Part shown: piece after piece, positions 1 through 64,000 of the stretch
Layout of the letters: each line of letters opens with the position of its first letter
Position numbering within the stretch: position 1 is the first letter of the stretch
Assembly (NCBI GenBank): GCA_902767225.1
Contig: CACXGN010000020.1
Location: forward strand, 62,001 to 126,000
Reading direction: 5' to 3'
Length of the DNA: 64,000 bases
Source: an uncultured Eubacteriales bacterium
GTDB taxonomy: Bacteria; Bacillota; Clostridia; Christensenellales; Borkfalkiaceae
Notes under the pieces: model-generated
What the model saw: only the letters and a program-made list of their open reading frames with translations
Database searches by the model: none
Told to the model about the DNA's origin: nothing
Program-made: the position numbers and the translations under genes

Positions 1-1
1 A

Positions 2-772
2 TACGGGTTCGATACGGTTATTATCGATACCGCGGGCAGACTTCAAATCGACGAAGATTTGATGAAAGAACTTGAAGACATAAAATCGGAAGTAAACCCC
101 GCGGAAATTCTTCTCGTTGTCGACTCGATGACCGGTCAAGTCGCGGTCGAAGTTGCCGACACTTTCAATAAGCGCTTAGAAGTTACGGGCTTAGTATTAA
201 CTAAACTTGACGGCGACACTCGCGGCGGCGCAACTCTTTCTATGAAAGCGGTGACCGGCAAGCCTATAAAGTTCTGTTCGGTGGGTGAAAAACTCGGCGA
301 TTTAGAGCCTTTCTATCCCGACCGTATGGCAAACCGCATTTTGGGTATGGGAGACGTGCTGTCTCTTATCGAAAAGGCGCAAGAGGCGGTAACCGAAGAA
401 CAGGCGAAAAAGATGGAAAAGAAGTTCCGCGAAAATTCTTTCACGCTTGACGACTTTTTAACGCAGTTTGAAACGATGAATAAAATGGGCGGGCTTAAAG
501 ACGTTATATCCATGCTACCCGGTATGGGAACGAAGTTTAAGATCCGCGAAGAAGATCTGGACGAAAAGCGGCTTTTAACAATGAAAGCGGTAATTCAATC
601 GATGACGATGAAAGAGCGCGAAAACCCTTCGATAATCAACTCGTCGAGAAAGCAGCGTATCGCAAAGGGCAGCGGCACGAGCGTTCAGGAAGTAAACAAG
701 GTTTTAAAACAATTCGAGCAATCGAAACAAATGATGAAACAGATGAAGAACAACAAAATGTTCAGATTTTGA
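2..772 (+). CDS. ffh: Signal recognition particle protein Ffh (3' part)
   Basis: The gene enters from the left edge, so only the last 256 or so codons are present. Ffh is the SRP54-type GTPase that binds 4.5S RNA and hydrophobic signal sequences and delivers ribosomes to FtsY at the membrane. The visible part begins just before the G3 motif DTAGR, continues through the G4 region [10 protein letters not shown], and ends with the methionine-rich M domain ([15 protein letters not shown], and a tail with many Met and Lys). Its place directly upstream of rpsP is the classic Firmicutes order. The N domain and P-loop lie outside the window. Confidence 0.97.
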
Positions 773-806
773 TAAATAAGAAAATTTTTTTAAGGAGTAT
801 ATAAAA

Positions 807-1100
807 ATGGCAGTAAAAATGAGATTGACGAGAATGGGCGACAAAAAATCCCCCTTCTACCGTGTAGTAATCACGGACAGCAGAACCGCGCGTGACGGCG
901 CATATATCGATAAGATCGGTTATTATAACCCCACGGCTAACCCCGCGGAAATCGTTATCGACGAAGAAAAGGCGAAAGACTGGATCGCTAAGGGCGTTCA
1001 ACCCACTGAGACGGTTAAAAATATTCTCGTTAATAAGGGCGTAATCGCTAAATCCGACAAACTTTCACCCGCGAAGACCAAAGTAAGAAAATCTAAATAA
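807..1100 (+). CDS. rpsP: 30S ribosomal protein S16
   Basis: Small-subunit ribosomal protein of 97 aa that binds 16S rRNA early in assembly. The N-terminus has the family signature MAVKMRLTRMGDKKSPFYR, followed by the typical VVITDSRTARDG segment; length is normal. A strong AAGGAG ribosome-binding site at 792-797 precedes the ATG. It lies 34 bp after ffh and 13 bp before the KH-domain gene, so it is probably co-transcribed with them. Confidence 0.98.
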   Translation: MAVKMRLTRMGDKKSPFYRVVITDSRTARDGAYIDKIGYYNPTANPAEIVIDEEKAKDWIAKGVQPTETVKNILVNKGVIAKSDKLSPAKTKVRKSK

Positions 1101-1113
1101 TAGCAGGTGAACC

Positions 1114-1359
1114 ATGTTAGATCTTATTAAATACGTCGTTGAAAGTTTTGCGGAAAACAAGGGCGAAATCGAATACGACGTTAGTGAAAACGGCAACGAA
1201 GTTACCGTTACCGTAACGCTTGCGCCCAGCGATATGGGCAAGGTTATCGGCAGACAGGGTAAGATTGCAAAAGCCCTTCGCACGCTCGTTCGCGCAGGGT
1301 CTGTTAAAGAAAACAAAAAATATAACGTAGAAATAAAAGAACGTGGGGAAAAGGAATAA
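1114..1359 (+). CDS. khpA: KH-domain RNA-binding protein KhpA
   Basis: Small 81-aa RNA-binding protein of the KhpA/YlqC family (formerly UPF0109). The GxxG loop of the KH fold is seen as GRQG within DMGKVIGRQGKIAKALRTL. Family members bind many RNAs, often together with KhpB/Jag, and affect cell elongation in pneumococci; that role is known for the family, not shown here. Conserved location between rpsP and rimM supports the call. The ribosome-binding site is a modest AGGTGA shortly before the ATG. Confidence 0.95.
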   Translation: MLDLIKYVVESFAENKGEIEYDVSENGNEVTVTVTLAPSDMGKVIGRQGKIAKALRTLVRAGSVKENKKYNVEIKERGEKE

Positions 1360-1386
1360 TTTTCCCCCGTTTTTCTAAGCGCGAAA

Positions 1387-1893
1387 ATGGAAAAAACATT
1401 TAAAATCGGCTTGATATCAAAGCCGCAGGGGATAAACGGAGAAGTGAAAGTTTATCCGCTGACCGACGATATTAAAAGGTTTTCTTCTTTAAAACAAGCC
1501 GTTATCGGCGGCACTACCGTTAAGATAGAAAAAACCCGCATATGCGGGGATTTTGCCGTTCTTAAAATTTTCGGCATAAGCGATAGGAACGCCGCCGAAA
1601 CTTTAAGGAACAAGTATATAGAAGTCGACCGTGAAAACGCCGTTAAACTTGAAGAAGGCAGATATTTTATCGCAGACCTTATCGGTATGAGCGTTTTTTC
1701 GGACGAAACTTTATTAGGGAAGATCACCGATTTTACGGAGGCTAAAACGCCGTATATCACGGCAATCGATTTAAACGGCAAGATATTCAGGTTTCCCTTT
1801 TTGAAAGACGCGCTTAATATCGTTGACATTGAAAAGGGCGAAATGCACCTTAAAAGCCAAAGATTAAAGGAAATAATTTTATATGAAGATTGA
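1387..1893 (+). CDS. rimM: 16S rRNA processing protein RimM
   Basis: Ribosome maturation factor of 168 aa that assists assembly of the 30S head and binds S19. The N-terminal RimM domain starts FKIGLISKPQGINGEVKVYPLTDD, shown here in shortened form as KIGLISKPQGINGE. The C-terminal PRC-barrel-like half includes FPFLKDALNIVD. No clear Shine-Dalgarno is visible before the ATG, so translation may rely on weak initiation. It overlaps trmD by 11 bp. Confidence 0.95.
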   Translation: MEKTFKIGLISKPQGINGEVKVYPLTDDIKRFSSLKQAVIGGTTVKIEKTRICGDFAVLKIFGISDRNAAETLRNKYIEVDRENAVKLEEGRYFIADLIGMSVFSDETLLGKITDFTEAKTPYITAIDLNGKIFRFPFLKDALNIVDIEKGEMHLKSQRLKEIILYED

Positions 1894-2548
1894 TATTTTA
1901 ACCCTTTTTCCCGATATGTTCGCTCCGCTCAAAGAGAGCATAATCGGCAGGGCGGTTAAAAACGGAAAAATCCAAATAAACGTCCACGATATAAGAGATT
2001 ATACGCTCGATAAGCACAAAAAGTGTGACGACACGCCCTTCGGCGGCGGCGCGGGTATGGTGATGATGGCGCAGCCTATCGCTTCCGCTATCGAAAGCGT
2101 TGATCCCGAACATAAATCAAGGCGGATTTTCCTTTCGCCAAAGGGCAGAGTTTTCAATCAAAATATAGTTAAAGAGTATGCAAAGTTAAGTGATTTGCTC
2201 CTTCTTTGCGGGCATTACGAAGGCGTGGACCAAAGGGTTATAGACCTTTATATAGACGAAGAACTGTCCGTCGGAGACTACGTTTTAACCGGCGGAGAGA
2301 TCCCCGCAATGGCGGTTGCAGACGCGGTCAGCAGATACGTTGACGGGGTAATTAACGAAGCGTCGCTTAACGAAGAAAGTTTTTCGGGCGGGCTTTTAGA
2401 GTATCCGCAATACACTAAGCCGCAAGAGTTTATGGGGCTTAAAGTTCCGGACGTTTTGCTTTCGGGCAATCACGGTGAAATAGCCAAGTGGAGAAAGGAA
2501 AAGGCGGAAGAGATAACCAGAAAAAACCGCCCCGACCTTTTAAAATAA
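1883..2548 (+). CDS. trmD: tRNA (guanine-N1-)-methyltransferase TrmD
   Basis: SPOUT-class enzyme that uses S-adenosylmethionine to methylate G37 at N1 in tRNAs reading CNN codons, preventing +1 frameshifts. The 221-aa protein starts MKIDILTLFPDMF and has the knotted SAM-binding region with LLLCGHYEGVDQR and DYVLTGGEIPAM, all typical. It overlaps the end of rimM; an AAGGAA element within rimM serves as ribosome-binding site. The downstream rbgA start is one base after its stop. Confidence 0.98.
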   Translation: MKIDILTLFPDMFAPLKESIIGRAVKNGKIQINVHDIRDYTLDKHKKCDDTPFGGGAGMVMMAQPIASAIESVDPEHKSRRIFLSPKGRVFNQNIVKEYAKLSDLLLLCGHYEGVDQRVIDLYIDEELSVGDYVLTGGEIPAMAVADAVSRYVDGVINEASLNEESFSGGLLEYPQYTKPQEFMGLKVPDVLLSGNHGEIAKWRKEKAEEITRKNRPDLLK

Positions 2549-2549
2549 T

Positions 2550-3383
2550 ATGCAACATTTACAATGGTTTCCCGGTCATATGACGGCAGCCGTCAGGATG
2601 ATGGAAGAAAACTTAAAATTCGTGGACGGGGTTTTGCTCGTTTTAGACGCAAGAGCGCCGAGATCATCTATAAACGGCAAACTCGAAAGGCTTTTTTCAA
2701 ACAAAAAAGTTTTATATCTACTTAATAAATCCGATCTTGCCGACGATAAAAAATTAAGGGAAACGATAAGTCAATTTAAATCGGAAGGAAAAGAGGCTAT
2801 CGCCGTTTCCGCACTCGATAAAAAGGCAACCGACTTTTTATACGATAAGATGTTTATTCTGTTAAAGGATAAACTTTTAAAAAATAAAGAAAAAGGCGTG
2901 TTTAAGCCTATTCGGTTTATGGTGGCGGGTATTCCGAATACGGGAAAGTCCACTATTATAAACGCGCTTACCGGCGGCAAAAAGGCAATAACCGGCGATA
3001 AGGCGGGCGTTACGCGCGGCAAACAATGGGTTAGAATAAAAGAGTTGGAACTTTTAGATACTCCCGGCACAATGCCGCCTGCGTTTGAAAACCAAACTTT
3101 TGCCAAGCACCTTGCGTATATCGGAAGTCTTAACGACGCGAATATCGATATGGGCGATCTTGCCTTTGAATTTATTTCGGAGATGAAAGAACTTTATCCC
3201 GAACTTATAAAAGATAAATACGGTATCGAAGATATAAATCTACCGCCGCTTGAAATAATGAACGCAATTTGCGTCCGCCGCGGGTTTTTGATGCGCGGCG
3301 GCGAATTTGACTATGATCGTTGTGCAAAGGCGATTATAGACGATTTCAGAAAGGGCAGAATAGGCAAAGTGGTGCTTGACTGA
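2550..3383 (+). CDS. rbgA: Ribosome biogenesis GTPase RbgA (YlqF)
   Basis: Circularly permuted GTPase needed for late 50S subunit assembly. The motif order is permuted as expected: G4 (NKSD, about residue 59) precedes G1 (GIPNTGKST, about residue 127), then G2 region (GVTRG) and G3 (DTPG). The N-terminus WFPGHM is the hallmark of the YlqF/YawG group. Length of 277 aa is normal. In Bacillus it lies after rplS; here it follows trmD directly, so the order is rearranged. Confidence 0.97.
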   Translation: MQHLQWFPGHMTAAVRMMEENLKFVDGVLLVLDARAPRSSINGKLERLFSNKKVLYLLNKSDLADDKKLRETISQFKSEGKEAIAVSALDKKATDFLYDKMFILLKDKLLKNKEKGVFKPIRFMVAGIPNTGKSTIINALTGGKKAITGDKAGVTRGKQWVRIKELELLDTPGTMPPAFENQTFAKHLAYIGSLNDANIDMGDLAFEFISEMKELYPELIKDKYGIEDINLPPLEIMNAICVRRGFLMRGGEFDYDRCAKAIIDDFRKGRIGKVVLD

Positions 3384-3384
3384 T

Positions 3385-3996
3385 ATGGATAATCTTTTAT
3401 ACGAAAGAAAATATTTGGATAAAGGCTATAAATTCGTTGCGGGGGTAGACGAAGTGGGTAGAGGTCCGCTTGCGGGCCCCGTCGTATGCTGTGCGATAAT
3501 TATGCCGACGGACGAAATTATAGAAGGCGTTACCGACAGCAAAAAACTTTCCGAAAAAAAGAGAGAAACTCTTGCAGAAATCATAAAAGAAAAGGCGATA
3601 GCCTATAAAATTTACGAAATTTGGCAAGATGAAATAGACGAGATAAATATTCTTTCCGCGGTGAAAAAATGCATGACCGGTGCAGTTAACGGGCTTGCGG
3701 TAAAACCCGATATAACGCTTGTAGACGGGGTGGATACTCATCTTCCGATAAACGCGGAATATATCGTTAAAGGCGACTTTAAAAGTTATACTATCGGGTG
3801 CGCGTCTATCGTTGCGAAAGTTTACCGTGACAATATGATGAAAGAGTTCGCCAAAACTTATCCCGAATACGGTTTTGAAAAACACAAAGGCTACGGCACC
3901 AAGGCGCATATAGATAAAATAAGGGAGATAGGACCTTGCAAACTTCACAGAAAGACCTTCATAAAAAACTTCTGGGACGAGCAGGAGAAAAGATAG
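3385..3996 (+). CDS. rnhB: Ribonuclease HII
   Basis: Endonuclease that cuts RNA in RNA-DNA hybrids and initiates ribonucleotide excision. The catalytic signature AGVDEVGRGPLAGPVV carries the first Asp and Glu; further acidic residues occur in LVDGVD and in the DNMM region, with the conserved Tyr in YGFEKHKGYGT. I chose the ATG at 3385, two bases after the rbgA stop; an in-frame TTG at 3376 inside rbgA would add three residues. Its 3' end overlaps yraN by about 61 bp. Confidence 0.96.
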   Translation: MDNLLYERKYLDKGYKFVAGVDEVGRGPLAGPVVCCAIIMPTDEIIEGVTDSKKLSEKKRETLAEIIKEKAIAYKIYEIWQDEIDEINILSAVKKCMTGAVNGLAVKPDITLVDGVDTHLPINAEYIVKGDFKSYTIGCASIVAKVYRDNMMKEFAKTYPEYGFEKHKGYGTKAHIDKIREIGPCKLHRKTFIKNFWDEQEKR

Positions 3997-4301
3997 CGGT
4001 AAATTATCTTAAAAAGAACGCCTATAAGGTGGTTGAAACCAACTTTAAGAACAAGATAGGCGAGATAGATATTATCGCAGAAAAGGATAACGTTACCGTC
4101 TTTGTTGAGGTCAAAACTCGAAGTTCGGACTTTTTCGGCGCACCGTCCGAGGCGGTGGATAAAAATAAACGCAGAAAGTATTTTTTGGTTGCGAGCGACT
4201 ATCTTGCAAGAAATAAAAAAACGGACAGCGAGTGCCGATTTGACGTTATAGAGATAGAAGACGGCAAGATAAATCATATCGAAAACGCTTTTTACGCGTA
4301 A
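3936..4301 (+). CDS. yraN: YraN/UPF0102 family nuclease-like protein
   Basis: A 121-aa protein of the UPF0102 (YraN) family, which has a restriction-endonuclease-like fold and no settled function. Diagnostic pieces are LGRAGEKIAVNYLKK, the acidic NKIGEIDIIAEKD, and FVEVKTRSS, giving the E-x(n)-D-x(n)-ExK pattern of the PD-(D/E)XK superfamily. The start is a TTG preceded by an AGGGAGATAGGA element inside rnhB, and the overlap with rnhB is translationally plausible. The rnhB-yraN pairing is common in bacteria. Confidence 0.92.
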   Translation: MQTSQKDLHKKLLGRAGEKIAVNYLKKNAYKVVETNFKNKIGEIDIIAEKDNVTVFVEVKTRSSDFFGAPSEAVDKNKRRKYFLVASDYLARNKKTDSECRFDVIEIEDGKINHIENAFYA

Positions 4302-4325
4302 ATATAAAAAATGGCTTAAAAACAG

Positions 4326-4354
4326 TTGCAAAACAGAAAAAATTGTGGTAATAT
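4326..4354 (+). promoter_or_regulatory. Promoter of rplS
   Basis: A -35 box TTGCAA (4326-4331) and a -10 box TAATAT (4349-4354) are separated by 17 bp. It separates rplS from the upstream operon and would start a transcript near 4361, just before the leader hairpin. Confidence 0.65.
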
Positions 4355-4360
4355 AATATG

Positions 4361-4410
4361 GCTTTCGGACGTTCCTCTATCTTCGATAAGAACGTTTAGT
4401 AAATAGGAGG
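4361..4410 (+). promoter_or_regulatory. rplS 5' leader with hairpin (L19 leader-like)
   Basis: The predicted leader has a 7-bp stem, 4368-4374 (GACGTTC) with 4390-4396 (GAACGTT, one G-U pair), enclosing a second stem 4378-4381 (TATC) with 4385-4388 (GATA). It ends at the AGGAGG ribosome-binding site, 4405-4410. L19 leader RNAs that mediate autoregulation by ribosomal protein L19 are known in Firmicutes. Whether this one fits that family model is an inference. Confidence 0.5.
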
Positions 4411-4419
4411 TAAAAGCAA

Positions 4420-4767
4420 ATGAGCAGCATAATCGATGCTATAAATCAAGAAAACTTAAAGAAAGAACTTCCGGAATTTTCCGTTGGCGACACGGTTAAA
4501 GTTTTGGTAAAAGTAAAAGAAGGCGACAGAGAAAGAATTCAGGCTTTTGAAGGAATCGTTATCGCAAGAAAGAACGGCGGTATTTCCGAAACGTTTACCG
4601 TTCGTCGTTTATCTTTCGGCGTAGGCGTTGAAAAAACTTTCCCGATCCACTCGCCGAAGGTTGTCGATATTCAGGTAATCCGTCGCGGTAAAGTTGCCCG
4701 CGCAAAACTCTATTATTTAAGAGAAAGAACGGGTAAGGCAGCCAAAGTTAAAGAAATTAAAAAATAA
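4420..4767 (+). CDS. rplS: 50S ribosomal protein L19
   Basis: Large-subunit protein of 115 aa at the 30S-50S interface. The family signature is clear: [30 protein letters not shown] and [18 protein letters not shown], each shown as a short piece. Length is normal. An excellent AGGAGG ribosome-binding site lies 9 bases upstream. Unlike in most Firmicutes, it is separated from trmD by rbgA, rnhB and yraN and has its own promoter, leader and terminator, so it is probably a monocistronic unit. Confidence 0.98.
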
Positions 4768-4787
4768 TAATTTTACGACAAAAGGAA

Positions 4788-4818
4788 GAATTCGCAAAGT
4801 TTGCGGATTCTTTTTTTC
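4788..4818 (+). terminator. Intrinsic terminator of rplS
   Basis: Stem formed by GAATTCGCA (from 4788) and TGCGGATTC (ending 4810, one G-U pair), followed by a run of seven T. Confidence 0.85.
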
Positions 4819-4932
4819 TTGCGGTGAAAAAAGCGGATAAAGGCCCATAATATATAATTAAATATTAAATTATTAATATTTATTTTTAAATTATTTACTT
4901 TTAAATAAAAATAATATATAATATTTTTTATA

Positions 4933-4956
4933 ATGCCGCTAAATATCGTGCGGCAT
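4933..4956 (+). promoter_or_regulatory. Hairpin in the 5' region of the PMT-type gene
   Basis: Perfect inverted repeat ATGCCGC (4933-4939) / GCGGCAT (4950-4956) with a 10-nt spacer, in an otherwise very A+T-rich stretch of about 170 bp between the rplS terminator and the next gene. It could be a leader hairpin or an operator; there is no T-run after it. Confidence 0.4.
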
Positions 4957-4991
4957 ATAAAAAGTTTATGTATTTCACGGTGGGAGAAATT

Positions 4992-6968
4992 ATGAGAAGT
5001 TTTCTTAAAAATCCTGTTAAGATAGTTTTTGCTATCCTTATCGTTTGTTTTATCGCCTTATCTTCGATAGGTCTCGGCAATCTTGCCGCGCCGTCTTCTT
5101 ATTATCAAACGGGGGAGCTTGAAAAATCTTCTTATCTTGACGCCGTGTGCTATAAATTAGATACCGAAGATTTCAGCAGGATCAAATATTGCTACGTAAG
5201 TTTCGGTTCGGCGTCTATCGGTAAATCGGAAGACGAAACGGTTGGGCTTAAATTGAGATGCGCAACTTCCGAAACGTCTAATATGACAAGCGTTACGGTT
5301 AAAAGCGATAATCTTAAAAACGGTTTTGAAAGTTTATCGGTATCCGGCTGGAATTTGGTTGCGGATATCGACAGATCGATAAATTATAAATATTTTTTGA
5401 TCACCTGTTCGGACGCGCTTAAAATAAACGAAGTGGTGTTCGTCGGCAAAAAGGCGGACGAAACGCTTGCGGTTATCCCGCTGACTTCGGTGGGATCTGG
5501 CGCAAGGGCAAAAGACGATACTACTTCGATTGAAAAGAGTTTGGAGTTTGCAAGAACCACCGAGGCAAAAGCAAAAGCAAACGTTTTAATCGACGAACAG
5601 AGTAAGTTTCATATCTCTGCGATAGGAGAAGACGGAGTATATACGTCAAGCAGAAACGAAAGACTTACCGAAACCGAATACTACACGGTTGAAAGCATAA
5701 GAAACGTCGTTTCGGGCAGAAGTTTTTATATCGATAAAACAACGAACCCGCTCGGGCAATACGTTATGGCGATAGGAACTGCTATCTTCGGATATAATAC
5801 TTTCGGCGTTAGGGTGATGCCGCTTGTCTTTACCGTAGCCACGATAATTCTTCTATTCTTTTTAGGTAAACTATTATTCGGAAAAGAAATAGAAGGGTTG
5901 CTCTTCGCCTTCCTTTTCGCGGTAGGGGGATACGCTTTATCTACCGCAACGCTCGGCGTTGCCGATCCGATATTCGCGTTCTTTATAATCCTTTCCTTTA
6001 TGGCGTTTATTAAGTTCTACAAAAAGGGTATAAGCAAAAAGTCGCCCGCAAAAAGTTATTTAAACCTTTTGCTCGGCGGGGTATCTTTCGCGGTAGCGTT
6101 TGCCGTCAAGTCGCAAGCAGTATATTTTGCGGCGGGAATAATAGCACTATTCGTTATAGGTCTTATAAGGCAGTATAACGCATACCGTCAAAAGCGCTTT
6201 ATCGCAGAAGGCGACGAAATTTCGGTTTTGGAAGTTAAATCGGCTTATAAACAAAAACTTTTAAACTCGCTAGTTATCGGCGGGGTGGGAATAATTATTC
6301 TTCCCATAGTATTGATCATTTTAACGTATCTTATCGCAAACTCCGCATACGGCGGACTATACGGAAACTATAACGTGTTTAACTACGCGTTTACTAATTT
6401 AAGTCAGTCCTTTACCGCTAAACTTGTAAACACCGCCGAAACTTACGCGCCCGTAAGTTTTGCGATAAATTACGGCTGGTTATCTATCGGCGGCAATAAG
6501 TTCGTTTTCGGAAATATCGTGCTTACCTTTATAAATCTTTTCTCGCTGGTGTTCGGCACGGCAACTATTATCGGCGCGCTTATCGAAAGCAGAAAATCGG
6601 GAATAGATAAAGAAACCAAGTCCGCACTTATTATGCCGTTCGTTTTCTTTGCGGCAATGCTTATTTCTTGGGTAATATTAAATAGTGCCGTCTGCGGCAC
6701 GGAAACCGCTTTATGCTATCTTGTTCCGAGTATATTAGCAAGCGGGATCACGATCACTATCCATAACTATTTAACCGTTAAAGACGTTAAAGCGGTAATT
6801 AAAACTAAAAAAATCGGTATATCCGTTACGGGGATTATAACCGCAATACTTCTCGTTGCAATAACGGTTGTGTTTGCACTTTCCGTTCCCGCGTTTATCG
6901 GATTATCCGTCCCCGAAGGGTTGTATTCATTTAACGTTTTATATAAAGCTGCATTGACGGTGGCGTGA
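4992..6968 (+). CDS. Membrane glycosyltransferase-like protein, PMT/ArnT type
   Basis: A 658-aa polytopic membrane protein. After an N-terminal membrane segment there is an external domain of about 200 residues, then a region resembling dolichyl-phosphate-mannose mannosyltransferases and lipid-linked-sugar transferases: NPLGQYVMAIGTAIFGYNTFG followed by RVMPLVFTVATIILLFFLG (cut here at family-like breaks), and about nine further membrane segments. The usual HPPLGK is NPLGQ, so the substrate and activity are uncertain. I chose the ATG at 4992 because GGGAG lies 7 bases upstream; an ATG at 4968 lacks such a site. It may glycosylate surface proteins or wall polymers (inference). Confidence 0.6.
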   Translation: MRSFLKNPVKIVFAILIVCFIALSSIGLGNLAAPSSYYQTGELEKSSYLDAVCYKLDTEDFSRIKYCYVSFGSASIGKSEDETVGLKLRCATSETSNMTSVTVKSDNLKNGFESLSVSGWNLVADIDRSINYKYFLITCSDALKINEVVFVGKKADETLAVIPLTSVGSGARAKDDTTSIEKSLEFARTTEAKAKANVLIDEQSKFHISAIGEDGVYTSSRNERLTETEYYTVESIRNVVSGRSFYIDKTTNPLGQYVMAIGTAIFGYNTFGVRVMPLVFTVATIILLFFLGKLLFGKEIEGLLFAFLFAVGGYALSTATLGVADPIFAFFIILSFMAFIKFYKKGISKKSPAKSYLNLLLGGVSFAVAFAVKSQAVYFAAGIIALFVIGLIRQYNAYRQKRFIAEGDEISVLEVKSAYKQKLLNSLVIGGVGIIILPIVLIILTYLIANSAYGGLYGNYNVFNYAFTNLSQSFTAKLVNTAETYAPVSFAINYGWLSIGGNKFVFGNIVLTFINLFSLVFGTATIIGALIESRKSGIDKETKSALIMPFVFFAAMLISWVILNSAVCGTETALCYLVPSILASGITITIHNYLTVKDVKAVIKTKKIGISVTGIITAILLVAITVVFALSVPAFIGLSVPEGLYSFNVLYKAALTVA

Positions 6969-6969
6969 T

Positions 6970-8481
6970 ATGATAGCCAAGATAAACAGTTTTGCATTAG
7001 TAGGGTTAGGTGGAATACCCATTAATGTCGAAGTGGACGTGAACAACGGTATACCCGCGTTTGAAATAGTAGGGCTTGCTGATACCGCGGTTAAAGAAGC
7101 GAAAGAACGCGTTAGATCGGCGCTTAAAAACAGCGGCAGAATATTACCGTCAAAACGCATAACGGCGAACTTCGCACCGGCAGACGTTAAAAAAGAAGGC
7201 TCGGCTTTCGACCTTCCGCTTGCGGTCGGCGTACTTAAAGCGACTGCGCAACTTATAGCGGAGTTTAGCGACGTGGTATTTTTGGGCGAGCTTTCGCTCG
7301 ACGGGGAATTAAGACGAATTAACGGCGTTTTGCCCTTGATAATTTCGGCGTTCTCCGCGGGGTATAAAAAATTCGTTATCCCGAAAGAAAACGTTAAAGA
7401 AGCGTCTTTCGTGGAAGGCGTTACCGTTTACGGGGCTAAAAACTTAAACGAAGTTATAGATCATTTATCCGGCTTAAAGCCGATCGAACCCGCCGTATGC
7501 GGGCAGTTTTCTGAAAGTTTTGTCAAGCCGAACTACAATATAGATTTATCGTTGGTAAAAGGGCAAAAGACTGCAAAGCGCGCTTTGGAAGTCGCCGTGT
7601 CAGGCGGGCACAACATACTTTTCGTCGGCGCTCCGGGAACGGGAAAAACAATGCTGGCAAAATGCATACCGACTATTATGCCGGATATGACTTTCTCCGA
7701 AGCCTTGGAAACTACCAAAATCCACTCTATCGCGGGGCTTATAAACCCCGAAGAAGGAATAGTATTTAATAGACCGTTCAGAAGCCCGCACCATACCGCG
7801 TCTACCGTGGCGATGACGGGCGGCGGGTCGACAGTTCGCCCGGGCGAGATAAGTTTTGCGCATAACGGGGTGCTGTTTTTAGACGAAATGCCGGAATATA
7901 ACCGCTCTACGCTCGAAGCACTACGTCAGCCATTGGAAGACGGGGTTATAAACGTAAGCCGCTCGGCGGGAACGATAACTTTCCCAGCGAACTTTATTCT
8001 TTGCGGAAGCATGAACCCGTGCCCTTGCGGAAACTACGGATCGGCAACGAAAGAGTGCACCTGTTCGCCTAGCCAGATAGCAAGGTATAAAGCGAAAATT
8101 TCAGGTCCGCTTCTCGATAGGATCGATTTGCAGATACAGGTTGACGAAGTTAAATATTCGGAACTATCTGATGACAGCGAGGCGGAAACTTCGGAAACGG
8201 TTAAAAAGCGCGTCAACAGGACGAGACTTATTCAAAAGGAAAGATTTATTGAAGACGGTATTTTAACCAACGCCGATATGGGCGAAAAGCAGATAAAAAA
8301 ATACTGTAAACTTTCCCCCGACTGCGAAAAACTGTTAAAGAACGCATACGAAAGTTTAAGCCTTTCTCCGAGGGCTCGCAGCAGAATAATAAAGGTCGCA
8401 AGAACGATAGCCGATATGGCTTGTTATGAAGATATAAAACCCGAGCATATATTAGAAGCGATAAGTTATCGCCATAGTTAA
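6970..8481 (+). CDS. comM: YifB/ComM family Mg-chelatase-like AAA+ ATPase
   Basis: A 503-aa AAA+ protein. The N-terminal lobe resembles Lon-type substrate domains (VGLADTAVKEAKERVRSA); then Walker A GAPGTGKTM (about residue 219), Walker B FLDEMPEY, and the Mg-chelatase C-terminal part with SMNPCPCGNYG. In Gram-negatives ComM is a helicase that promotes branch migration during natural transformation. Its stop is followed one base later by dprA, another transformation gene, which supports a role in DNA uptake or recombination. Confidence 0.95.
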   Translation: MIAKINSFALVGLGGIPINVEVDVNNGIPAFEIVGLADTAVKEAKERVRSALKNSGRILPSKRITANFAPADVKKEGSAFDLPLAVGVLKATAQLIAEFSDVVFLGELSLDGELRRINGVLPLIISAFSAGYKKFVIPKENVKEASFVEGVTVYGAKNLNEVIDHLSGLKPIEPAVCGQFSESFVKPNYNIDLSLVKGQKTAKRALEVAVSGGHNILFVGAPGTGKTMLAKCIPTIMPDMTFSEALETTKIHSIAGLINPEEGIVFNRPFRSPHHTASTVAMTGGGSTVRPGEISFAHNGVLFLDEMPEYNRSTLEALRQPLEDGVINVSRSAGTITFPANFILCGSMNPCPCGNYGSATKECTCSPSQIARYKAKISGPLLDRIDLQIQVDEVKYSELSDDSEAETSETVKKRVNRTRLIQKERFIEDGILTNADMGEKQIKKYCKLSPDCEKLLKNAYESLSLSPRARSRIIKVARTIADMACYEDIKPEHILEAISYRHS

Positions 8482-8482
8482 A

Positions 8483-9562
8483 ATGAAGTATTCCGCAAAA
8501 GAACTGTGTCTTATCTGGCTGGATAGTTTTTTAGGTTTAGAGTATAAGCACAAGAACGAAATCTATAAAATGATAGAAGATAAGTCGGATATAAAAAGAC
8601 TTTTATCTTCGGCGAAAGACTATATCGAAAGCAAGATAGGCGCTAGCGAATATCAAACGCTTTTATCTTCCGCGAACAACGGGTATCTCGAATATTTGCT
8701 TGACGGGCTTAATAAACGGGGTATAATAGCGGTAACGATAGATAGCGATATCTATCCCGAAAAGTTGAAAGATATAACCTGTCCGCCGCTCGTGTTATAT
8801 TGCAAAGGTAAAGTAGAACTGTTAAATTCCGAATCTTTTGCGATAGTCGGCAGCAGAAAGAGTTTGCCGTCTTCTATCGGGTATGCGAAAGAATTTGCGG
8901 CGGCGATAGGGAAGGCGGGGTTAACTCTCGTAACCGGTATCGCCGAAGGCGTGGATATAACGGTCATAAAAGAAGCCTTAAAATCAGGCGCGCCGATAAT
9001 ATCGATAACCGCCGGCGGACTCGATCACATATATCCCGCGGCAAATGCAGAAATTTTTAACGAAGTATCAAAATCGGGGCTTGCAATATCCGAATACCCG
9101 CCCGAAGTCGTGCCAAAGCCTTTTAACTTTCCGATACGCAACAGAATTATCGCGGGGCTATCTAAGGGCGTGCTGATTGTCAGCGCGAAGATAAAAAGCG
9201 GCACTATGTATACCGCGGAATACGCGTTGGATTTCGGAAGGGATATTTTTGCCGTTCCGTATTCTCCGGGGATAGAGAGCGGTGCGGGTTGCAACGAACT
9301 TATAAAGAGAACGGCGATATTAGCCGACTCTCCGAACGATATATTATCCTACTATAACTTAAACACAGAAGAGAAAGAATTACATCTAAGCGAAGAAGAA
9401 CAAGAACTTGTTTCTGTGCTTAAAAACGGAAGTTTGCATATCGAAAAGATAGCTAAACTTTTAGGGAAAAAAGTGTATGAGATCACGCCGACGCTTTCTA
9501 TGCTCGAAATAAAAGGCGTCGTGATAAAAAGCGGAATAAATTTATTCGGACTTACAATTTAG
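8483..9562 (+). CDS. dprA: DNA processing protein DprA
   Basis: Loader of RecA onto incoming single-stranded DNA in natural transformation. The Rossmann-like DprA domain is clear: FAIVGSRKS, GLTLVTGIAEGVD, GGLDHIYPAAN and FPIRNRIIAGLS. An N-terminal SAM-like region and a C-terminal winged-helix segment (about the last 60 residues) flank it, as usual for the 359-aa length. It sits between comM and topA, the standard dprA-topA order. Confidence 0.97.
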   Translation: MKYSAKELCLIWLDSFLGLEYKHKNEIYKMIEDKSDIKRLLSSAKDYIESKIGASEYQTLLSSANNGYLEYLLDGLNKRGIIAVTIDSDIYPEKLKDITCPPLVLYCKGKVELLNSESFAIVGSRKSLPSSIGYAKEFAAAIGKAGLTLVTGIAEGVDITVIKEALKSGAPIISITAGGLDHIYPAANAEIFNEVSKSGLAISEYPPEVVPKPFNFPIRNRIIAGLSKGVLIVSAKIKSGTMYTAEYALDFGRDIFAVPYSPGIESGAGCNELIKRTAILADSPNDILSYYNLNTEEKELHLSEEEQELVSVLKNGSLHIEKIAKLLGKKVYEITPTLSMLEIKGVVIKSGINLFGLTI

Positions 9563-9576
9563 ACTTGGAGGCATAA

Positions 9577-11730
9577 ATGCAATTAATTATCGTGGAATCG
9601 CCGCACAAAGCGAAGACGATCGAAAAGTTTTTAAAAGGCGATTATAGGGTTGAAGCGTCGAAAGGGCACGTAAGGGATCTGCCCGTTAAAAAAATGGGAA
9701 TAGACATAGCACATAATTTCGAGCCGTTTTACGAGATAACCCCAGAAAAGAAGGCGGATATAAAAAGGCTTGCGGACGCGGCTAAAAAAGCCGATAAAGT
9801 TTACCTTGCAACCGACCCGGATAGAGAAGGCGAGGCTATATCTTGGCACCTTGCGGAAGTTTTAAAACTAAGCCAAAAGGAAAAAAACAGAATAGAGTTT
9901 AACGAAATTTCGGAAAAGGCGGTAGTTGCCGCGCTCAATAATCCGAGAACGATTGATAAAAATTTAGTAGACGCGCAGCAAGCGAGAAGAGTTTTGGATA
10001 GGCTTGTGGGCTATTCGGTTTCGCCGGTTGCAAGTTGCAGGCTCAACGAAAACCTTTCTGCGGGAAGAGTGCAATCCGTTGCGCTTAAAATGGTAGTGGA
10101 TAAAGAGCGTGAAATTATGGCGTTCGTTCCCCAAGAATACTGGAACTTAAAGGCAGAAGTTAAGCCCGAAGATAAAAATTCGTTTAAGGTATTGCTTGTA
10201 GAAAAAGACGGCAAAAAATACAAACCCAAAAACGCCGAAGAGGCGGACGCGGTCGAAAAGATATTAAACGCCGCGAACTTTAAGGTTACCGAAGTTAAAA
10301 AGAATATGGTAAAATCGCACGCACCAGCGCCCTTTATTACCAGCACCATGCAGCAAGACGGATCTATAAAACTCGGCGTTTCCGCTCCGCAGATAATGAG
10401 TATTGCTCAGCGCCTTTACGAAGGCGTGCCGACGCCTCGCGGAAATATCGCCTTAATAACTTATATGAGAACGGACTCCGTAAGAGTTTCCGCAGAATCC
10501 CAGCGCGCGGCAAGATCTTATATAAAAGAAAAATTCGGCGACGATTACGTTCCGGAAAAACCGAATTTTTATAAGAGCAAAAAAGACGCGCAAGACGCCC
10601 ACGAGGCGATCCGTCCCATAGACGTTAAAGTAACGCCCGAAAGCGTTGCCGACGTTTTGGATAAAAACCAGTATAAACTCTATAAACTTATCTATGACAG
10701 ATTTATCGCGTCGCAGATGAGCGAGGCTGTTTACGACAGCGTTTCGGTAGCCGTAGGCGCTGAAAATTATACGCTTAAAACGAGCGGCAAAACTCTCGTA
10801 TTCAAGGGCTATTTGGCGGTTTATGACGACACCAAAAAGGAAGAAGACGAAGAGAGCGGAAACGCGCTTTTACCCGCGCTTTCGGAAGGCGAAAGGTTAG
10901 ACCTTGTTTCTATACTTAAAGAACAGAAGTTTACAAAGCCGCCGGTAAGATACACCGAGGCTACCCTTATCAAGAACATGGAAGATAAGGGGATCGGCAG
11001 ACCTTCTACATACGCCACGATAATGGCTAAACTTTCCGACAAGAAAAGGGAATACGTAAAAAAAGAGAAAAAATATCTCGTTCCGAACGAAATAAGTTAT
11101 AAACTTATAGATTTTCTCGTTAAATACTTCCCGAATATAATGGATATATCCTTTACCGCTAATATGGAAGACGAGCTTGACGACGTAGGCAAAAACGGAA
11201 AAGACTGGCACGAGCTTATTAAAGAGTTTTATAAACCCTTTGAAAATCAACTTGCAAGTTCTAAAATAACCGATAAACTTTGCCCCAAGTGTGGCTCGCC
11301 CATGATAATCAACAGCGGTAAATACGGCAACTATTATGCTTGCTCTAACTACCCGAAGTGCAGTAACATTATCGCGGTAAACGAAAAAGTGGCAATCCCT
11401 ACCGATAGGATCTGCTCTAAATGCGGGGGCATAATGGTCGAGCGCGAAGGTAAGTTCGGAAAGTTTTTGGCTTGCTCTAATTACCCGAAATGCAAAAATA
11501 CCATAAGCCTTACCGAAAACGTTGGAATTTGTCCGGAGTGCGGTAAGCCCACCAAAAAGATGATGAGCCGCGGCGGAAAGGTATTTTACGGCTGTTCTAG
11601 TTATCCCGAGTGCAAGTTCATGAGTTGGGATATCCCGACGGGTGAAAAATGCCCGAAGTGCGGAAAATATCTTATCTCGGTAGACGGCAAGGTTAAATGC
11701 TCTGATAAAAAGTGCGGATATGAAAAATAA
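9577..11730 (+). CDS. topA: DNA topoisomerase I (type IA)
   Basis: Relaxes negative supercoils by single-strand passage. The TOPRIM domain begins MQLIIVESPHKAKTIEKFL and has DPDREGEAISWHL. The catalytic tyrosine is Tyr296 in ITYMRTDSVRVS. The C-terminus from about residue 569 carries four Cys4 zinc ribbons (CPKC, CSKC, CPEC, CPKC starts), each followed by a CSNYPKC-like second half. Length of 717 aa is normal. A good GGAGG site precedes the ATG, and the 3' end overlaps trmFO by 11 bp. Confidence 0.98.
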   Translation: MQLIIVESPHKAKTIEKFLKGDYRVEASKGHVRDLPVKKMGIDIAHNFEPFYEITPEKKADIKRLADAAKKADKVYLATDPDREGEAISWHLAEVLKLSQKEKNRIEFNEISEKAVVAALNNPRTIDKNLVDAQQARRVLDRLVGYSVSPVASCRLNENLSAGRVQSVALKMVVDKEREIMAFVPQEYWNLKAEVKPEDKNSFKVLLVEKDGKKYKPKNAEEADAVEKILNAANFKVTEVKKNMVKSHAPAPFITSTMQQDGSIKLGVSAPQIMSIAQRLYEGVPTPRGNIALITYMRTDSVRVSAESQRAARSYIKEKFGDDYVPEKPNFYKSKKDAQDAHEAIRPIDVKVTPESVADVLDKNQYKLYKLIYDRFIASQMSEAVYDSVSVAVGAENYTLKTSGKTLVFKGYLAVYDDTKKEEDEESGNALLPALSEGERLDLVSILKEQKFTKPPVRYTEATLIKNMEDKGIGRPSTYATIMAKLSDKKREYVKKEKKYLVPNEISYKLIDFLVKYFPNIMDISFTANMEDELDDVGKNGKDWHELIKEFYKPFENQLASSKITDKLCPKCGSPMIINSGKYGNYYACSNYPKCSNIIAVNEKVAIPTDRICSKCGGIMVEREGKFGKFLACSNYPKCKNTISLTENVGICPECGKPTKKMMSRGGKVFYGCSSYPECKFMSWDIPTGEKCPKCGKYLISVDGKVKCSDKKCGYEK

Positions 11731-13030
11731 TCCAACCGTAAAAATTATCGGCGGCGGACTTGCCGGAACGGAAGCGGCGCTATACCTTGCAAAGCGCGGG
11801 GTAAAAGTTAAACTGTTCGATATAAAACCTAATAAGTTCACGCCCGCGCACGGTAGTAAAAATTTTGCCGAACTCGTATGTTCGAACTCGCTTAAAAGTA
11901 ACGACGTTTTCGGAAACGCAGCGGGGCTGCTTAAAGAAGAAATGCGCCGTTTGGGCTCTTCGGTAATAGCGGCGGCGGATAAGACGGCTGTTCCGGCGGG
12001 CAACGCCTTAGCGGTGGATAGAGAAAAGTTTTCAGATCTTTTAACCGAAGAACTTACGTCAAATCCGAATATAGAAATAATCTCCGAAGAAGTCGAAAAA
12101 ATCGACGACGACGGTATAACGGTAATAGCGACGGGTCCTTTAACTACGGGTAACCTTAACGGAGAGATTGAAAAAATAGCCGGCGGTAAACTTTCGTTTT
12201 TCGACGCAAGCGCACCTATCGTTTCATTTGAAAGTATAGATTTAGACCACGCTTTTTTCGGCGACAGATACAATAAAGGAAACGGCGACCATCTAAACCT
12301 TCCTATAAACAAAGAAGAATATCTCGCCTTTTACGACGCATTAGTATCGGCAGAGCGCGCAAAACTTCACGAGTTTGAAAAGACGGAAGTGTTCGAAGGG
12401 TGCATGCCCATAGAAGTTATGGCGGCAAGGGGAGTCGATACTTTAAGGTTCGGTCCGTTAAAACCCGCGGGGCTTGACGATCCAAAAACGGGGCGCTGGC
12501 CGTATGCGTGTTTGCAACTTAGAAAAGAAGACGAAGAAGGGAACTGTTATAACCTTATAGGCTTTCAAACAAATCTTACTTTCGGCGAACAAAAAAGGGT
12601 GTTTTCGATAATCCCCGCACTTAAAAACGCCGAATATTTAAGATACGGCGTTATGCACAGAAACACCTTTATAAACTCTCCCGAGATATTAAACCGTGAT
12701 TTTTCCGTTCGGGATAGAGAGAGCGTGTATTTTGCGGGGCAGATAACCGGCGTTGAAGGATACGTAGAGAGTGCGGCAAGCGGGCTTATGGCGGCGATAT
12801 ATATCTACCTTAAATTAAAGGGGAAAAAGCCCGAATATATTTCCGAATACACGGTGATAGGTTCGCTTATAAGATATATAACCACCGCAAATAAAGACTT
12901 TCAACCTATGAACGCAAATTTCGGGATCATACCGAAATTAGATATTAAAGACAAAGCGGCGCGAAAAAAAGAGACGGCAACAAGAAGCCTTATTTGCGTC
13001 GGACAATTTATAAAGGAGAACGAATTATGA
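11720..13030 (+). CDS. trmFO: tRNA U54 methyltransferase TrmFO (folate/FAD)
   Basis: Flavoprotein making ribothymidine at position 54 of tRNA, with methylenetetrahydrofolate as carbon donor. The FAD-binding N-terminus is [19 protein letters not shown]; other family segments are [22 protein letters not shown]-like, [13 protein letters not shown] and [14 protein letters not shown]. The 436-aa length is normal. It overlaps topA at its start and hslV by 4 bp (ATGA) at its end, matching the topA-trmFO-hslVU order of Firmicutes; xerC, usual in Bacillus, is absent. Confidence 0.97.
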
Positions 13031-13563
13031 TAGAATTTATGGGGACAACGATTTGTGCCGTTAAAAAAGACGGACACACGGCGATCGCCGGAGACGGTCA
13101 GGTAACCATGTCTCAATCGGTAATATTTAAAAATAACGCGGTTAAAGTTCGCCGTATCTACGGCGGAAAGGTTATATTCGGCTTTGCGGGGTCCGTTGCG
13201 GATGCGTTCACTCTTTCCGAAAGATTTGAAGAAATGCTCAATAAATTTTCTGGCAACTTGATGCGTAGCGCGGTGGAACTTGCAGAACTTTGGAGAAACG
13301 ATAAAGTGGGCAGAAAGTTAGAGGCGATGATGATAACCGCCGATAAAGACTCCCTTTTAATCGTTTCGGGCTCGGGCGAAGTTATAGAACCGGACGGCGG
13401 CGTTTGCGCAATAGGCAGCGGCGGGAATTACGCTTTGGCGGCGGCGCGTGCGCTATCGCAAGAGACCGACTATTCCGCCGAAGAAATAGCCGTAAAATCG
13501 CTTAAAATAGCGAGCGAGATATGTGTTTTCACCAACGGAAACATAACTTGCGAAACGTTATAA
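13027..13563 (+). CDS. hslV: ATP-dependent protease peptidase subunit HslV
   Basis: Proteasome-like threonine peptidase of the HslUV (ClpYQ) protease. The catalytic segment is [11 protein letters not shown], with a Gly-Asp near AGDGQVTM. I chose the ATG at 13027, 8 bases after AAAGGAG, giving MIEFMGTTI; a start at 12994 lies before that site. With this start the presumed nucleophile is Thr7, so a six-residue propeptide would have to be removed. The ATG at 13039 (MGTTI) is an alternative with poor spacing. 178 aa; directly followed by hslU. Confidence 0.95.
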
Positions 13564-13575
13564 GGAGACAGGATA

Positions 13576-14886
13576 ATGAATTACAGCCCAAAACAGATAG
13601 TTGAGGAATTAAATAAATATATCGTCGGTCAGGAAGACGCAAAGCGCGCGGTAGCGATAGCGCTTCGTAACAGATACAGAAGAAATCAACTTCCCAAAGA
13701 AGAGATGGACGAAATAACTCCCAAAAACATCATTATGAAAGGTCCTACGGGCGTAGGTAAAACGGAGATCGCAAGAAGGCTTGCAAAACTTGTCGGCGCG
13801 CCTTTTATAAAGATAGAGGCTACTAAATACACAGAAGTAGGATACGTCGGAAGAGACGTGGAATCCATGGTAAGGGACTTGGTAGAGTGCGCCGTTCGTT
13901 TGGTTAAAGAAGAGCGCTTTAACAAGGTAATGGAAAAGGCAAGCGGTGCGGTAGACGCAAAACTCGTTAAACTTATTGCGGAAGTCAGAAAATCCGACAA
14001 ATGCGAAACGCCTGACGAGATATTTGAAAGTAACCTTTTAGAAGGACTTAAAAAGGGATACTTCGATAACGAAGTTATAGAGATAGAGATCGCGGATAAC
14101 CCAAAGCCCATGGAACTTATCCCCGGCGCGGGCGAAATTGCGATAGGCAATATCTTCGGAGACTTTATGCCCAAAAAACGTAAAAAGCGCAGACTTAAAG
14201 TCAAAGAAGCGAGAAGGATACTTCTCGACGAAGAAGCGGATAAACTTATCGACAAAGATTCCGTGAACGAAGAAGCGGTTAAAAGAGCCGAACAGGAAGG
14301 CATAATCTTTATAGACGAAATCGATAAGATCGCGGCAAAAGGTTCAAACTCCGGCGGACAAGACGTTTCGAGAGAAGGCGTTCAAAGGGATATTCTTCCG
14401 ATAGTTGAAGGCTCTACCGTTATGACTAAATACGGACCGATTAAGACCGACTATATTCTGTTTATCGCGGCGGGTGCTTTCCACGTTTCTAAGGTTTCGG
14501 ATCTTATCCCCGAACTTCAAGGCAGATTCCCGATACTCGTCGAACTTAAAAGTTTAACTAAAAAAGACTTCGTTGAAATTTTGACCACGCCGAGAAACGC
14601 TATAACCCTTCAATACACCACTTTATTAAAAGTAGACGGGGTGAATTTGAGTTTTACCGAAGACGCAATTGAAGAGATCGCGGCTATTGCCGAGGATATG
14701 AACGCCACAAGCGAAGATATAGGCGCAAGAAGACTTCATACGGTTATGGAAAACCTTCTTGACGAAGTTTCTTATAACGCCGGCGGAGACGAACCCGAAA
14801 AAGAAGTGGTTATCGACAGGCAATACGTTATCGATAAACTCGGTCGCGAAACGAAGAGCAAAGATCTCAAAAAATATATACTTTAA
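13576..14886 (+). CDS. hslU: HslU ATPase subunit of the HslUV protease
   Basis: AAA+ unfoldase that feeds substrates into HslV. Walker [10 protein letters not shown] (about residue 57), the HslU-specific [18 protein letters not shown], a long intermediate domain from about 100 to 230, Walker [12 protein letters not shown], and the C-terminal sensor region [17 protein letters not shown]. The C-terminal residues KYIL match the tail that inserts into HslV. 436 aa; RBS AAGGAG just upstream. CodY, which follows hslU in Bacillus, is absent here. Confidence 0.98.
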
Positions 14887-14898
14887 TCAGGAAAAGAT

Positions 14899-16146
14899 AT
14901 GGTCAACTTACCCAAAGGAACGAAAGACGTTTTACCGAAAGACAGTTATAAATGGCAATACCTTGAAAAAACCGCAAGAAAGGTTGCGGGAATTTTCGGC
15001 GCCTTAGAAATAAGGACGCCTACCTTCGAGCATACCGAAGTCTTTTTGCGCGGCGTCGGAAATACTACCGATATCGTAAATAAAGAGATGTATACCTTTT
15101 TAGATAAGGGCGAAAGAAGTATCACACTTAAACCCGAAGGAACGGCGGGGGTTGCAAGGGCTTTCGTGGAAAACGGGCTTTCAAACCTTCCGCTTCCCGC
15201 AAAACTGTATTACATCACGCCTTGCTTTCGCTACGAGCGTCCGCAGGCGGGAAGACTTCGCGAGTTTCACCAGTTCGGTATAGAGTTTATCGGCTCGAAA
15301 GACGCGGGAATAGACGCGGAAGTTATTTTGCTTGCAAAATCGTTTTTCGACGAATTAGGGATAAAAAACCTAACGCTATATATAAACAGTATAGGTTGTA
15401 AAGAGTGCAGAAAGAACTATCAGGCGGCGCTGCGCGAATATCTTAAAGCAAACTACGATTCGCTTTGCGATCTTTGTAAAGAAAGGTATCACACCAACCC
15501 CATGCGTATTTTAGACTGTAAAAATCCCGAGTGCAAAAAAATTACCGCAGGCGCGCCAAAGATTTTAGATTATCTTTGCGATGATTGTAAAGATCACTTT
15601 GAAAAGGTTAAATCTTTGTTATCTCTTGCAAATGTAGAATATCAGATAGACGCGGGAATAGTCCGCGGGCTTGATTACTACACTAAAACGGTGTTCGAGT
15701 TCGTTTCAAACAATATCGGCGCACAGGGCACGGTTTGCGGCGGCGGCAGATACGACGACCTTTTAGAACAGTTCGGCGGCAACAATATGCCGGGAATAGG
15801 CTTTGCGGTTGGGCTTGAAAGACTTCTTCTTTTGATGGAAAACGCGGGCGTTTTAATACCTAATTCAAACGCTATCGATTTATACATAGCGAACATAGGC
15901 GAAAAAGAATACGAAAAGGCGTTTGTTATCGCAAAGGATTTGCGCGATAAAGGTTACGCCGTGGAAATCGACCATATGGGCAGGGGGATAAAATCGCAGT
16001 TTAAGTTCGCCGATAAAATAAAGGCAAAATACGTCGGCGTTATAGGGGAAGACGAACTTTCGCGCGGGGTTATAAAGTTAAAGAATATGGCAAGCGGCGA
16101 AGAAAAAGACGTTTTAACCCAAAATATCGAAGAAGAAATAAGATAA
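14899..16146 (+). CDS. hisS: Histidyl-tRNA synthetase
   Basis: Class II aminoacyl-tRNA synthetase charging tRNA-His. Motif 2 (RYERPQAGRLREFHQFG), the histidine motifs (GLDYYTKTVFEF) and motif 3 (GFAVGLERLLLL) are present, with an anticodon-binding C-terminal domain. In the insertion region (about residues 170-235) there are paired cysteines: CKEC, CDLC, C...CKK and CDDC, suggesting a zinc-binding insert as in some Firmicutes HisRS. 415 aa. The stop overlaps the next ATG by one base. Confidence 0.98.
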   Translation: MVNLPKGTKDVLPKDSYKWQYLEKTARKVAGIFGALEIRTPTFEHTEVFLRGVGNTTDIVNKEMYTFLDKGERSITLKPEGTAGVARAFVENGLSNLPLPAKLYYITPCFRYERPQAGRLREFHQFGIEFIGSKDAGIDAEVILLAKSFFDELGIKNLTLYINSIGCKECRKNYQAALREYLKANYDSLCDLCKERYHTNPMRILDCKNPECKKITAGAPKILDYLCDDCKDHFEKVKSLLSLANVEYQIDAGIVRGLDYYTKTVFEFVSNNIGAQGTVCGGGRYDDLLEQFGGNNMPGIGFAVGLERLLLLMENAGVLIPNSNAIDLYIANIGEKEYEKAFVIAKDLRDKGYAVEIDHMGRGIKSQFKFADKIKAKYVGVIGEDELSRGVIKLKNMASGEEKDVLTQNIEEEIR

Positions 16147-16577
16147 TGACGGAAATAGGACAGGTTGTCGGTATAAAAAAGAAGACCGCAACCGTAAAAG
16201 TGGATAAAAAAGACGAGTGCTCGAAATGCGGTATGTGCCTTTTTAAAGATAACGCCGGCTATACCGAATTTCATGCGGACAATAAGGTCGGCGCAAAAGT
16301 GGGCGACACGGTAAGAATAGAAACTTCGGAAAAAGCGAAGTTTATAGGCATACTTTTGGTTTTCGTCGTTCCGCTTTTACTTATCGGCGTTTCGGCACTT
16401 ATAACCTACACCGCTATAAAGCAAGATATATATATGCTGGTTTTATCGGCGGCGTCGGTAATAGTTTGGTTTTTTATTCTTCCGTTTATCGATAAGGCGA
16501 TAGCAAAGAAGAATAAAATGGCGACAGAGATAGTTGAAATAGTTTTCCGCGAAATAGCGGAAGAAAAAAATATTTAG
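16146..16577 (+). CDS. RseC/MucC-family membrane protein
   Basis: A 143-aa protein with an N-terminal soluble part bearing CSKCGMCLF (a C-x2-C-x2-C cluster around residues 25-31) and two membrane helices (about 62-84 and 90-110). This matches the RseC/MucC family. In Proteobacteria RseC works with the Rsx (Rnf-like) complex to reduce SoxR. Here it lies between hisS and glyA, some 4 kb from the Rnf operon and on the other strand. A link to Rnf is known for the family but only inferred here. Confidence 0.82.
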   Translation: MTEIGQVVGIKKKTATVKVDKKDECSKCGMCLFKDNAGYTEFHADNKVGAKVGDTVRIETSEKAKFIGILLVFVVPLLLIGVSALITYTAIKQDIYMLVLSAASVIVWFFILPFIDKAIAKKNKMATEIVEIVFREIAEEKNI

Positions 16578-16598
16578 GCAAAAACATAGGAGAAAATT

Positions 16599-17852
16599 AT
16601 GATAGACTTAACCGGAATTAAAGTAGCAGATCCCGAACTTTACGAAAGTCTTGTTAAAGAACTTAACAGGCAGAGAAACAATATCGAACTTATCGCGAGC
16701 GAAAATTTCGTTTCGGAAAACGTTATGGTTGCCGCGGGAAGTTTTTTCACCAACAAATATGCGGAAGGGTATCCCGCGCATAGGTATTACGGCGGCTGTC
16801 AGTTTGTAGACATTGCCGAAACGCTCGCCATCGAGCGCGCTAAAAAGTTGTTCGGCGCGGAACACGCCAACGTTCAACCGCATAGCGGCGCAAACGCGAA
16901 CTTCGCGGTATATTTTGCCGTGTTAAATCCGGGCGATACTATAATGGGCATGAGCCTTGCTCACGGCGGACACTTAACGCACGGAAGCCCCGTAACCGTA
17001 TCGGGTAAGTATTTCAATTCGGTAGGTTACGGTGTTGACGAAAATACCTGCACTATTAATTACGACGACCTTGAAGAACAGGTGCTTACGGTTAAACCTA
17101 AAATATTAGTATGCGGCGCAAGCGCGTATCCGAGAATTATCGACTTTAAAAGAATAAGAGAGATATGCGATAAAGTCGGCGCGTATATGATGGTAGATAT
17201 AGCGCATATCGCAGGGCTTGTAGCGACAGGGCTGCATCCCAGCCCTGTTCCTTATGCGGATTTCGTAACCACCACCACGCATAAGACCTTGCGCGGTCCA
17301 AGGGGCGGCATGATACTTTGCAAAGAGCAGTATGCAAAACTTATCGATAAAGCCGTTTTCCCCGGAACGCAGGGCGGCCCATTAATGCACATTATCGCGG
17401 CAAAGGCGGTAGCGCTTGGCGAAGCGTTAAAACCCGAATTTGCCGAATACCAAAAGCAAATTGTCAAAAACGCCAAGGCAATGAGCGAAAAGTTCTTATC
17501 CTTGGGCGTAAAACTCGTTTCCGGCGGAACGGACAACCACTTGATGCTTTTGGATTTATCAGATAGCGACGTTACCGGAAAAGATTTGGAACGCATGCTT
17601 GACGAAGTGAATATAACGGTCAATAAAAACGCAATTCCTTTCGATAAGAGAAGTCCGTTCATTGCGAGCGGCGTCCGTATCGGAACGCCGAGTATCACAA
17701 GCCGCGGCTTTAACGAAGAAGATTGCGAAAAGATAGCCGAACTTATCACGAAGATAATTAACGAAAAAGAAGCCGCATACGATTACGTTCGTGCGGAAGT
17801 AAAAAAACTTACGGAAAAACATCCGCTTTATGAAGGCGCGATCAAGGAGTAA
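16599..17852 (+). CDS. glyA: Serine hydroxymethyltransferase
   Basis: PLP enzyme interconverting serine and glycine with tetrahydrofolate, feeding one-carbon metabolism. The PLP-lysine motif is [16 protein letters not shown]; also seen are [29 protein letters not shown] and [10 protein letters not shown]. The 417-aa length is normal. A good AGGAG precedes the ATG. asnA follows after 3 bp, so the two are co-transcribed. Confidence 0.98.
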
Positions 17853-17855
17853 TTT

Positions 17856-18839
17856 ATGTATCAATCGAAACTTGGACTTTTAGACACAGAAATAGCAATA
17901 AAATACATAAAAGACAATTTTGAAAAAGAACTTGCCAAAAAACTTAAACTGACGAGAGTTTCTGCACCATTATTCGTTTTTCCCGAAACAGGACTTAACG
18001 ATAACTTAAACGGTGTAGAACGCGCCGTTAAGTTTGACGTTTTATCCTTAAAAAAGGAAGTGGAAATAGTTCAGTCGCTCGCAAAATGGAAGCGTATGGC
18101 GCTCGAAAAATACGGTTTTACCGTAGGCACGGGGCTATATACCGATATGAACGCAATAAGAAGAGACGAAGAATTAGATCCCGTTCACTCTTGCTACGTC
18201 GATCAATGGGACTGGGAAAAGATTATCGATCGAAAAGACCGTAAATTTTCATACCTAAAAAAGACGGTAAAGGCGATATATTCGGTAATAAAAAAGACCG
18301 CAAATCTTGTGAACGCAAAATATCCCGAACTTAAAAACGAACTTCCAAAAGATATAACCTTCGTTTCGACAAAAGACTTGGAGACTGAATATCCCACGCT
18401 TTCAAGAAAAGAAAGGGAAAACGCGATATGCAAAAAATACGGCGCGGTGTTCTTATATAAAATCGGTTGGGATTTAAAAGACGGCGCCCCGCACGACGGC
18501 AGAGCGGCGGATTACGACGACTGGAACTTAAACGGCGATATCCTTTTATGGAACGAAGTTTTAGGTTCGGCTTTTGAAATTTCTTCTATGGGAATAAGGG
18601 TAGACGAAAAGAGCCTTGTTAAACAGATAAAAAAGAGAAAAGAAGAATTCAAACTCGAAAACCCGTATTGCAGGGACGTTCTTTCTGGCAAACTTCCGCT
18701 GACTATCGGCGGCGGCATAGGTCAGTCAAGACTGTGCATGTATTTTTTAAAGAAGGCGCATATCGGCGAAGTTCAAGCCTCCGTTTGGTCGGAAGACGCG
18801 ATCCGCGAAAACGCCGCAAAGGGCATACACCTTTTATAA
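17856..18839 (+). CDS. asnA: Aspartate--ammonia ligase (AsnA)
   Basis: Class II synthetase-like enzyme making asparagine from aspartate, ATP and ammonia. Family motifs are LTRVSAPLFVFPETGLND, GLYTDMNAIRRDE, HSCYVDQWDWEK and the C-terminal GGGIGQSRLCMYFLKK. 327 aa, normal length. The ATG follows AAGGAG at the glyA end. It is the last gene of the long rightward run; its transcript meets the hairpins described from 18868 onward. Confidence 0.97.
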   Translation: MYQSKLGLLDTEIAIKYIKDNFEKELAKKLKLTRVSAPLFVFPETGLNDNLNGVERAVKFDVLSLKKEVEIVQSLAKWKRMALEKYGFTVGTGLYTDMNAIRRDEELDPVHSCYVDQWDWEKIIDRKDRKFSYLKKTVKAIYSVIKKTANLVNAKYPELKNELPKDITFVSTKDLETEYPTLSRKERENAICKKYGAVFLYKIGWDLKDGAPHDGRAADYDDWNLNGDILLWNEVLGSAFEISSMGIRVDEKSLVKQIKKRKEEFKLENPYCRDVLSGKLPLTIGGGIGQSRLCMYFLKKAHIGEVQASVWSEDAIRENAAKGIHLL

Positions 18840-18867
18840 TAGAATTTAATTATAATATAATTTAAGT

Positions 18868-18883
18868 CAATAAAAAAACGACC
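18868..18883. repeat. Left arm of a split terminator stem
   Basis: CAATAAAAAAACGACC is exactly complementary to 20202-20217 (16 of 16 bases). Joined, the two arms form an A-tract/stem/T-tract hairpin of the kind expected between the convergent asnA and rnf units. Confidence 0.7.
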
Positions 18884-18913
18884 TTATAGGCTATCAATTT
18901 TGAAACTTGCATA

Positions 18914-18950
18914 AAAATGACCTAGCTTCGTGCTAAGTCATTTTGTTTTT
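18914..18950. terminator. Bidirectional terminator for asnA and the lipoprotein gene
   Basis: Stem AAAATGAC-C-TAGC / GCTA-A-GTCATTTT (18914-18926 and 18932-18944, one C-A mismatch, loop TTCGT), followed by GTTTTT on the plus strand and by TTTTTAT on the minus strand. Confidence 0.75.
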
Positions 18951-19752
18951 AGTGCCAAGGGCTAAAATCTGGTTTGGTTCTTGCTGGAGAAAGGGTTTGG
19001 AGAAAATCGTCCATATTTTCGCCAACTGCGTAATATGTTGCTTCTGGCATGTTATAATTAGAGCCAGCAACATCAATGTCGGCATTGCGTTCTTGTGTCC
19101 ACAAGCCTTTAAGATAAATATGTGAGTATGCCGCAAACCAATATTTACATTTTTCATATGACCCGTCATATTCAAATACTGTTTGCCAAACTTCGCAGGC
19201 AACTTGTTGACCGCTTTCAAGAGTGATAGTTTCGTTTTCAAGCTTGGTTATTGTCATTGTGTCTAATTGAGAATTTACATCACTATAACCATGTAGCATA
19301 TAAGCACTTGAGTCTGGACCATAATTATATCCTCGGGAATCTTTAATCACTCCACCAATTACTGAATAGTTTTGGTCATTTGCAATCCAGCCATTGTCTT
19401 GATGGTAGGTATCGTCGTCTGCATTTTCCCAACAATTATTGTATTCATCCCATCTTGCAGAAATGAAGTGTTGGCCTTCACCTTGCCAGTAAAACACGCC
19501 ATCTGAAAGATTTTCTCTCACATAAACTTCATGTCGGCCTGACATTGAATATACTTCACTTTTAGCATAAATGTCATTGCCATCTTTTACATAAACTACA
19601 TTACCATATTCAACATGAACTTTGTCTGGCAAAGTTTGTCTGATATTTATTTGGTCATCGTAATTATTATTATTTCCACAAGCAGTTAAGCATAATCCAC
19701 ATGTAATTATGCAAACAAAAGCAAGCATAAAACTTAAAATTTTTCTTTTCAT
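18949..19752 (-). CDS. Predicted lipoprotein of unknown function
   Basis: A 267-aa protein I cannot assign. It has a signal peptide with lipobox LTAC (Cys25), so it is probably anchored to the outer face of the membrane. The rest is acidic, polar and rich in Tyr, Trp and Asn (for example YWQGEGQHFISARWDEYNN is cut here to its core GEGQHFISARWDEYNN). There are no membrane segments after the signal and no repeats. GGAGAT lies upstream of the ATG. Codon use is A+T-rich and unlike the neighbouring operons, which fits its place within the inserted block. Confidence 0.75.
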   Translation of the reverse strand: MKRKILSFMLAFVCIITCGLCLTACGNNNNYDDQINIRQTLPDKVHVEYGNVVYVKDGNDIYAKSEVYSMSGRHEVYVRENLSDGVFYWQGEGQHFISARWDEYNNCWENADDDTYHQDNGWIANDQNYSVIGGVIKDSRGYNYGPDSSAYMLHGYSDVNSQLDTMTITKLENETITLESGQQVACEVWQTVFEYDGSYEKCKYWFAAYSHIYLKGLWTQERNADIDVAGSNYNMPEATYYAVGENMDDFLQTLSPARTKPDFSPWH

Positions 19753-19868
19753 AGTCCATCTCCAAACTATTTATATTTTAATCATAGCATAAAACTTTTC
19801 ATTCTGTTTCGAAATTTGGGAAAATTTTTGAAATAAACTTAAACAAAATTTAATTATGGCATTTAAAC

Positions 19869-19924
19869 GTGTGCTTGTCTTGATACAAGTCGTTGTCGCT
19901 TCGCTCCAATGAAGACAAGCACAC
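19869..19924. repeat. Large stem-loop 1 upstream of the lipoprotein gene
   Basis: GTGTGCTTGTCTT (19869-19881) is perfectly complementary to 19912-19924, with a 30-nt loop. It lies in the 489-bp gene-free stretch 19753-20241. Apart from this hairpin, the next one and terminators, I see nothing in that stretch. Confidence 0.7.
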
Positions 19925-19944
19925 AATGAATAACCTTGGTTATA

Positions 19945-19988
19945 AGAAAGAGTGTGTGCTGGCAGAGCAAACGCACGACACTCTTTCT
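19945..19988. repeat. Large stem-loop 2 upstream of the lipoprotein gene
   Basis: AGAAAGAGTGTGTGC (19945-19959) pairs with GCAC-G-ACACTCTTTCT (19973-19988) over 15 bp with one bulged G and a 13-nt loop. It stands 20 bp after stem-loop 1 and has a different sequence. Confidence 0.7.
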
Positions 19989-20130
19989 CTTTTCTCTTTG
20001 GTTTTTAGTATAAACGAATATTCTTTGTTGTCAAGGTTAAAATGCATGTTTTGTAATTGTAAATATTAAAATAACAATGACAACCTATGACAACGGCATA
20101 ATATCCGTTTTGTTGGCTGATTAAGAGAGA

Positions 20131-20166
20131 ATAAAAAACACTCTAACTTTTTCAAGTTAAAGTGTT
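20131..20166 (-). terminator. Terminator downstream of the rnf operon
   Basis: On the minus strand, AACACTTTAACTT / AAGTTAGAGTGTT (20137-20149 with 20154-20166, one mismatch) is followed by six T. It lies inside the inserted block and would stop rnf transcripts. Confidence 0.75.
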
Positions 20167-20194
20167 AATTATTTGGCTAGTTTCAAAAGTCAGT

Positions 20195-20217
20195 GACCAT
20201 CGGTCGTTTTTTTATTG
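20195..20217 (+). terminator. Right arm of the split terminator; small self-contained hairpin
   Basis: GGTCGTTTTTTTATTG (20202-20217) is the exact complement of 18868-18883. By itself, GACC-ATC-GGTC (20195-20205) plus seven T can form a short rightward terminator. If the original locus had this form, the insertion duplicated GACC. Confidence 0.6.
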
Positions 20218-20241
20218 TTATATCTAATGTTATAAAACTTC

Positions 20242-21057
20242 TTAAAGTTCTTTAATGCACTTTCTCGGGCATTTGGTTACGCAGGTAAGGCAGCCCGTGC
20301 ATTTCGAATAATCGATAACGGGAAGATTATCTACCATCGTTATGGCGTTTTCGGGGCAGTTTTTAGCGCAAAGCCCGCAACCTATGCAGCCAAACGAGCA
20401 AGCATCCATAACGTCTTTTCCGCGGCATTTTGAAGAGCAAGCGATATAAACTTTCGAAGACTTCGGAATAAGTTCGATAATGTTTTTAGGGCAACCTTTA
20501 ACGCAAAGTCCGCACGCTTCGCAAAGTGCCTTATCTACTTTTGCCACGCCTTTTTCTATTAAAATAGCGTTATACGGGCATTGACTTTTACAAGTGCCTT
20601 CGCCAAGACACCCGAAAGAGCAAACTTTCTTTCCGCCCATAAACTTTGACTGGGCGACGCACCCTTCCGCACCGACGTAGCCGAACTTATCTTTTGCGTT
20701 TTCACCGCCGCCGCAATGGACTACTGCGAAAACATCTCCGCTATCGGAAAAAGGCACGCCTAAAATGTTAGCGATCTCCGCCTTATTTTCTTTTGAAGTC
20801 GGTCCGCAACCGGTTATATCAGCCTTGCCTTCGGATAGGGCTTTTGCAAAGTCCGCACAACCCGCGAACCCGCAACCGCCGCAGTTCGCACCCGCAAGTT
20901 TTTCGGATATTGCCTTTGCTTTTTCGTCTTCTTTAACGGCGCAAAGTTTTGATACGGTAACTATAAGCAGGGCAAAAACGATTGCAAGAACCGCTGTTAT
21001 TATAAGCACTATTCCGACCGTGCCCCAGTTTACGTTTTTAAGTAAATTATAAGTCAT
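20242..21057 (-). CDS. rnfB: Rnf complex subunit RnfB (iron-sulfur protein)
   Basis: Electron-entry subunit that takes electrons from reduced ferredoxin. One N-terminal membrane helix is followed by the Fe-S domain motif NCGGCGFAGCADFAKA, then C-terminal cysteine sets: CSFGCLGEGTCKSQCP, CEACGLCVKGCPKN, CSFGCIGCGLCAKNCP and CTGCLTCVTKCPRKC, enough for several [4Fe-4S] clusters. 271 aa. It is the last gene of the operon, 11 bp after rnfA. Confidence 0.97.
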   Translation of the reverse strand: MTYNLLKNVNWGTVGIVLIITAVLAIVFALLIVTVSKLCAVKEDEKAKAISEKLAGANCGGCGFAGCADFAKALSEGKADITGCGPTSKENKAEIANILGVPFSDSGDVFAVVHCGGGENAKDKFGYVGAEGCVAQSKFMGGKKVCSFGCLGEGTCKSQCPYNAILIEKGVAKVDKALCEACGLCVKGCPKNIIELIPKSSKVYIACSSKCRGKDVMDACSFGCIGCGLCAKNCPENAITMVDNLPVIDYSKCTGCLTCVTKCPRKCIKEL

Positions 21058-21068
21058 ACTTTATCTCC

Positions 21069-21671
21069 TTAAATAAGCGCGAAAACGTAGAAAGCCATTG
21101 CGATAAACGCGGCGCATATCATTGCGATAGGAAAGCCTTTTAAGTGTTTGTTTATAGGAAGTTTATTTACTTTTTCTCTTATACCGCTCATTATCACTAT
21201 CGCAAGGGTAAAGCCAAGCCCCGCGAACAAGCCGTATAGCACCGCAACGCCGATATTCATAGAAGATATACCGAGTATAGAGATCATCTGCGCTTCGTCG
21301 ATAACGAGTTCCGCAACACCCAAAACCGCACAGTTCGTGGTGATAAGCGGCAGATATATTCCCATCGCGTTATAAAGGGTGGGGGAATACTTTTTAAGTG
21401 CCATTTCGATCATTTGAACGATTGCCGCGATAATAAAGATAAATACGATAATTTCCATAAATTCCACGTGCAAAGGAACAAGGATATAAGTATATATCGG
21501 ATAGGTTATAAGGCAGGTAAGCGTCATAACAAACGTTACGGCGAGTCCCATGCCGAGAGCGGATTTAAAGTCTTTCGATACGCCGAGAAAGGGACATATT
21601 CCCAAGAACTGAACCACAACGAAGTTGTTTATAAATACGGCGGAGACTACTATCATTAAAAACTGTGCCAT
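21069..21671 (-). CDS. rnfA: Rnf complex subunit RnfA
   Basis: Integral membrane subunit of 200 aa with six membrane helices and the family segments NNFVVVQFLGICPFLGVS, MGLAVTFVMT and LPLITTNCAVLG. RnfA and RnfE are homologous, pack in inverted orientation and bind a [2Fe-2S] cluster through their conserved cysteines. Its ATG overlaps the rnfE stop by one base. Confidence 0.97.
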   Translation of the reverse strand: MAQFLMIVVSAVFINNFVVVQFLGICPFLGVSKDFKSALGMGLAVTFVMTLTCLITYPIYTYILVPLHVEFMEIIVFIFIIAAIVQMIEMALKKYSPTLYNAMGIYLPLITTNCAVLGVAELVIDEAQMISILGISSMNIGVAVLYGLFAGLGFTLAIVIMSGIREKVNKLPINKHLKGFPIAMICAAFIAMAFYVFALI

Positions 21672-22345
21672 TATTCGTTCCCTCCGTTATCGAAAACAAC
21701 GGCGTTTTCTTGTTTTAATTCGTTTATCTTTCCGTAAGCCTTTCTCTTTTTAGCGTCAATAACAGCGCCGGAGATCAGCGAGAACATCGCGATAAATATC
21801 GCATACGTAAAGAACGCACCAGAGCTCGAAGAGAAAAACGCTATCTGGAAATCCCAAAGTTTAACTCCGAATATAGCGCCGCTGCCTAATATTTCACGGA
21901 AAGCACCCATAAGGGTAAGCGCTACGGTAAATCCGAGCCCCGTGAAAAGTCCGTCGCAAGCGGAGGCTAAAACGTTATGCTTGCTTGCAAAACTTTCCGC
22001 CCGTGCAAGAATTATGCAGTTAACTACGATCAGCGGAAGATAAAGCCCCAAAGAGTCGTAAAGATCAGGCATCGCGTAGTCTAAAAGAAGACGGACGATG
22101 GTAACGAAAGTCGCTATTATTAAAACGAAAGCGGGGATCCTTACTTGGTTTGGAATTACCTTTCGAAGGAGCGATATTAAAATGTTAGAAAATATCAAAA
22201 CGAAAGTAACAGCAAGCCCCATACCTATGCCGTTCATCGCCATTGTCGTAAGGGCGAGAGTGGGACAGGTGCCAAGCACGAGTTTGAAAGTCGGGTTGGA
22301 AGTTATAAGTCCGTCCACGGCGATTTTTTTATAATCGGTTTTCAT
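21671..22345 (-). CDS. rnfE: Rnf complex subunit RnfE
   Basis: Integral membrane subunit of 224 aa, homologous to RnfA. Recognised by NPTFKLVLGTCPTLALT near the N-terminus, GMGLAVTFVLIFSN, and LPLIVVNCIILARAE, with conserved cysteines in the first and third pieces. One base separates its start from the rnfG stop. It forms with RnfA the ion- and electron-conducting membrane core. Confidence 0.97.
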   Translation of the reverse strand: MKTDYKKIAVDGLITSNPTFKLVLGTCPTLALTTMAMNGIGMGLAVTFVLIFSNILISLLRKVIPNQVRIPAFVLIIATFVTIVRLLLDYAMPDLYDSLGLYLPLIVVNCIILARAESFASKHNVLASACDGLFTGLGFTVALTLMGAFREILGSGAIFGVKLWDFQIAFFSSSSGAFFTYAIFIAMFSLISGAVIDAKKRKAYGKINELKQENAVVFDNGGNE

Positions 22346-22346
22346 T

Positions 22347-22955
22347 TCACTCTCCTTTGACGAATTTTATCACGCAGTTAACGGCGTTGCACGCTGCCGT
22401 CGCGGAATAGGTCGCGCCGGAAACGGGGTTATACGTCTTTTCTTCGTCTTTTTTATCTTTTGCCTGATAATAGTTGTCGGTAACGTCGTAAAATCCTTCG
22501 TAGAAAGAATTTCCGAGTTTGCTCATAAGCGTTTGTTTATCGAAAGATTCTAAAATTATTTTGTCTATCGTTGGCTGTTCGTTTTCTGAGCACACAACTT
22601 TTACCCAAAGAGTTATCGTTCCGTTCTTATATCCGAAATATCCTGTGGTTTTGAATAGCATATCGAAGTTTTTATCCGCGTCGTCGGTTTTATCAACGTA
22701 ATAGATCTTATCTATTCTTCCCATATCTTCGTAAATAACGGGCTGTTTTTTATCTTCGTCCGTGCCGTCTACGTCTATAATCACGGAATACTCTTTCTTT
22801 TCGCCGTAAATCTTTTGTATTGCGCGGTGCGTCCGCTCTTCGGGTGAAACGTAGAAAACGTCGTTTAATATGGCTAAAAGCCCGCCGGAGATACCCGCTA
22901 TCAATAATAGAACTATAATGCACTTAAGCCAGACGAGTTTGAAGGGATTATTCAT
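22347..22955 (-). CDS. rnfG: Rnf complex subunit RnfG (FMN-binding)
   Basis: Subunit with one N-terminal membrane helix and an external FMN-binding domain. The flavinylation motif is SGATYS in NPVSGATYSATAACNAV, where the Thr receives FMN as a phosphoester through ApbE; no apbE gene is in the window. 202 aa. It follows rnfD after 2 bp. Confidence 0.95.
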   Translation of the reverse strand: MNNPFKLVWLKCIIVLLLIAGISGGLLAILNDVFYVSPEERTHRAIQKIYGEKKEYSVIIDVDGTDEDKKQPVIYEDMGRIDKIYYVDKTDDADKNFDMLFKTTGYFGYKNGTITLWVKVVCSENEQPTIDKIILESFDKQTLMSKLGNSFYEGFYDVTDNYYQAKDKKDEEKTYNPVSGATYSATAACNAVNCVIKFVKGE

Positions 22956-22957
22956 AA

Positions 22958-23956
22958 TTATTTACTCTCCCTTTCTTTCTTTTTCTTAAAATGACCGAAC
23001 GGTCTGTTTAATATAAACTTATCGATAAGCGGAACAAAAAGATTCATAAGCAGAATAGCGAACGAAACGGTTTCCATATTCGTCGCTTGCCTAAGCCCCG
23101 CGCAGAGTAAACCGAGTAGGGCAAAGTAAACGTAATTGCCGACTTTCGTGTTCGGAGTTGTGGCGTAGTCCGTCGCCATAAAGAACGCACCGAGAATAAG
23201 CCCGCCCGTAAGGATAGACGGCAAAAAGTATGCAAAGTCAAACCCTTTAAGAGCAACCGCAAGAAGACCGCACGTCCCAACCATTATAAGGGGATAGCGA
23301 ATATCGATAATTTTAAGTATCGCAAGATATATTGCCCCCAAAAGGATGGCAAGTTTGCACGTTTCACCGATACAACCGGAAAGCCCCGTGCCTAAAAGCA
23401 AGTCCCAAACCGAAAGGGAAGGGAGAGTATTGTATTCCAAAATATTAACTAGCGTGGTCGCCCCGGTAGATAACGTTCCGCCGGTTACGGAAGCAATAGA
23501 CGGTGCAAGCCAACTTCCCACAACCGATTGAAAGGATATAAATATGAATATTCTTCCGACGATTGCGGGGTTAACGAAGTTTTTACCCGTTCCGCCGAAT
23601 AAAAGTTTAACAACTATAACCGCAAACGCGCTACCGAAAACCGGTGCGTAAAGCGGATAATTAGTTCCGAGTGTTAAAGCGACTAAAAGCCCTGTAACGC
23701 AAGAAGAATAGTCAAAATCTTTTGCTATCTCGCGAAATGGTTTTCCTGCGATAAGATAGTAAATAAATTCCGCTGCAACGGAAGACGCCAAAGATATGAT
23801 TATAAGCAAAAAGGCGTTTAATCCGAAGAAAACTATTCCCATAATAGAAGTGGGGATAAGGGCCGCCAAAACGTTTAGCATTATCCACTTCGTCGTGTGC
23901 GGCGCTTTTTTGTGCGGGGAAGAAGAGTAAACTAAAATACCGTTACTGTTTTCCAT
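22958..23956 (-). CDS. rnfD: Rnf complex subunit RnfD
   Basis: Polytopic membrane subunit (332 aa, about nine or ten helices) homologous to NqrB. The covalent-FMN motif is STGATTLVN (Thr in SGAT-type context), and GKNFVNPAIVGRIFIF and GGLILGAFFMATDY are family segments. It is likely part of the Na+ or H+ pathway. Its start overlaps rnfC by 14 bp. Confidence 0.96.
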   Translation of the reverse strand: MENSNGILVYSSSPHKKAPHTTKWIMLNVLAALIPTSIMGIVFFGLNAFLLIIISLASSVAAEFIYYLIAGKPFREIAKDFDYSSCVTGLLVALTLGTNYPLYAPVFGSAFAVIVVKLLFGGTGKNFVNPAIVGRIFIFISFQSVVGSWLAPSIASVTGGTLSTGATTLVNILEYNTLPSLSVWDLLLGTGLSGCIGETCKLAILLGAIYLAILKIIDIRYPLIMVGTCGLLAVALKGFDFAYFLPSILTGGLILGAFFMATDYATTPNTKVGNYVYFALLGLLCAGLRQATNMETVSFAILLMNLFVPLIDKFILNRPFGHFKKKKERESK

Positions 23957-25250
23957 TACTTCTTGCCTCCTTTATTTTCATTTTAGCGTTTTGGATATTC
24001 TGAACCAAGGGTCGCCTTGCAGGGCAGTTAAACGCGCACGAGCCGCACTCTATGCAGTTCATAGCCCCGTATTTTTCGGCGTTTTCGTAATCGCCCGAAA
24101 GATAATAAAATTCTATATACATAGGCATAAGTCTCATAGGACAGTTTTGGGCGCATTTTGAACAGTTGATGCAATTCGTCGGCTTTTGGGTGTTCGTTTC
24201 TTTGCCTGTTAAAAGGATAATTCCCGAATCGGTTTTTCTTACAAACTGATTAAGATTTACAAGCGCTCTTCCCATCATCGGGCCGCCGGCAACTATTTTA
24301 ACCACGTTTTCTCTTTCTCCGCCGCAGAAAGCGATAACGTCGGTAAATGGCGTTCCGAGTGCGACTTTAAGATTTTTCGGGTGGCTTATTCCGTTCCCGC
24401 TGACTGTCATTATAGCGTGGTTTAGCGGCTTATTTAGTTCAACCGCTTCATAAACCGCGATCATGGTTTTAATGTTCTGAACGCATACGCCCACGTCGAA
24501 CGGCATTTTCCCAACGGGAACTTTTCTGCCCGTCGTGCTGTAAATAAGGTGCTTTTCGCTACCCATGGGGTATTGCTTTTTCAAAATTACGACTTCTAAG
24601 TCTTCGTATTTGGTAAAGGCTTCGATAGCGTCCGGTTTATTAGCTTCTATTCCTATAATTATTCGGCTTAAATTAAGCGCGGCGGCGGTATATTTTATAC
24701 CCTTATAAATATCTTCCGTGCGTTCTACCATAAGTCTCTGGTCGCAGGTAAGATACGGTTCGCACTCCGCACCGTTTATTATAAGTGCGTCAAGCGGATT
24801 TTTAGGCGTAAGTTTAACGGCGGTCGGAAATCCCGCGCCGCCAAGCCCGACTATTCCAGCAAGCCTTATTCTTTCAATAATGGTTTTGGGCTCCAAGTCG
24901 GGAAGTTTTGGTAATAAAACTTCTTCGTTTTTTCCGTCGTTTTCAATAACCACGTATTTAAGTTTTTGCCCTAAGCCGTTAACAAACTCGGATATTTCTT
25001 TTACCGTTCCGCTGACCGAGGAGAAAATGTTTGCCGAAACAACTCCGTTTGCTTCGCCGATAAGTTGACCTTTCTTTACGTGATCGCCTACGTTCACTAT
25101 CGGCGTGGCGGGAGCGCCTATATGCTGAGAAAGAGCGATATAAACGGTCTTCGGGGCGGGCATTTCTTCGATCGGATAGTTTTTAGAAAGATCCTTCATA
25201 TCCGGAACGTGGATTCCGTATGCGTATCTTTTTCCTTTTCTTAAACTCAA
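23943..25250 (-). CDS. rnfC: Rnf complex subunit RnfC (NADH/FMN-binding)
   Basis: Peripheral subunit that reduces NAD+. The N-terminal barrel-sandwich part contains GAPATPIVNVGDHVKKGQ; the flavin/NAD region has GLGGAGFPTAVKL and NGAECEPYLTCD; two ferredoxin-type sets follow, CINCSKCAQNCPMR and CIECGSCAFNCPARRP. 435 aa. The start is a TTG at 25250 with AGGAAA upstream, overlapping the preceding gene by 4 bp. Confidence 0.97.
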   Translation of the reverse strand: MSLRKGKRYAYGIHVPDMKDLSKNYPIEEMPAPKTVYIALSQHIGAPATPIVNVGDHVKKGQLIGEANGVVSANIFSSVSGTVKEISEFVNGLGQKLKYVVIENDGKNEEVLLPKLPDLEPKTIIERIRLAGIVGLGGAGFPTAVKLTPKNPLDALIINGAECEPYLTCDQRLMVERTEDIYKGIKYTAAALNLSRIIIGIEANKPDAIEAFTKYEDLEVVILKKQYPMGSEKHLIYSTTGRKVPVGKMPFDVGVCVQNIKTMIAVYEAVELNKPLNHAIMTVSGNGISHPKNLKVALGTPFTDVIAFCGGERENVVKIVAGGPMMGRALVNLNQFVRKTDSGIILLTGKETNTQKPTNCINCSKCAQNCPMRLMPMYIEFYYLSGDYENAEKYGAMNCIECGSCAFNCPARRPLVQNIQNAKMKIKEARSNGKQ

Positions 25251-25777
25251 TTTTTTTCCTCCGAATATAATAAAGTGAGATTGTATTTATTTGGTAAGTA
25301 TCTTTTTATAAGGAATACGGCAAAGCCTACTATAAGCCCCGCACCCGCGCCGATAAGCGACAGGTATGGCAGATAAATAAGATATGCCGTCGCCCCCGTG
25401 ATTAAGCAAAAAGCCACGTTTTGCACGGTCATATTCAAAACGCTTCCCATTACGCTTGCGGCAAGAACGCTAAACCTTTTATCGAAGTTTAATATAATAA
25501 CTTCGGCGGTAAGTGCGATAAGCCCGGCGGGCAAAGCGTATAAAATCGCCGACACGTTGCCGGAAAACAAACTTCCGAGCACGGCTTTTACCGTAAGCGC
25601 TAAAAAAGAGTAACTTCTTCCTACGAAAAGTAGAGTGATCAGGATAAATATATTAGATAGCCCCATCCTTGCGCCGGGTATAAACAGCGGCGGGAAGAGA
25701 CTTTCCAACATAAACGCTATCAAAGAAAGGGCGGTAAGTATGGAAGTGAATACGATCTTTTTAAGCCTTATATTCAT
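25247..25777 (-). CDS. Gx transporter / HepI-like membrane protein
   Basis: A 176-aa protein with five or six membrane helices, matching the family once named heptaprenyl diphosphate synthase component I and now called Gx transporter family. Typical pieces are FIPGARMGLSNIFILI and KAVLGSLFSGN. I prefer the ATG at 25777, preceded by AGGGTG; a GTG at 25786 would add three residues. In many Clostridia this gene pairs with the NusG domain II gene beside rnf or flavinylation genes. Its substrate is unknown. Confidence 0.82.
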   Translation of the reverse strand: MNIRLKKIVFTSILTALSLIAFMLESLFPPLFIPGARMGLSNIFILITLLFVGRSYSFLALTVKAVLGSLFSGNVSAILYALPAGLIALTAEVIILNFDKRFSVLAASVMGSVLNMTVQNVAFCLITGATAYLIYLPYLSLIGAGAGLIVGFAVFLIKRYLPNKYNLTLLYSEEKN

Positions 25778-25782
25778 ACATT

Positions 25783-26250
25783 TCACCCTATAACGATAGG
25801 CGTATATTCGCCCGTGATCGGAATTATTAAAAGTTCGTGCGGCTCACAAACGATAGCGCCTTTCCCGTCCGAAACGGCGGGGGAATACACGCAGTCTTTA
25901 GAAGTTGAACAGTTTGCGTCCGTAACTTTCGCCGATTTATTTATACAGTCGACTTTAACTACGTTGTAATGCGAGCCATCTTCTTTAACGGTGAATATAA
26001 TAACGCCGTCAGAACTCTTTTCCGCTATAACAAATTTTTCGCCGTCGTTAAGGAAAGAAAACTCTTCCTTTTCAAACAGCACTTTAACTATGTCTTTTCC
26101 GTGCTTTCTTATGATTATCCCATCGGTCTTTTTCGCACCGGGGAATATCACGAACGCCAAAAACAGAGCAAGAACTATTGCGGCTGTTAAAATATAAATA
26201 AAAAGGTCGCCCTTTTTATAAGGCGATATCTTTTTATCGACTTCACCCAT
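25783..26250 (-). CDS. NusG domain II-containing protein
   Basis: A 155-aa protein with one N-terminal membrane helix (about residues 17-37) and an external domain of the NusG_II type, ending with the conserved cysteine pattern NCSTSKDCVYS and GAIVCEPHELLI. The function is unknown. It is regularly found with the Gx transporter gene and with Rnf or other FMN-transferase-dependent systems. It overlaps the downstream gene region and lies 9 bp after the 12-TM gene. Confidence 0.82.
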   Translation of the reverse strand: MGEVDKKISPYKKGDLFIYILTAAIVLALFLAFVIFPGAKKTDGIIIRKHGKDIVKVLFEKEEFSFLNDGEKFVIAEKSSDGVIIFTVKEDGSHYNVVKVDCINKSAKVTDANCSTSKDCVYSPAVSDGKGAIVCEPHELLIIPITGEYTPIVIG

Positions 26251-26259
26251 AAGGCGACC

Positions 26260-27558
26260 TTAATTTACCTTTTTGTTTTTAACTTTAAATACGATAAGCC
26301 TGATCACGAAAAGAACCAAACTTAAAGATGCAAAAGCGATTATTCCTATCGCTACGTTTTTAACGACGAAACCTTTTATAAAGATAAGCGGAAGAGTAAC
26401 TATTCCGGTAATCAGCGATGTTGAAATAATAAAGTCTCCGACGTTTATATTCTTGCCGCCCAAGGTAGAGATAGAATATAAAAGTCCTAAACCTACCGTA
26501 AATATATCCGCAAGTGCGATAAACATAAATAAGATTACGATAATATCCGAATAGAAAAGCCCCTTAAAGAAATCTATAAATATTACGGGTAGATCGAATT
26601 TATAGATTAAAATTGACGTTGAAGAAACGAGTGTTGCAACGGAGAGAATAAACAAAGGCGAATATGCGGAGAAAAGGTTTTTAAAATATCCCGCGTTTTC
26701 CTTTTGAATAAATTTCGCATTTTCTCTTGCGGTGCACGATCTTATGATAAACAAAACGAGCCAAGCGCCGAAAGCGACGGCAAGGGTTATAAGTTGCTTT
26801 GTTTTAAAGTTCAATAAGATAGCGACTTGCAACAAAGAAATTATAAGCGCAAAGAAAATAGAAACGAGAGCAAGATCTGCGTGATTGATTTTCTTGCTGA
26901 AAAGACCGCCGATCAAGAATATTACGAAAAGAATAAGGGCTGCGGCAGAAATAACGTAAACCGCGAAGAATTCTTCCGCAAGGTTTAAAAAGATCGTTCT
27001 GACTCCGTCGTTAATGCAGAGATAAAAGCAGATCGCTATAAGAGAGGCGACGAGCGCCACGCCCAGAGCGGAGAATTTAGAAAAAACAGCCTTAACGTAT
27101 CCGAAAGGACCTTTAAAAGTGTAATCCGATTTAGAAACGCAAGCCGAGTTTTTATCGTATTTTATAACGCTTATAATAAACGAGATAAGTCCTAAAACGA
27201 ATATCGCCGAAGGAACTGCGATACTCAAAACGTCGTTATAACCTTTAAGGACGATATAAACGGCGTATAATATCGCAACAATTATCATAGCGCAACTGAT
27301 AGAATCGGCAAGGGTAACTGATTTTTTTGCGGCGTTAGAATAAACGTAAGCCAAAATTAAAAGGAATATCAGCCCGAAAGAGCCGCATATAAAGTAAACG
27401 AAATTCTCTTTTGCAAGGATTTTTCCGAATAAATCGAATTCATAGGCAGAATATAGAGCGGTAACGGTTATCGCCGCGATAAAAAGCGCGATAAGAAAGT
27501 ATCCGCCAAGCAAAAAATCTTTAAAGTATCCGCGTTTTTTGCAATTTAAATTCAGCAT
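26260..27558 (-). CDS. Unknown 12-TM membrane protein at the head of the rnf operon
   Basis: A 432-aa protein with about twelve predicted membrane helices and hardly any soluble part. I do not recognise a family. The start at 27558 is chosen because AAGGAG lies about 11 bases upstream; a start at 27603 would lie before that site. It is the first gene after the promoter at 27602-27630 and runs into the NusG_II gene after 9 bp, so it is in the Rnf transcription unit. It could be an ion-handling accessory or simply a co-transcribed transporter. Confidence 0.6.
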   Translation of the reverse strand: MLNLNCKKRGYFKDFLLGGYFLIALFIAAITVTALYSAYEFDLFGKILAKENFVYFICGSFGLIFLLILAYVYSNAAKKSVTLADSISCAMIIVAILYAVYIVLKGYNDVLSIAVPSAIFVLGLISFIISVIKYDKNSACVSKSDYTFKGPFGYVKAVFSKFSALGVALVASLIAICFYLCINDGVRTIFLNLAEEFFAVYVISAAALILFVIFLIGGLFSKKINHADLALVSIFFALIISLLQVAILLNFKTKQLITLAVAFGAWLVLFIIRSCTARENAKFIQKENAGYFKNLFSAYSPLFILSVATLVSSTSILIYKFDLPVIFIDFFKGLFYSDIIVILFMFIALADIFTVGLGLLYSISTLGGKNINVGDFIISTSLITGIVTLPLIFIKGFVVKNVAIGIIAFASLSLVLFVIRLIVFKVKNKKVN

Positions 27559-27601
27559 GAAATAATTTCTCCTTATTTCTTTTTTATTTAAATATAAATA
27601 C

Positions 27602-27630
27602 ATTATATACTTGCGTTAAAGTTTTTTCAA
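27602..27630 (-). promoter_or_regulatory. Promoter of the rnf operon
   Basis: On the minus strand TTGAAA (27625-27630) and TATAAT (27602-27607) are spaced by 17 bp, with a predicted leader of about 37 nt before the ATG at 27558. Confidence 0.7.
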
Positions 27631-27664
27631 GTCTTTTTTAAAATTTACGGATAAGAATATAATG

Positions 27665-27684
27665 CCGTAAGTATAACCGTAAGT
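27665..27684. promoter_or_regulatory. Tandem direct repeat upstream of the rnf promoter
   Basis: CCGTAAGT occurs twice with a 12-bp period (27665-27672 and 27677-27684), 35-55 bp upstream of the rnf -35 box. This is a position and geometry suited to an activator site. No regulator can be named. Confidence 0.4.
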
Positions 27685-27723
27685 TATAATTGTCAAATCG
27701 GTGCGGCAATCCTAAACAAACAC

Positions 27724-27752
27724 TTGCAAAAAGGGGTGAAATAAGTTAAAAT
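27724..27752 (+). promoter_or_regulatory. Promoter of the THUMP methyltransferase gene
   Basis: TTGCAA (27724-27729), 17-bp spacer, TAAAAT (27747-27752). The expected start of transcription is only about 5 bases before the ATG at 27765, so the mRNA may be leaderless. Confidence 0.55.
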
Positions 27753-27764
27753 GTTTATTGACTT

Positions 27765-28904
27765 ATGGCAGAAGAAAAAATAAAAATAAGCGTATCGTGC
27801 GCTTCGGGTGTGGAAAAGGTAACCAAGTCCGAACTAAAAAGGCTCGGATACGGCGATCCGCCCGCTATCTTAGGCGGAATAAACTTTTTTGCTAGGGTAA
27901 GCGACGTCGGAAGACTAAACGTGTTTTTAAGAACGGCGGATAGAGTTTATATTGAACTTGCGGAATTTCCCGCAAAAACTTTCGACGAATTATATAGCGG
28001 GGTAACGGCTATTCCGTTTGAAAATTATATTCCGAAAGACGCAAATATAATTGTCGACGGAAAATGCGTTAAAAGTACTATATACGCGGTATCCGCAAGT
28101 CAAAGCATCATAAAAAAAGCGATAGTAACAAGGCTATCTGATAAATACAAGGTTTCTTTCCTTCCCGAAACGGGCGCAAGATACGAAATAGATTTTTATA
28201 TATATCACGACGTTGTGACGATAAAACTGAACACCAGCGGCGCGGGGCTGCATAAAAGGGGTTACAGAAAAAAGGTTTGGATCGCCCCCATTAAAGAAAC
28301 GCTTGCAAGCGCGCTGATACTTTTAAGCGACTACTATAAAAATCCGTTTTTGGATCCGTTTTGCGGATCGGGAACGATCCCTATCGAAGCGGCGCTGATT
28401 GCAACAGACACCGCGCCGGGTATGATGCGGGACTTCGACTTTTTGCACTGGAAAAACGCAAAGGACTATAAATTCGATACGGTGATAGAAGAGGCGAAAG
28501 ACAGAATAAAAAGGAATAACCTTCCGCCGATTTTTGCGTCGGATATAGATAATAAGGCTATAAAACTTGCCAAAGAGCACGCTGAATTATCGGGCGTTTC
28601 GGATTTGATAAAATTTAACGTTTGCCCCGTGGACAAAATAGACATTAAAGAAAAGAATTTAACCATTGTTACCAACCCGCCGTATGGGGAAAGGGTGTAT
28701 GACGCGGCAGACGCGAAAAAGTGTTACGAAGATTTGGGATTTATATGTAAAAACAGGGAAGACTGGTCGGAATTTATTATAACTTCCGATAAGAATTTCG
28801 AGAAAAAATTCGGTAAAAAAGCCGATAGAAAGCGTAAACTTTATAACTCTGAAAAAGAGTGCGACTTATATTATTTTTATAGAAAGATAAAGGAGAATTT
28901 ATGA
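27765..28904 (+). CDS. THUMP-domain class I RNA methyltransferase
   Basis: A 379-aa SAM-dependent methyltransferase of the YpsC / RlmL-N type, which methylates guanine N2 in 23S rRNA or a related RNA. The THUMP domain occupies about residues 50-155; the catalytic domain has [18 protein letters not shown] and the N-methyltransferase motif TNPPYGERV. An in-frame stop at 27759 fixes the start at 27765, and no ribosome-binding site precedes it. It overlaps galE by 4 bp. Confidence 0.92.
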
Positions 28905-29947
28905 AAGTTTTAGTAACCGGCGGGGCGGGATATATCGGCTCGCATACAATGGTCGAACTACTTGCCGCGGGGCATAGCGTAGTCTGTGTGGATAACCTTT
29001 TAAACAGCAAATACGAAGCGGTTAAAAGAGTTGAAAAGATTACGGGCAAAAGCGTAAAATTTTATCAGGGCGATATTCGTGACGAGGCAATTTTGGATAA
29101 GATTTTTTCAGAAAACGAAATCGACTCTGTAATAAACTTCGCGGGGCTTAAAGCGGTTGGCGAGTCTTGCGAAAAGCCCATAGAGTATTACGACAATAAT
29201 ATATACGGGCTTATAAAACTCGTTTACGCAATGAGAAAATTTAACGTTAAAAATCTCGTCTTTTCGTCATCCGCAACGGTATACGGAAAGCCGAAGAGCG
29301 TTCCCATTAAAGAAGACTTCCCGCTTTCCACTTCAAATCCATACGGCAGCACGAAACTGTTTATCGAATATATATTAAAAGATTTATATAAAGCCGATCC
29401 TACCTTTAATATAGCGATTTTAAGGTATTTTAACCCCATCGGCGCGCACGAATCGGGGCTTATCGGCGAAGATCCGAAAGGCATACCTAATAACCTTTGC
29501 CCGTATATAACGCAGGTGGCTGTCGGAAAAAGAAAAGAACTTAACGTTTTCGGCAACGATTATAACACGCCGGACGGAACGGGCGTTCGCGATTATATCC
29601 ACGTCGTTGACCTTGCAAGGGGGCACGTTTTGGCGCTTAATAAACTTGCCGAACTTCAACAAAAAAGAAATAGCGGCGACCTTTCGGAAGAAGGGCTGTT
29701 CGTCGTAAACTTAGGCACGGGAGTCGGGTATTCGGTTCTCGATATGGTAAAGGCCTTTTCTAAGGCGCTAGGCCGTCCTATTCCGTATGTGATAAAACCG
29801 CGTCGCCCCGGCGATATAGACGAGTGCTACGCAGATCCATCTTATGCGGAAAAACTTATCGGATTTAAAGCCGAAAAAACGCTTGACGATATGTGCAGAG
29901 ATTCCCTTAACTGGCAACTTAAAAACCCCGAAGGTTATACCGAATAA
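28901..29947 (+). CDS. galE: UDP-glucose 4-epimerase
   Basis: Short-chain dehydrogenase-type enzyme interconverting UDP-glucose and UDP-galactose. The NAD-binding start is [18 protein letters not shown], the catalytic Tyr-Lys pair is in [14 protein letters not shown], and the substrate region has [18 protein letters not shown] and [15 protein letters not shown]. 348 aa, normal length. Start overlaps the methyltransferase gene (ATGA), with AAGGAG ahead. Confidence 0.97.
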
Positions 29948-29959
29948 ATTTAGCACGTT

Positions 29960-30004
29960 AAAAAACCGCTTTTTTGCATAAAATTGCAAAATTGCGGTTT
30001 TTTC
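29960..30004 (+). terminator. Intrinsic terminator after galE
   Basis: Stem AAAAAACCGC (29960-29969) / GCGGTTTTTT (29994-30003) enclosing an inner TTTTGCA / TGCAAAA stem; T-rich end. Confidence 0.85.
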
Positions 30005-30017
30005 TTTTGCTAAAATA

Positions 30018-30046
30018 TTGCTATTTTTGCAAAAAACGAGTAAAAT
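30018..30046 (+). promoter_or_regulatory. Promoter of nadE
   Basis: TTGCTA (30018-30023), 17-bp spacer, TAAAAT (30041-30046). AAGGAGA precedes the nadE ATG at 30091. Confidence 0.55.
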
Positions 30047-30090
30047 AACCTTGTAAAAAAGTTTATAGAAGTCAAATAAGGAGATTTTTT

Positions 30091-31992
30091 ATGAAATTCG
30101 GTTTTCAAAAAATTTGCGCAATAACTCCCGAAATACGCCTTTGCGACGTTGAGTATAACGCAAAAATAATAAAAGAAAAAATAGTTTCGGCAGAGAAAAA
30201 AGGGGCTTCCGTTATAGTCTTTCCCGAACTTGCCTTAACGGGGTATACGGTTGGCGATCTTATATATACCGACGCTCTTTTATCCGCCGCAAAAAATTCA
30301 CTTAAAAATATCGCAGAAGAAACGGCAACCGCCGAGTGCATTGCCTTTATAGGCTTGCCGTTATCGGTGAACGGGTTAATTTATAACGTGGCGGGCGTTA
30401 TCAATAAAGGTAAGGTGATAGGGTTTATACCGAAAACATTTTATCCGAATTATAACGAGTTTTACGAAAAGAGATATTTTGCCGAAAAAAGTTTTTTCTG
30501 CGATGCGGAATATATAGACTTTTTCGGGGAAAAAGTTCCATTCGGACAGAAGTTGATTTTTAAGGAGATAAACTCGCCGGAGTTTTCGGTTGCCGCCGAA
30601 ATATGCGAAGATCTTTGGTCGCCGCTTTCTCCGTCCGAGTATCACGCTGTTCACGGCGCGAATATCATCGTCAATCTATCCGCCAGCGACGAAACGGTAG
30701 GCAAGGCGGAGTTTAGAAAAAATCTCGTTAAAAATCAATCGGCAAAGACCGTTTCGGTTTACGTTTATGCGGACGCCGGTATGGGTGAATCCACTACGGA
30801 CGTGGTTTATTCGGGGCACGACCTTATAGCCGAAAACGGAAAAATACTGTCGGAAAGCAAGCCTTTTGGCGGCGGCGTTTGCTATGCGGACGCAGATCTT
30901 TCTTTTATAGAGTTTGAAAGGCGAAAGGTTTTCAATAAGCCCTTTAATTCTTGCGGTAATTATCTAACCGTCGGTTTTTCCGCCGATAATAAAAACGGAA
31001 AGGTTGAAAGGATTTTTGACCGCGCGCCTTTCGTTCCAAAAGATAAAGACAGCCTTTTTTCGAGAGCGGAAACTATTTTGGATATTCAGAGCCGCGCGCT
31101 TGCAAAACGCGTCTCTCACACGCATACGAATAAACTCGTAGTGGGGCTCTCCGGCGGGCTTGACTCTACGCTTGCCGCGATCGTCGCCGCGAAAGCACTT
31201 TCAATACTTAATAAACCGTCTTTAGATTTAATTACCGTAACTATGCCGTGTTTCGGAACGACAAGCAGAACTTTCGATAACGCTTGCGGCTTGGCAAAAG
31301 GATTAGGTGCAACGCTTAAAAAAGTGGATATAACAAAATCTGTTTTAAGGCACTTAAAAGATATTAAACACGGCGGTATGCCGGACGTAACGTATGAAAA
31401 CGCACAGGCAAGAGAACGCACGCAGGTTTTAATGGATATTGCGAATATGTGCGGCGGGTTGGTCGTCGGAACGGGGGATCTTTCCGAACTTGCGCTCGGC
31501 TGGGCTACCTATAACGGGGATCATATGAGCATGTATGGCGTAAACTGTTCCGTTCCGAAAACGCTTGTTAAATATCTTGTTTCTTTTGTGGCGGAAAATT
31601 CAAAAGGAAAGTTAAAGTGGGTGTTAGACGATATTTTAGATACGCCCGTAAGCCCCGAACTTTTGCCGGCAAAGGGCGGAGAGATCTCGCAAAAAACCGA
31701 AGATATAGTTGGACCTTATATTTTGCACGACTTTTTCTTGTTCCACTTTATCCGCCGCGGGGCTTCTGCCGAAAAGATAAAATATCTTGCCGTTAAAACG
31801 TTTCATGGGGAGTTTTCCGAAGAGACGGTGGAAAAATGGCTTAAAATATTTATAAAGCGGTTTTTCGCTCAGCAGTTTAAGCGTTCCTGCGTGCCGGACG
31901 GGGTAAAAGTAGGCTCCGTCGCACTCTCTCCGCGCGGAGACTGGCGCATGCCGTCCGACGCTATTCCCGAAGTGTGGCTTAAAAACTTATAA
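30091..31992 (+). CDS. nadE: Glutamine-dependent NAD+ synthetase
   Basis: Last step of NAD+ synthesis, amidating nicotinate adenine dinucleotide with glutamine nitrogen. The N-terminal nitrilase-type glutaminase has its Glu in FPELALTGYTVGDL, Lys in IPKTFYPNYNEFYEKRYF and Cys in AAEICEDLWSPLSP. The C-terminal synthetase has the PP-loop VVGLSGGLDSTLAAIV and LVVGTGDLSELALGW. 633 aa is normal for the two-domain form. Monocistronic, with its own promoter. Confidence 0.97.
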   Translation: MKFGFQKICAITPEIRLCDVEYNAKIIKEKIVSAEKKGASVIVFPELALTGYTVGDLIYTDALLSAAKNSLKNIAEETATAECIAFIGLPLSVNGLIYNVAGVINKGKVIGFIPKTFYPNYNEFYEKRYFAEKSFFCDAEYIDFFGEKVPFGQKLIFKEINSPEFSVAAEICEDLWSPLSPSEYHAVHGANIIVNLSASDETVGKAEFRKNLVKNQSAKTVSVYVYADAGMGESTTDVVYSGHDLIAENGKILSESKPFGGGVCYADADLSFIEFERRKVFNKPFNSCGNYLTVGFSADNKNGKVERIFDRAPFVPKDKDSLFSRAETILDIQSRALAKRVSHTHTNKLVVGLSGGLDSTLAAIVAAKALSILNKPSLDLITVTMPCFGTTSRTFDNACGLAKGLGATLKKVDITKSVLRHLKDIKHGGMPDVTYENAQARERTQVLMDIANMCGGLVVGTGDLSELALGWATYNGDHMSMYGVNCSVPKTLVKYLVSFVAENSKGKLKWVLDDILDTPVSPELLPAKGGEISQKTEDIVGPYILHDFFLFHFIRRGASAEKIKYLAVKTFHGEFSEETVEKWLKIFIKRFFAQQFKRSCVPDGVKVGSVALSPRGDWRMPSDAIPEVWLKNL

Positions 31993-32017
31993 ATAAATTT
32001 AATTATCTAAAATCCCG

Positions 32018-32045
32018 TTGACAATTCGGACGGATTTGGTATAAT
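32018..32045 (+). promoter_or_regulatory. Promoter of the rubrerythrin gene
   Basis: Consensus TTGACA (32018-32023) and TATAAT (32040-32045) with a 16-bp spacer; expected to be strong. Confidence 0.75.
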
Positions 32046-32077
32046 TAAATCAGATTAAAAAAGGAAGGAAATATATT

Positions 32078-32626
32078 ATGAAAAAATTCGTATGTTCTAT
32101 CTGCGGTTACGTTCACGAAGGGGATTCCGCTCCGGAATTTTGCCCGCAATGCAAAGCGCCCGCTTCTAAATTTGTCGAACAGAAAGAAGAAAATCTTTCT
32201 TGGGCGGCAGAACACGTTGTCGGCGTTGCCAAAGGCGTAGATCCTGAAATCGTGGAAGGCTTGCGTTCTAACTTTACCGGTGAGTGCAGCGAAGTAGGTA
32301 TGTATCTCGCTATGGCAAGAGTTGCTTACCGCGAAGGCTATCCCGAAATCGGGCTTTACTGGGAAAAGGCTGCATTTGAAGAAGCAGACCACGCCGCAAG
32401 ATTTGCCGAACTTTTGGGCGAAGTTGTTACCGACTCCACAGAGAAAAACCTTAAAATGCGCGTAGAAGCAGAAAATGGCGCAACCGCCGGCAAAACCGCG
32501 CTCGCTAAAAAGGCAAAAGAGTTGGGGCTTGACGCTATTCACGATACCGTTCACGAAATGGCTCGTGATGAAGCCCGCCACGGCAAAGCCTTAAAAGGAC
32601 TTCTTGATAGATACTTCGGAAAATAA
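32078..32626 (+). CDS. Reverse rubrerythrin
   Basis: Oxidative-stress protein of 182 aa that reduces hydrogen peroxide to water. Domain order is reversed relative to classic rubrerythrin: the rubredoxin-like iron site comes first ([11 protein letters not shown] and [10 protein letters not shown]), followed by the ferritin-like four-helix diiron domain with conserved Glu/His positions ([37 protein letters not shown]). Such proteins are typical of strict anaerobes and are highly expressed on oxygen exposure in clostridia. AAGGAAGG precedes the ATG. Confidence 0.95.
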
Positions 32627-32660
32627 GATAAATTTAATTCATTTGTTACGGACTTATATT

Positions 32661-32912
32661 ATGCTAGAATTCAGGTATGACACGCAGATGCTGATAGATG
32701 GCAAGGATCTTGACGAAATCGCTATCAGAAAATATATCGAAGGCAATTTTATAGGCGATTCTTTGCTTGTCGTCGGCGACGATACTATGATAAAGATCCA
32801 CTTCCATACTAATAAGCCGTGGGAACTTTTGGAGTATTGCTCGTCTCTCGGAGAGATATACGATATCGTTATCGAAGATATGGATAGACAAACGAGAGGC
32901 CTGCAAGGTTAA
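32661..32912 (+). pseudogene. Fragment resembling the middle of FakA/YloV (DAK2-type kinase)
   Basis: An 83-codon open frame resembling the region after the DAK2 domain of fatty-acid kinase subunit FakA: FRYDTQMLIDGKDLDE, GDSLLVVGDDTMIKIHFHT and a final EDMDRQTRGLQ correspond to the usual YCTEF..., GDSLVVVGDD...KVHVHT and ...MREQ pieces. A full FakA is about 550 aa, so both ends are missing. No ribosome-binding site is visible. It is probably a remnant, though a small free-standing domain protein cannot be ruled out. Confidence 0.6.
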
Positions 32913-32970
32913 AGTCGTAAAATTTAATGCTAAGCTTAAATGGGTTAAGGTTTTAATTTAGTGAGTTGTT

Positions 32971-33555
32971 ATGTCAAAATTAAAAGAAAAAATCGGTTAT
33001 ATTTTTGATTATTACAAAATGTTTAAGGCGTATATTAAAAGTATAAGTCTTAAAAGATTTTTCCTTAAAATAAAATACGGCTCAAAATTAAAAGTAAAAC
33101 ATTCTACTAAACTTTATAAGAATTCCGAAATCCAAATAGGCTATAAGGGTAAGATAGAACTTGGCAAATCCGTTAGAATTCAAAAAAACACGCTCCTTGC
33201 TTCCGTTGATTTAGGTAAATTAAAAGTTGATGACTTTACTTTTATCAACCGTAATTGCACGATTATTTCCAGAAAAGAAGTTCTTATAGGCAAAAACGTT
33301 ATGATCGGACCAAGCGTTAATATATTTGATCATAATCATAAGTTTAATTCCGAAAAGATTTTTCAAAACGAGTATAATTCAGAATCGATTGTTATTGAAG
33401 ATAATTGCTGGATATGCGCAGGGGTAACGATTTTAAAAGGAACTAAAATCGGCGAAGGCTCTATAATAGGCGCAGGGGTTGTTGTAAAAGGTTTAATTCC
33501 CCCGCATACTATTGTGAAAAATAAAGCCGGTTTTGAGTTAACGCCTATCGATTAA
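32971..33555 (+). CDS. Hexapeptide-repeat acyltransferase (left-handed beta-helix)
   Basis: A 194-aa protein of the WbbJ/maltose-acetyltransferase-like group. The middle and C-terminal parts show imperfect hexapeptide repeats (IGKNVMIGPSVNIFDHNHKF, then IGEGSIIGAGVVVKG), with the likely catalytic His in FDHNHKF. The N-terminal 50 residues are basic and helical. Such enzymes usually O-acetylate sugars of surface polysaccharides. No other glycan genes lie beside it. The gene is A+T-rich compared with its neighbours and has a weak ribosome-binding site. Confidence 0.85.
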   Translation: MSKLKEKIGYIFDYYKMFKAYIKSISLKRFFLKIKYGSKLKVKHSTKLYKNSEIQIGYKGKIELGKSVRIQKNTLLASVDLGKLKVDDFTFINRNCTIISRKEVLIGKNVMIGPSVNIFDHNHKFNSEKIFQNEYNSESIVIEDNCWICAGVTILKGTKIGEGSIIGAGVVVKGLIPPHTIVKNKAGFELTPID

Positions 33556-33598
33556 AAAATGATTTAATAAAGAAATTTGACTTTAATTTAAAAAAATA

Positions 33599-33640
33599 AA
33601 AGCGGCTGCCGAATTCGGCAGCCGCTTTACCATTGCTTAT
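33599..33640 (-). terminator. Perfect 30-bp palindrome: terminator of the RHH gene
   Basis: 33599-33628 is a perfect palindrome centred between 33613 and 33614 (half site AAAGCGGCTGCCGAA). Only on the minus strand is it followed by a long T-run, so it terminates the leftward RHH gene; it may also stop the rightward acyltransferase transcript. Confidence 0.8.
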
Positions 33641-33642
33641 TT

Positions 33643-33783
33643 TTATTTCTCGTTCACAATTTTCCGTAAAACAAGATTTATATATTGCGATAAAGACCGT
33701 TCGTCTTCTTCCGCTTTCTCCCTTAAAATCACTAATAAGTCAGCGTCTAACGTAATGCTGATTTTTTCTTTTAAAGGTTTCAT
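33643..33783 (-). CDS. Small ribbon-helix-helix (Arc/CopG-like) DNA-binding protein
   Basis: A 46-codon gene reading MKPLKEKISITLDADLL and ending LRKIVNEK. The ribbon-helix-helix pattern is clear: a basic strand KEKISITLDAD, helix VILREKAEEDE, a turn with RSLSQ, and helix YINLVLRKIV. It has GGGAG 7 bases before the ATG, a promoter and a terminator, so it looks like a real gene. No toxin gene is adjacent. It is transcribed divergently from the adhesin-like gene at 33901, and an autoregulatory or divergent repressor role is likely (inference). Confidence 0.8.
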   Translation of the reverse strand: MKPLKEKISITLDADLLVILREKAEEDERSLSQYINLVLRKIVNEK

Positions 33784-33818
33784 ATCTTAACTCCCATATT
33801 ATAGTTTGGCTTAATATT

Positions 33819-33846
33819 AGCATAAAATACTATTTTTGCTTGACAA
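33819..33846 (-). promoter_or_regulatory. Promoter of the RHH gene
   Basis: On the minus strand TTGTCA (33841-33846), 16-bp spacer, TATGCT (33819-33824). Its -35 box overlaps that of the divergent promoter at 33840-33868. Confidence 0.5.
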
Positions 33847-33868
33847 TTCGTATAAAGTAGGATAAAAT
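33840..33868 (+). promoter_or_regulatory. Promoter of the 1037-aa repeat lipoprotein gene
   Basis: TTGACA (33840-33845), 17-bp spacer, TAAAAT (33863-33868). The -35 lies back-to-back on the -35 of the RHH promoter, so one bound protein could control both. Confidence 0.65.
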
Positions 33869-33900
33869 AAGATAAATATTTTTTTATACTGGAGCGATAT

Positions 33901-36900
33901 ATGAAAATGCGCTTTTTATTAAGAATTATAATTCTTTTGCTGTCGATTTGCGCGGCGGCGTTCGTTTTTTCCGCTTGTGGGGAAAGTTCTTCAAACGGAA
34001 GCGGTGGCGGCAGCACGGCAATAGACCAAAATGACGGTGAAAATCCGTATACACCCGAAACGCCTATCACAATCGACGTAACCGGTGTTGAACTTAACTA
34101 TGAAGATAAATCAATTTCGGTTGGCGATACTTTTAACTTGATTGCAACTATAATTCCGAATACCGCTACGGATAAAAGCGTAACATGGAGCAGTTCGGAT
34201 AACGGCATAGCGACTGTATCGAACGGAAGAGTTAGTGCAATAAAAGCGGGCACGGCAACGATCACTGCCACGACTTCAAACGGGATAACCGCAACGTGTT
34301 TCGTTACGGTAAATAATAATGATATTTCTTTCAACACTTTGCAGGCGGACGGACTTACCGCCTACGGTAAAGTTTCACACGATACGGACATATTCTCTTT
34401 CATAAACGAAATTAAAGTTTCAGGTAATGTATCATATACAGTAAGCACCGATTTGCAAGGCACGAACGTCGTTCCCACAAAAACGGTTAACTTAAAAGTG
34501 GGGGACAATACTTTCTATATTCTTGTTTCGTCAAAAAATAGTGACGATATATTGCTTTATACCGTAACCGTTCGTAGAAGACCTATCTATACAGTATCTT
34601 TCGATACCGACGGCGGCAGTTACGTATATAGTCAATATATCGAAGAAGATTCTTTCGCAAGTTACCCTGAAGATACATTCAGAGACGGTTATACTTTCAT
34701 AAACTGGAGTTTTGATTTTACTTTGCCGATATTATATAGCAGAACGATTTACGCCAACTGGTCTGCGAACACGGATACTCCGTATAAAGTAGAATATTAT
34801 CAGCAAAATTTAGAAGACGATAATTATACGCTTTTTGAAACGGAAAATAAGACAGGAACTACGGATACAACTGCAACGGCAGAAATAAAGTCATATGAGC
34901 ACTTTACCCATGTTGGAATTTCTTCAAGCAAAGAAAGCGGCAATATTAACGGTAATGGTAGTCAGATTTTAAAGGTTTATTATACGAGAGATAAGTATAA
35001 TTTCTCTTCGCAAATAGGAAACGATAAAGCAGGAACGATAAATTGCACGGTAAAAGGAAAATATAAGTATGATACCGAAATTAGCCTGTCGGTGAATGTA
35101 AATGCCGGTTATACTTTTGTCGGTTGGTATGATGTGGATAATTGTCTGTCAAATGAAATAGAATATTCCTTTGGTTTAAGTAAAGATACAGAGATAACGG
35201 CGGTTTTATCTGCAAATACAAATACTCCGTATAAAGTGGAATATTATCAGCAAAATTTAGAGGACGATAATTATACTCTTTACGAAACGGAAAATAAGAC
35301 AGGAACTACGGATACAACTGCAACGGCAGAAATAAAATCATACGATCATTTTACGCATGTTGGAATTTCTTCAAGCAAAGAAAGCGGCAATATCAACGGC
35401 GACGGCAGTCAGGTTTTAAAAGTATATTATACGAGAGATAAGTATTTAATTAAGATTGTTTCAGATAATGAAAACTTTGCTTTAAATTTTACGTTTAACG
35501 GTTTATATAAATACGGTTATGTTATACCTGAAATTGTAGCAACATTTAGTAATTATCTTGGCTATGAATGGCAAGGGTGGTATAGTGACGGCGAATTTAT
35601 GACTAAAGATTTTGCTATACCTGCGTTTATGGTAGAAAAGCCGATAGATTATATTGCAAAGTTGTCAAAGGCGGAAATGGCAAACTTTAATTTTACTTCC
35701 GATACAAACTCTTGCACTATAACCGGCATAAAAGATAAAACGGTAACGGAAATTGTAGTTCCGGATTATGTAACAAGTATAGGAGATTCTGCGTTTTATG
35801 GTTGTAGTTCATTAGCAAGTGTAACCATAGGTAACAGCGTTACGAGTATAGGAAATTATGCGTTCAATGGTTGCAGCTCATTAACAAGTGTAACTATAGG
35901 TGACAGCGTAACGAGTATAGGAAGTAGTGCGTTCTCTGGTTGCACTATAGAGAATGCAAAAATACCTGCCTTTGCAGCAAGTTATATTATAAACAATAAG
36001 CTTAAAACATTAGAAATTACAAGCGGTGAAAGTATAGGAAGTTATGCGTTCTATAATTGCAGTTCATTAACAAGTGTAACCATAGGTAACAGCGTAACGA
36101 GTATAGGAATGGATGCGTTCTCTCATTGCAGTTCATTAACAAGTGTAACTATAGGTAACAGTGTAACGAGTATTGGGGATCAAGCGTTCTTTCATTGCAG
36201 TTCATTAACAAGCGTAACCATCGGTAATAGTGTAACGAGTATAGGAGATGTTGCGTTCTCAGGTTGCGATAATTTACAATATAACGAATACGATAATGCA
36301 TATTATTTAGGTAATGAAGATAATCCATACGTAGTATTAGTAAAAGCAAAATCAAGTGATATAACTTCTTGCACTATAAATGAAAATACAAAGGTTATTT
36401 ATGGTGATGCGTTCAGAAATTGCACTTCATTAACAAGTATAACCATACCCGACAGCGTAACGAGTATAGGAAGTTCTGCGTTCTCCGGTTGCAGTTCATT
36501 AACAAGCGTAACCATACCCAACAGCGTAACGCGTATATTTTGGTGGGCGTTCTTTGGTTGCAGTTCATTAACAACTATAACCATACCTGACAGCGTAACT
36601 AGTATAGAAAGTTATACGTTCTATAATTGCACTTCATTAACAAGTATAACCATACCCGTCAGCGTAACGAGAATAGGAGAACATGCATTCTATAATTGCA
36701 GTTCGTTAACAAGCGTAACAATCGGTAATGGCGTAACGAGTATAGGATATGAAGCGTTCTCCGGTTGCACTTCATTAACAAGCGTAACCATACCTGACAG
36801 CGTAACGAGTATAGGAAGTTATGCGTTCTATAATTGCAGTTCATTGACAAAGATTTATTATAAGGGGACATCACAAGATTGGTCTAAAATTTCAATAGGT

Positions 36901-37014
36901 AGTAATAATTCGCCTTTAACTTCCGCTACATGCTATTATTACAGTGAGACTGAGCCCACCGAAACGGGCAACTATTGGCACTACGACGCCAACGGCAACC
37001 CCGTGGTGTGGTAA
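33901..37014 (+). CDS. BspA-like surface lipoprotein with Ig-like, InlB-type and leucine-rich repeats
   Basis: A 1037-aa protein, signal peptide with lipobox FSAC (Cys26). Then in order: a Ser/Gly linker; a bacterial Ig-like (BIG2) domain (about 57-140, SVTWSSSDNGIATVSNG); a cadherin-like beta-sandwich (about 143-228); InlB B-type repeats (YTVSFDTDGG) alternating with two MucBP-like modules (292-365 and 441-514); a joining module with GYEWQGWYSDGE; and about 16 BspA-type leucine-rich repeats (SSLTSVTIGNSVTSIG, about 610-990). It ends in NYWHYDANGNPVVW, a tail I associate with such proteins. Probably surface-exposed adhesin or ligand-binding protein. The repeat region is A+T-rich and nearly uniform at DNA level. 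Confidence 0.88.
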   Translation: MKMRFLLRIIILLLSICAAAFVFSACGESSSNGSGGGSTAIDQNDGENPYTPETPITIDVTGVELNYEDKSISVGDTFNLIATIIPNTATDKSVTWSSSDNGIATVSNGRVSAIKAGTATITATTSNGITATCFVTVNNNDISFNTLQADGLTAYGKVSHDTDIFSFINEIKVSGNVSYTVSTDLQGTNVVPTKTVNLKVGDNTFYILVSSKNSDDILLYTVTVRRRPIYTVSFDTDGGSYVYSQYIEEDSFASYPEDTFRDGYTFINWSFDFTLPILYSRTIYANWSANTDTPYKVEYYQQNLEDDNYTLFETENKTGTTDTTATAEIKSYEHFTHVGISSSKESGNINGNGSQILKVYYTRDKYNFSSQIGNDKAGTINCTVKGKYKYDTEISLSVNVNAGYTFVGWYDVDNCLSNEIEYSFGLSKDTEITAVLSANTNTPYKVEYYQQNLEDDNYTLYETENKTGTTDTTATAEIKSYDHFTHVGISSSKESGNINGDGSQVLKVYYTRDKYLIKIVSDNENFALNFTFNGLYKYGYVIPEIVATFSNYLGYEWQGWYSDGEFMTKDFAIPAFMVEKPIDYIAKLSKAEMANFNFTSDTNSCTITGIKDKTVTEIVVPDYVTSIGDSAFYGCSSLASVTIGNSVTSIGNYAFNGCSSLTSVTIGDSVTSIGSSAFSGCTIENAKIPAFAASYIINNKLKTLEITSGESIGSYAFYNCSSLTSVTIGNSVTSIGMDAFSHCSSLTSVTIGNSVTSIGDQAFFHCSSLTSVTIGNSVTSIGDVAFSGCDNLQYNEYDNAYYLGNEDNPYVVLVKAKSSDITSCTINENTKVIYGDAFRNCTSLTSITIPDSVTSIGSSAFSGCSSLTSVTIPNSVTRIFWWAFFGCSSLTTITIPDSVTSIESYTFYNCTSLTSITIPVSVTRIGEHAFYNCSSLTSVTIGNGVTSIGYEAFSGCTSLTSVTIPDSVTSIGSYAFYNCSSLTKIYYKGTSQDWSKISIGSNNSPLTSATCYYYSETEPTETGNYWHYDANGNPVVW
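34777..34998 (+). repeat. 222-bp duplicated module, copy 1
   Basis: Encodes one MucBP-like module (YKVEYYQQNLEDDNYT to YYTRDKY). It is nearly identical at DNA level to 35224-35445 and equally long, with no gaps. Confidence 0.85.
35224..35445 (+). repeat. 222-bp duplicated module, copy 2
   Basis: Second copy of the module at 34777-34998; differences are scattered and mostly at third codon positions. A different InlB-type module lies between the copies. Confidence 0.85.
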
Positions 37015-37054
37015 AAATAAACATTAAAATATAAAAAATCAAAGGAAAAAAATT

Positions 37055-37480
37055 ATGGAAAATAAAGCAAAAGAAATTGATGATAAGTATATTACAAAAC
37101 AAAATGGCAAAATAGTTCTGGAAAATAAGATAATTCCATTCCAGAAGTATGACGTTGAAGTTGCCGAATATGATTCAGTTTGTGATAAAAAAGTTAAGAG
37201 CGTAAAAATTCCAGAAGAAACAAATATAATCGGATTATTTGCGTTTTCAGATTGTGAGGAAATTGAAGAAATAGTTGTTCCAGAAAATGTATCAGCTATT
37301 TGTGCTTGTGCATTTCTAAATTGCGCAAAATTAAATACTGTATTTATTAAAAATCCTGATACATATATTTCTAATAATGCTTTTAAAAACTGTAGAAAAC
37401 CTACTATTTATTCTTTAGAAGAAAGTGAAGTTGCTGACTTTGCAGAAAAACACGGATTTCCATTTAAAAAATTACAATAA
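37055..37480 (+). CDS. Small leucine-rich-repeat protein without signal peptide
   Basis: A 141-aa protein with about three BspA-type (LRR_5) repeats: KSVKIPEETNIIGLFAFSDC, EEIVVPENVSAICACAFLNC and NTVFIKNPDTYISNNAFKNC. The N-terminal 35 residues are hydrophilic and give no export signal, so it should be cytoplasmic, unlike the large repeat protein 40 bp upstream. AAAGGAAA precedes the ATG. It probably shares a transcript with the upstream gene. Function unknown. Confidence 0.7.
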   Translation: MENKAKEIDDKYITKQNGKIVLENKIIPFQKYDVEVAEYDSVCDKKVKSVKIPEETNIIGLFAFSDCEEIEEIVVPENVSAICACAFLNCAKLNTVFIKNPDTYISNNAFKNCRKPTIYSLEESEVADFAEKHGFPFKKLQ

Positions 37481-37496
37481 TCAAACAAAATACTTC

Positions 37497-37523
37497 GGGA
37501 GACAATATTGTCTCCCTTTTTCT
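37497..37523 (+). terminator. Intrinsic terminator after the small LRR gene
   Basis: Perfect palindrome GGGAGACAATATTGTCTCCC (37497-37516) followed by a T-run. Confidence 0.88.
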
Positions 37524-37613
37524 TTTTAGGGGAAAGGATAAAGATATTTTCAAGTTTTTTACAGCGGATGATAAACCCAAATAAACGGATAAAAAAATTT
37601 TCCCTTAAAATTA

Positions 37614-37642
37614 TTGACAATTTTAAGATATTATTATAAAAT
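37614..37642 (+). promoter_or_regulatory. Promoter of guaB
   Basis: TTGACA (37614-37619), 17-bp spacer, TAAAAT (37637-37642). The leader of about 50 nt has no purine-riboswitch features that I can see. Confidence 0.7.
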
Positions 37643-37698
37643 CAAAAAAATTTATATTTCGGGTGAAAAGCCGCCGATAAATATTTTAAGGAGAAAAT

Positions 37699-39204
37699 AT
37701 GGCAAAATTTATCAACGAACCTTCACACACTTTTAACGAATATTTATTGATACCGGGGCACTCTTCAAGTGATTGCGTGCCGGATAAAGTCAGCCTAAAA
37801 ACTCCGCTCGTTAAGTTCAAAAAGGGTGAAGAAAGCGCTATCACCATGAATATTCCGATGGTCTCCGCGATAATGCAATCCGTTTCGGGTGAAAAACTTG
37901 CCGTTGCGCTTGCAAAGGCAGGCGGCGTTGCCTTTATTTACGGATCGCAAAGTATCGAAGACGAAGCGGCTATGATAATGCGTGCCAAGAAGAACAAGGC
38001 GGGTTTTGTCAGAAGCGATTCCAACGTTAAGCCGACGGACACTCTTTCGGACGTTTTAGCGCTTAAAGAGATAACGGGGCATTCTACCGTTGCCGTAACC
38101 GAAGACGGAACTGCGGACGGCAAACTTTTGGGGCTTGTAACCAGCCGTGATTACAGGGTTAGCAGAATGCCGGTGGACTTAAAAGTTCAAGAATTTATGA
38201 CGCCCTTTTCAAAACTTATCTACGCAAAAGAAGGGACAACGCTAAAAGAAGCGAACGATATAATCTGGGACAACAAGTTAAACGCTCTTCCGATAGTATC
38301 AGAAGACGGAAAACTCGTGGCGATGGTTTTCAGAAAAGACTATGACGAGCATAAACAAAACCCCAACGAACTGTTAGACGCGTCTAAAAGATTCGTGGTA
38401 GGGGCGGGGATTAACACGAGAGATTATGCTGAGCGTGTTCCCGCGCTGATAGAGGCGGGAGCGGACGTTTTATGTATCGACTCTTCCGAAGGATATTCGG
38501 ACTGGCAAAAGCAGACGCTATCTTGGATCCGCGAAAAATACGGCGATAAAGTTAAGGTGGGCGCGGGCAACGTGGTTTCCGCCGAAGGGTTCAGATTTTT
38601 GGCTGACTGCGGTGCGGACTTTATAAAAGTAGGTATCGGCGGGGGATCTATCTGCATAACCCGTGAAACCAAAGGTATCGGCAGGGGGCAGGCAACCGCG
38701 CTTATGGAAGTTTGCAAAGAAAGGGATAAATATTATAAAGAAACGGGCGTATATATCCCCGTTTGTTCGGACGGCGGAATAGTATACGATCACCACATAA
38801 CTCTTGCGCTCGCCATGGGTGCGGACTTCGTTATGCTGGGCAGATATTTCGCGCGCTTTGACGAAAGCCCTTCGGCAAAAATCAGTATCGGCGGCGTATA
38901 CTACAAAGAATACTGGGGCGAAGGTTCCGCAAGGGCGAGAAACTGGCAACGCTACGACCTCGGCGGAAATAAAAAACTTTCGTTTGAAGAGGGCGTGGAC
39001 TCATACGTTCCTTATGCGGGGAGCCTTAAAGACAACGTTAAAGTAACCGTGTCTAAAATAAAATCCACGATGTGTAACTGCGGGGCGCTGACTATTCCGG
39101 AACTTCAAGAAAAAGCGGTGTTAACGCTTGTTTCCGCGACGAGTATAGTTGAGGGCGGCGCGCACGACGTTATTCAGAAAAACAAGAGCGAGAACATAAA
39201 ATAA
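37699..39204 (+). CDS. guaB: IMP dehydrogenase
   Basis: Oxidises IMP to XMP, the committed step of GMP synthesis. The 501-aa protein has a TIM barrel interrupted by two CBS domains (about residues 105-225). The catalytic loop is [20 protein letters not shown] (catalytic Cys in SICIT) and the flap has [11 protein letters not shown] with the Arg-Tyr pair. This loop and the flanks [19 protein letters not shown] and [15 protein letters not shown] differ from common bacterial GuaB and match, from memory, the form known in the parasite Tritrichomonas foetus. AAGGAG precedes the ATG. Confidence 0.96.
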
Positions 39205-39227
39205 GTTAATCAAATATTCAATGGTTC

Positions 39228-39253
39228 AAAACCGCCCGATCGGGCGGTTTTTT
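39228..39253 (+). terminator. Intrinsic terminator of guaB
   Basis: Perfect stem AACCGCCCGATCGGGCGGTT flanked by A-run and followed by six T. Confidence 0.9.
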
Positions 39254-39339
39254 CACGTCAAATAATTAAAAACCGTAAAACATATAATATAAATATTATA
39301 GATGAAGACACTAAACGGCACTTATTTTAAAAGTCGATA

Positions 39340-39368
39340 TTGACAAATAGAACAAAATATTATAAAAT
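39340..39368 (+). promoter_or_regulatory. Promoter of the 2435-aa lipoprotein gene
   Basis: TTGACA (39340-39345), 17-bp spacer, TAAAAT (39363-39368). Same boxes and spacing as the promoters at 33840 and 37614. Confidence 0.65.
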
Positions 39369-39398
39369 GTAAAAAAATATGACAATAGGGTGAATATC

Positions 39399-42300
39399 GT
39401 GAAAAGAAAATTTTTGTTAAGCTTGGTAATGCTTATTGTTGCTGCGACTTGTTCATTAGGGCTTTTCGCATGCAGTATAGTTCCGAAGTCTGACGAAAAA
39501 CAGCCTCAGATAGTTGATTTTGAGGCGGAACTTATCGAAGTTGAAGGGTTTACTTATAACGTTTCGGCAAAAACTTGCACGGCAACCGTTTCTAACGCTA
39601 CTTCCGAATTGCCGCTTACCGATAAAGTTACGGTAAGCAACAAGGCGACTTGGGTAGTCAGCACCACGAACGCAAAAAGCGGTGCGATAGAGTCGAAAAC
39701 TCTTTCGCTTTCGGAAGGTGACAATCATTATTATATTATAGTTACGTCGGGCGACGGAAAAACGGATGTCTCTTTTTCCGTTACCGTTCACCGCAGAGCA
39801 ATGTATACCGTAACTTTCGATACGGACGGCGGAACGCCTGTTCCTTCGCAAAGCGTTGAAGAAGGCTACCTTATCAAAAACGTTCCTTCCACGACCAAGG
39901 CGGGATTTATATTTGCAGGTTGGAGTTACGATTTTGGAACGCCCGTAACTTCCGATATAACTATTACGGCATCTTGGAGAGAAGATCCCGCTTCTTCTTA
40001 TAAGGTAGAATACTATCTCCAAAACGTTGGCAGAACGGATTACGAATTAAAGGAAAGCGAAACTTTCCCCGCGGAAACGGGCGAATCGGTAACAGCCGAA
40101 CAAAAAGGTTTTGCTCACTTTACTTTTAATGAAAAAGATAGCACGACGAGCGGAACCGTTATCAAAGGCGGCACTCTTATATTAAAACTTTACTATACCC
40201 GTAACGTCTATACCGTAACCGTAAACAGCGCGGATACTGATAAGGGAACCGTAACCGGCGGCGGGGAATACGTTAACGCGCAGGTGGTCGATCTTTCTGC
40301 AAGTGCAAAAAGCGGCTGGACTTTCGACGGCTGGTATGAAGGCGATAACCTTTTGTCCGCAAAAGCGGAATATTCGTTTAACCCGACAAATACCATGGTT
40401 ATTGTTGCCGCATGGAAGGCAAATACCGATACTGAATATAAAGTTGAACATTATAAAGACAACGAACTTGTCGAAACCGAAACGTTAACGGGAACTACGG
40501 GTGAAAAAGTTACCGCGACCGAAAAAACATACGATTATTATAGCGTTGATGAAGATAACAGCACGCTTGAAGGCGCTATCGTCGGCGACGGCAGCCTTAC
40601 CCTTAAAGTTTACTACGTAAGCGTTAAATTTAACGTTTTAATATCAAGTAAAAACGTAAACGAAGGAACCGTAACGGGCGGCGGAGAAGGTATTGTCGGC
40701 GGCACGGAAATAACGGTTAAGACGACCCCAAAAGACGGATATTCGTTTGACGGTTGGCTGAATGGCGGCGAGGAGTATTTAGCGCCCGCAGAATTTAATC
40801 TTACCGTAACCGAAAATATAACTTTAACCGCAAAATGGAAAAAGAATACTTATAACTATACCGTTAATTATTACTTTGAAAACTTGAACGGAGAATACGT
40901 TTTAGACGACAGTTTAACCGTAATTTCTTCCGCAGAATTCGGAGCCACGGTATATGCGGAAATCAATTCTGTCGAACATTATAATATAAATGAAGAAAAA
41001 ACCGTAAAAGAAGGAGTTATTCCCGCTAATAACGGCCTTATCCTTTCGGTTTACTATAAAAGAGATACCTATACCGTAACCTTTGACGGAAACGGCGGAA
41101 CGCTCGTTTCGGGCGAAGAAACTCAGACCGTTAAATATGAAGGTAGCGCAGTTGCTCCCACATACGAAATGGTCGGATACACCTTTGCGGGATTTAATAA
41201 AGCGTTCGATAACGTTTCGATGGATATCGAAGTAAAAGCGCTTTGGACTGCAAAAACAGGCGTAACCTATAAAGTATATCATTATAGAGATAACGTTATA
41301 GTAGACGAAGAACATGATATAGAAGAGTTTGAGGGCACTACCGGCGATCCCGTAAGAGCGCTTTATAGAACTTCGGACGATTTCGCTTACTATGATTATG
41401 ACAAAGTAAACAGCACGGCGACCGGAACAATCGCCGGCGACGGTAGTCTTGAACTTAAACTTTATTATACTGTTAAGCACTACACCGTAAACCTTGAAAA
41501 AGACCGTGATGACGGCGTTGTTTCAGGTGAAGGTAGTTACACGCACTTTGATAACGTAACAATAACAGCCGGCGCGATAGACGGTTACTCTTTTGCAGGT
41601 TGGTATAAGAGCGGGGAACTTTTCTCAGAACACGCCGAATATACCTTTAATCCGACAGAAAACGTAACCTTAACCGCAAAATGGACTGCAAATACCGACA
41701 CGCCTTACACCGTGGAATATTATAAAGACGGCGAAATCGTTTCCGCAGATACTCAAAACCTTACCGGAACGACGGGGCAAACGGTAGTAGTAAGCAATCC
41801 TTCCGAAAAATATCCTTACTATGAATATAATTCGGCAATAAGCACGGCAAGCGGAAAAGTTTTAGGGGACGGCAGCCTTGTTCTTAAACTTTATTATACC
41901 GCGCAGACTTTCGTTGTAACGCTTGAAAAAGACAACGAAGAAGGCACGGTAGAAGGCGCCGGAACTTATAAGAATGCGGATACCGCCATTATTACCGCGT
42001 CAGAAGTAACCGGATACGATTTTATAGGTTGGTTTAACGGTTCAACGCTATTCTCTAAAAATGCGGATTGCACCTTTAATCCTACTCAAAATATAACCTT
42101 GACGGCGAAGTGGACGAAACACGTATATAACTATTCCGTTAAATACTATTTTGAAAACTCTAACGGCTATTACGTTATAAATGACGACGAAACCGAAAAC
42201 TTAACCGCCGAATTCGGAAAGACTGTTAATGCGCAGATAAAAACTTTCCCGAATTTCACCTATAACGAAGGTTTGAGCACGGCAACGGGCGTTATTCCCG

Positions 42301-45300
42301 CGAATAACGATTTAATTCTTTCGGTTTACTATTCGATAAACCGCTTTACCGTAACGCTCGATAAGAACGTAGAAAAAGGCACGGTAACCGGCGGCGGCGC
42401 TTTCTTGGCTGATGAACAGGCGACTGTAATCGCGAGCGCAATTGACGGATATATATTCACCGGTTGGTATAAAGGAGACGATAAGCTAAGCTCCGATCTT
42501 GAATATACATTTACTGTAACCGAAGACGTAACTCTTACCGCAAAATGGGTTGCGGACGACGAAACGGCATATACCGTTGAAATTTACTTACAGAATATTG
42601 AAAACGACGAATACACTCTCGAATCTTCCGATATTCTTTACGGCGAAACCGATACGACCGCTTCGGTAACTCCCGAAAGCATAGAACACTTTACTTATAA
42701 CGCTTCTATCAGCAAAGTAAGCGGCACTATTGTTGCCGACGGCAGTCTTGTTCTTAAAGTTTACTACACGAGAGACACCTATACCGTAACATTTAACGGA
42801 GACGGCGGAACACTTGTTTCGGGTGTAGAAACGCAGACCGTTAAATACCTCGGCAGTGCGGTTGCTCCCGTTTATGAAAAAACGGGTTACCATTATTCGT
42901 TCGACGTTCCGTTTAATAATATTTCGAGCGACGTATTTGTATCCGCGATCTGGACTGCAAACACCGATACCGCATACAAAGTAGAATACTACTTGCAGAA
43001 CTTAGATGACGACGGCTATACGCTTAACGAAACCCTTAACCTTAAAGGAACGACGGATGATTACGTAAATGCGGACGTCAAAACAATAGAACATTACGAA
43101 TTTACGAGTGAAGGAAGCGTAATCGGCGGCACGATAGCGGCTGACGGCAGCCTTATCCTTAAAGTTTACTATTTAAGAGACGTTTATACAGTAACCGTTA
43201 CAAAGAATATTGAAACAGGCACGGTAACCGGCGACGGGGAATACCGTTACGGAAAACAGGTAACCGTTACCGCTAACGAAATAAGTGGTTACGACTTTAC
43301 CGGTTGGAAAGTAGCCGATACTATCGTATCTTCGAATCTTGAATATTCGTTTACTGCTAACGAAAGCATAACTGTCACAGCCGTTTGGTCCGCGAGAGAA
43401 TCCGCTTACACGGTAGAATACTATAAACAGAATTTGGCAGACAATAACTTCACGATAGATTCATCGCTTACCGAAAACCTTATGGGTATGACGGACACGG
43501 TAGTAGACGCTGAAATTAAGACGATAGCACACTTCACGTTCACAACTTCCGGCAGCGTAACCAGCGGCACGGTATTAGCGGACGGCAGTCTCGTTCTTAA
43601 AGTTTACTATACGAGAAATACCTATAACGTAACATTTAACGGAAACGGCGGAACGCTTGTTTCCGGCGAAGAAATCCAGACGGTAAAATATCAGGGTAGC
43701 GCGGTTGCTCCGACTTACAGTAAAGCAGGCTATAACTATGAATTCGACAAAGCGTTTATTAACATTTCCGAAGATATAGAAGTAACCGCAGTTTGGACGG
43801 CAAGAACCGATATAGATTATACCGTCGAAATTTACTTGCAGAACGTAGCAAACGACGAATACACGAAAGATAATTCCCGCACGCAAACGCTTAAAGGAAC
43901 TACCGATTCTAACGTTTCGGTAACTCCCGAAAGTATAGAACACTTTGCTTATAACGCTTCTTTAAGCACAGTAAGCGGAAAGGTGTTAGCGGACGGCAGT
44001 CTCGTTCTTAAAGTTTACTACACGAGAAACAAATATCATGTTTCCATATCTTCTGCGAACGAAGACGTAACACTTTCTAAAACTTATAACGCGGAATACA
44101 AATATAACGCGTTGATAAACGATATTACCGCAACGGTAAAAGGCTATCTCGGATACGAGTGGTCGGGCTGGTATATAAATGATGAACTCGTAAGCACGGA
44201 ACTCACTTATCCGTCGTTCAGAGTATCAGGTCCCGTAACGATAGTTGCAAAAGCTGTTGCAAAAGCTGAAATGAGCGCGTTCACTTTCACTTCTACCGCA
44301 ACCACTTGCGTTATTACAGGGCTTACGGATAAGTCGGTTAAAACTATCGTTATACCTGGCTACGTAACCTCGGTAAACGACGGTGCGTTTAACGGCGCAA
44401 CGATCGAAAACGCGACCGTTCCTATGTTCGCAGTAAGCAAAGTTAAGAGCACTTCGCTTAAAAACCTCACCATAACGAACGGAACGGCTATTGCGGACAG
44501 CGCGCTTGAAGGTTGCACGGCACTAAGTAGCGTAACAATTCCGTCTACTGTAAAGAGTATCGGCGCAAACGCGTTTAAGGGTTGCACGGCTCTTACTTCC
44601 GTAACCTTGCCGAGCGGACTTACTTCTATCGGTAACTACGCGTTCAGCGAATCGGGACTTACATCTATCTCTATCCCGAACACCGTAACAAGCCTTGGCG
44701 AATATGCGTTCTATAAGTGTAGCGCCCTTGCCACGGCGAATATTCCGACCGCTATCACCGCGATACCCGCGCACTTGTTCAATGATTGTATCGCACTTTC
44801 GGCAATTACTCTTCCGGAAGGAACGACTTCGATCGGCGAATATGCATTTAGGAAATGTACGTCTCTTACAACGATAGCTATACCTTTGTCTGTTGAAACT
44901 ATCGGCGCACATGCGTTTGAAGGTTCGACCGGATTGACCAAGGTAACGTTCTCGGGCGAATCAACCCACACAAGGACTGTAACGGTTGTTTCCTCAGTAG
45001 ATGACTATTCGGTAGTTCATCAGGGCACAGGCGGCGCGGCTCCAAGTCTATCCAGTGCGTCTTCCGACTACACAAAGATAGCTAACCTTAACTCTTGGGG
45101 AGACAGAGTAAACTCCAAACAAGTAACCTTCGACGGACTTACTGTTTACTTCAAAGTAAATAATTATGACGCCAAACCTATAGGTTGGGGTATCACGAAT
45201 TCCGCAAGCGGCTATTCCGTAGTCGAAAGCACTTCGGCTGCACCTTACTTCAACGCTACGATAAGACCTGCCGGAACTTGGGCGTTCATGTATTATCAAC

Positions 45301-46706
45301 GTAGCCATGCCGGTGAAAACAACGGAAGCGTATACCATCAGGTGGCATACAGTAACTCTACTCTAACTCAAAAGGCATACGGTGTAGACGGAACGAGTAA
45401 ATACGGCTTCGGCGGTGAAAGCAGCGAAATTCCTACCAGCTTAGCTTACTCTATCAAGTTCGAAAAATTTGATAGCACCGGAACAGTTTACAAACTTACA
45501 ACTACCGGAATAACAAACTTCGGAAGATGTGATAGCAACGTAACCTACGTTTCAAGCAGCTATATACCGAATACCGGATATATCTGTGTATGGGGAATGG
45601 AAAGCGGCACGCAGAACATCTACGTTAAATACAGTTACGAAACTACCGAAACCGTAGGAACGGATATGATAATCGGCGACGGTGCGTTTAGCTCTTGTTC
45701 GGCACTTAATAACATAACGCTTCCGTCCGGAGTCACTTCGATCGGCAACTATGCGTTCCATAAGTGCTCGGCTCTCACGTCATTCACGATTCCCGCAAGC
45801 GTAACCACGATCGGCAACTATGCGTTCGATCAGTGTACTAACCTTGCAACGGTTAACTTCAAAGGTAAAGGTTCAACCACTACGATAAGCACTTCTACGT
45901 CAGATCTTACCAAGACCGCCGCAGACGCAGTTACTCTCACGCAAAACGACGACTACGTAGATATTTCTAAACTTAACACCTTCGGACAGAGAATTAATTC
46001 CGCAAGTGCGCAGACGATAGACGGACTTACCGTATACTACAATGTAACAGGATATAACAACAAGCCGATAGGCTTCGGTCTTACTACATCCGCTACCGGA
46101 TATTCGATCCCGACCGATAACCTTGATGCAAATAATACCTTCAACGCTACGATAAGACCGAGTACGGAACATATCTTCTTGTTCTATCAACTCAATCACG
46201 CGGGCGAAGATGCAAGCGCGGATCATCAACATATGATTGCGTATAACGATCCTGAACTTACCGAACAGACAGGTGAAACCGATTGGTACGGAATCGACGG
46301 AACGCGTAAATACTCTTTCGTGAAGACAACGACGTTTGAATACGCCATCCACTTCGAAAAGTATAACAGTTCGGTCTATAAGATCACCATCACCGGAATA
46401 ACCAATATGGAAAAATATGATTCTAACGTAGTATACGTATCGAAGAATTATATTCCGGATACGGCATACCTGTGCTTCTGGGGATTAGAGGGTGGTACTC
46501 AGACGATCTCCGTTAAGTTCGGACACACAACGTCCACAGCAAGCTTCTCTATCGGAAGCAACGCGTTTACAGGCTGTTCTAAACTTAAGAATTATACCTT
46601 CGCCGGAACCAAGGCACAATGGGCTGTGGTAGGTAAGGGCGCAGGCTGGAAAGACAGTTCGGTTACCGCAACCGTTAAGTGTTCAGACGGCAACGTAACC
46701 GTATAA
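39399..46706 (+). CDS. Giant InlB-repeat / leucine-rich-repeat lipoprotein
   Basis: A 2435-aa protein. I chose the GTG at 39399, preceded by AGGGTG; a GTG at 39390 lies on that site. Lipobox LFAC gives Cys25. Next come a cadherin-like beta-sandwich (about 45-135) and about 21 alternating modules up to residue 1625: eleven InlB B-type (YTVTFDGNGG or GTVTGGG forms) and ten MucBP-like (YKVEYY...LKVYYTR). Then BspA leucine-rich repeats (CTALTSVTLPSGLTSIGNYA) interrupted twice, at about 1858-2085 and 2160-2377, by homologous domains I do not recognise (KPIGWGITNSASGYS / KPIGFGLTTSATGYS). It ends with a leucine-rich cap. No LPXTG motif is present, so anchoring is by lipid. Probably a long surface stalk with a binding tip. 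Base composition is host-like. Confidence 0.88.
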   Translation: MKRKFLLSLVMLIVAATCSLGLFACSIVPKSDEKQPQIVDFEAELIEVEGFTYNVSAKTCTATVSNATSELPLTDKVTVSNKATWVVSTTNAKSGAIESKTLSLSEGDNHYYIIVTSGDGKTDVSFSVTVHRRAMYTVTFDTDGGTPVPSQSVEEGYLIKNVPSTTKAGFIFAGWSYDFGTPVTSDITITASWREDPASSYKVEYYLQNVGRTDYELKESETFPAETGESVTAEQKGFAHFTFNEKDSTTSGTVIKGGTLILKLYYTRNVYTVTVNSADTDKGTVTGGGEYVNAQVVDLSASAKSGWTFDGWYEGDNLLSAKAEYSFNPTNTMVIVAAWKANTDTEYKVEHYKDNELVETETLTGTTGEKVTATEKTYDYYSVDEDNSTLEGAIVGDGSLTLKVYYVSVKFNVLISSKNVNEGTVTGGGEGIVGGTEITVKTTPKDGYSFDGWLNGGEEYLAPAEFNLTVTENITLTAKWKKNTYNYTVNYYFENLNGEYVLDDSLTVISSAEFGATVYAEINSVEHYNINEEKTVKEGVIPANNGLILSVYYKRDTYTVTFDGNGGTLVSGEETQTVKYEGSAVAPTYEMVGYTFAGFNKAFDNVSMDIEVKALWTAKTGVTYKVYHYRDNVIVDEEHDIEEFEGTTGDPVRALYRTSDDFAYYDYDKVNSTATGTIAGDGSLELKLYYTVKHYTVNLEKDRDDGVVSGEGSYTHFDNVTITAGAIDGYSFAGWYKSGELFSEHAEYTFNPTENVTLTAKWTANTDTPYTVEYYKDGEIVSADTQNLTGTTGQTVVVSNPSEKYPYYEYNSAISTASGKVLGDGSLVLKLYYTAQTFVVTLEKDNEEGTVEGAGTYKNADTAIITASEVTGYDFIGWFNGSTLFSKNADCTFNPTQNITLTAKWTKHVYNYSVKYYFENSNGYYVINDDETENLTAEFGKTVNAQIKTFPNFTYNEGLSTATGVIPANNDLILSVYYSINRFTVTLDKNVEKGTVTGGGAFLADEQATVIASAIDGYIFTGWYKGDDKLSSDLEYTFTVTEDVTLTAKWVADDETAYTVEIYLQNIENDEYTLESSDILYGETDTTASVTPESIEHFTYNASISKVSGTIVADGSLVLKVYYTRDTYTVTFNGDGGTLVSGVETQTVKYLGSAVAPVYEKTGYHYSFDVPFNNISSDVFVSAIWTANTDTAYKVEYYLQNLDDDGYTLNETLNLKGTTDDYVNADVKTIEHYEFTSEGSVIGGTIAADGSLILKVYYLRDVYTVTVTKNIETGTVTGDGEYRYGKQVTVTANEISGYDFTGWKVADTIVSSNLEYSFTANESITVTAVWSARESAYTVEYYKQNLADNNFTIDSSLTENLMGMTDTVVDAEIKTIAHFTFTTSGSVTSGTVLADGSLVLKVYYTRNTYNVTFNGNGGTLVSGEEIQTVKYQGSAVAPTYSKAGYNYEFDKAFINISEDIEVTAVWTARTDIDYTVEIYLQNVANDEYTKDNSRTQTLKGTTDSNVSVTPESIEHFAYNASLSTVSGKVLADGSLVLKVYYTRNKYHVSISSANEDVTLSKTYNAEYKYNALINDITATVKGYLGYEWSGWYINDELVSTELTYPSFRVSGPVTIVAKAVAKAEMSAFTFTSTATTCVITGLTDKSVKTIVIPGYVTSVNDGAFNGATIENATVPMFAVSKVKSTSLKNLTITNGTAIADSALEGCTALSSVTIPSTVKSIGANAFKGCTALTSVTLPSGLTSIGNYAFSESGLTSISIPNTVTSLGEYAFYKCSALATANIPTAITAIPAHLFNDCIALSAITLPEGTTSIGEYAFRKCTSLTTIAIPLSVETIGAHAFEGSTGLTKVTFSGESTHTRTVTVVSSVDDYSVVHQGTGGAAPSLSSASSDYTKIANLNSWGDRVNSKQVTFDGLTVYFKVNNYDAKPIGWGITNSASGYSVVESTSAAPYFNATIRPAGTWAFMYYQRSHAGENNGSVYHQVAYSNSTLTQKAYGVDGTSKYGFGGESSEIPTSLAYSIKFEKFDSTGTVYKLTTTGITNFGRCDSNVTYVSSSYIPNTGYICVWGMESGTQNIYVKYSYETTETVGTDMIIGDGAFSSCSALNNITLPSGVTSIGNYAFHKCSALTSFTIPASVTTIGNYAFDQCTNLATVNFKGKGSTTTISTSTSDLTKTAADAVTLTQNDDYVDISKLNTFGQRINSASAQTIDGLTVYYNVTGYNNKPIGFGLTTSATGYSIPTDNLDANNTFNATIRPSTEHIFLFYQLNHAGEDASADHQHMIAYNDPELTEQTGETDWYGIDGTRKYSFVKTTTFEYAIHFEKYNSSVYKITITGITNMEKYDSNVVYVSKNYIPDTAYLCFWGLEGGTQTISVKFGHTTSTASFSIGSNAFTGCSKLKNYTFAGTKAQWAVVGKGAGWKDSSVTATVKCSDGNVTV
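44970..45655 (+). repeat. Unrecognised domain A nested in the leucine-rich repeats
   Basis: Encodes about 228 residues lacking the leucine-rich pattern, with IANLNSWGDRVNS, DGLTVYFKVNNYDAKPIGWG, FNATIRPAGTWAFMYYQ, RSHAGENNG and YVSSSYIPNTGYICVWGME. Homologous to domain B at 45870-46530. Confidence 0.7.
45870..46530 (+). repeat. Unrecognised domain B nested in the leucine-rich repeats
   Basis: Encodes about 220 residues homologous to domain A, with ISKLNTFGQRINS, DGLTVYYNVTGYNNKPIGFG, FNATIRPSTEHIFLFYQ, LNHAGEDAS and YVSKNYIPDTAYLCFWGLE. The copies differ substantially, so the duplication is not recent. Confidence 0.7.
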
Positions 46707-46724
46707 AAGCGGCAAAAACAAATC

Positions 46725-46757
46725 AAAAATCCCGACCGAAAACGGTCGGGATTTTTT
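46725..46757 (+). terminator. Intrinsic terminator of the giant lipoprotein gene
   Basis: AAAAATCCCGACCG / CGGTCGGGATTTTT stem with an AAAA loop, followed by T. Confidence 0.9.
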
Positions 46758-46792
46758 ACGTAAAAAAATTTTAAAATATATATAAAAATCGA

Positions 46793-46821
46793 TTGACAGG
46801 GTAGGTCAATATTTATATAAT
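46793..46821 (+). promoter_or_regulatory. Promoter of the polyamine operon with overlapping inverted repeat
   Basis: Perfect consensus TTGACA (46793-46798) and TATAAT (46816-46821) with a 17-bp spacer. TTGAC-N7-GTCAA (46793-46809) is an inverted repeat on the -35 box and a candidate operator. Confidence 0.7.
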
Positions 46822-46837
46822 ATATATCGTATTTTTT

Positions 46838-46854
46838 GTTTAGTTTTATTAAAC
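46838..46854. promoter_or_regulatory. Second inverted repeat in the polyamine operon leader
   Basis: GTTTA-N7-TAAAC (46838-46854) has the same 5-7-5 geometry as the repeat on the -35 box, with centres 45 bp apart, close to four helical turns. Candidate second operator for the XRE-cupin regulator. Confidence 0.5.
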
Positions 46855-46894
46855 TTTTTGTTAAAAATTGCTAAACAGAAATCAAAAGGTGGTT

Positions 46895-47431
46895 ATGGAA
46901 CTCGGTGAAAGAATAAAAGAATTAAGGCTTGCTTGCGAACTTACGCAAGAAGAACTTGCCGATAGGTGTGAACTGACGAAAGGGTATATATCTCAACTTG
47001 AAAACGACTTGACCAGCCCGTCTATCGCAACGCTAATCGATATTCTTTCCGCGCTCGGGACGGATCTTAAAGAATTCTTTTCCGAAATCGAAACGGACGA
47101 AAAAATTTCGTTCAATAAAAACGAATTTATCGAAAAGCGGACGGAAAATTATATTTTAAACTGGCTTGTTCCCAACTCGCAGAAAAACGATATGGAGCCC
47201 GTTCATATGCGGCTTTATGCGGGCGGGGAAACTGATGAAGACGTTCCGCACGAAGGCGAAGAGTTCGGATACGTTATAAAGGGCGAAATCATTGTGGTTC
47301 TCGGCAAAAAAAGGGTAAAGGTAAAAAAGGGCGAAAGTTTTTACTATATTGCCGATAAAAGCCACAAAATAATCAACAAAAGCGAAAAGGAAGCGGAATT
47401 TATCTGGGTATCTTCTCCGCCGAATTTTTAA
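46895..47431 (+). CDS. XRE-family regulator with C-terminal cupin domain
   Basis: A 178-aa regulator: helix-turn-helix at about residues 5-60 (ERIKELRLACELTQEELAD and KGYISQLENDLTSPS), then a cupin beta-barrel (GEEFGYVIKGEIIVVLGKK). This matches PuuR-like XRE-cupin regulators found before pot operons. I chose the ATG at 46895 after AAAGGTGG because the helix-turn-helix starts immediately; a TTG at 46868 would add nine residues. potA follows after 32 bp, so it is probably the autoregulated first gene. Confidence 0.93.
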   Translation: MELGERIKELRLACELTQEELADRCELTKGYISQLENDLTSPSIATLIDILSALGTDLKEFFSEIETDEKISFNKNEFIEKRTENYILNWLVPNSQKNDMEPVHMRLYAGGETDEDVPHEGEEFGYVIKGEIIVVLGKKRVKVKKGESFYYIADKSHKIINKSEKEAEFIWVSSPPNF

Positions 47432-47463
47432 TAAAACACAAAAAACTTTAAGAGGAAACGAAA

Positions 47464-48975
47464 ATGGAAAACGAGAACAAAAAGATCATCGAACTAATTG
47501 ATTTAACCCGAATATTCGAAGACGGGTTAATTGCGGTCGATAACGTAAATCTTTACGTCAGAAAGGGCGAATTCGTAACCTTTTTAGGACCGTCCGGCTG
47601 TGGTAAATCCACAACACTCCGTATGATCGCGGGTTTTGATAAGCCCACGAAAGGTAAAATCCTGTTAAACGGCGAAGACATTTCCGATCTTCCGCCAAAC
47701 CTCCGTCCTATCAATACGGTATTCCAGCGATACGCGCTGTTCCCTCATTTAAATGTTTACGATAATATTGCTTTCGGATTAAAACTTCAAAAGCAGAAAG
47801 TTACGTATGAAAAGGCAGACGGAACTACCTTTACCAAAACCGAAAAGTTATCTAAACGCGAAATATCCGAAAAAGTTGCCAAGGTATTGAAAATGGTAGA
47901 CTTAGAAGGATTTGAAAAGCGTAGCGTTTCTACGCTTTCCGGCGGTCAGCAGCAAAGGGTGGCGATAGCCCGCGCTATCGTCAACGAACCGCAAATTCTT
48001 TTGCTTGACGAACCTTTGGGCGCTCTCGATTTAAAGATGAGAAAAGATATGCAACTCGAACTTAAAGAGATGCATAAAAAACTCGGAATAACATTTATTT
48101 ACGTAACGCACGACCAAGAAGAAGCGCTTACTATGAGCGATACGATAGTAGTTATGCAAGACGGTGTTATTCAACAGGTCGGCACGCCAACCGATATATA
48201 TAATGAACCGAAAAACTCTTTCGTTGCGAATTTTATAGGTGAAAGTAATATTTTCAGCGGCACGTCTCTCGGAGATAAGAAAGTTAAGTTTATCGGTAAA
48301 GAATTCGATTGCTTAGACGATTTCCCGAAAAACGAAAATGTAGACGTGGTAGTTCGTCCCGAAGACGTTATTTTTACGGATATAGGCAAAGGAAAGGTTG
48401 AAGGCAAGATAATAAGTTCTATATTTAAAGGCGTCCACTACGAAATGGTAATGAAAGTCGGCAAGACCGAAGTTATCATTCAAAATACCGAGGAAAGGAA
48501 GGTGGGCGAAACGGTCTGTATCGATATAAAACCGGACGGAATTCATCTTATGCACAAGGAATTTTCTTCCAACAAATACGACGGCTATATTACAAAGAAA
48601 AACACCGTATGTTTCGGCGACGGAGAATTCGAGTGCGACGTTACAAAACTTTATCCTAACTCTACGCTTGACGAAGAAGGATATCTTATCACCGACAACG
48701 GCGAAAAGATCGACCTTACGGACGTAGACGTGAACGTAGAAGTCGGGCTTAAAGATATTGAGATTTCCGACGACGAAAACGCAGGCGGAGCGGTCGGCAA
48801 TATTATTTCCATAATATATAAAGGCGACCACTATCAACTTATCGTAAGGACTGACGAAAACGAAGAATATTTTGTTGTCGATACCGAAGACACGTGGAAC
48901 GAAAACGACAGAGTTTCGGTTATTATTAAACCCGAAAAAATCAAACTTACGCTTAAAACGGAGAACCACAGATGA
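47464..48975 (+). CDS. potA: Spermidine/putrescine ABC importer ATPase PotA (long form)
   Basis: ATPase of the polyamine importer. Walker A GPSGCGKST, Q-loop region VFQRYALFPHL, signature LSGGQQQR, Walker B ILLLDEPLGALD and switch His in YVTHDQEEA are all intact. PotA is usually about 350-380 aa; this one has 503. After the normal TOBE domain (VVRPEDVIFTD to IDIKPDGIHL) there is an extra region of about 130 residues that ends in a second TOBE-like unit (GNIISIIYKGDHYQLIV, VIIKPEKIKLTL). It overlaps potB by 4 bp. Confidence 0.96.
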   Translation: MENENKKIIELIDLTRIFEDGLIAVDNVNLYVRKGEFVTFLGPSGCGKSTTLRMIAGFDKPTKGKILLNGEDISDLPPNLRPINTVFQRYALFPHLNVYDNIAFGLKLQKQKVTYEKADGTTFTKTEKLSKREISEKVAKVLKMVDLEGFEKRSVSTLSGGQQQRVAIARAIVNEPQILLLDEPLGALDLKMRKDMQLELKEMHKKLGITFIYVTHDQEEALTMSDTIVVMQDGVIQQVGTPTDIYNEPKNSFVANFIGESNIFSGTSLGDKKVKFIGKEFDCLDDFPKNENVDVVVRPEDVIFTDIGKGKVEGKIISSIFKGVHYEMVMKVGKTEVIIQNTEERKVGETVCIDIKPDGIHLMHKEFSSNKYDGYITKKNTVCFGDGEFECDVTKLYPNSTLDEEGYLITDNGEKIDLTDVDVNVEVGLKDIEISDDENAGGAVGNIISIIYKGDHYQLIVRTDENEEYFVVDTEDTWNENDRVSVIIKPEKIKLTLKTENHR

Positions 48976-49838
48976 ATACCCAAGATAAAGTTATCGGCAG
49001 GGAGAAACTGATCGCCGAAAAAGCGCCAAAAAAATCTCTCTTTGCCTTTTCACGCAAGCAACTCGGTATTCCCTACGGCGTATTTTTGGCGCTGTTCGTA
49101 ATACTTCCGTTGTTTCTGATTTTGTATTACGCATTTACGTCTAAAACCGGAAGTTTCACTTTTGCGAACTTCATTGATTTTTTCAGCAACCCGACGTCCG
49201 TCAGTAACCTGTTTTTAAGTTTACTGATAGCGTTTGTAACCACGGCGCTGTGCTTGCTGATAGCCTATCCCGTTGCCTATATACTTTCAAAAATGAAAGC
49301 GAAAAGAGGCACGGTATTGCTATTGCTATTCATAATGCCCATGTGGATCAACTTCGTTTTAAGGGCGCTCGCCATGAAAGAAGTTATGACGCTTATGGGT
49401 ATCTTTGCAAAAGACGACTTCTTTAACTTCTTTAACACAATAGTCGGTATGGTATACGACTTCTTGCCGTTTATGATCATGCCGTTATACACAACGCTTA
49501 TTAAGACGGACAAGTCCTTACTTGAAGCGTCATACGATCTTGGCGCAACCAAGGCACAGACTTTCAGGAAGATAACCTTGCCGCTATCCGTTCCGGGGAT
49601 TATAAGCGGCGCTATGATGGTATTCTTGCCGTCTATGAGCGCATACGTCATTTCGGACACCTTCGGTAACGGTAAGATCACCATAATCGGTAAACTTATC
49701 GAAGAACAGTTCGGCACGGGCGCAAACTGGAACGCGGGCAGCGCGATCGCTATCGTTATGCTTATAGTTATGTTTGTTACTATGCTTTTGACCGGCGGAT
49801 TTAAAAACGAAACCAACGTAAGGGGGACGGCTCTATGA
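48972..49838 (+). CDS. potB: Spermidine/putrescine ABC importer permease PotB
   Basis: Membrane permease of 288 aa with six helices. The EAA loop that contacts PotA is seen in LLEASYDLGATKAQTFRKI. The N-terminal 35 residues are cytoplasmic and basic. Overlaps of 4 bp with potA and potC indicate tight co-translation. Confidence 0.96.
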   Translation: MNTQDKVIGREKLIAEKAPKKSLFAFSRKQLGIPYGVFLALFVILPLFLILYYAFTSKTGSFTFANFIDFFSNPTSVSNLFLSLLIAFVTTALCLLIAYPVAYILSKMKAKRGTVLLLLFIMPMWINFVLRALAMKEVMTLMGIFAKDDFFNFFNTIVGMVYDFLPFMIMPLYTTLIKTDKSLLEASYDLGATKAQTFRKITLPLSVPGIISGAMMVFLPSMSAYVISDTFGNGKITIIGKLIEEQFGTGANWNAGSAIAIVMLIVMFVTMLLTGGFKNETNVRGTAL

Positions 49839-50626
49839 AAAAGTTTTTATCTCTCTTTTACATCTTTTTAGTTCTTGCTTTTATATACGTTCCCATACTG
49901 GTTCTTATAGTATATAGTTTCACGGGTTCGGTTATAATCGGCAACTGGACTGGGTTCTCTTTTGAACTATATGCTAAGCTGTTCACCGAAGAAAGAATAA
50001 GAAATATGATCATCAGCACCGTGCTGCTTGCGGTAGGGGCGGGTATACTTTCCACTATTCTCGGCACGATGGGTGCTATCGGCATTTATTACAGCAAAGG
50101 TAAGTTCGGTAAGATCATAAAGGGATCTTCGAGCATAAGCGTTATCAATGCGGAAATCGTTACTGGTATTTCGCTCGCGCTCGTATTCTCGCTTATCACT
50201 TTCGGAAAAACTTACTTCTCGCTAATTATTGGGCACATGGTATTATGCACACCGTTCGTGGTTTTATCGGTAACGCCTAAACTTAAACAGATGGATTCAA
50301 GTTTATACGAGGCTGCGTTAGACCTCGGTGCTTCGCCCACAAAGGCTCTGTTTAAGGTGGTCATACCCGAAATCCTTCCGGGAATATTCAGCGGTTTTAT
50401 GCTTGCCATTACCTTGTCTCTTGACGACTATATCATAACGGTATTTACTAAGCCCGAAACGTTCGACACGATAAGTACATACGTTTATAACGCGGTCAAA
50501 AACCAAGCAAAATCCGAACTTCCCGCACTTCGCGCGCTTTCGGCGGTAATATTCCTTATTATGGTAATAGTGGTAGTGATAATGAATATCCGCGCGAATA
50601 AAAAAGTCGCAAAGGAGGCACGCTGA
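49835..50626 (+). CDS. potC: Spermidine/putrescine ABC importer permease PotC
   Basis: Second permease, 263 aa, six helices, with the EAA loop LYEAALDLGASPTKALFKV and the typical start of PotC (FYIFLVLAFIYVPILVLIVY). Its TGA overlaps the potD ATG by one base. Confidence 0.96.
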   Translation: MKKFLSLFYIFLVLAFIYVPILVLIVYSFTGSVIIGNWTGFSFELYAKLFTEERIRNMIISTVLLAVGAGILSTILGTMGAIGIYYSKGKFGKIIKGSSSISVINAEIVTGISLALVFSLITFGKTYFSLIIGHMVLCTPFVVLSVTPKLKQMDSSLYEAALDLGASPTKALFKVVIPEILPGIFSGFMLAITLSLDDYIITVFTKPETFDTISTYVYNAVKNQAKSELPALRALSAVIFLIMVIVVVIMNIRANKKVAKEAR

Positions 50627-52269
50627 TGAAAAAACTTTTAGCGCTTATAATTGCGGTTTTGCTGATATTCCCCGTATTCGCGGGGTGCGCGTCAAAGGAA
50701 AGTAAGAAAGTTTTAAGAATTTGTAACTGCGAAGACTATATCGACGAAGAGTTACTTTCCGAGTTTGAAGAGGCATATGAATGCAAGATAGAATATTCCA
50801 CTTTCGGAACGCTTGAAAATCTTTATAACGATATAAAGATCACTCCCGATAGATACGATCTTATTTGCCCGTCCGACTATATGATAGAAAAGATGGCAAA
50901 AGAAGGTATGCTCCAAAAGATCGGCGATAAACTGACCGAAGACGGAAACTATCATACATACGTCTCTTCGTATATAGACGATACTTTCAGTTCGATCACA
51001 TGGAATAACGGAGAAGACAGCCTTGCCGATTACGCGGTATGCTATATGTGGGGAACGTTGGGGCTTACCTTTAATTCCGAATTCGTTGACGAAGCAGATA
51101 TGGAAAGTTGGGCGTCGCTTTGGGATAAAAAGTATGCGAATAAATCGACCATAAAAGACAGTATAAGAGATTCTTTCTTTATGGGTGCGGCATACGCTAA
51201 CAAAGAAGAACTTGACGACCTTTCGGAAAAGTTTAACGGCGGCGAAATCGATCTTGATAATTATCAAAGCGAATTATTGAGAATATTTAACGATACTTCG
51301 GAAGAAAACGTTTTAAGGGTAGAAGAAGGGCTTAAAAACCTTAAAGGCAATATATACGGATTTGAAGTAGACAGCGGCAAGAACGACGTTGCAAGCGGAA
51401 AAATCACGATAAATTTCGCTTGGAGCGGAGACGCTGTATACGCGATGGATCAAGCCGAAGAAGTTGGCGCATATCTAAACTACACCGTTCCGAACGAAGG
51501 CTCTAACGTTTGGTTCGACGGTTGGTGCGTTCCCAAAAATGCAAAGAACGTCGATCTCGCTATTGAGTTTATCGAATTCTTGTCCGATCCAGAAATAGTT
51601 TTAAGAAATATGGAATACATCGGATATACCAGCGGTATCGCGGGTGAAGACGTGTTCGGTAACGCTATTGACTGGTATGGGGTATGCACGCTCGTTGAAA
51701 CTGATTATACCGAAGATTACTATAATTCTCTTTCGGAAGAAGAACAGGAATACTACGAACTCGATAAAGACGGCAAAGTTTGGGAATACGTTTACGTCGA
51801 AGACTCAGAAGTAACGACGATAACCGGCGACGACGAAACGGGGTATACGGCAAACCTTATGGTCTTTAACGAAGATACCGAAGAAGTGGAAGAAGAAGAG
51901 ACTGAGATTTATAAAGTCGACCTGTCATACTTTTTCGGAGAAGACGACGAGTGGGTAATTTACACCGACACTATCGGCAGACAGTTTACCGCTCAGTATC
52001 CGACCGAAGACATTATAAACCGTTGTGTTGTTATGAACTGTTATGACGACGAGGCGAATTCAAGAGTAACTTTAATGTGGGAAAGGGTAAAGGGCTTTAC
52101 TCTTCCGCTTTGGGCAATAATTCTTATCGTTATCGGAATTTGCGGTCTTATAGCCTTTGGAATTATATATAAATATAAAGAAAAAATATTCGCAAAGGTC
52201 GATCTTTCAAATAAAGAACCGAGAAGAAGAAAAAAATATAAGGTCGTTAAAAAAGAAAGAATAAAATAA
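50626..52269 (+). CDS. potD: Spermidine/putrescine-binding lipoprotein PotD, C-terminally anchored
   Basis: Substrate-binding protein. Lipobox FAGC follows a short signal peptide; the family start is VLRICNCEDYIDEELLSEFE, and YDLICPSDYMIEKMA and NFAWSGDAVYAMDQAEE are polyamine-binding regions. At 547 aa it is about 200 longer than E. coli PotD. An acidic insert (about residues 350-485, EEVEEEETE) precedes a membrane helix (LPLWAIILIVIGICGLIAFG) and a very basic cytoplasmic tail. So it may be anchored at both ends. AGGAGG precedes the ATG. Confidence 0.94.
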   Translation: MKKLLALIIAVLLIFPVFAGCASKESKKVLRICNCEDYIDEELLSEFEEAYECKIEYSTFGTLENLYNDIKITPDRYDLICPSDYMIEKMAKEGMLQKIGDKLTEDGNYHTYVSSYIDDTFSSITWNNGEDSLADYAVCYMWGTLGLTFNSEFVDEADMESWASLWDKKYANKSTIKDSIRDSFFMGAAYANKEELDDLSEKFNGGEIDLDNYQSELLRIFNDTSEENVLRVEEGLKNLKGNIYGFEVDSGKNDVASGKITINFAWSGDAVYAMDQAEEVGAYLNYTVPNEGSNVWFDGWCVPKNAKNVDLAIEFIEFLSDPEIVLRNMEYIGYTSGIAGEDVFGNAIDWYGVCTLVETDYTEDYYNSLSEEEQEYYELDKDGKVWEYVYVEDSEVTTITGDDETGYTANLMVFNEDTEEVEEEETEIYKVDLSYFFGEDDEWVIYTDTIGRQFTAQYPTEDIINRCVVMNCYDDEANSRVTLMWERVKGFTLPLWAIILIVIGICGLIAFGIIYKYKEKIFAKVDLSNKEPRRRKKYKVVKKERIK

Positions 52270-52272
52270 ATT

Positions 52273-52299
52273 AAAAGCGTGGCAATTGCCACGCTTTTT
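52273..52299. terminator. Bidirectional terminator between potD and the PflX-like gene
   Basis: Perfect palindrome of 26 bp centred between 52285 and 52286 (half site AAAAGCGTGGCAA), with a T-run on each strand; it serves the two convergent units. Confidence 0.9.
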
Positions 52300-52314
52300 C
52301 TTTACCTAAAAATA

Positions 52315-53175
52315 TCAGTAATCCCATTTCGGAATATATTCTTCGCTGCTGCTTTTATAGTCTTGGTAAAACGCCTTTTCTATTCCCAAAGATATGGCGT
52401 AATCCACAACCTTTTCGTATTCTCTTTTGGTAATCTTTCTTTTAAGTTCGGGAAAAGAATCTATCTCACCAAAAGGCACGTATTGACTCATAATGTTTAT
52501 ATACGCCTTATCTTTAATAGACGAAAACCAGTCGAGAATTTTCATGCTGTCCGAAACGTTTTGCGGCAAAACCAAATGCCTTACTATAACGCCGCTTTTA
52601 ATAAGCCCATCGTTACCGAAAACGAGCGGCTTATTCGCCATAAATTCTATTGCCTTAGAAGCAACGGCGAAATAGTTTTCTTTGCCGCAATACCGCTTTG
52701 AAACTTCGGGCGAAAAGAATTTCATATCCGGAAGATATACGTCTATATACGGATCGATTTCTTTTAATATTTCCACTCTTTCGTATCCGTGCGTGTTGTA
52801 AACAATCGGGACTTTCGGCTTATAGATATTAAGTGCGTGAACAATCTGCGAAGAGTAGTGGGTTGGGTTAACTAAATTTATGTTGTGCGCGCCCATATCT
52901 TCCAGCCGCTTAAAAATATCTGCAAGTTCTTCTACGCTGAAATCCTTGCCGCGTTTCATGCGCGAAAGGTCGTAATTCTGGCAGAAAACGCATTTAAGCG
53001 AGCAACCGCAAAAGAACACCGTTCCCGAGCCGTTCTTGCCGGAAATTTGGGGTTCTTCGCCCGTATGAAGATAAAATTTAGCGATGCGGATATTGTTATC
53101 CGCACCGCAATAGCCTTTTTCATTTTCACGGTCTATTTTGCAACCGTTAGGGCAAAGAGAACAAGCCTTATTCAA
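52315..53175 (-). CDS. PflX-like radical SAM protein
   Basis: A 286-aa radical SAM protein resembling pyruvate formate-lyase-activating enzymes (PflX group). The [4Fe-4S] motif is C-x3-C-x2-C in CSLKCVFCQNYD; an N-terminal CSLCPNGCKIDR and a further Cys in GYCGAD may hold another cluster. PflX proteins lack a proven substrate. The start is a TTG at 53175 with GGGAG 9 bases upstream, overlapping the ABC exporter gene by 8 bp. Confidence 0.88.
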   Translation of the reverse strand: MNKACSLCPNGCKIDRENEKGYCGADNNIRIAKFYLHTGEEPQISGKNGSGTVFFCGCSLKCVFCQNYDLSRMKRGKDFSVEELADIFKRLEDMGAHNINLVNPTHYSSQIVHALNIYKPKVPIVYNTHGYERVEILKEIDPYIDVYLPDMKFFSPEVSKRYCGKENYFAVASKAIEFMANKPLVFGNDGLIKSGVIVRHLVLPQNVSDSMKILDWFSSIKDKAYINIMSQYVPFGEIDSFPELKRKITKREYEKVVDYAISLGIEKAFYQDYKSSSEEYIPKWDY

Positions 53176-55141
53176 GTTCGAATGCTCCCGTGTAAAGTTG
53201 ATAGTAATTTCCGCGTTTTGCGATAAGTTCTTCGTGTGTTCCGCGTTCTATTATGTTGCCGTATTCCAAAACCATAATTACGTTAGAGTTCTGAACGGTT
53301 GAAAGCCTGTGCGCAATAACGAACACCGTTCTGCCTTCCATAAGTTTATCCGTGCCCTTCTGAACGAGCGCTTCGGTTCTGGTATCGATAGAAGACGTTG
53401 CCTCGTCAAGGATCATAACGGGCGCGTCTTTAACGGCGGCACGCGCAATAGAGAGAAGTTGTCTCTGCCCTTGCGAAAGGTTAGCGCCGTCGGCGGTAAG
53501 CATGGTATTGTATCCGTCGGGAAGGCGGGTTATAAAGTCGTCCGCATACGCAAGTTTTGCGGCGGCGATACACTCTTCGTCGGTAGCCGAAAGTCTTCCG
53601 TAACGTATGTTCTCCATAACCGTTCCCGTGAATAGGTTAGTGTCTTGTAAAACTATCCCCAGCGAACGGCGAAGGTCGGCTTTTTTGATCTTGTTTATAT
53701 TTATGCCGTCGTATCTTATCTTTCCGTCGGCAATATCGTAAAAGCGGTTTATAAGGTTGGTTATGGTAGTTTTTCCCGCGCCCGTCGCACCGACAAACGC
53801 CACTTTCTGACCGGGTTTTGCGTATAGCGAAACGTTATGCAAAACTATTCTTTCGGGAACGTATCCGAAGTCTACGTCGAACATGCGAATATCGCCTTTA
53901 AGTTCGGTATAAGTAACCGTTCCGTCGGCTTTGTGCGGGTGTTTCCATGCCCAGTGCCCCGTGCGTTCTTCGCTTTCGGTTATCACGCCGTTTTCGTCTA
54001 TATTGCATCTGACGAGCGTAACGTATCCGTCGTCCGTTTCAGACTCTTCGTCAAGCAAACTGAATATTCTGGACGCGCCCGCAAGCCCCATTACCACCGA
54101 GTTTATCTGTTGGGAAGATTGCGCAATGTTGTTCGTAAACTGTTTGCTTATAGGCAAGAAAGCCATAATGACTATTAAAAACGCGGTTGCCGATAAATCC
54201 TGTATTCCGGTTATGGTAAGGTTTTTCGCGCCGAGAACGGTAAGCAGCCCGCCCACGAACGCTACGAAAACGTATAAAATGTTTCCGATGTTTCCCATTA
54301 TCGGCATTAAGATATTCGCAAACGTATTCGCCTTTGTTGTATCGTCGCAGAGTTTGTCGTTTTTAACATCGAAGTCCGCTTTACTTTGATCTTCGTGGCA
54401 GAAAACTTTAATAACCTTCTGTCCGTGTATCATTTCTTCGATAAAGCCTTCTTCTTCGCCCAAAGAAATTTGCTGGCGAACGAAGTATTTGGCGGAGTTG
54501 CCACCGATTTTTTTGGTTACGAAGAACATTGCGATAATTCCCGCAAATATTACCAGGGAAAGCCAAATACTGTAAGAAAGCATTATTCCGAGAAGGACTA
54601 AAATACTTACGATAGAAGAATATAAAGAGGGGATACTCTGCGAGATGAGTTGACGGAGCGCGTCTGTATCGTTGGTATAAACGGACATGATGTCGCCCGT
54701 TTTATGCGTGTCGAAATATCTTATCGGAAGAGATTGCATCTTGTTAAAAAGGTTGGTTCTCGTCTGATGCAAAAACTTTTGCGTTAAAACCGCGCCGAGC
54801 CTTGTGTATATATAAGAACACAAAATATTAAGCCCGTAAACTCCGCCCATGATAACGAATATCAAAACAAGGTTTGGCCATACCGCGTCGAACGCTTGGG
54901 CGGGGGTATAGCTGAACTTATTGATATATTTTATTGCGGTCTGCAATTCTTTTAACAGATTAGTTAAAAAGATAGAAGACGCAACCGACGTTATCGCCGT
55001 TATAGTCAGGCAAATAAAGATTGCCGAAACAAGCCCTTTGTTTTGGATAAAGAGCATTTTTAAAAGTCTTTTAAGCGTGCCTTTTTTAGCCGCCTGCATA
55101 GGTGCGCCGTTTTTCATTCCTCTTGGCATTTTCGGAGGCAT
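53168..55141 (-). CDS. ABC exporter half-transporter with canonical ATP site
   Basis: A 657-aa fused membrane-ATPase protein: six helices (about 40-350), then a nucleotide-binding domain with Walker A GATGAGKTTI, signature LSQGQRQLLSIA, Walker B VMILDEATSSID and switch IAHRLSTV, all catalytic residues present. It has a Pro/Met-rich N-terminus and an insert before the ATPase domain (about 375-420). With the neighbouring gene it should form a heterodimeric multidrug-type exporter. Confidence 0.93.
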   Translation of the reverse strand: MPPKMPRGMKNGAPMQAAKKGTLKRLLKMLFIQNKGLVSAIFICLTITAITSVASSIFLTNLLKELQTAIKYINKFSYTPAQAFDAVWPNLVLIFVIMGGVYGLNILCSYIYTRLGAVLTQKFLHQTRTNLFNKMQSLPIRYFDTHKTGDIMSVYTNDTDALRQLISQSIPSLYSSIVSILVLLGIMLSYSIWLSLVIFAGIIAMFFVTKKIGGNSAKYFVRQQISLGEEEGFIEEMIHGQKVIKVFCHEDQSKADFDVKNDKLCDDTTKANTFANILMPIMGNIGNILYVFVAFVGGLLTVLGAKNLTITGIQDLSATAFLIVIMAFLPISKQFTNNIAQSSQQINSVVMGLAGASRIFSLLDEESETDDGYVTLVRCNIDENGVITESEERTGHWAWKHPHKADGTVTYTELKGDIRMFDVDFGYVPERIVLHNVSLYAKPGQKVAFVGATGAGKTTITNLINRFYDIADGKIRYDGININKIKKADLRRSLGIVLQDTNLFTGTVMENIRYGRLSATDEECIAAAKLAYADDFITRLPDGYNTMLTADGANLSQGQRQLLSIARAAVKDAPVMILDEATSSIDTRTEALVQKGTDKLMEGRTVFVIAHRLSTVQNSNVIMVLEYGNIIERGTHEELIAKRGNYYQLYTGAFELE

Positions 55142-55142
55142 A

Positions 55143-56930
55143 TCAGTTTCCCTCCTTATTATTTACTTTATTTTGCGAATAATATAAATCTTTATAGATT
55201 TCGTTATTCGCAAGAAGTTCCGCGTGCGTTCCGCAAGCGGTTATAGTTCCGCAGTCCATTATAATAATTTTATCCGCGTCTTCTATTGACGCGATCCTTT
55301 GAGCGATAATGATCTTTGTTGTTGTCGGAATATATTCCGCAAAAGCCTTTCTTATAAGCGCGTCAGTCTTCGTGTCTACCGCGCTGGTGGAGTCGTCAAG
55401 TATAAGGATTTTAGGCTTTTTAAGTAACGCACGTGCGATACATAACCTTTGCTTTTGTCCGCCGGAAGCGTTCACGCCACCTTGTTCGATCTTTTTATCG
55501 AGCGAAACGCTGCCTATTTGCGCAAGGTCTAACGCATGCTGTATTTCTTCGTCGGTTGCGGAAGGGTTGCCCCAAAGCATATTCTCTCTGACCGTTCCGG
55601 AAAAAAGCACGTTTTTTTGCAAAACCATAGCGACAGCGTTTCTTAAAGAATCTAAATCGTATTCTTTAACGTTCACTCCGCCTACTTTAACTTCGCCTTC
55701 CGTGCAGTCGTATAGCCTTGGGATCAGTTGAACGAGCGAAGTTTTACTGGAACCCGTCGCCCCGATAATACCTATCGTTTCGCCACTTTCTATTTTAAGG
55801 TTGATATCGTATAGAGCGGGTTTTTCGGCTTTTTCGGAATACTTAAACGCAACGCAGTTAAACTCGACCGAACCGTCGGCGATCTCGGTTATTGCGTTTT
55901 CGGGGGATGTAAGGTTAGGTTTTTCGTTAAGGACTTCCGAAATACGTTTTGCCGACGCCGCGCTTATAACTATCATAACCATTATCATAGATACCATCAT
56001 AAGGCTCATAAGCATCTGGAAAGAGTAAGTCATAAAACTTTGAAGCTGGGTAAGTTGCAACATCTGTTCGTTGGATTTTACGATAAATATCGCTCCGAAA
56101 AGGTATAGCGCGATAAGTCCCGCATACACGCAAAAGTTCATAAGCGGAGTGTTAAGAGCAATAAGTTTTTCCGCCTTTGTAAAGTCTTCTTTAACGTTCT
56201 TGCTCGCTTTTTCGAATTTTTCTTTTTCGTAATCTTCACGAACGTAAGATTTAACGACCCTCATCCCGCGAACGTTTTCTTCAACCGATTCGTTCATTGC
56301 GTCGTATTTATGGAATATGCGTTTAAAAAACGGTATAGCCTTACCCATTATCAAGAATAGACCGACGGCAAGAATAGGAGTCGTTGCAAGGAAGATAAGC
56401 GACATACGCCAACTGATGGAAAACGCCATTACCATAGAGAAAATAAGCATTAACGGCGCTCTGAAAGCGATACGGATTATCATCATATAAGACATTTGAA
56501 CGTTCGTTACGTCGGTAGTTAATCTCGTTACCAAACTCGAAGAAGAGAATTTATCGATGTTAGAAAAAGAGAAATCCTGTATTTTATAATACATATCTTT
56601 CCTAAGGTTTTTGGCAAATCCGCTCGACGCCACAGCGCAGAATTTGCCGGACATAATACCGAAAAATAACGAAGCAAAAGCCAAAAAAATCAATATCAAA
56701 CCATATTTTAGTATTTCTATCAAAAGATCCCCGCCGGTTTGTTCGATGTTTTCGATACTGTCTAATAGCCAGGTCATAACGAGCGGAATAAATACTTCCA
56801 AAATTACTTCGATCGTTACGAAAATCGGAGCAAGGATAGACGGTTTTTTATATTCTCTTATAGAGTGCGAAATAGTCTTTATAACGCCTTCGCTTGCACC
56901 GTTTTTAATTGTGTTTTGTTTTTTACGCAT
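55143..56930 (-). CDS. ABC exporter half-transporter with degenerate ATP site
   Basis: A 595-aa fused membrane-ATPase protein with six helices. Its ATPase domain departs from consensus: Walker A is GATGSSKTSL, the residue after Walker B is Asp instead of Glu (ILILDDSTSAVD), the switch His is Gln (IAQRIASI), and the signature is ASGGQKQR. This is the degenerate partner seen in BmrCD/LmrCD/TM287-288-type heterodimers. AAGGAG precedes the ATG, and a small hairpin (56953-56966) sits in the leader. The partner follows after 1 bp. Confidence 0.92.
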   Translation of the reverse strand: MRKKQNTIKNGASEGVIKTISHSIREYKKPSILAPIFVTIEVILEVFIPLVMTWLLDSIENIEQTGGDLLIEILKYGLILIFLAFASLFFGIMSGKFCAVASSGFAKNLRKDMYYKIQDFSFSNIDKFSSSSLVTRLTTDVTNVQMSYMMIIRIAFRAPLMLIFSMVMAFSISWRMSLIFLATTPILAVGLFLIMGKAIPFFKRIFHKYDAMNESVEENVRGMRVVKSYVREDYEKEKFEKASKNVKEDFTKAEKLIALNTPLMNFCVYAGLIALYLFGAIFIVKSNEQMLQLTQLQSFMTYSFQMLMSLMMVSMIMVMIVISAASAKRISEVLNEKPNLTSPENAITEIADGSVEFNCVAFKYSEKAEKPALYDINLKIESGETIGIIGATGSSKTSLVQLIPRLYDCTEGEVKVGGVNVKEYDLDSLRNAVAMVLQKNVLFSGTVRENMLWGNPSATDEEIQHALDLAQIGSVSLDKKIEQGGVNASGGQKQRLCIARALLKKPKILILDDSTSAVDTKTDALIRKAFAEYIPTTTKIIIAQRIASIEDADKIIIMDCGTITACGTHAELLANNEIYKDLYYSQNKVNNKEGN

Positions 56931-57017
56931 TGAGTTCTCCTTTTATGTCGGCACGCTTTTCAGCGTATTATAAGCAAAAAAGTTCCTTTTAAATATTTAT
57001 TTAAAACTATGCTAAAT

Positions 57018-57046
57018 ATTATATTCGTGCAAAAAAATAAAGTCAA
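57018..57046 (-). promoter_or_regulatory. Promoter of the ABC exporter operon
   Basis: On the minus strand TTGACT (57041-57046), 17-bp spacer, TATAAT (57018-57023); leader of about 80 nt. Confidence 0.7.
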
Positions 57047-57113
57047 ACGATTTTCCTATCGGTAATAAAATAATTAAGGTTAAATAAGGCGCAAAACCGT
57101 TTAACTTAAAAAG

Positions 57114-57160
57114 GGCGTATTTACGCCAAAAATCGATAAGCAAAAAGGGCTTAAAGCCCC
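57114..57160 (-). terminator. Two leftward terminator-like hairpins between divergent promoters
   Basis: GGCGTA-TT-TACGCC (57114-57127) and GGGCTT-A-AAGCCC (57147-57159) are each followed, on the minus strand, by about five T. They lie upstream of the exporter promoter in the 309-bp gene-free region 56931-57239. Apart from these, the two promoters and a weaker GTTAAA / TTTAAC repeat (about 57080-57104), I see nothing there. Confidence 0.5.
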
Positions 57161-57169
57161 TGTTTGCAA

Positions 57170-57198
57170 TTGACAATCGGTAAAAAAAATTGTATAAT
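57170..57198 (+). promoter_or_regulatory. Promoter of metK
   Basis: Perfect consensus TTGACA (57170-57175) and TATAAT (57193-57198), 17-bp spacer. The leader is only about 35 nt, too short for a SAM riboswitch. Confidence 0.8.
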
Positions 57199-57239
57199 AA
57201 CAATGTTTAAATATATTACGGACGAAAACGGAAAATACT

Positions 57240-58415
57240 ATGAGAGATTTTTTTACGAGTGAAAGTGTAACGGCGGGGCATCCCGATAAAATTTGCGATT
57301 GCGTAGCGGATAGAATTTTAGACGAATATCTTAAAAACGATAAGGATTCGAGAGTCGCTTGCGAAGTTTCGGCGACTACCGACTTTATGCTCATTATGGG
57401 CGAAGTAACGTCGAAAGCAAAGGTAGACGTTGAAGCCCTTGCAAGGGAAGTTATAAAAGAAATAGGCTACACCGATAAATCGGTAGGCTTTTCTTATGAT
57501 AGCGTGGAAATCGTAAAAAAATTAAACCGCCAGTCTCCCGACATTGCGCAGGGGGTTGACGCTTCTTGCGAATTTAAGTCTACTAACGATAAATACGATT
57601 TAATCGGCGCGGGCGATCAGGGTTTGATGTTCGGATACGCCACGCGTGAAACGGAAGAACTTATGCCGCTGCCAATTATGCTTTCCCATAAACTTTGCAA
57701 AAGGCTTGAAGAAGTCAGAAAGAGCGGGCTACTTAGCTATCTCCGTCCGGACGGAAAGGGGCAGGTTACCGTCGAATACGACGGGAAAACTCCCGTTAGG
57801 ATAGAGGCTGTGGTTTTATCTTCCCAGCATGACGATAAGGTGTCTACCGAAAAACTCCGCGAAGATTTGAAAAAATACGTAATAGACGAAGTGCTTCCTA
57901 AAGAGTATCTTGACGAAAACACAAAATATTATATCAATCCGACGGGCAGATTCGAAGTCGGCGGGCCGAACGGCGATTCGGGGCTTACCGGCAGAAAAAT
58001 AATTGTCGATACTTACGGCGGAAAATGTCCGCACGGCGGCGGTGCTTTTTCGGGGAAAGATCCAACGAAGGTAGATAGATCCGCCGCGTATATGGCGAGA
58101 TACGTTTGCAAAAACGTAGTAAAATCCGGTCTTGCGGACGAGTGCCAGATCCAACTTGCCTATGCGATAGGCGTTGCAAATCCGCTTTCCGTTAAGGTTT
58201 TAACCTTCGGCACGGGGAAAATGCCGGACAGCGAACTTACAGATATTATAATGAAAGAATTTGATCTGCGTCCCGCGGCTATAATCGAAAAGTTAGGGCT
58301 TAAAAATCCCATTTACTATCAGACTGCGGCATATGGGCATTTCGGCAAAGAAAATCTGCCGTGGGAAAAGACCGACAAGGCAGAAGATCTTAAAAAATAT
58401 CTTAAAAACGCTTAA
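57240..58415 (+). CDS. metK: S-adenosylmethionine synthetase
   Basis: Makes S-adenosylmethionine from methionine and ATP. Motifs seen: [16 protein letters not shown] (ATP-binding His), [30 protein letters not shown] (P-loop-like) and [20 protein letters not shown], each a known MetK segment. 391 aa, normal. The ribosome-binding site is weak (CGGAAAA). TAATG overlap with comFC. Confidence 0.98.
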
Positions 58416-59149
58416 TGAAAAGGTTTGCCGCATTTATAAAAAAACTTCTGTTTAACGAAAGGTGGAAGTGTAATCTTTGCGGGAAAGAAATATTTTCGGG
58501 ATATTTTTGTCCGGAGTGCGAAAAGAAGATAAATTATAACGATAAAAATATCTGTAACCGTTGCGGTAGGAAGACTGCCGTTCCCGAAGAGTATTGCGAT
58601 TCGTGTAAAAATATCGATTTCCCCGCCGATAAGGTAAGAAGCGCGCTTTGTTACGATAAAACGAGTTCGATACTTATTCAGAATTTTAAGTATAACGGCA
58701 AAAAGTATTTGGCGGAAATTTTTTCGGAATTTATTTCAAACGTATATTTCAAGAACTTTCTGTCGGCGGACTTTATAACTTTCGTTCCGATGAGCGTTAA
58801 AGAGAAAAAGAACAGGGGCTTTAACCAGTCCGAACTTCTTGCTATCGCTACGGCGGAGAGAATAGGGCTTCCGGTAAAGGATATTTTACTAAAAACGCGC
58901 GAGACGGATCGTCAGGCAAAACTAAATAGAGAAGAACGGCTTAAAAACTTGCGCGGCGCGTTTAAGGTGACCGATAAAAAAGAAGTTTCGGGTAAAAAGG
59001 TCCTTTTAATCGACGACGTTTTTACTACCGGCGCAACTTCTCTGACGATTTCGGGGATACTTAAAAAGGCTGGGGCGGACAAGGTTACAGTTTTAACCGT
59101 CGCAAGCGTTCCGAATATAAGAGAAAATACACAATCAGACGAACAATAA
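58415..59149 (+). CDS. comFC: ComF-family phosphoribosyltransferase-like protein
   Basis: A 244-aa ComFC-type protein. The N-terminal half has zinc-ribbon cysteines (CNLCGKEI, CPEC, CNRCGR, CDSC); the C-terminal half is a phosphoribosyltransferase domain with PRPP motif VLLIDDVFTTGATS and the family segment RGFNQSELLA. ComFC acts in natural transformation, where it is thought to help the DNA uptake or recombination machinery. Located between metK and secA and co-transcribed with them. Confidence 0.94.
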   Translation: MKRFAAFIKKLLFNERWKCNLCGKEIFSGYFCPECEKKINYNDKNICNRCGRKTAVPEEYCDSCKNIDFPADKVRSALCYDKTSSILIQNFKYNGKKYLAEIFSEFISNVYFKNFLSADFITFVPMSVKEKKNRGFNQSELLAIATAERIGLPVKDILLKTRETDRQAKLNREERLKNLRGAFKVTDKKEVSGKKVLLIDDVFTTGATSLTISGILKKAGADKVTVLTVASVPNIRENTQSDEQ

Positions 59150-59172
59150 ACTAACAGGTTAAAGGAGAAAAT

Positions 59173-61860
59173 ATGGGTTTATTCACGTATATTCTAGGCG
59201 GCGAAGGCAGAAGAGCACTTCGCAAACTCGATAGAATGGCAGACAAAGTTTTATCGCTCGAAGGTAAATACGTTAATCTTTCTGACGCGGAGTTAAAAGA
59301 ACAGACCAACGTCTTAAAAGGCAGATTGAAAAAAGGTGAAACGCTTGACGATATTTTATTCGACGCTTTCGCAGTCGTAAGAGAGGCGGCGGGAAGAGTT
59401 CTCAATATGAAACATTATAAAGTCCAGATAATCGGCGGAATATGTTTGCACCAAGGAAGAGTCGCCGAAATGAAGACGGGCGAAGGTAAAACTCTCGTGG
59501 CAACTTTGCCGGCGTATCTTAACGCGCTTTCAGGAAACGGCGTTCATATCGTCACCGTAAACGATTACCTTGCCTCGCGTGACGCGGAGTGGATGGGTAA
59601 GGTTTATAAGTTCTTGGGGCTTACGGTCGGCGTTGCCGTTTCCGGCATGGAAGACGACGCAAAACGCTTGGCTTACGCTGCCGATATAACTTACGGCACT
59701 AATAACGAAATGGGCTTTGACTATTTGAGAGATAACCTTAAATTCAAACTCGAAGATATGGTTCAAAGGGAACTCTCTTTTGCAATAGTCGACGAAGTGG
59801 ACTCCATTTTAATCGACGAAGCGAGAACTCCTTTGATCATTTCGGGCAGAGGCGGCGAATCGAGCGAAAAATACGTTACCGCAAATAGGTTCGTTAAAAC
59901 CTTAAAACCCGAAGAAGATTTTACGATAGACATCAAGGAAAAAAGCGTTCAGATAACCGAATCGGGCGCGGCAAAGGCTGAAAGATTTTTCAACCTTAAT
60001 TCCTTTTCGGATATTGAAAACGCCGAACTTTCACACCATATCCAGCAAGCTTTAAAGGCAAACTATATCTTTAAAAAAGATAACGACTACGTAGTATCCG
60101 ACGGCGAAGTTATAATCGTCGACGAGTTTACCGGAAGACTTATGATCGGCAGAAGATATTCGGACGGTTTGCATCAGGCTATCGAAGCCAAAGAAGGCGT
60201 TAAGGTCAGAAACGAAAATAAGACCATGGCGACCATAACCTTCCAAAATTATTTCAGACTCTATAAAAAGCTTTCGGGTATGACGGGAACCGCCAAAACC
60301 GAAGAAGAAGAGTTCAGAGCGATCTACGGGCTTGACGTTTTGGAAATTCCCACGAATAAACCCGTAATAAGGCAAGATAATCCCGACGTTATATTCAAAA
60401 ACGTTAAGGGCAAAAATATTGCAATCGTTAGAAGGATCAAAGAACTTCATAAGATAGGCGCGCCTATCCTTGTCGGCACGGTAACGGTAGAAAAGTCGGA
60501 AGAGATTTCAAGGCTTCTAATTAAAGAAGGTATTAAACATAACGTTCTTAACGCCAAAAACCACGCAAAAGAAGCGGATATAGTCGCGCAGGCGGGAAGA
60601 TTCGGTGCGGTAACCATTGCAACCAACATGGCAGGTCGTGGAACGGATATTCTTCTCGGTGGTAACCCCGAGTTTATGGCAAAAAGAAAACTTCGCGATT
60701 CGGGCGAAAAGGAAGAAGACATCGATCTTGCAACTTCTTATATTTCGGACGTTCCCGAAAATATAGAGGCGCTCCGCGAAAAGTATCGCGAACTATATAA
60801 TAAATTCAAAGCGCAGACGGACGAAGAAAAAGAAAAGGTAATTGCCGCCGGCGGACTTCATATTCTCGGCACCGAACGTCACGAGTCCCGAAGGATAGAT
60901 AACCAGTTAAGGGGCAGAAGCGGACGTCAGGGCGACCCCGGTTCATCAACTTTCTTTATCTCTTGCGAAGACGATTTGACTAAGCGTTTCGGCGGGGAAA
61001 GGATGCAGCGCGTTTACGAATTCTTTAAGGTCGAAGACGACACGCCTATCCAGTCCAAAATGCTTTCAAGAAGAGTTGAGAACGCTCAGCGCACGATAGA
61101 AGGCAGAAACTTCGGCATAAGAAAAACCGTGTTAGAGTATGACGACGTTATGAATAAACAGCGCGAAGTTATGTATGCGGAACGCAATAAGGTAATTAAA
61201 GAAGATAACGTTCACCAAGATATTCTAAATCTTATTCCGGACTTCGTTGCGGAAGTCGTCGGTGGCGAGATAAATAACGAAAATAAACCCAGCACTTGGG
61301 ATTTAGACGCGCTAAATAAAGCGATCGAACAAAAACTCCTTCCCGAAGGCAGCGAGTTCGTCACCAAAGAACGCTCCGAAAACTGGGATTATGAGTATTT
61401 GCTTGAAAAACTTACCGAAGAAACGATCAACGTTTACGAAGAAAAGGTAAAAAGGTATAAAGAAGAAGGCTTTAACTTCGATAAGCTCGAAAAAGATATT
61501 CTTCTTCATATGATCGACAGAAAGTGGATAGACCATATCGACTCTATGGATCAGTTAAGAAAGGGAATATCGCTTAGAAGTTACGGCAACGTAGACCCCG
61601 TTTTGGAATACAAGAAAGAAGGCTATGAAATGTTCGAAGACTTGACTTCGTCTATTAGGGAAGATACCGTCGTAACCCTTATTAAGGGCGAGATACAGCG
61701 CACCGTAACGATTAAAAAGCGCGCCCCCGAACACCTTTCCACTAATCAAGAAGGCAGTAAAGGCGTTCAGCACGTCGCCAAAGGCACTCCGGGCAGAAAC
61801 GATTTGTGCCCATGTGGTAGCGGAAAGAAGTATAAAAACTGCTGCGGTAAAGAGAACTAA
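59173..61860 (+). CDS. secA: Preprotein translocase ATPase SecA
   Basis: Motor of Sec-dependent protein export. Walker A is MKTGEGKTLVATLPAYL, DEAD-type box IVDEVDSILIDEA, helicase segment NMAGRGTDILLGGNPE, and LRGRSGRQGDPGSS. The C-terminus is a zinc-binding SEC-C motif, [20 protein letters not shown], preceded by a variable linker. 895 aa. AAGGAG precedes the ATG. The last 63 bp and the following 47 bp are duplicated downstream (see repeats at 61798 and 61967). Confidence 0.98.
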   Translation: MGLFTYILGGEGRRALRKLDRMADKVLSLEGKYVNLSDAELKEQTNVLKGRLKKGETLDDILFDAFAVVREAAGRVLNMKHYKVQIIGGICLHQGRVAEMKTGEGKTLVATLPAYLNALSGNGVHIVTVNDYLASRDAEWMGKVYKFLGLTVGVAVSGMEDDAKRLAYAADITYGTNNEMGFDYLRDNLKFKLEDMVQRELSFAIVDEVDSILIDEARTPLIISGRGGESSEKYVTANRFVKTLKPEEDFTIDIKEKSVQITESGAAKAERFFNLNSFSDIENAELSHHIQQALKANYIFKKDNDYVVSDGEVIIVDEFTGRLMIGRRYSDGLHQAIEAKEGVKVRNENKTMATITFQNYFRLYKKLSGMTGTAKTEEEEFRAIYGLDVLEIPTNKPVIRQDNPDVIFKNVKGKNIAIVRRIKELHKIGAPILVGTVTVEKSEEISRLLIKEGIKHNVLNAKNHAKEADIVAQAGRFGAVTIATNMAGRGTDILLGGNPEFMAKRKLRDSGEKEEDIDLATSYISDVPENIEALREKYRELYNKFKAQTDEEKEKVIAAGGLHILGTERHESRRIDNQLRGRSGRQGDPGSSTFFISCEDDLTKRFGGERMQRVYEFFKVEDDTPIQSKMLSRRVENAQRTIEGRNFGIRKTVLEYDDVMNKQREVMYAERNKVIKEDNVHQDILNLIPDFVAEVVGGEINNENKPSTWDLDALNKAIEQKLLPEGSEFVTKERSENWDYEYLLEKLTEETINVYEEKVKRYKEEGFNFDKLEKDILLHMIDRKWIDHIDSMDQLRKGISLRSYGNVDPVLEYKKEGYEMFEDLTSSIREDTVVTLIKGEIQRTVTIKKRAPEHLSTNQEGSKGVQHVAKGTPGRNDLCPCGSGKKYKNCCGKEN

Positions 61861-61907
61861 AAAGATATGTCGGCGGTCGTTTCTGCCGTAGAGAGCGGAG
61901 CGAACGT
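61798..61907 (+). repeat. 110-bp direct repeat, copy 1 (within and after secA)
   Basis: Covers the last 21 codons of secA including the stop, plus 47 bp of downstream DNA. It is 101/110 identical to copy 2 (61967-62076), without gaps. Confidence 0.9.
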
Positions 61908-61922
61908 CGATATATATAATGA

Positions 61923-61968
61923 TTTTTCGGTTTCGCGTAGCGAAAGTAGCCTATGGCTATCCGAAAAA
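61923..61968. repeat. Perfect three-way-junction palindrome between the secA-tail repeats
   Basis: Outer stem TTTTTCGG (61923-61930) / CCGAAAAA (61961-61968) encloses two hairpins: TTTCGC-GTA-GCGAAA (61931-61945) and TAGCC-TAT-GGCTA (61947-61959). All stems are perfectly paired. Confidence 0.8.
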
Positions 61969-62076
61969 CGACCTTTGCCCCTGCGGTAGCGGAAAGAAGT
62001 ATAAAAACTGTTGCGGTAAAGAGAACTAAAAAGGTATAACGGCGGTCGTTTCTGCCGTAGAGAGCGGAGCGAACGT
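61967..62076 (+). pseudogene. Orphan copy of the secA 3' end (110-bp direct repeat, copy 2)
   Basis: Encodes [20 protein letters not shown] and a stop, identical in amino acids to the SecA C-terminus, but with no start codon in frame and separated from secA by its stop. Six base differences from copy 1 lie in the coding part and all are synonymous (such as TTG/CTT, CCA/CCC, TGT/TGC); three more lie after the stop. The 59 bp between the copies hold the three-way-junction palindrome. Confidence 0.85.
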
Positions 62077-62105
62077 GGGTAAAAACGGTAACAAAAAATA
62101 TTATT

Positions 62106-62399
62106 ATGCCATCGTCGAAAGAATATAAAGATTTTATATTAGAACAACTTGAACTTTCATGTGATATAAGTTGCAAACCTATGATGGGTGAGTATCTTTT
62201 GTATAAAGAAGGTTTACTTTTCGGCGGGATATACGATAATAGGCTTTTGGTAAAAATAACTAAAACCAACGATAAATTCGCTCTTATAAAGCAGTTGCCG
62301 TATAGCGGCGCAAAGCCGATGTATTTAATTGAAGACGTTGACGATAAAAAGCAGTTACAAGATATAATAAACGCCACGGTATCGGGGCTTAAAAAATAA
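62106..62399 (+). CDS. TfoX/Sxy N-terminal-domain protein
   Basis: A 97-aa protein matching the TfoX N-terminal domain: SSKEYKDFILEQL, KPMMGEYLLYKEG, GGIYDNRLLVKI and GAKPMYLIEDVDDKKQL. In Gammaproteobacteria TfoX/Sxy activates competence genes; in Firmicutes the single-domain form has no proven role. The start has no visible ribosome-binding site. It lies between the duplicated secA tail and prfB. Confidence 0.85.
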   Translation: MPSSKEYKDFILEQLELSCDISCKPMMGEYLLYKEGLLFGGIYDNRLLVKITKTNDKFALIKQLPYSGAKPMYLIEDVDDKKQLQDIINATVSGLKK

Positions 62400-62426
62400 A
62401 AACGGTTAAACCATAAAAGGTGAAAT

Positions 62427-63528
62427 ATGTTAAAAACCGAAGAGTATAGACTCAAAATAAAAGAATTAAAAGGTATCTTACAAGAGACGGGACACTCTCT
62501 TTGACGTCGATAGGTTAAGAAAAGAATTATCCGAAAAGACTGCGGAGTCCGAAAAACCCGAAGTCTATTTAGACCTTGAAAAATCCCAGAAGATATCCAA
62601 AGAGATAGCAAGCATCACTTCTAAACTCGAAAAATTCGAGAAGGCTGAAAAGACCGTGAACGACACGGCAGACGTTATAGACCTAGCCGAAGAAGAGAAC
62701 GACGAAGAACTTTTTTCCGAGATCGATTCGGCGCTATCGGACGTTGAAAAAACGATCGAAGAAATGCGCCTTAACGCACTTTTAACCGGCAAATACGATA
62801 ACCTTAACGCAATTTTAACGCTGCATGCGGGCGCGGGCGGAACGGAGGCTTGCGACTGGACGGAAATGCTTTATCGCATGTATATTTGCTATGCGGAAAA
62901 GAGCGGCTATACCATAACCGAACTGGATAGATTAGACGGCGACGAAGCAGGCATAAAATCCGTTTCCTTTAAGGTGGAAGGCGAATATGCATACGGATAT
63001 TTAAAGGCGGAAAAGGGCGTGCACAGGCTTGTCCGTATATCTCCTTTCGACGCGAACAAAAGAAGACATACTTCTTTTTCTTCACTCGAAGTTATGCCTG
63101 AAATTATCGACGACGAAGAGATAAAGGTAAACCCCGAAGATCTTCGTATAGATACTTATAGAAGTAGCGGTGCTGGCGGTCAGCACATCAACAAGACCGA
63201 CTCCGCAATAAGAATAACGCATATTCCTACGGGGATTGTCGTCGCGTGCCAAAACGAGCGCAGCCAAACGCAGAATAAAGAAATGGCTATGCGTATGCTG
63301 ATAAGTAAACTTTTGGAAAAGCGCGAAGAAGAACGTATGGAGCGCGATCAGGATATAAAGGGTGAAATCAAAAAGATCGAGTGGGGCAGCCAGATAAGAA
63401 GTTACGTGTTCTGTCCGTATACGCTCGTTAAAGACCATAGAACGGGTTACGAAATAGCAGACGTAAACTCGGTAATGAACGGCAATATACAAGGCTTTAT
63501 AAACGATTATCTTAAAAAGTCGCAATGA
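62427..63528 (+). CDS. prfB: Peptide chain release factor 2, with programmed +1 frameshift
   Basis: RF2 recognises UGA and UAA and releases the peptide. The frame runs from the ATG at 62427 (RBS AAAGGTG) for 25 codons to CTT (62499-62501), then TGA (62502-62504). A +1 slip at CTTTGAC continues at GAC (62503) to the stop at 63528, giving 366 aa with the normal RF2 junction LDVDRL. Codon-recognition tripeptide SPF is in RISPFDAN, and the catalytic GGQ is in SSGAGGQHINKT. The stop overlaps the tsaD ATG. Confidence 0.97.
62489..62505 (+). promoter_or_regulatory. RF2 autoregulatory frameshift site
   Basis: CTT-TGA-C slip site. The usual upstream AGGGGG element, 3 bases before CTT, is replaced by ACGGGA, whose GGG (62489-62491) stands 7 bases before CTT. 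Low RF2 activity lets the ribosome pause at TGA and slip, raising RF2 production. Confidence 0.85.
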
Positions 63529-64000
63529 ACTATTTTGAAAGTATTAAAAGTCAACCTATAAAAGAAGATCCGCTGATCTTGGGAATAGAAACTTCTTGTG
63601 ACGAAACGGCTGTTTCCGTCGTAAAAAGCGGAAGAAAAATCGTTTCAGACGTAATAATAAGTTCGGCTTACCGCCACGCGGAATTCGGCGGCGTAGTGCC
63701 GGAGATAGCGTCACGCATGCATACTACGGCGATACTTAACGCTACCGAAAAAGCGCTAAAAGACGCAAACGTCACGTTTTCGGATATAGACGCAATAGCG
63801 GTAACCGAGGGCGCAGGGCTAATCGGCGCACTTTTAGTCGGCGTGTCCTTTGCCAAGGCGCTGGCGTTTTCACTAAATAAGCCGCTTATTCCCGTAAGCC
63901 ATATAAGGGGGCACGTCGCCGCGGCATACCTTGCGGACGAAAACTTAAAGCCACCCTTTATTTCGGTTTTATGTAGCGGCGGGCATACTGCAATTATCGC
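63525..64000 (+). CDS. tsaD: tRNA threonylcarbamoyladenosine synthesis protein TsaD (5' part)
   Basis: Runs off the right edge after about 158 codons. TsaD transfers threonylcarbamoyl to A37 of ANN-decoding tRNAs, with TsaB and TsaE. Seen are LGIETSCDETAVSVV, HAEFGGVVPEIASR, TEGAGLIGALLVG, the metal-binding HIRGHVAAAY and the ASKHA piece LCSGGHT. The ATG at 63525 overlaps the prfB stop (ATGA). There is an N-terminal extension of about 19 residues before the conserved core. Confidence 0.96.
   Translation, partial: MNYFESIKSQPIKEDPLILGIETSCDETAVSVVKSGRKIVSDVIISSAYRHAEFGGVVPEIASRMHTTAILNATEKALKDANVTFSDIDAIAVTEGAGLIGALLVGVSFAKALAFSLNKPLIPVSHIRGHVAAAYLADENLKPPFISVLCSGGHTAII

What the first reader, a model, noticed from the sequence alone, without database searches (positions are those of the whole stretch)
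18868..20217. A 1.3-kb lipoprotein block inserted into a convergent bidirectional terminator
CAATAAAAAAACGACC at 18868 is the exact complement of 20202-20217. Together they form a textbook A-tract/stem/T-tract bidirectional terminator, just what is expected between the convergent asnA and rnf units, but the halves are 1.3 kb apart. The block between has different codon use, its own terminators, a short inverted repeat TTTTGAAACT near each end, and GACC at both junctions. It looks like a non-autonomous element that landed in a terminator stem-loop.
Basis: partly seen in the sequence, partly recalled or inferred. Interest (0 to 1): 0.68.

Follow-up and report, generated by a model that had tools for sequence, protein, structure and literature searches.

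The report
Gene cassette inserted into a terminator
The 1.3-kb block is one member of a previously undescribed (as far as I could search) family of small mobile gene cassettes that a serine recombinase appears to insert precisely into the loop of transcription terminators, a landing place unlikely to harm the host, and that carry many different genes, including anti-phage defence genes, between gut bacteria.

Summary
The 16-nt arms at 18868-18883 and 20202-20217 are exact complements, and TTTTGAAACTWG occurs only twice in the 1.24-Mb genome, once at each end of the block. The same ends recur in related Clostridia: I collected 28 further end-pairs. In 28 of 29 sites (window included) the same dinucleotide (AT, AA or TT) stands at both junctions, 10 nt outside TTTTGAAACT; in 27 of 29 the rejoined flanks fold into an intact terminator. 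A 2-bp overlap with symmetric half-sites is the signature of serine recombination. Two complete elements with these ends (L127, L286) carry a large serine recombinase (LSR); all seven LSRs of that clade have the end motif 70-140 bp past their stop, more distant LSRs do not. Cassettes like the window's lack Rep and LSR but keep both ends, cargo and a two-hairpin module that elsewhere lies about 110 bp from Rep genes (probably an origin). Cargo includes lipoproteins, R-M systems, DUF262, ABC transporters and metabolic genes. Not shown: an empty site in a close relative, or the LSR for the window's AT core.

The parts
18868..18887 (+). Left half of the target (attB): A-tract and stem of the split terminator plus core AT (18886-18887), CAATAAAAAAACGACCTT-AT
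   Evidence: Arm is exact complement of 20202-20217; rejoined flanks fold into a hairpin of -19.7 kcal/mol, 0/200 shuffles as good
18888..18910 (+). L-end of the element (attP half-site): AGGCTATCAA-TTTTGAAACTTGC
   Evidence: Same layout (10 nt + TTTTGAAACTWGC) in 28 other elements; motif found only here and at the R-end in G000
18914..18944 (.). Bidirectional terminator just inside the L-end; also conserved downstream of the homologous lipoprotein in G240
   Evidence: Inverted repeat I10; L043 sequence
18949..19752 (-). Cargo: 267-aa lipoprotein, no known domain
   Evidence: No significant Pfam, NCBIfam, PDB or PADLOC match; only homologue in G240 (73-77% identity); absent from 200 other genomes of the host family and about 390 of the class apart from signal-peptide-level matches
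19869..19924 (-). Hairpin 2 of the shared two-hairpin module
   Evidence: Conserved in dozens of elements; 98.6% of cells paired, covariation score 0.148 vs 0.053 shuffled, 21 cells changed on both sides; about 110 bp from Rep genes in 11 loci
19946..19987 (-). Hairpin 1 of the module; stem varies with compensatory changes (GAGTGT/ACACTC against GAGCGG/CCGCTC)
   Evidence: Fold z = -5.5 for the two hairpins together; alignment
20007..20034 (-). Conserved sigma-70-like promoter TTGACA-N16-TATACT reading into the hairpins
   Evidence: Conserved in all 10 aligned cassettes
20134..20167 (.). Terminator just inside the R-end
   Evidence: Sequence; 91-92% identical copy at an R-end in G240 C4
20176..20198 (-). 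R-end of the element (attP half-site): read inward GGTCACTGAC-TTTTGAAACTAGC (consensus AGTCACTNAC-TTTTGAAACTAGC)
20199..20217 (+). Right half of the target (attB): core AT (20199-20200) and CGGTCGTTTTTTTATTG

Best explanation
The block (18886-20198) is a recombinase-less, site-specifically integrated cassette. Shown by sequence: its ends are two inverted half-sites (core-N10-TTTTGAAACTWGC) shared by a family of elements; each element sits inside an intrinsic terminator, with the crossover dinucleotide (AT, AA or TT) in the hairpin loop and no more than that dinucleotide shared between the two junctions. Strongly inferred: integration is by a large serine recombinase that joins a circular-form site AGTTTCAAAA-N10-NN-N10-TTTTGAAACT (attP) to a terminator (attB), probably because a bidirectional terminator offers two inverted T-tracts 7-14 bp either side of a free dinucleotide. 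Full-length elements encode cargo, the hairpin module, a Rep of Pfam REP_ORF2-G2P and the LSR. Cassettes such as the window's look like internal deletion derivatives that keep cargo, hairpin module and both ends and are moved in trans. Inferred: the hairpin module is the Rep-dependent origin of replication or transfer; it is kept in cis and lies about 110 bp from Rep genes even in elements that use a tyrosine integrase. Terminators just inside both ends keep the flanking genes terminated, so insertion should cost the host little.
For: Dinucleotide rule: 24/27 pairs at offset 10 and at most 5/27 at any other offset from 4 to 23; 28/29 after correcting 1-nt shifts and adding two pairs. Rejoined flanks fold as terminators in 27/29 at p <= 0.05. 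Joined ends with the predicted geometry occur naturally (L285:3809, L123:1125, all 20 fixed positions), and a 22-nt gap is the commonest of gaps 10-39 (18, against 14 for gap 23 and at most 8 elsewhere). LSR link: 7/7 LSRs >=70% identical to L127's have an R-end 70-140 bp past the stop, and none of 25 loci with LSRs <=51% identical does. Complete LSR elements L127 and L286 share one gene order. Mobility: near-identical elements in different loci (L117/L118, L119/L183, L124/L181) and different cassettes in the same terminator beside yqeY in G646 and G713. A second species of the window's genus (G171, L288) has another cassette with an 87% identical R-region, matched arms and an AA core. No insertion lies between divergent genes (13 convergent, 15 co-directional, 0 divergent).
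Against: No empty copy of the window's own site was found in a close relative. The LSR copies found use an AA/TT core and R-ends AGTCNNNNNN, whereas the window has an AT core and GGTCACTGAC, so its exact recombinase is unidentified. No LSR was found in the 333 kb of the host genome that I held; the rest was not searched for it. One pair (L170) breaks the dinucleotide rule and two (L180, L184) do not fold as hairpins when rejoined. The function of the hairpin module is inferred from position only. Some pairs were chosen partly by matching arms, so arm matching (and folding) is not fully independent evidence; the dinucleotide was not used for selection.
Confidence: 0.87

Rival explanations
1. 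A DDE-type transposon or MITE with terminal inverted repeats landed in the terminator, and the outer 16 nt or the TTTTGAAACT repeats are its inverted repeats.
For: Inverted repeats at both ends, small size, no recombinase inside.
Against: The outer arms differ between elements but match within each, so they are target and not element. The duplication is 2 bp and may be AT, AA or TT. No DDE transposase was seen in any element read, and the same ends sit beside an LSR.
Confidence: 0.03
2. An IS110-type recombinase guided by a structured RNA inserts the cassettes; the two-hairpin module is the guide RNA.
For: IS110 elements also use a 2-bp core (own knowledge) and a structured bridge RNA (PMC11208160); the module has a conserved promoter and covarying stems.
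Against: The module is nearly identical in cassettes with unrelated target stems, so it is unlikely to programme them; it also occurs beside Rep genes in an element with a tyrosine integrase (L292); no IS110 gene was seen in any element read.
Confidence: 0.03
3. Ordinary horizontal transfer by homologous recombination of a lipoprotein gene with its own terminators; the split terminator is coincidence.
For: Foreign codon usage and a homologue in another family.
Against: Twenty-eight other copies of the same ends in other terminators, the conserved dinucleotide and the shared end region with unrelated cargo.
Confidence: 0.02
4. Same LSR-type insertion, but the two-hairpin module is a regulatory or counter-transcribed RNA rather than an origin.
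For: Strong sigma-70-like promoter directly upstream and terminator-like hairpin 1.
Against: Kept in most recombinase-less copies, independent of cargo orientation, and found at a near-fixed distance of about 110 bp from Rep genes, which fits a cis-acting site better.
Confidence: 0.35

Closest known systems
Multi-targeting large serine recombinases (Durrant et al. 2022, PMC10083194) and Tn4451/Tn5397-type transposons (TnpX, TndX)
   Same: Resolvase + Recombinase + zinc-ribbon LSR, 2-bp core, many targets; one published case has a TT core with T/A-rich outer positions
   Different: Here the many targets are intrinsic terminators, and most copies lack the recombinase and carry one to a few genes. 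The word 'terminator' does not occur in that paper's main text.
Integrative mobilizable elements and mobilizable genomic islands without relaxase (review PMC5704250; MTnSag1, tISCpe8)
   Same: Small elements mobilised by helpers in trans; cargo such as R-M systems
   Different: MTnSag1 and tISCpe8 carry their own DDE transposase; here even the recombinase is missing, and many cargoes share one pair of ends and one hairpin module
Integron gene cassettes
   Same: Works like: single-gene units of varied cargo moved by a recombinase encoded elsewhere
   Different: No platform array; scattered over terminators; serine-type 2-bp crossover
Group IIC introns
   Same: Insert at intrinsic terminators (own knowledge)
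   Different: No Rfam intron match in the window block; different ends; a gene between two DNA attachment sites

Membership tests
Large-serine-recombinase integrative element | 2-bp crossover shared by both junctions | tested here: met
   28/29 sites; offset scan
Large-serine-recombinase integrative element | attP and attB each roughly symmetric about the core | tested here: met
   AGTTTCAAAA-N10-NN-N10-TTTTGAAACT; natural joined sites in L285 and L123
Large-serine-recombinase integrative element | LSR gene inside the element next to an end | tested here: met
   Met for family members L127, L286, L208-L211, L267, L268; the window copy itself has none
Large-serine-recombinase integrative element | Demonstrated excision or integration by that LSR | not testable with these tools
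   Needs an assay
Non-autonomous derivative (trans-mobilised cassette) | Shares both ends with a complete element but lacks its recombinase | tested here: met
   Window has both ends; its only substantial ORF is the lipoprotein
Integrative mobilizable element | oriT or Rep origin usable by a helper | tested here: inconclusive
   Hairpin module near Rep genes; nicking or transfer not testable
Integron cassette | attC site and IntI | not tested
   No dedicated attC or IntI search was run; the 2-bp crossover and the LSR argue against
Group II intron | Intron RNA domains | tested here: not met
   No intron family at E <= 1 in window 18500-20600; none at gathering score in six related loci
IS110 / bridge RNA | IS110 (DEDD) recombinase in or beside the element | tested here: not met
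   None among the element proteins scanned, which is a sample; targets vary while the module does not

The most novel reading that the evidence does not exclude
A cassette system that works like an integron without a platform: recombinase-less one- to few-gene cassettes with varied cargo (including defence genes) are moved in trans by a large serine recombinase, use intrinsic terminators as a general safe landing address, carry a Rep origin that lets them be copied or transferred, and cross between bacterial families.
Probability: 0.6. Interest if true: 0.85.

Novelty: new variant of a known kind. Interest (0 to 1): 0.76.

Why it matters
Terminators are present in every bacterial genome and are usually safe to interrupt if the insert brings its own terminators, so an enzyme that recognises them has a general, non-damaging address. 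If shown, it explains how single defence and surface genes spread among uncultured gut Clostridia without visible mobility genes, gives a sequence rule (core-N10-TTTTGAAACTWGC inside a split terminator) for finding such cargo, and offers a recombinase of possible use for integration at terminators. It may also explain why isolated foreign genes sit between convergent genes.

Tried and rejected
GACC as target duplication: rejected, because the core is AT and GACC belongs to the stem on the left and to the conserved end on the right. Outer 16-nt repeat plus TTTTGAAACT as one 40-bp terminal inverted repeat: rejected, because the outer part differs between elements and matches the other flank. IS110, DDE and group II intron: see rivals. 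Searches that gave nothing: lipoprotein in Pfam, NCBIfam, PDB, PADLOC, plasmids and IMG/VR; R-region in phages and plasmids; end pattern in IMG/VR; Rfam. Paper searches for terminator-targeting serine recombinases found nothing pertinent; the library holds open-access papers only, so this is weak evidence of novelty. The yqeY locus as empty-site test was only partly useful: distant relatives show intact terminators, but gene order there varies. No structure prediction was run; it would not have decided anything.

Full report
Observation. The two 16-nt arms are exact complements, and TTTTGAAACTWG occurs in the whole genome only at the two ends of the block. The block's single gene, a 267-aa lipoprotein, uses codons unlike its host. 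An intact terminator with the same stem (AAAAAAACGACCGATTTTTTCGGTCGTTTTTT) exists on contig C5 and shows what an unsplit site looks like.

Local comparison. In genomes of the same genus (72-81% AsnA identity) asnA is followed by tcdA and/or yfcE and then, where the contig reaches it, convergently by rnfB, with an ordinary bidirectional terminator between the last gene and rnfB. The lipoprotein is absent from the other 200 genomes drawn from the host family and about 390 drawn from the class, apart from signal-peptide-level matches. One homologue was found, split over two contig ends of a reindeer-derived Clostridia genome, G240, from another family. Judging by the sizes of the shared outer reference genomes, G240 appears to be in the same order; this is an inference.

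A family of elements. Comparing the block with G240 showed that the right end recurs elsewhere in that genome, 91-92% identical over 65 bp, again inside a split terminator, with an unrelated gene between the halves (G240 C4 47571-48520). The motif TTTTGAAACTDGC is strongly enriched in the relatives of G240 over its reversed control and often occurs as inverted pairs 1-7 kb apart. Reading these pairs gave complete elements whose outer flanks are terminator arms, different in each element but matching within it.

Crossover rule. If the crossover is placed 10 nt outside TTTTGAAACT, the dinucleotide is the same at both junctions in 24 of 27 pairs, against at most 5 of 27 at any other offset from 4 to 23. 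After correcting two one-nucleotide shifts and adding two pairs it is 28 of 29. Neighbouring positions do not match, so the overlap is 2 bp. Rejoining the flanks yields a hairpin with A- and T-tracts in 27 of 29 sites (p <= 0.05 against 200 shuffles each; the window's is -19.7 kcal/mol). The predicted joined-end site occurs naturally between tandem ends (L285, L123). For the window: target CAATAAAAAAACGACCTT-AT-CGGTCGTTTTTTTATTG, joined ends AGTTTCAAAAGTCAGTGACC-AT-AGGCTATCAATTTTGAAACT, element 18886-20198.

Recombinase. L127 (6.9 kb) and L286 (9.1 kb) are complete elements with both ends. Each carries cargo, a hairpin, a Rep of family REP_ORF2-G2P and a large serine recombinase. All seven LSRs at least 70% identical to that of L127, including two seen only as C-terminal fragments, have an R-end 70-140 bp past the stop codon (for L127's own copy a small gene lies between, and the end is about 660 bp away). 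The more distant LSRs (<=51%, 25 loci) have no such end nearby. These LSR copies use AA/TT cores; the partner of the AT-core ends, to which the window belongs, was not identified.

The hairpin module. Cassettes share about 370 bp next to the R-end: a terminator, a conserved stretch, a promoter and two hairpins. Hairpin 2 shows real covariation (98.6% of cells paired, covariation score 0.148 against 0.053 in shuffles and at most 0.043 when slid). It also occurs about 110-156 bp past Rep genes in 11 loci, including an element of the host family with a tyrosine integrase (L292). I take it to be a Rep-dependent origin; a regulatory RNA is the alternative. It is not in Rfam.

Cargo and neighbours. 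Cargo includes a cytosine methyltransferase with an ATPase (L126), a Dam-type methyltransferase with a DUF262-like protein (L180), a DUF262 protein (L120), HNH and zinc-finger proteins, ABC transporters, lipoproteins, IscS/IscU-like and SDR genes and a peptide deformylase. Sizes run from 0.9 to 9.1 kb. Flanking genes are convergent in 13 and co-directional in 15 of 28 sites and never divergent. Two cassettes lie next to genes for a conjugative coupling protein (L121, L126), which suggests a vehicle.

Mobility. Near-identical elements occur in different places in different species (L117/L118, L119/L183, L124/L181), and different cassettes occupy the same terminator next to yqeY in G646 and G713, while G636 has no cassette at that junction. 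In the window's own genus, G171 has another cassette with an 87% identical R-region, matched arms and an AA core. The window's cassette therefore belongs to a pool shared between at least two families.

Correction to the seven-of-seven count. It is exact for L208, L209, L210, L211, L267 and L268 (six loci, 70-140 bp). The seventh, L127 itself (same gene as L207), has its R-end on the same side but beyond a 177-aa gene. The conclusion, that this LSR clade and no other sampled one is tied to these ends, does not change.

Shown: ends, targets, dinucleotide rule, LSR linkage, recurrence. Inferred: the chemistry, movement in trans, the role of the hairpins, and recognition of paired T-tracts rather than of the hairpin itself. 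Background on serine integrases is from PMC3783163 and PMC10083194 and on small mobilizable elements from PMC5704250.

Noticed in passing
L285:3700-4100 (G646 C4): A tandem array of minimal elements roughly 70-140 bp long, little more than both ends and a terminator, with the joined-end site AGTTTCAAAA-N10-AA-N10-TTTTGAAACT between them.
   Followed up: partly
L121:2247-3272 and L126:6362-7285: Two independent cassettes sit directly beyond genes of a conjugative coupling protein (TraG/VirD4 family), so they may ride on conjugative elements.
   Followed up: partly
L292-L298, L304-L306, L204, L205: Hairpin 2 lies about 110-156 bp past Rep (REP_ORF2-G2P) genes in the host family and in the family of G240, including an element with a tyrosine integrase; looks like a widespread, unnamed origin.
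   Followed up: partly
L208 (G660 C24:1-2846): An LSR of the relevant clade lacking its first 66 residues, with other genes in front of it: apparently an element losing its recombinase.
   Followed up: no
L043/L045 (G240): G240's own copy of the lipoprotein has degenerate ends and no hairpin module, as in a stranded cassette; the gene is split across two contig ends.
   Followed up: partly
window 18840-20241: Relatives have tcdA and/or yfcE between asnA and rnfB; both are missing at this place in the window genome.
   Followed up: no
G000:C20:317-886: Homologue (29% identity) of the 210-aa protein that precedes Rep in a complete element, at the very start of the contig: the host may carry a related element elsewhere.
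   Followed up: no
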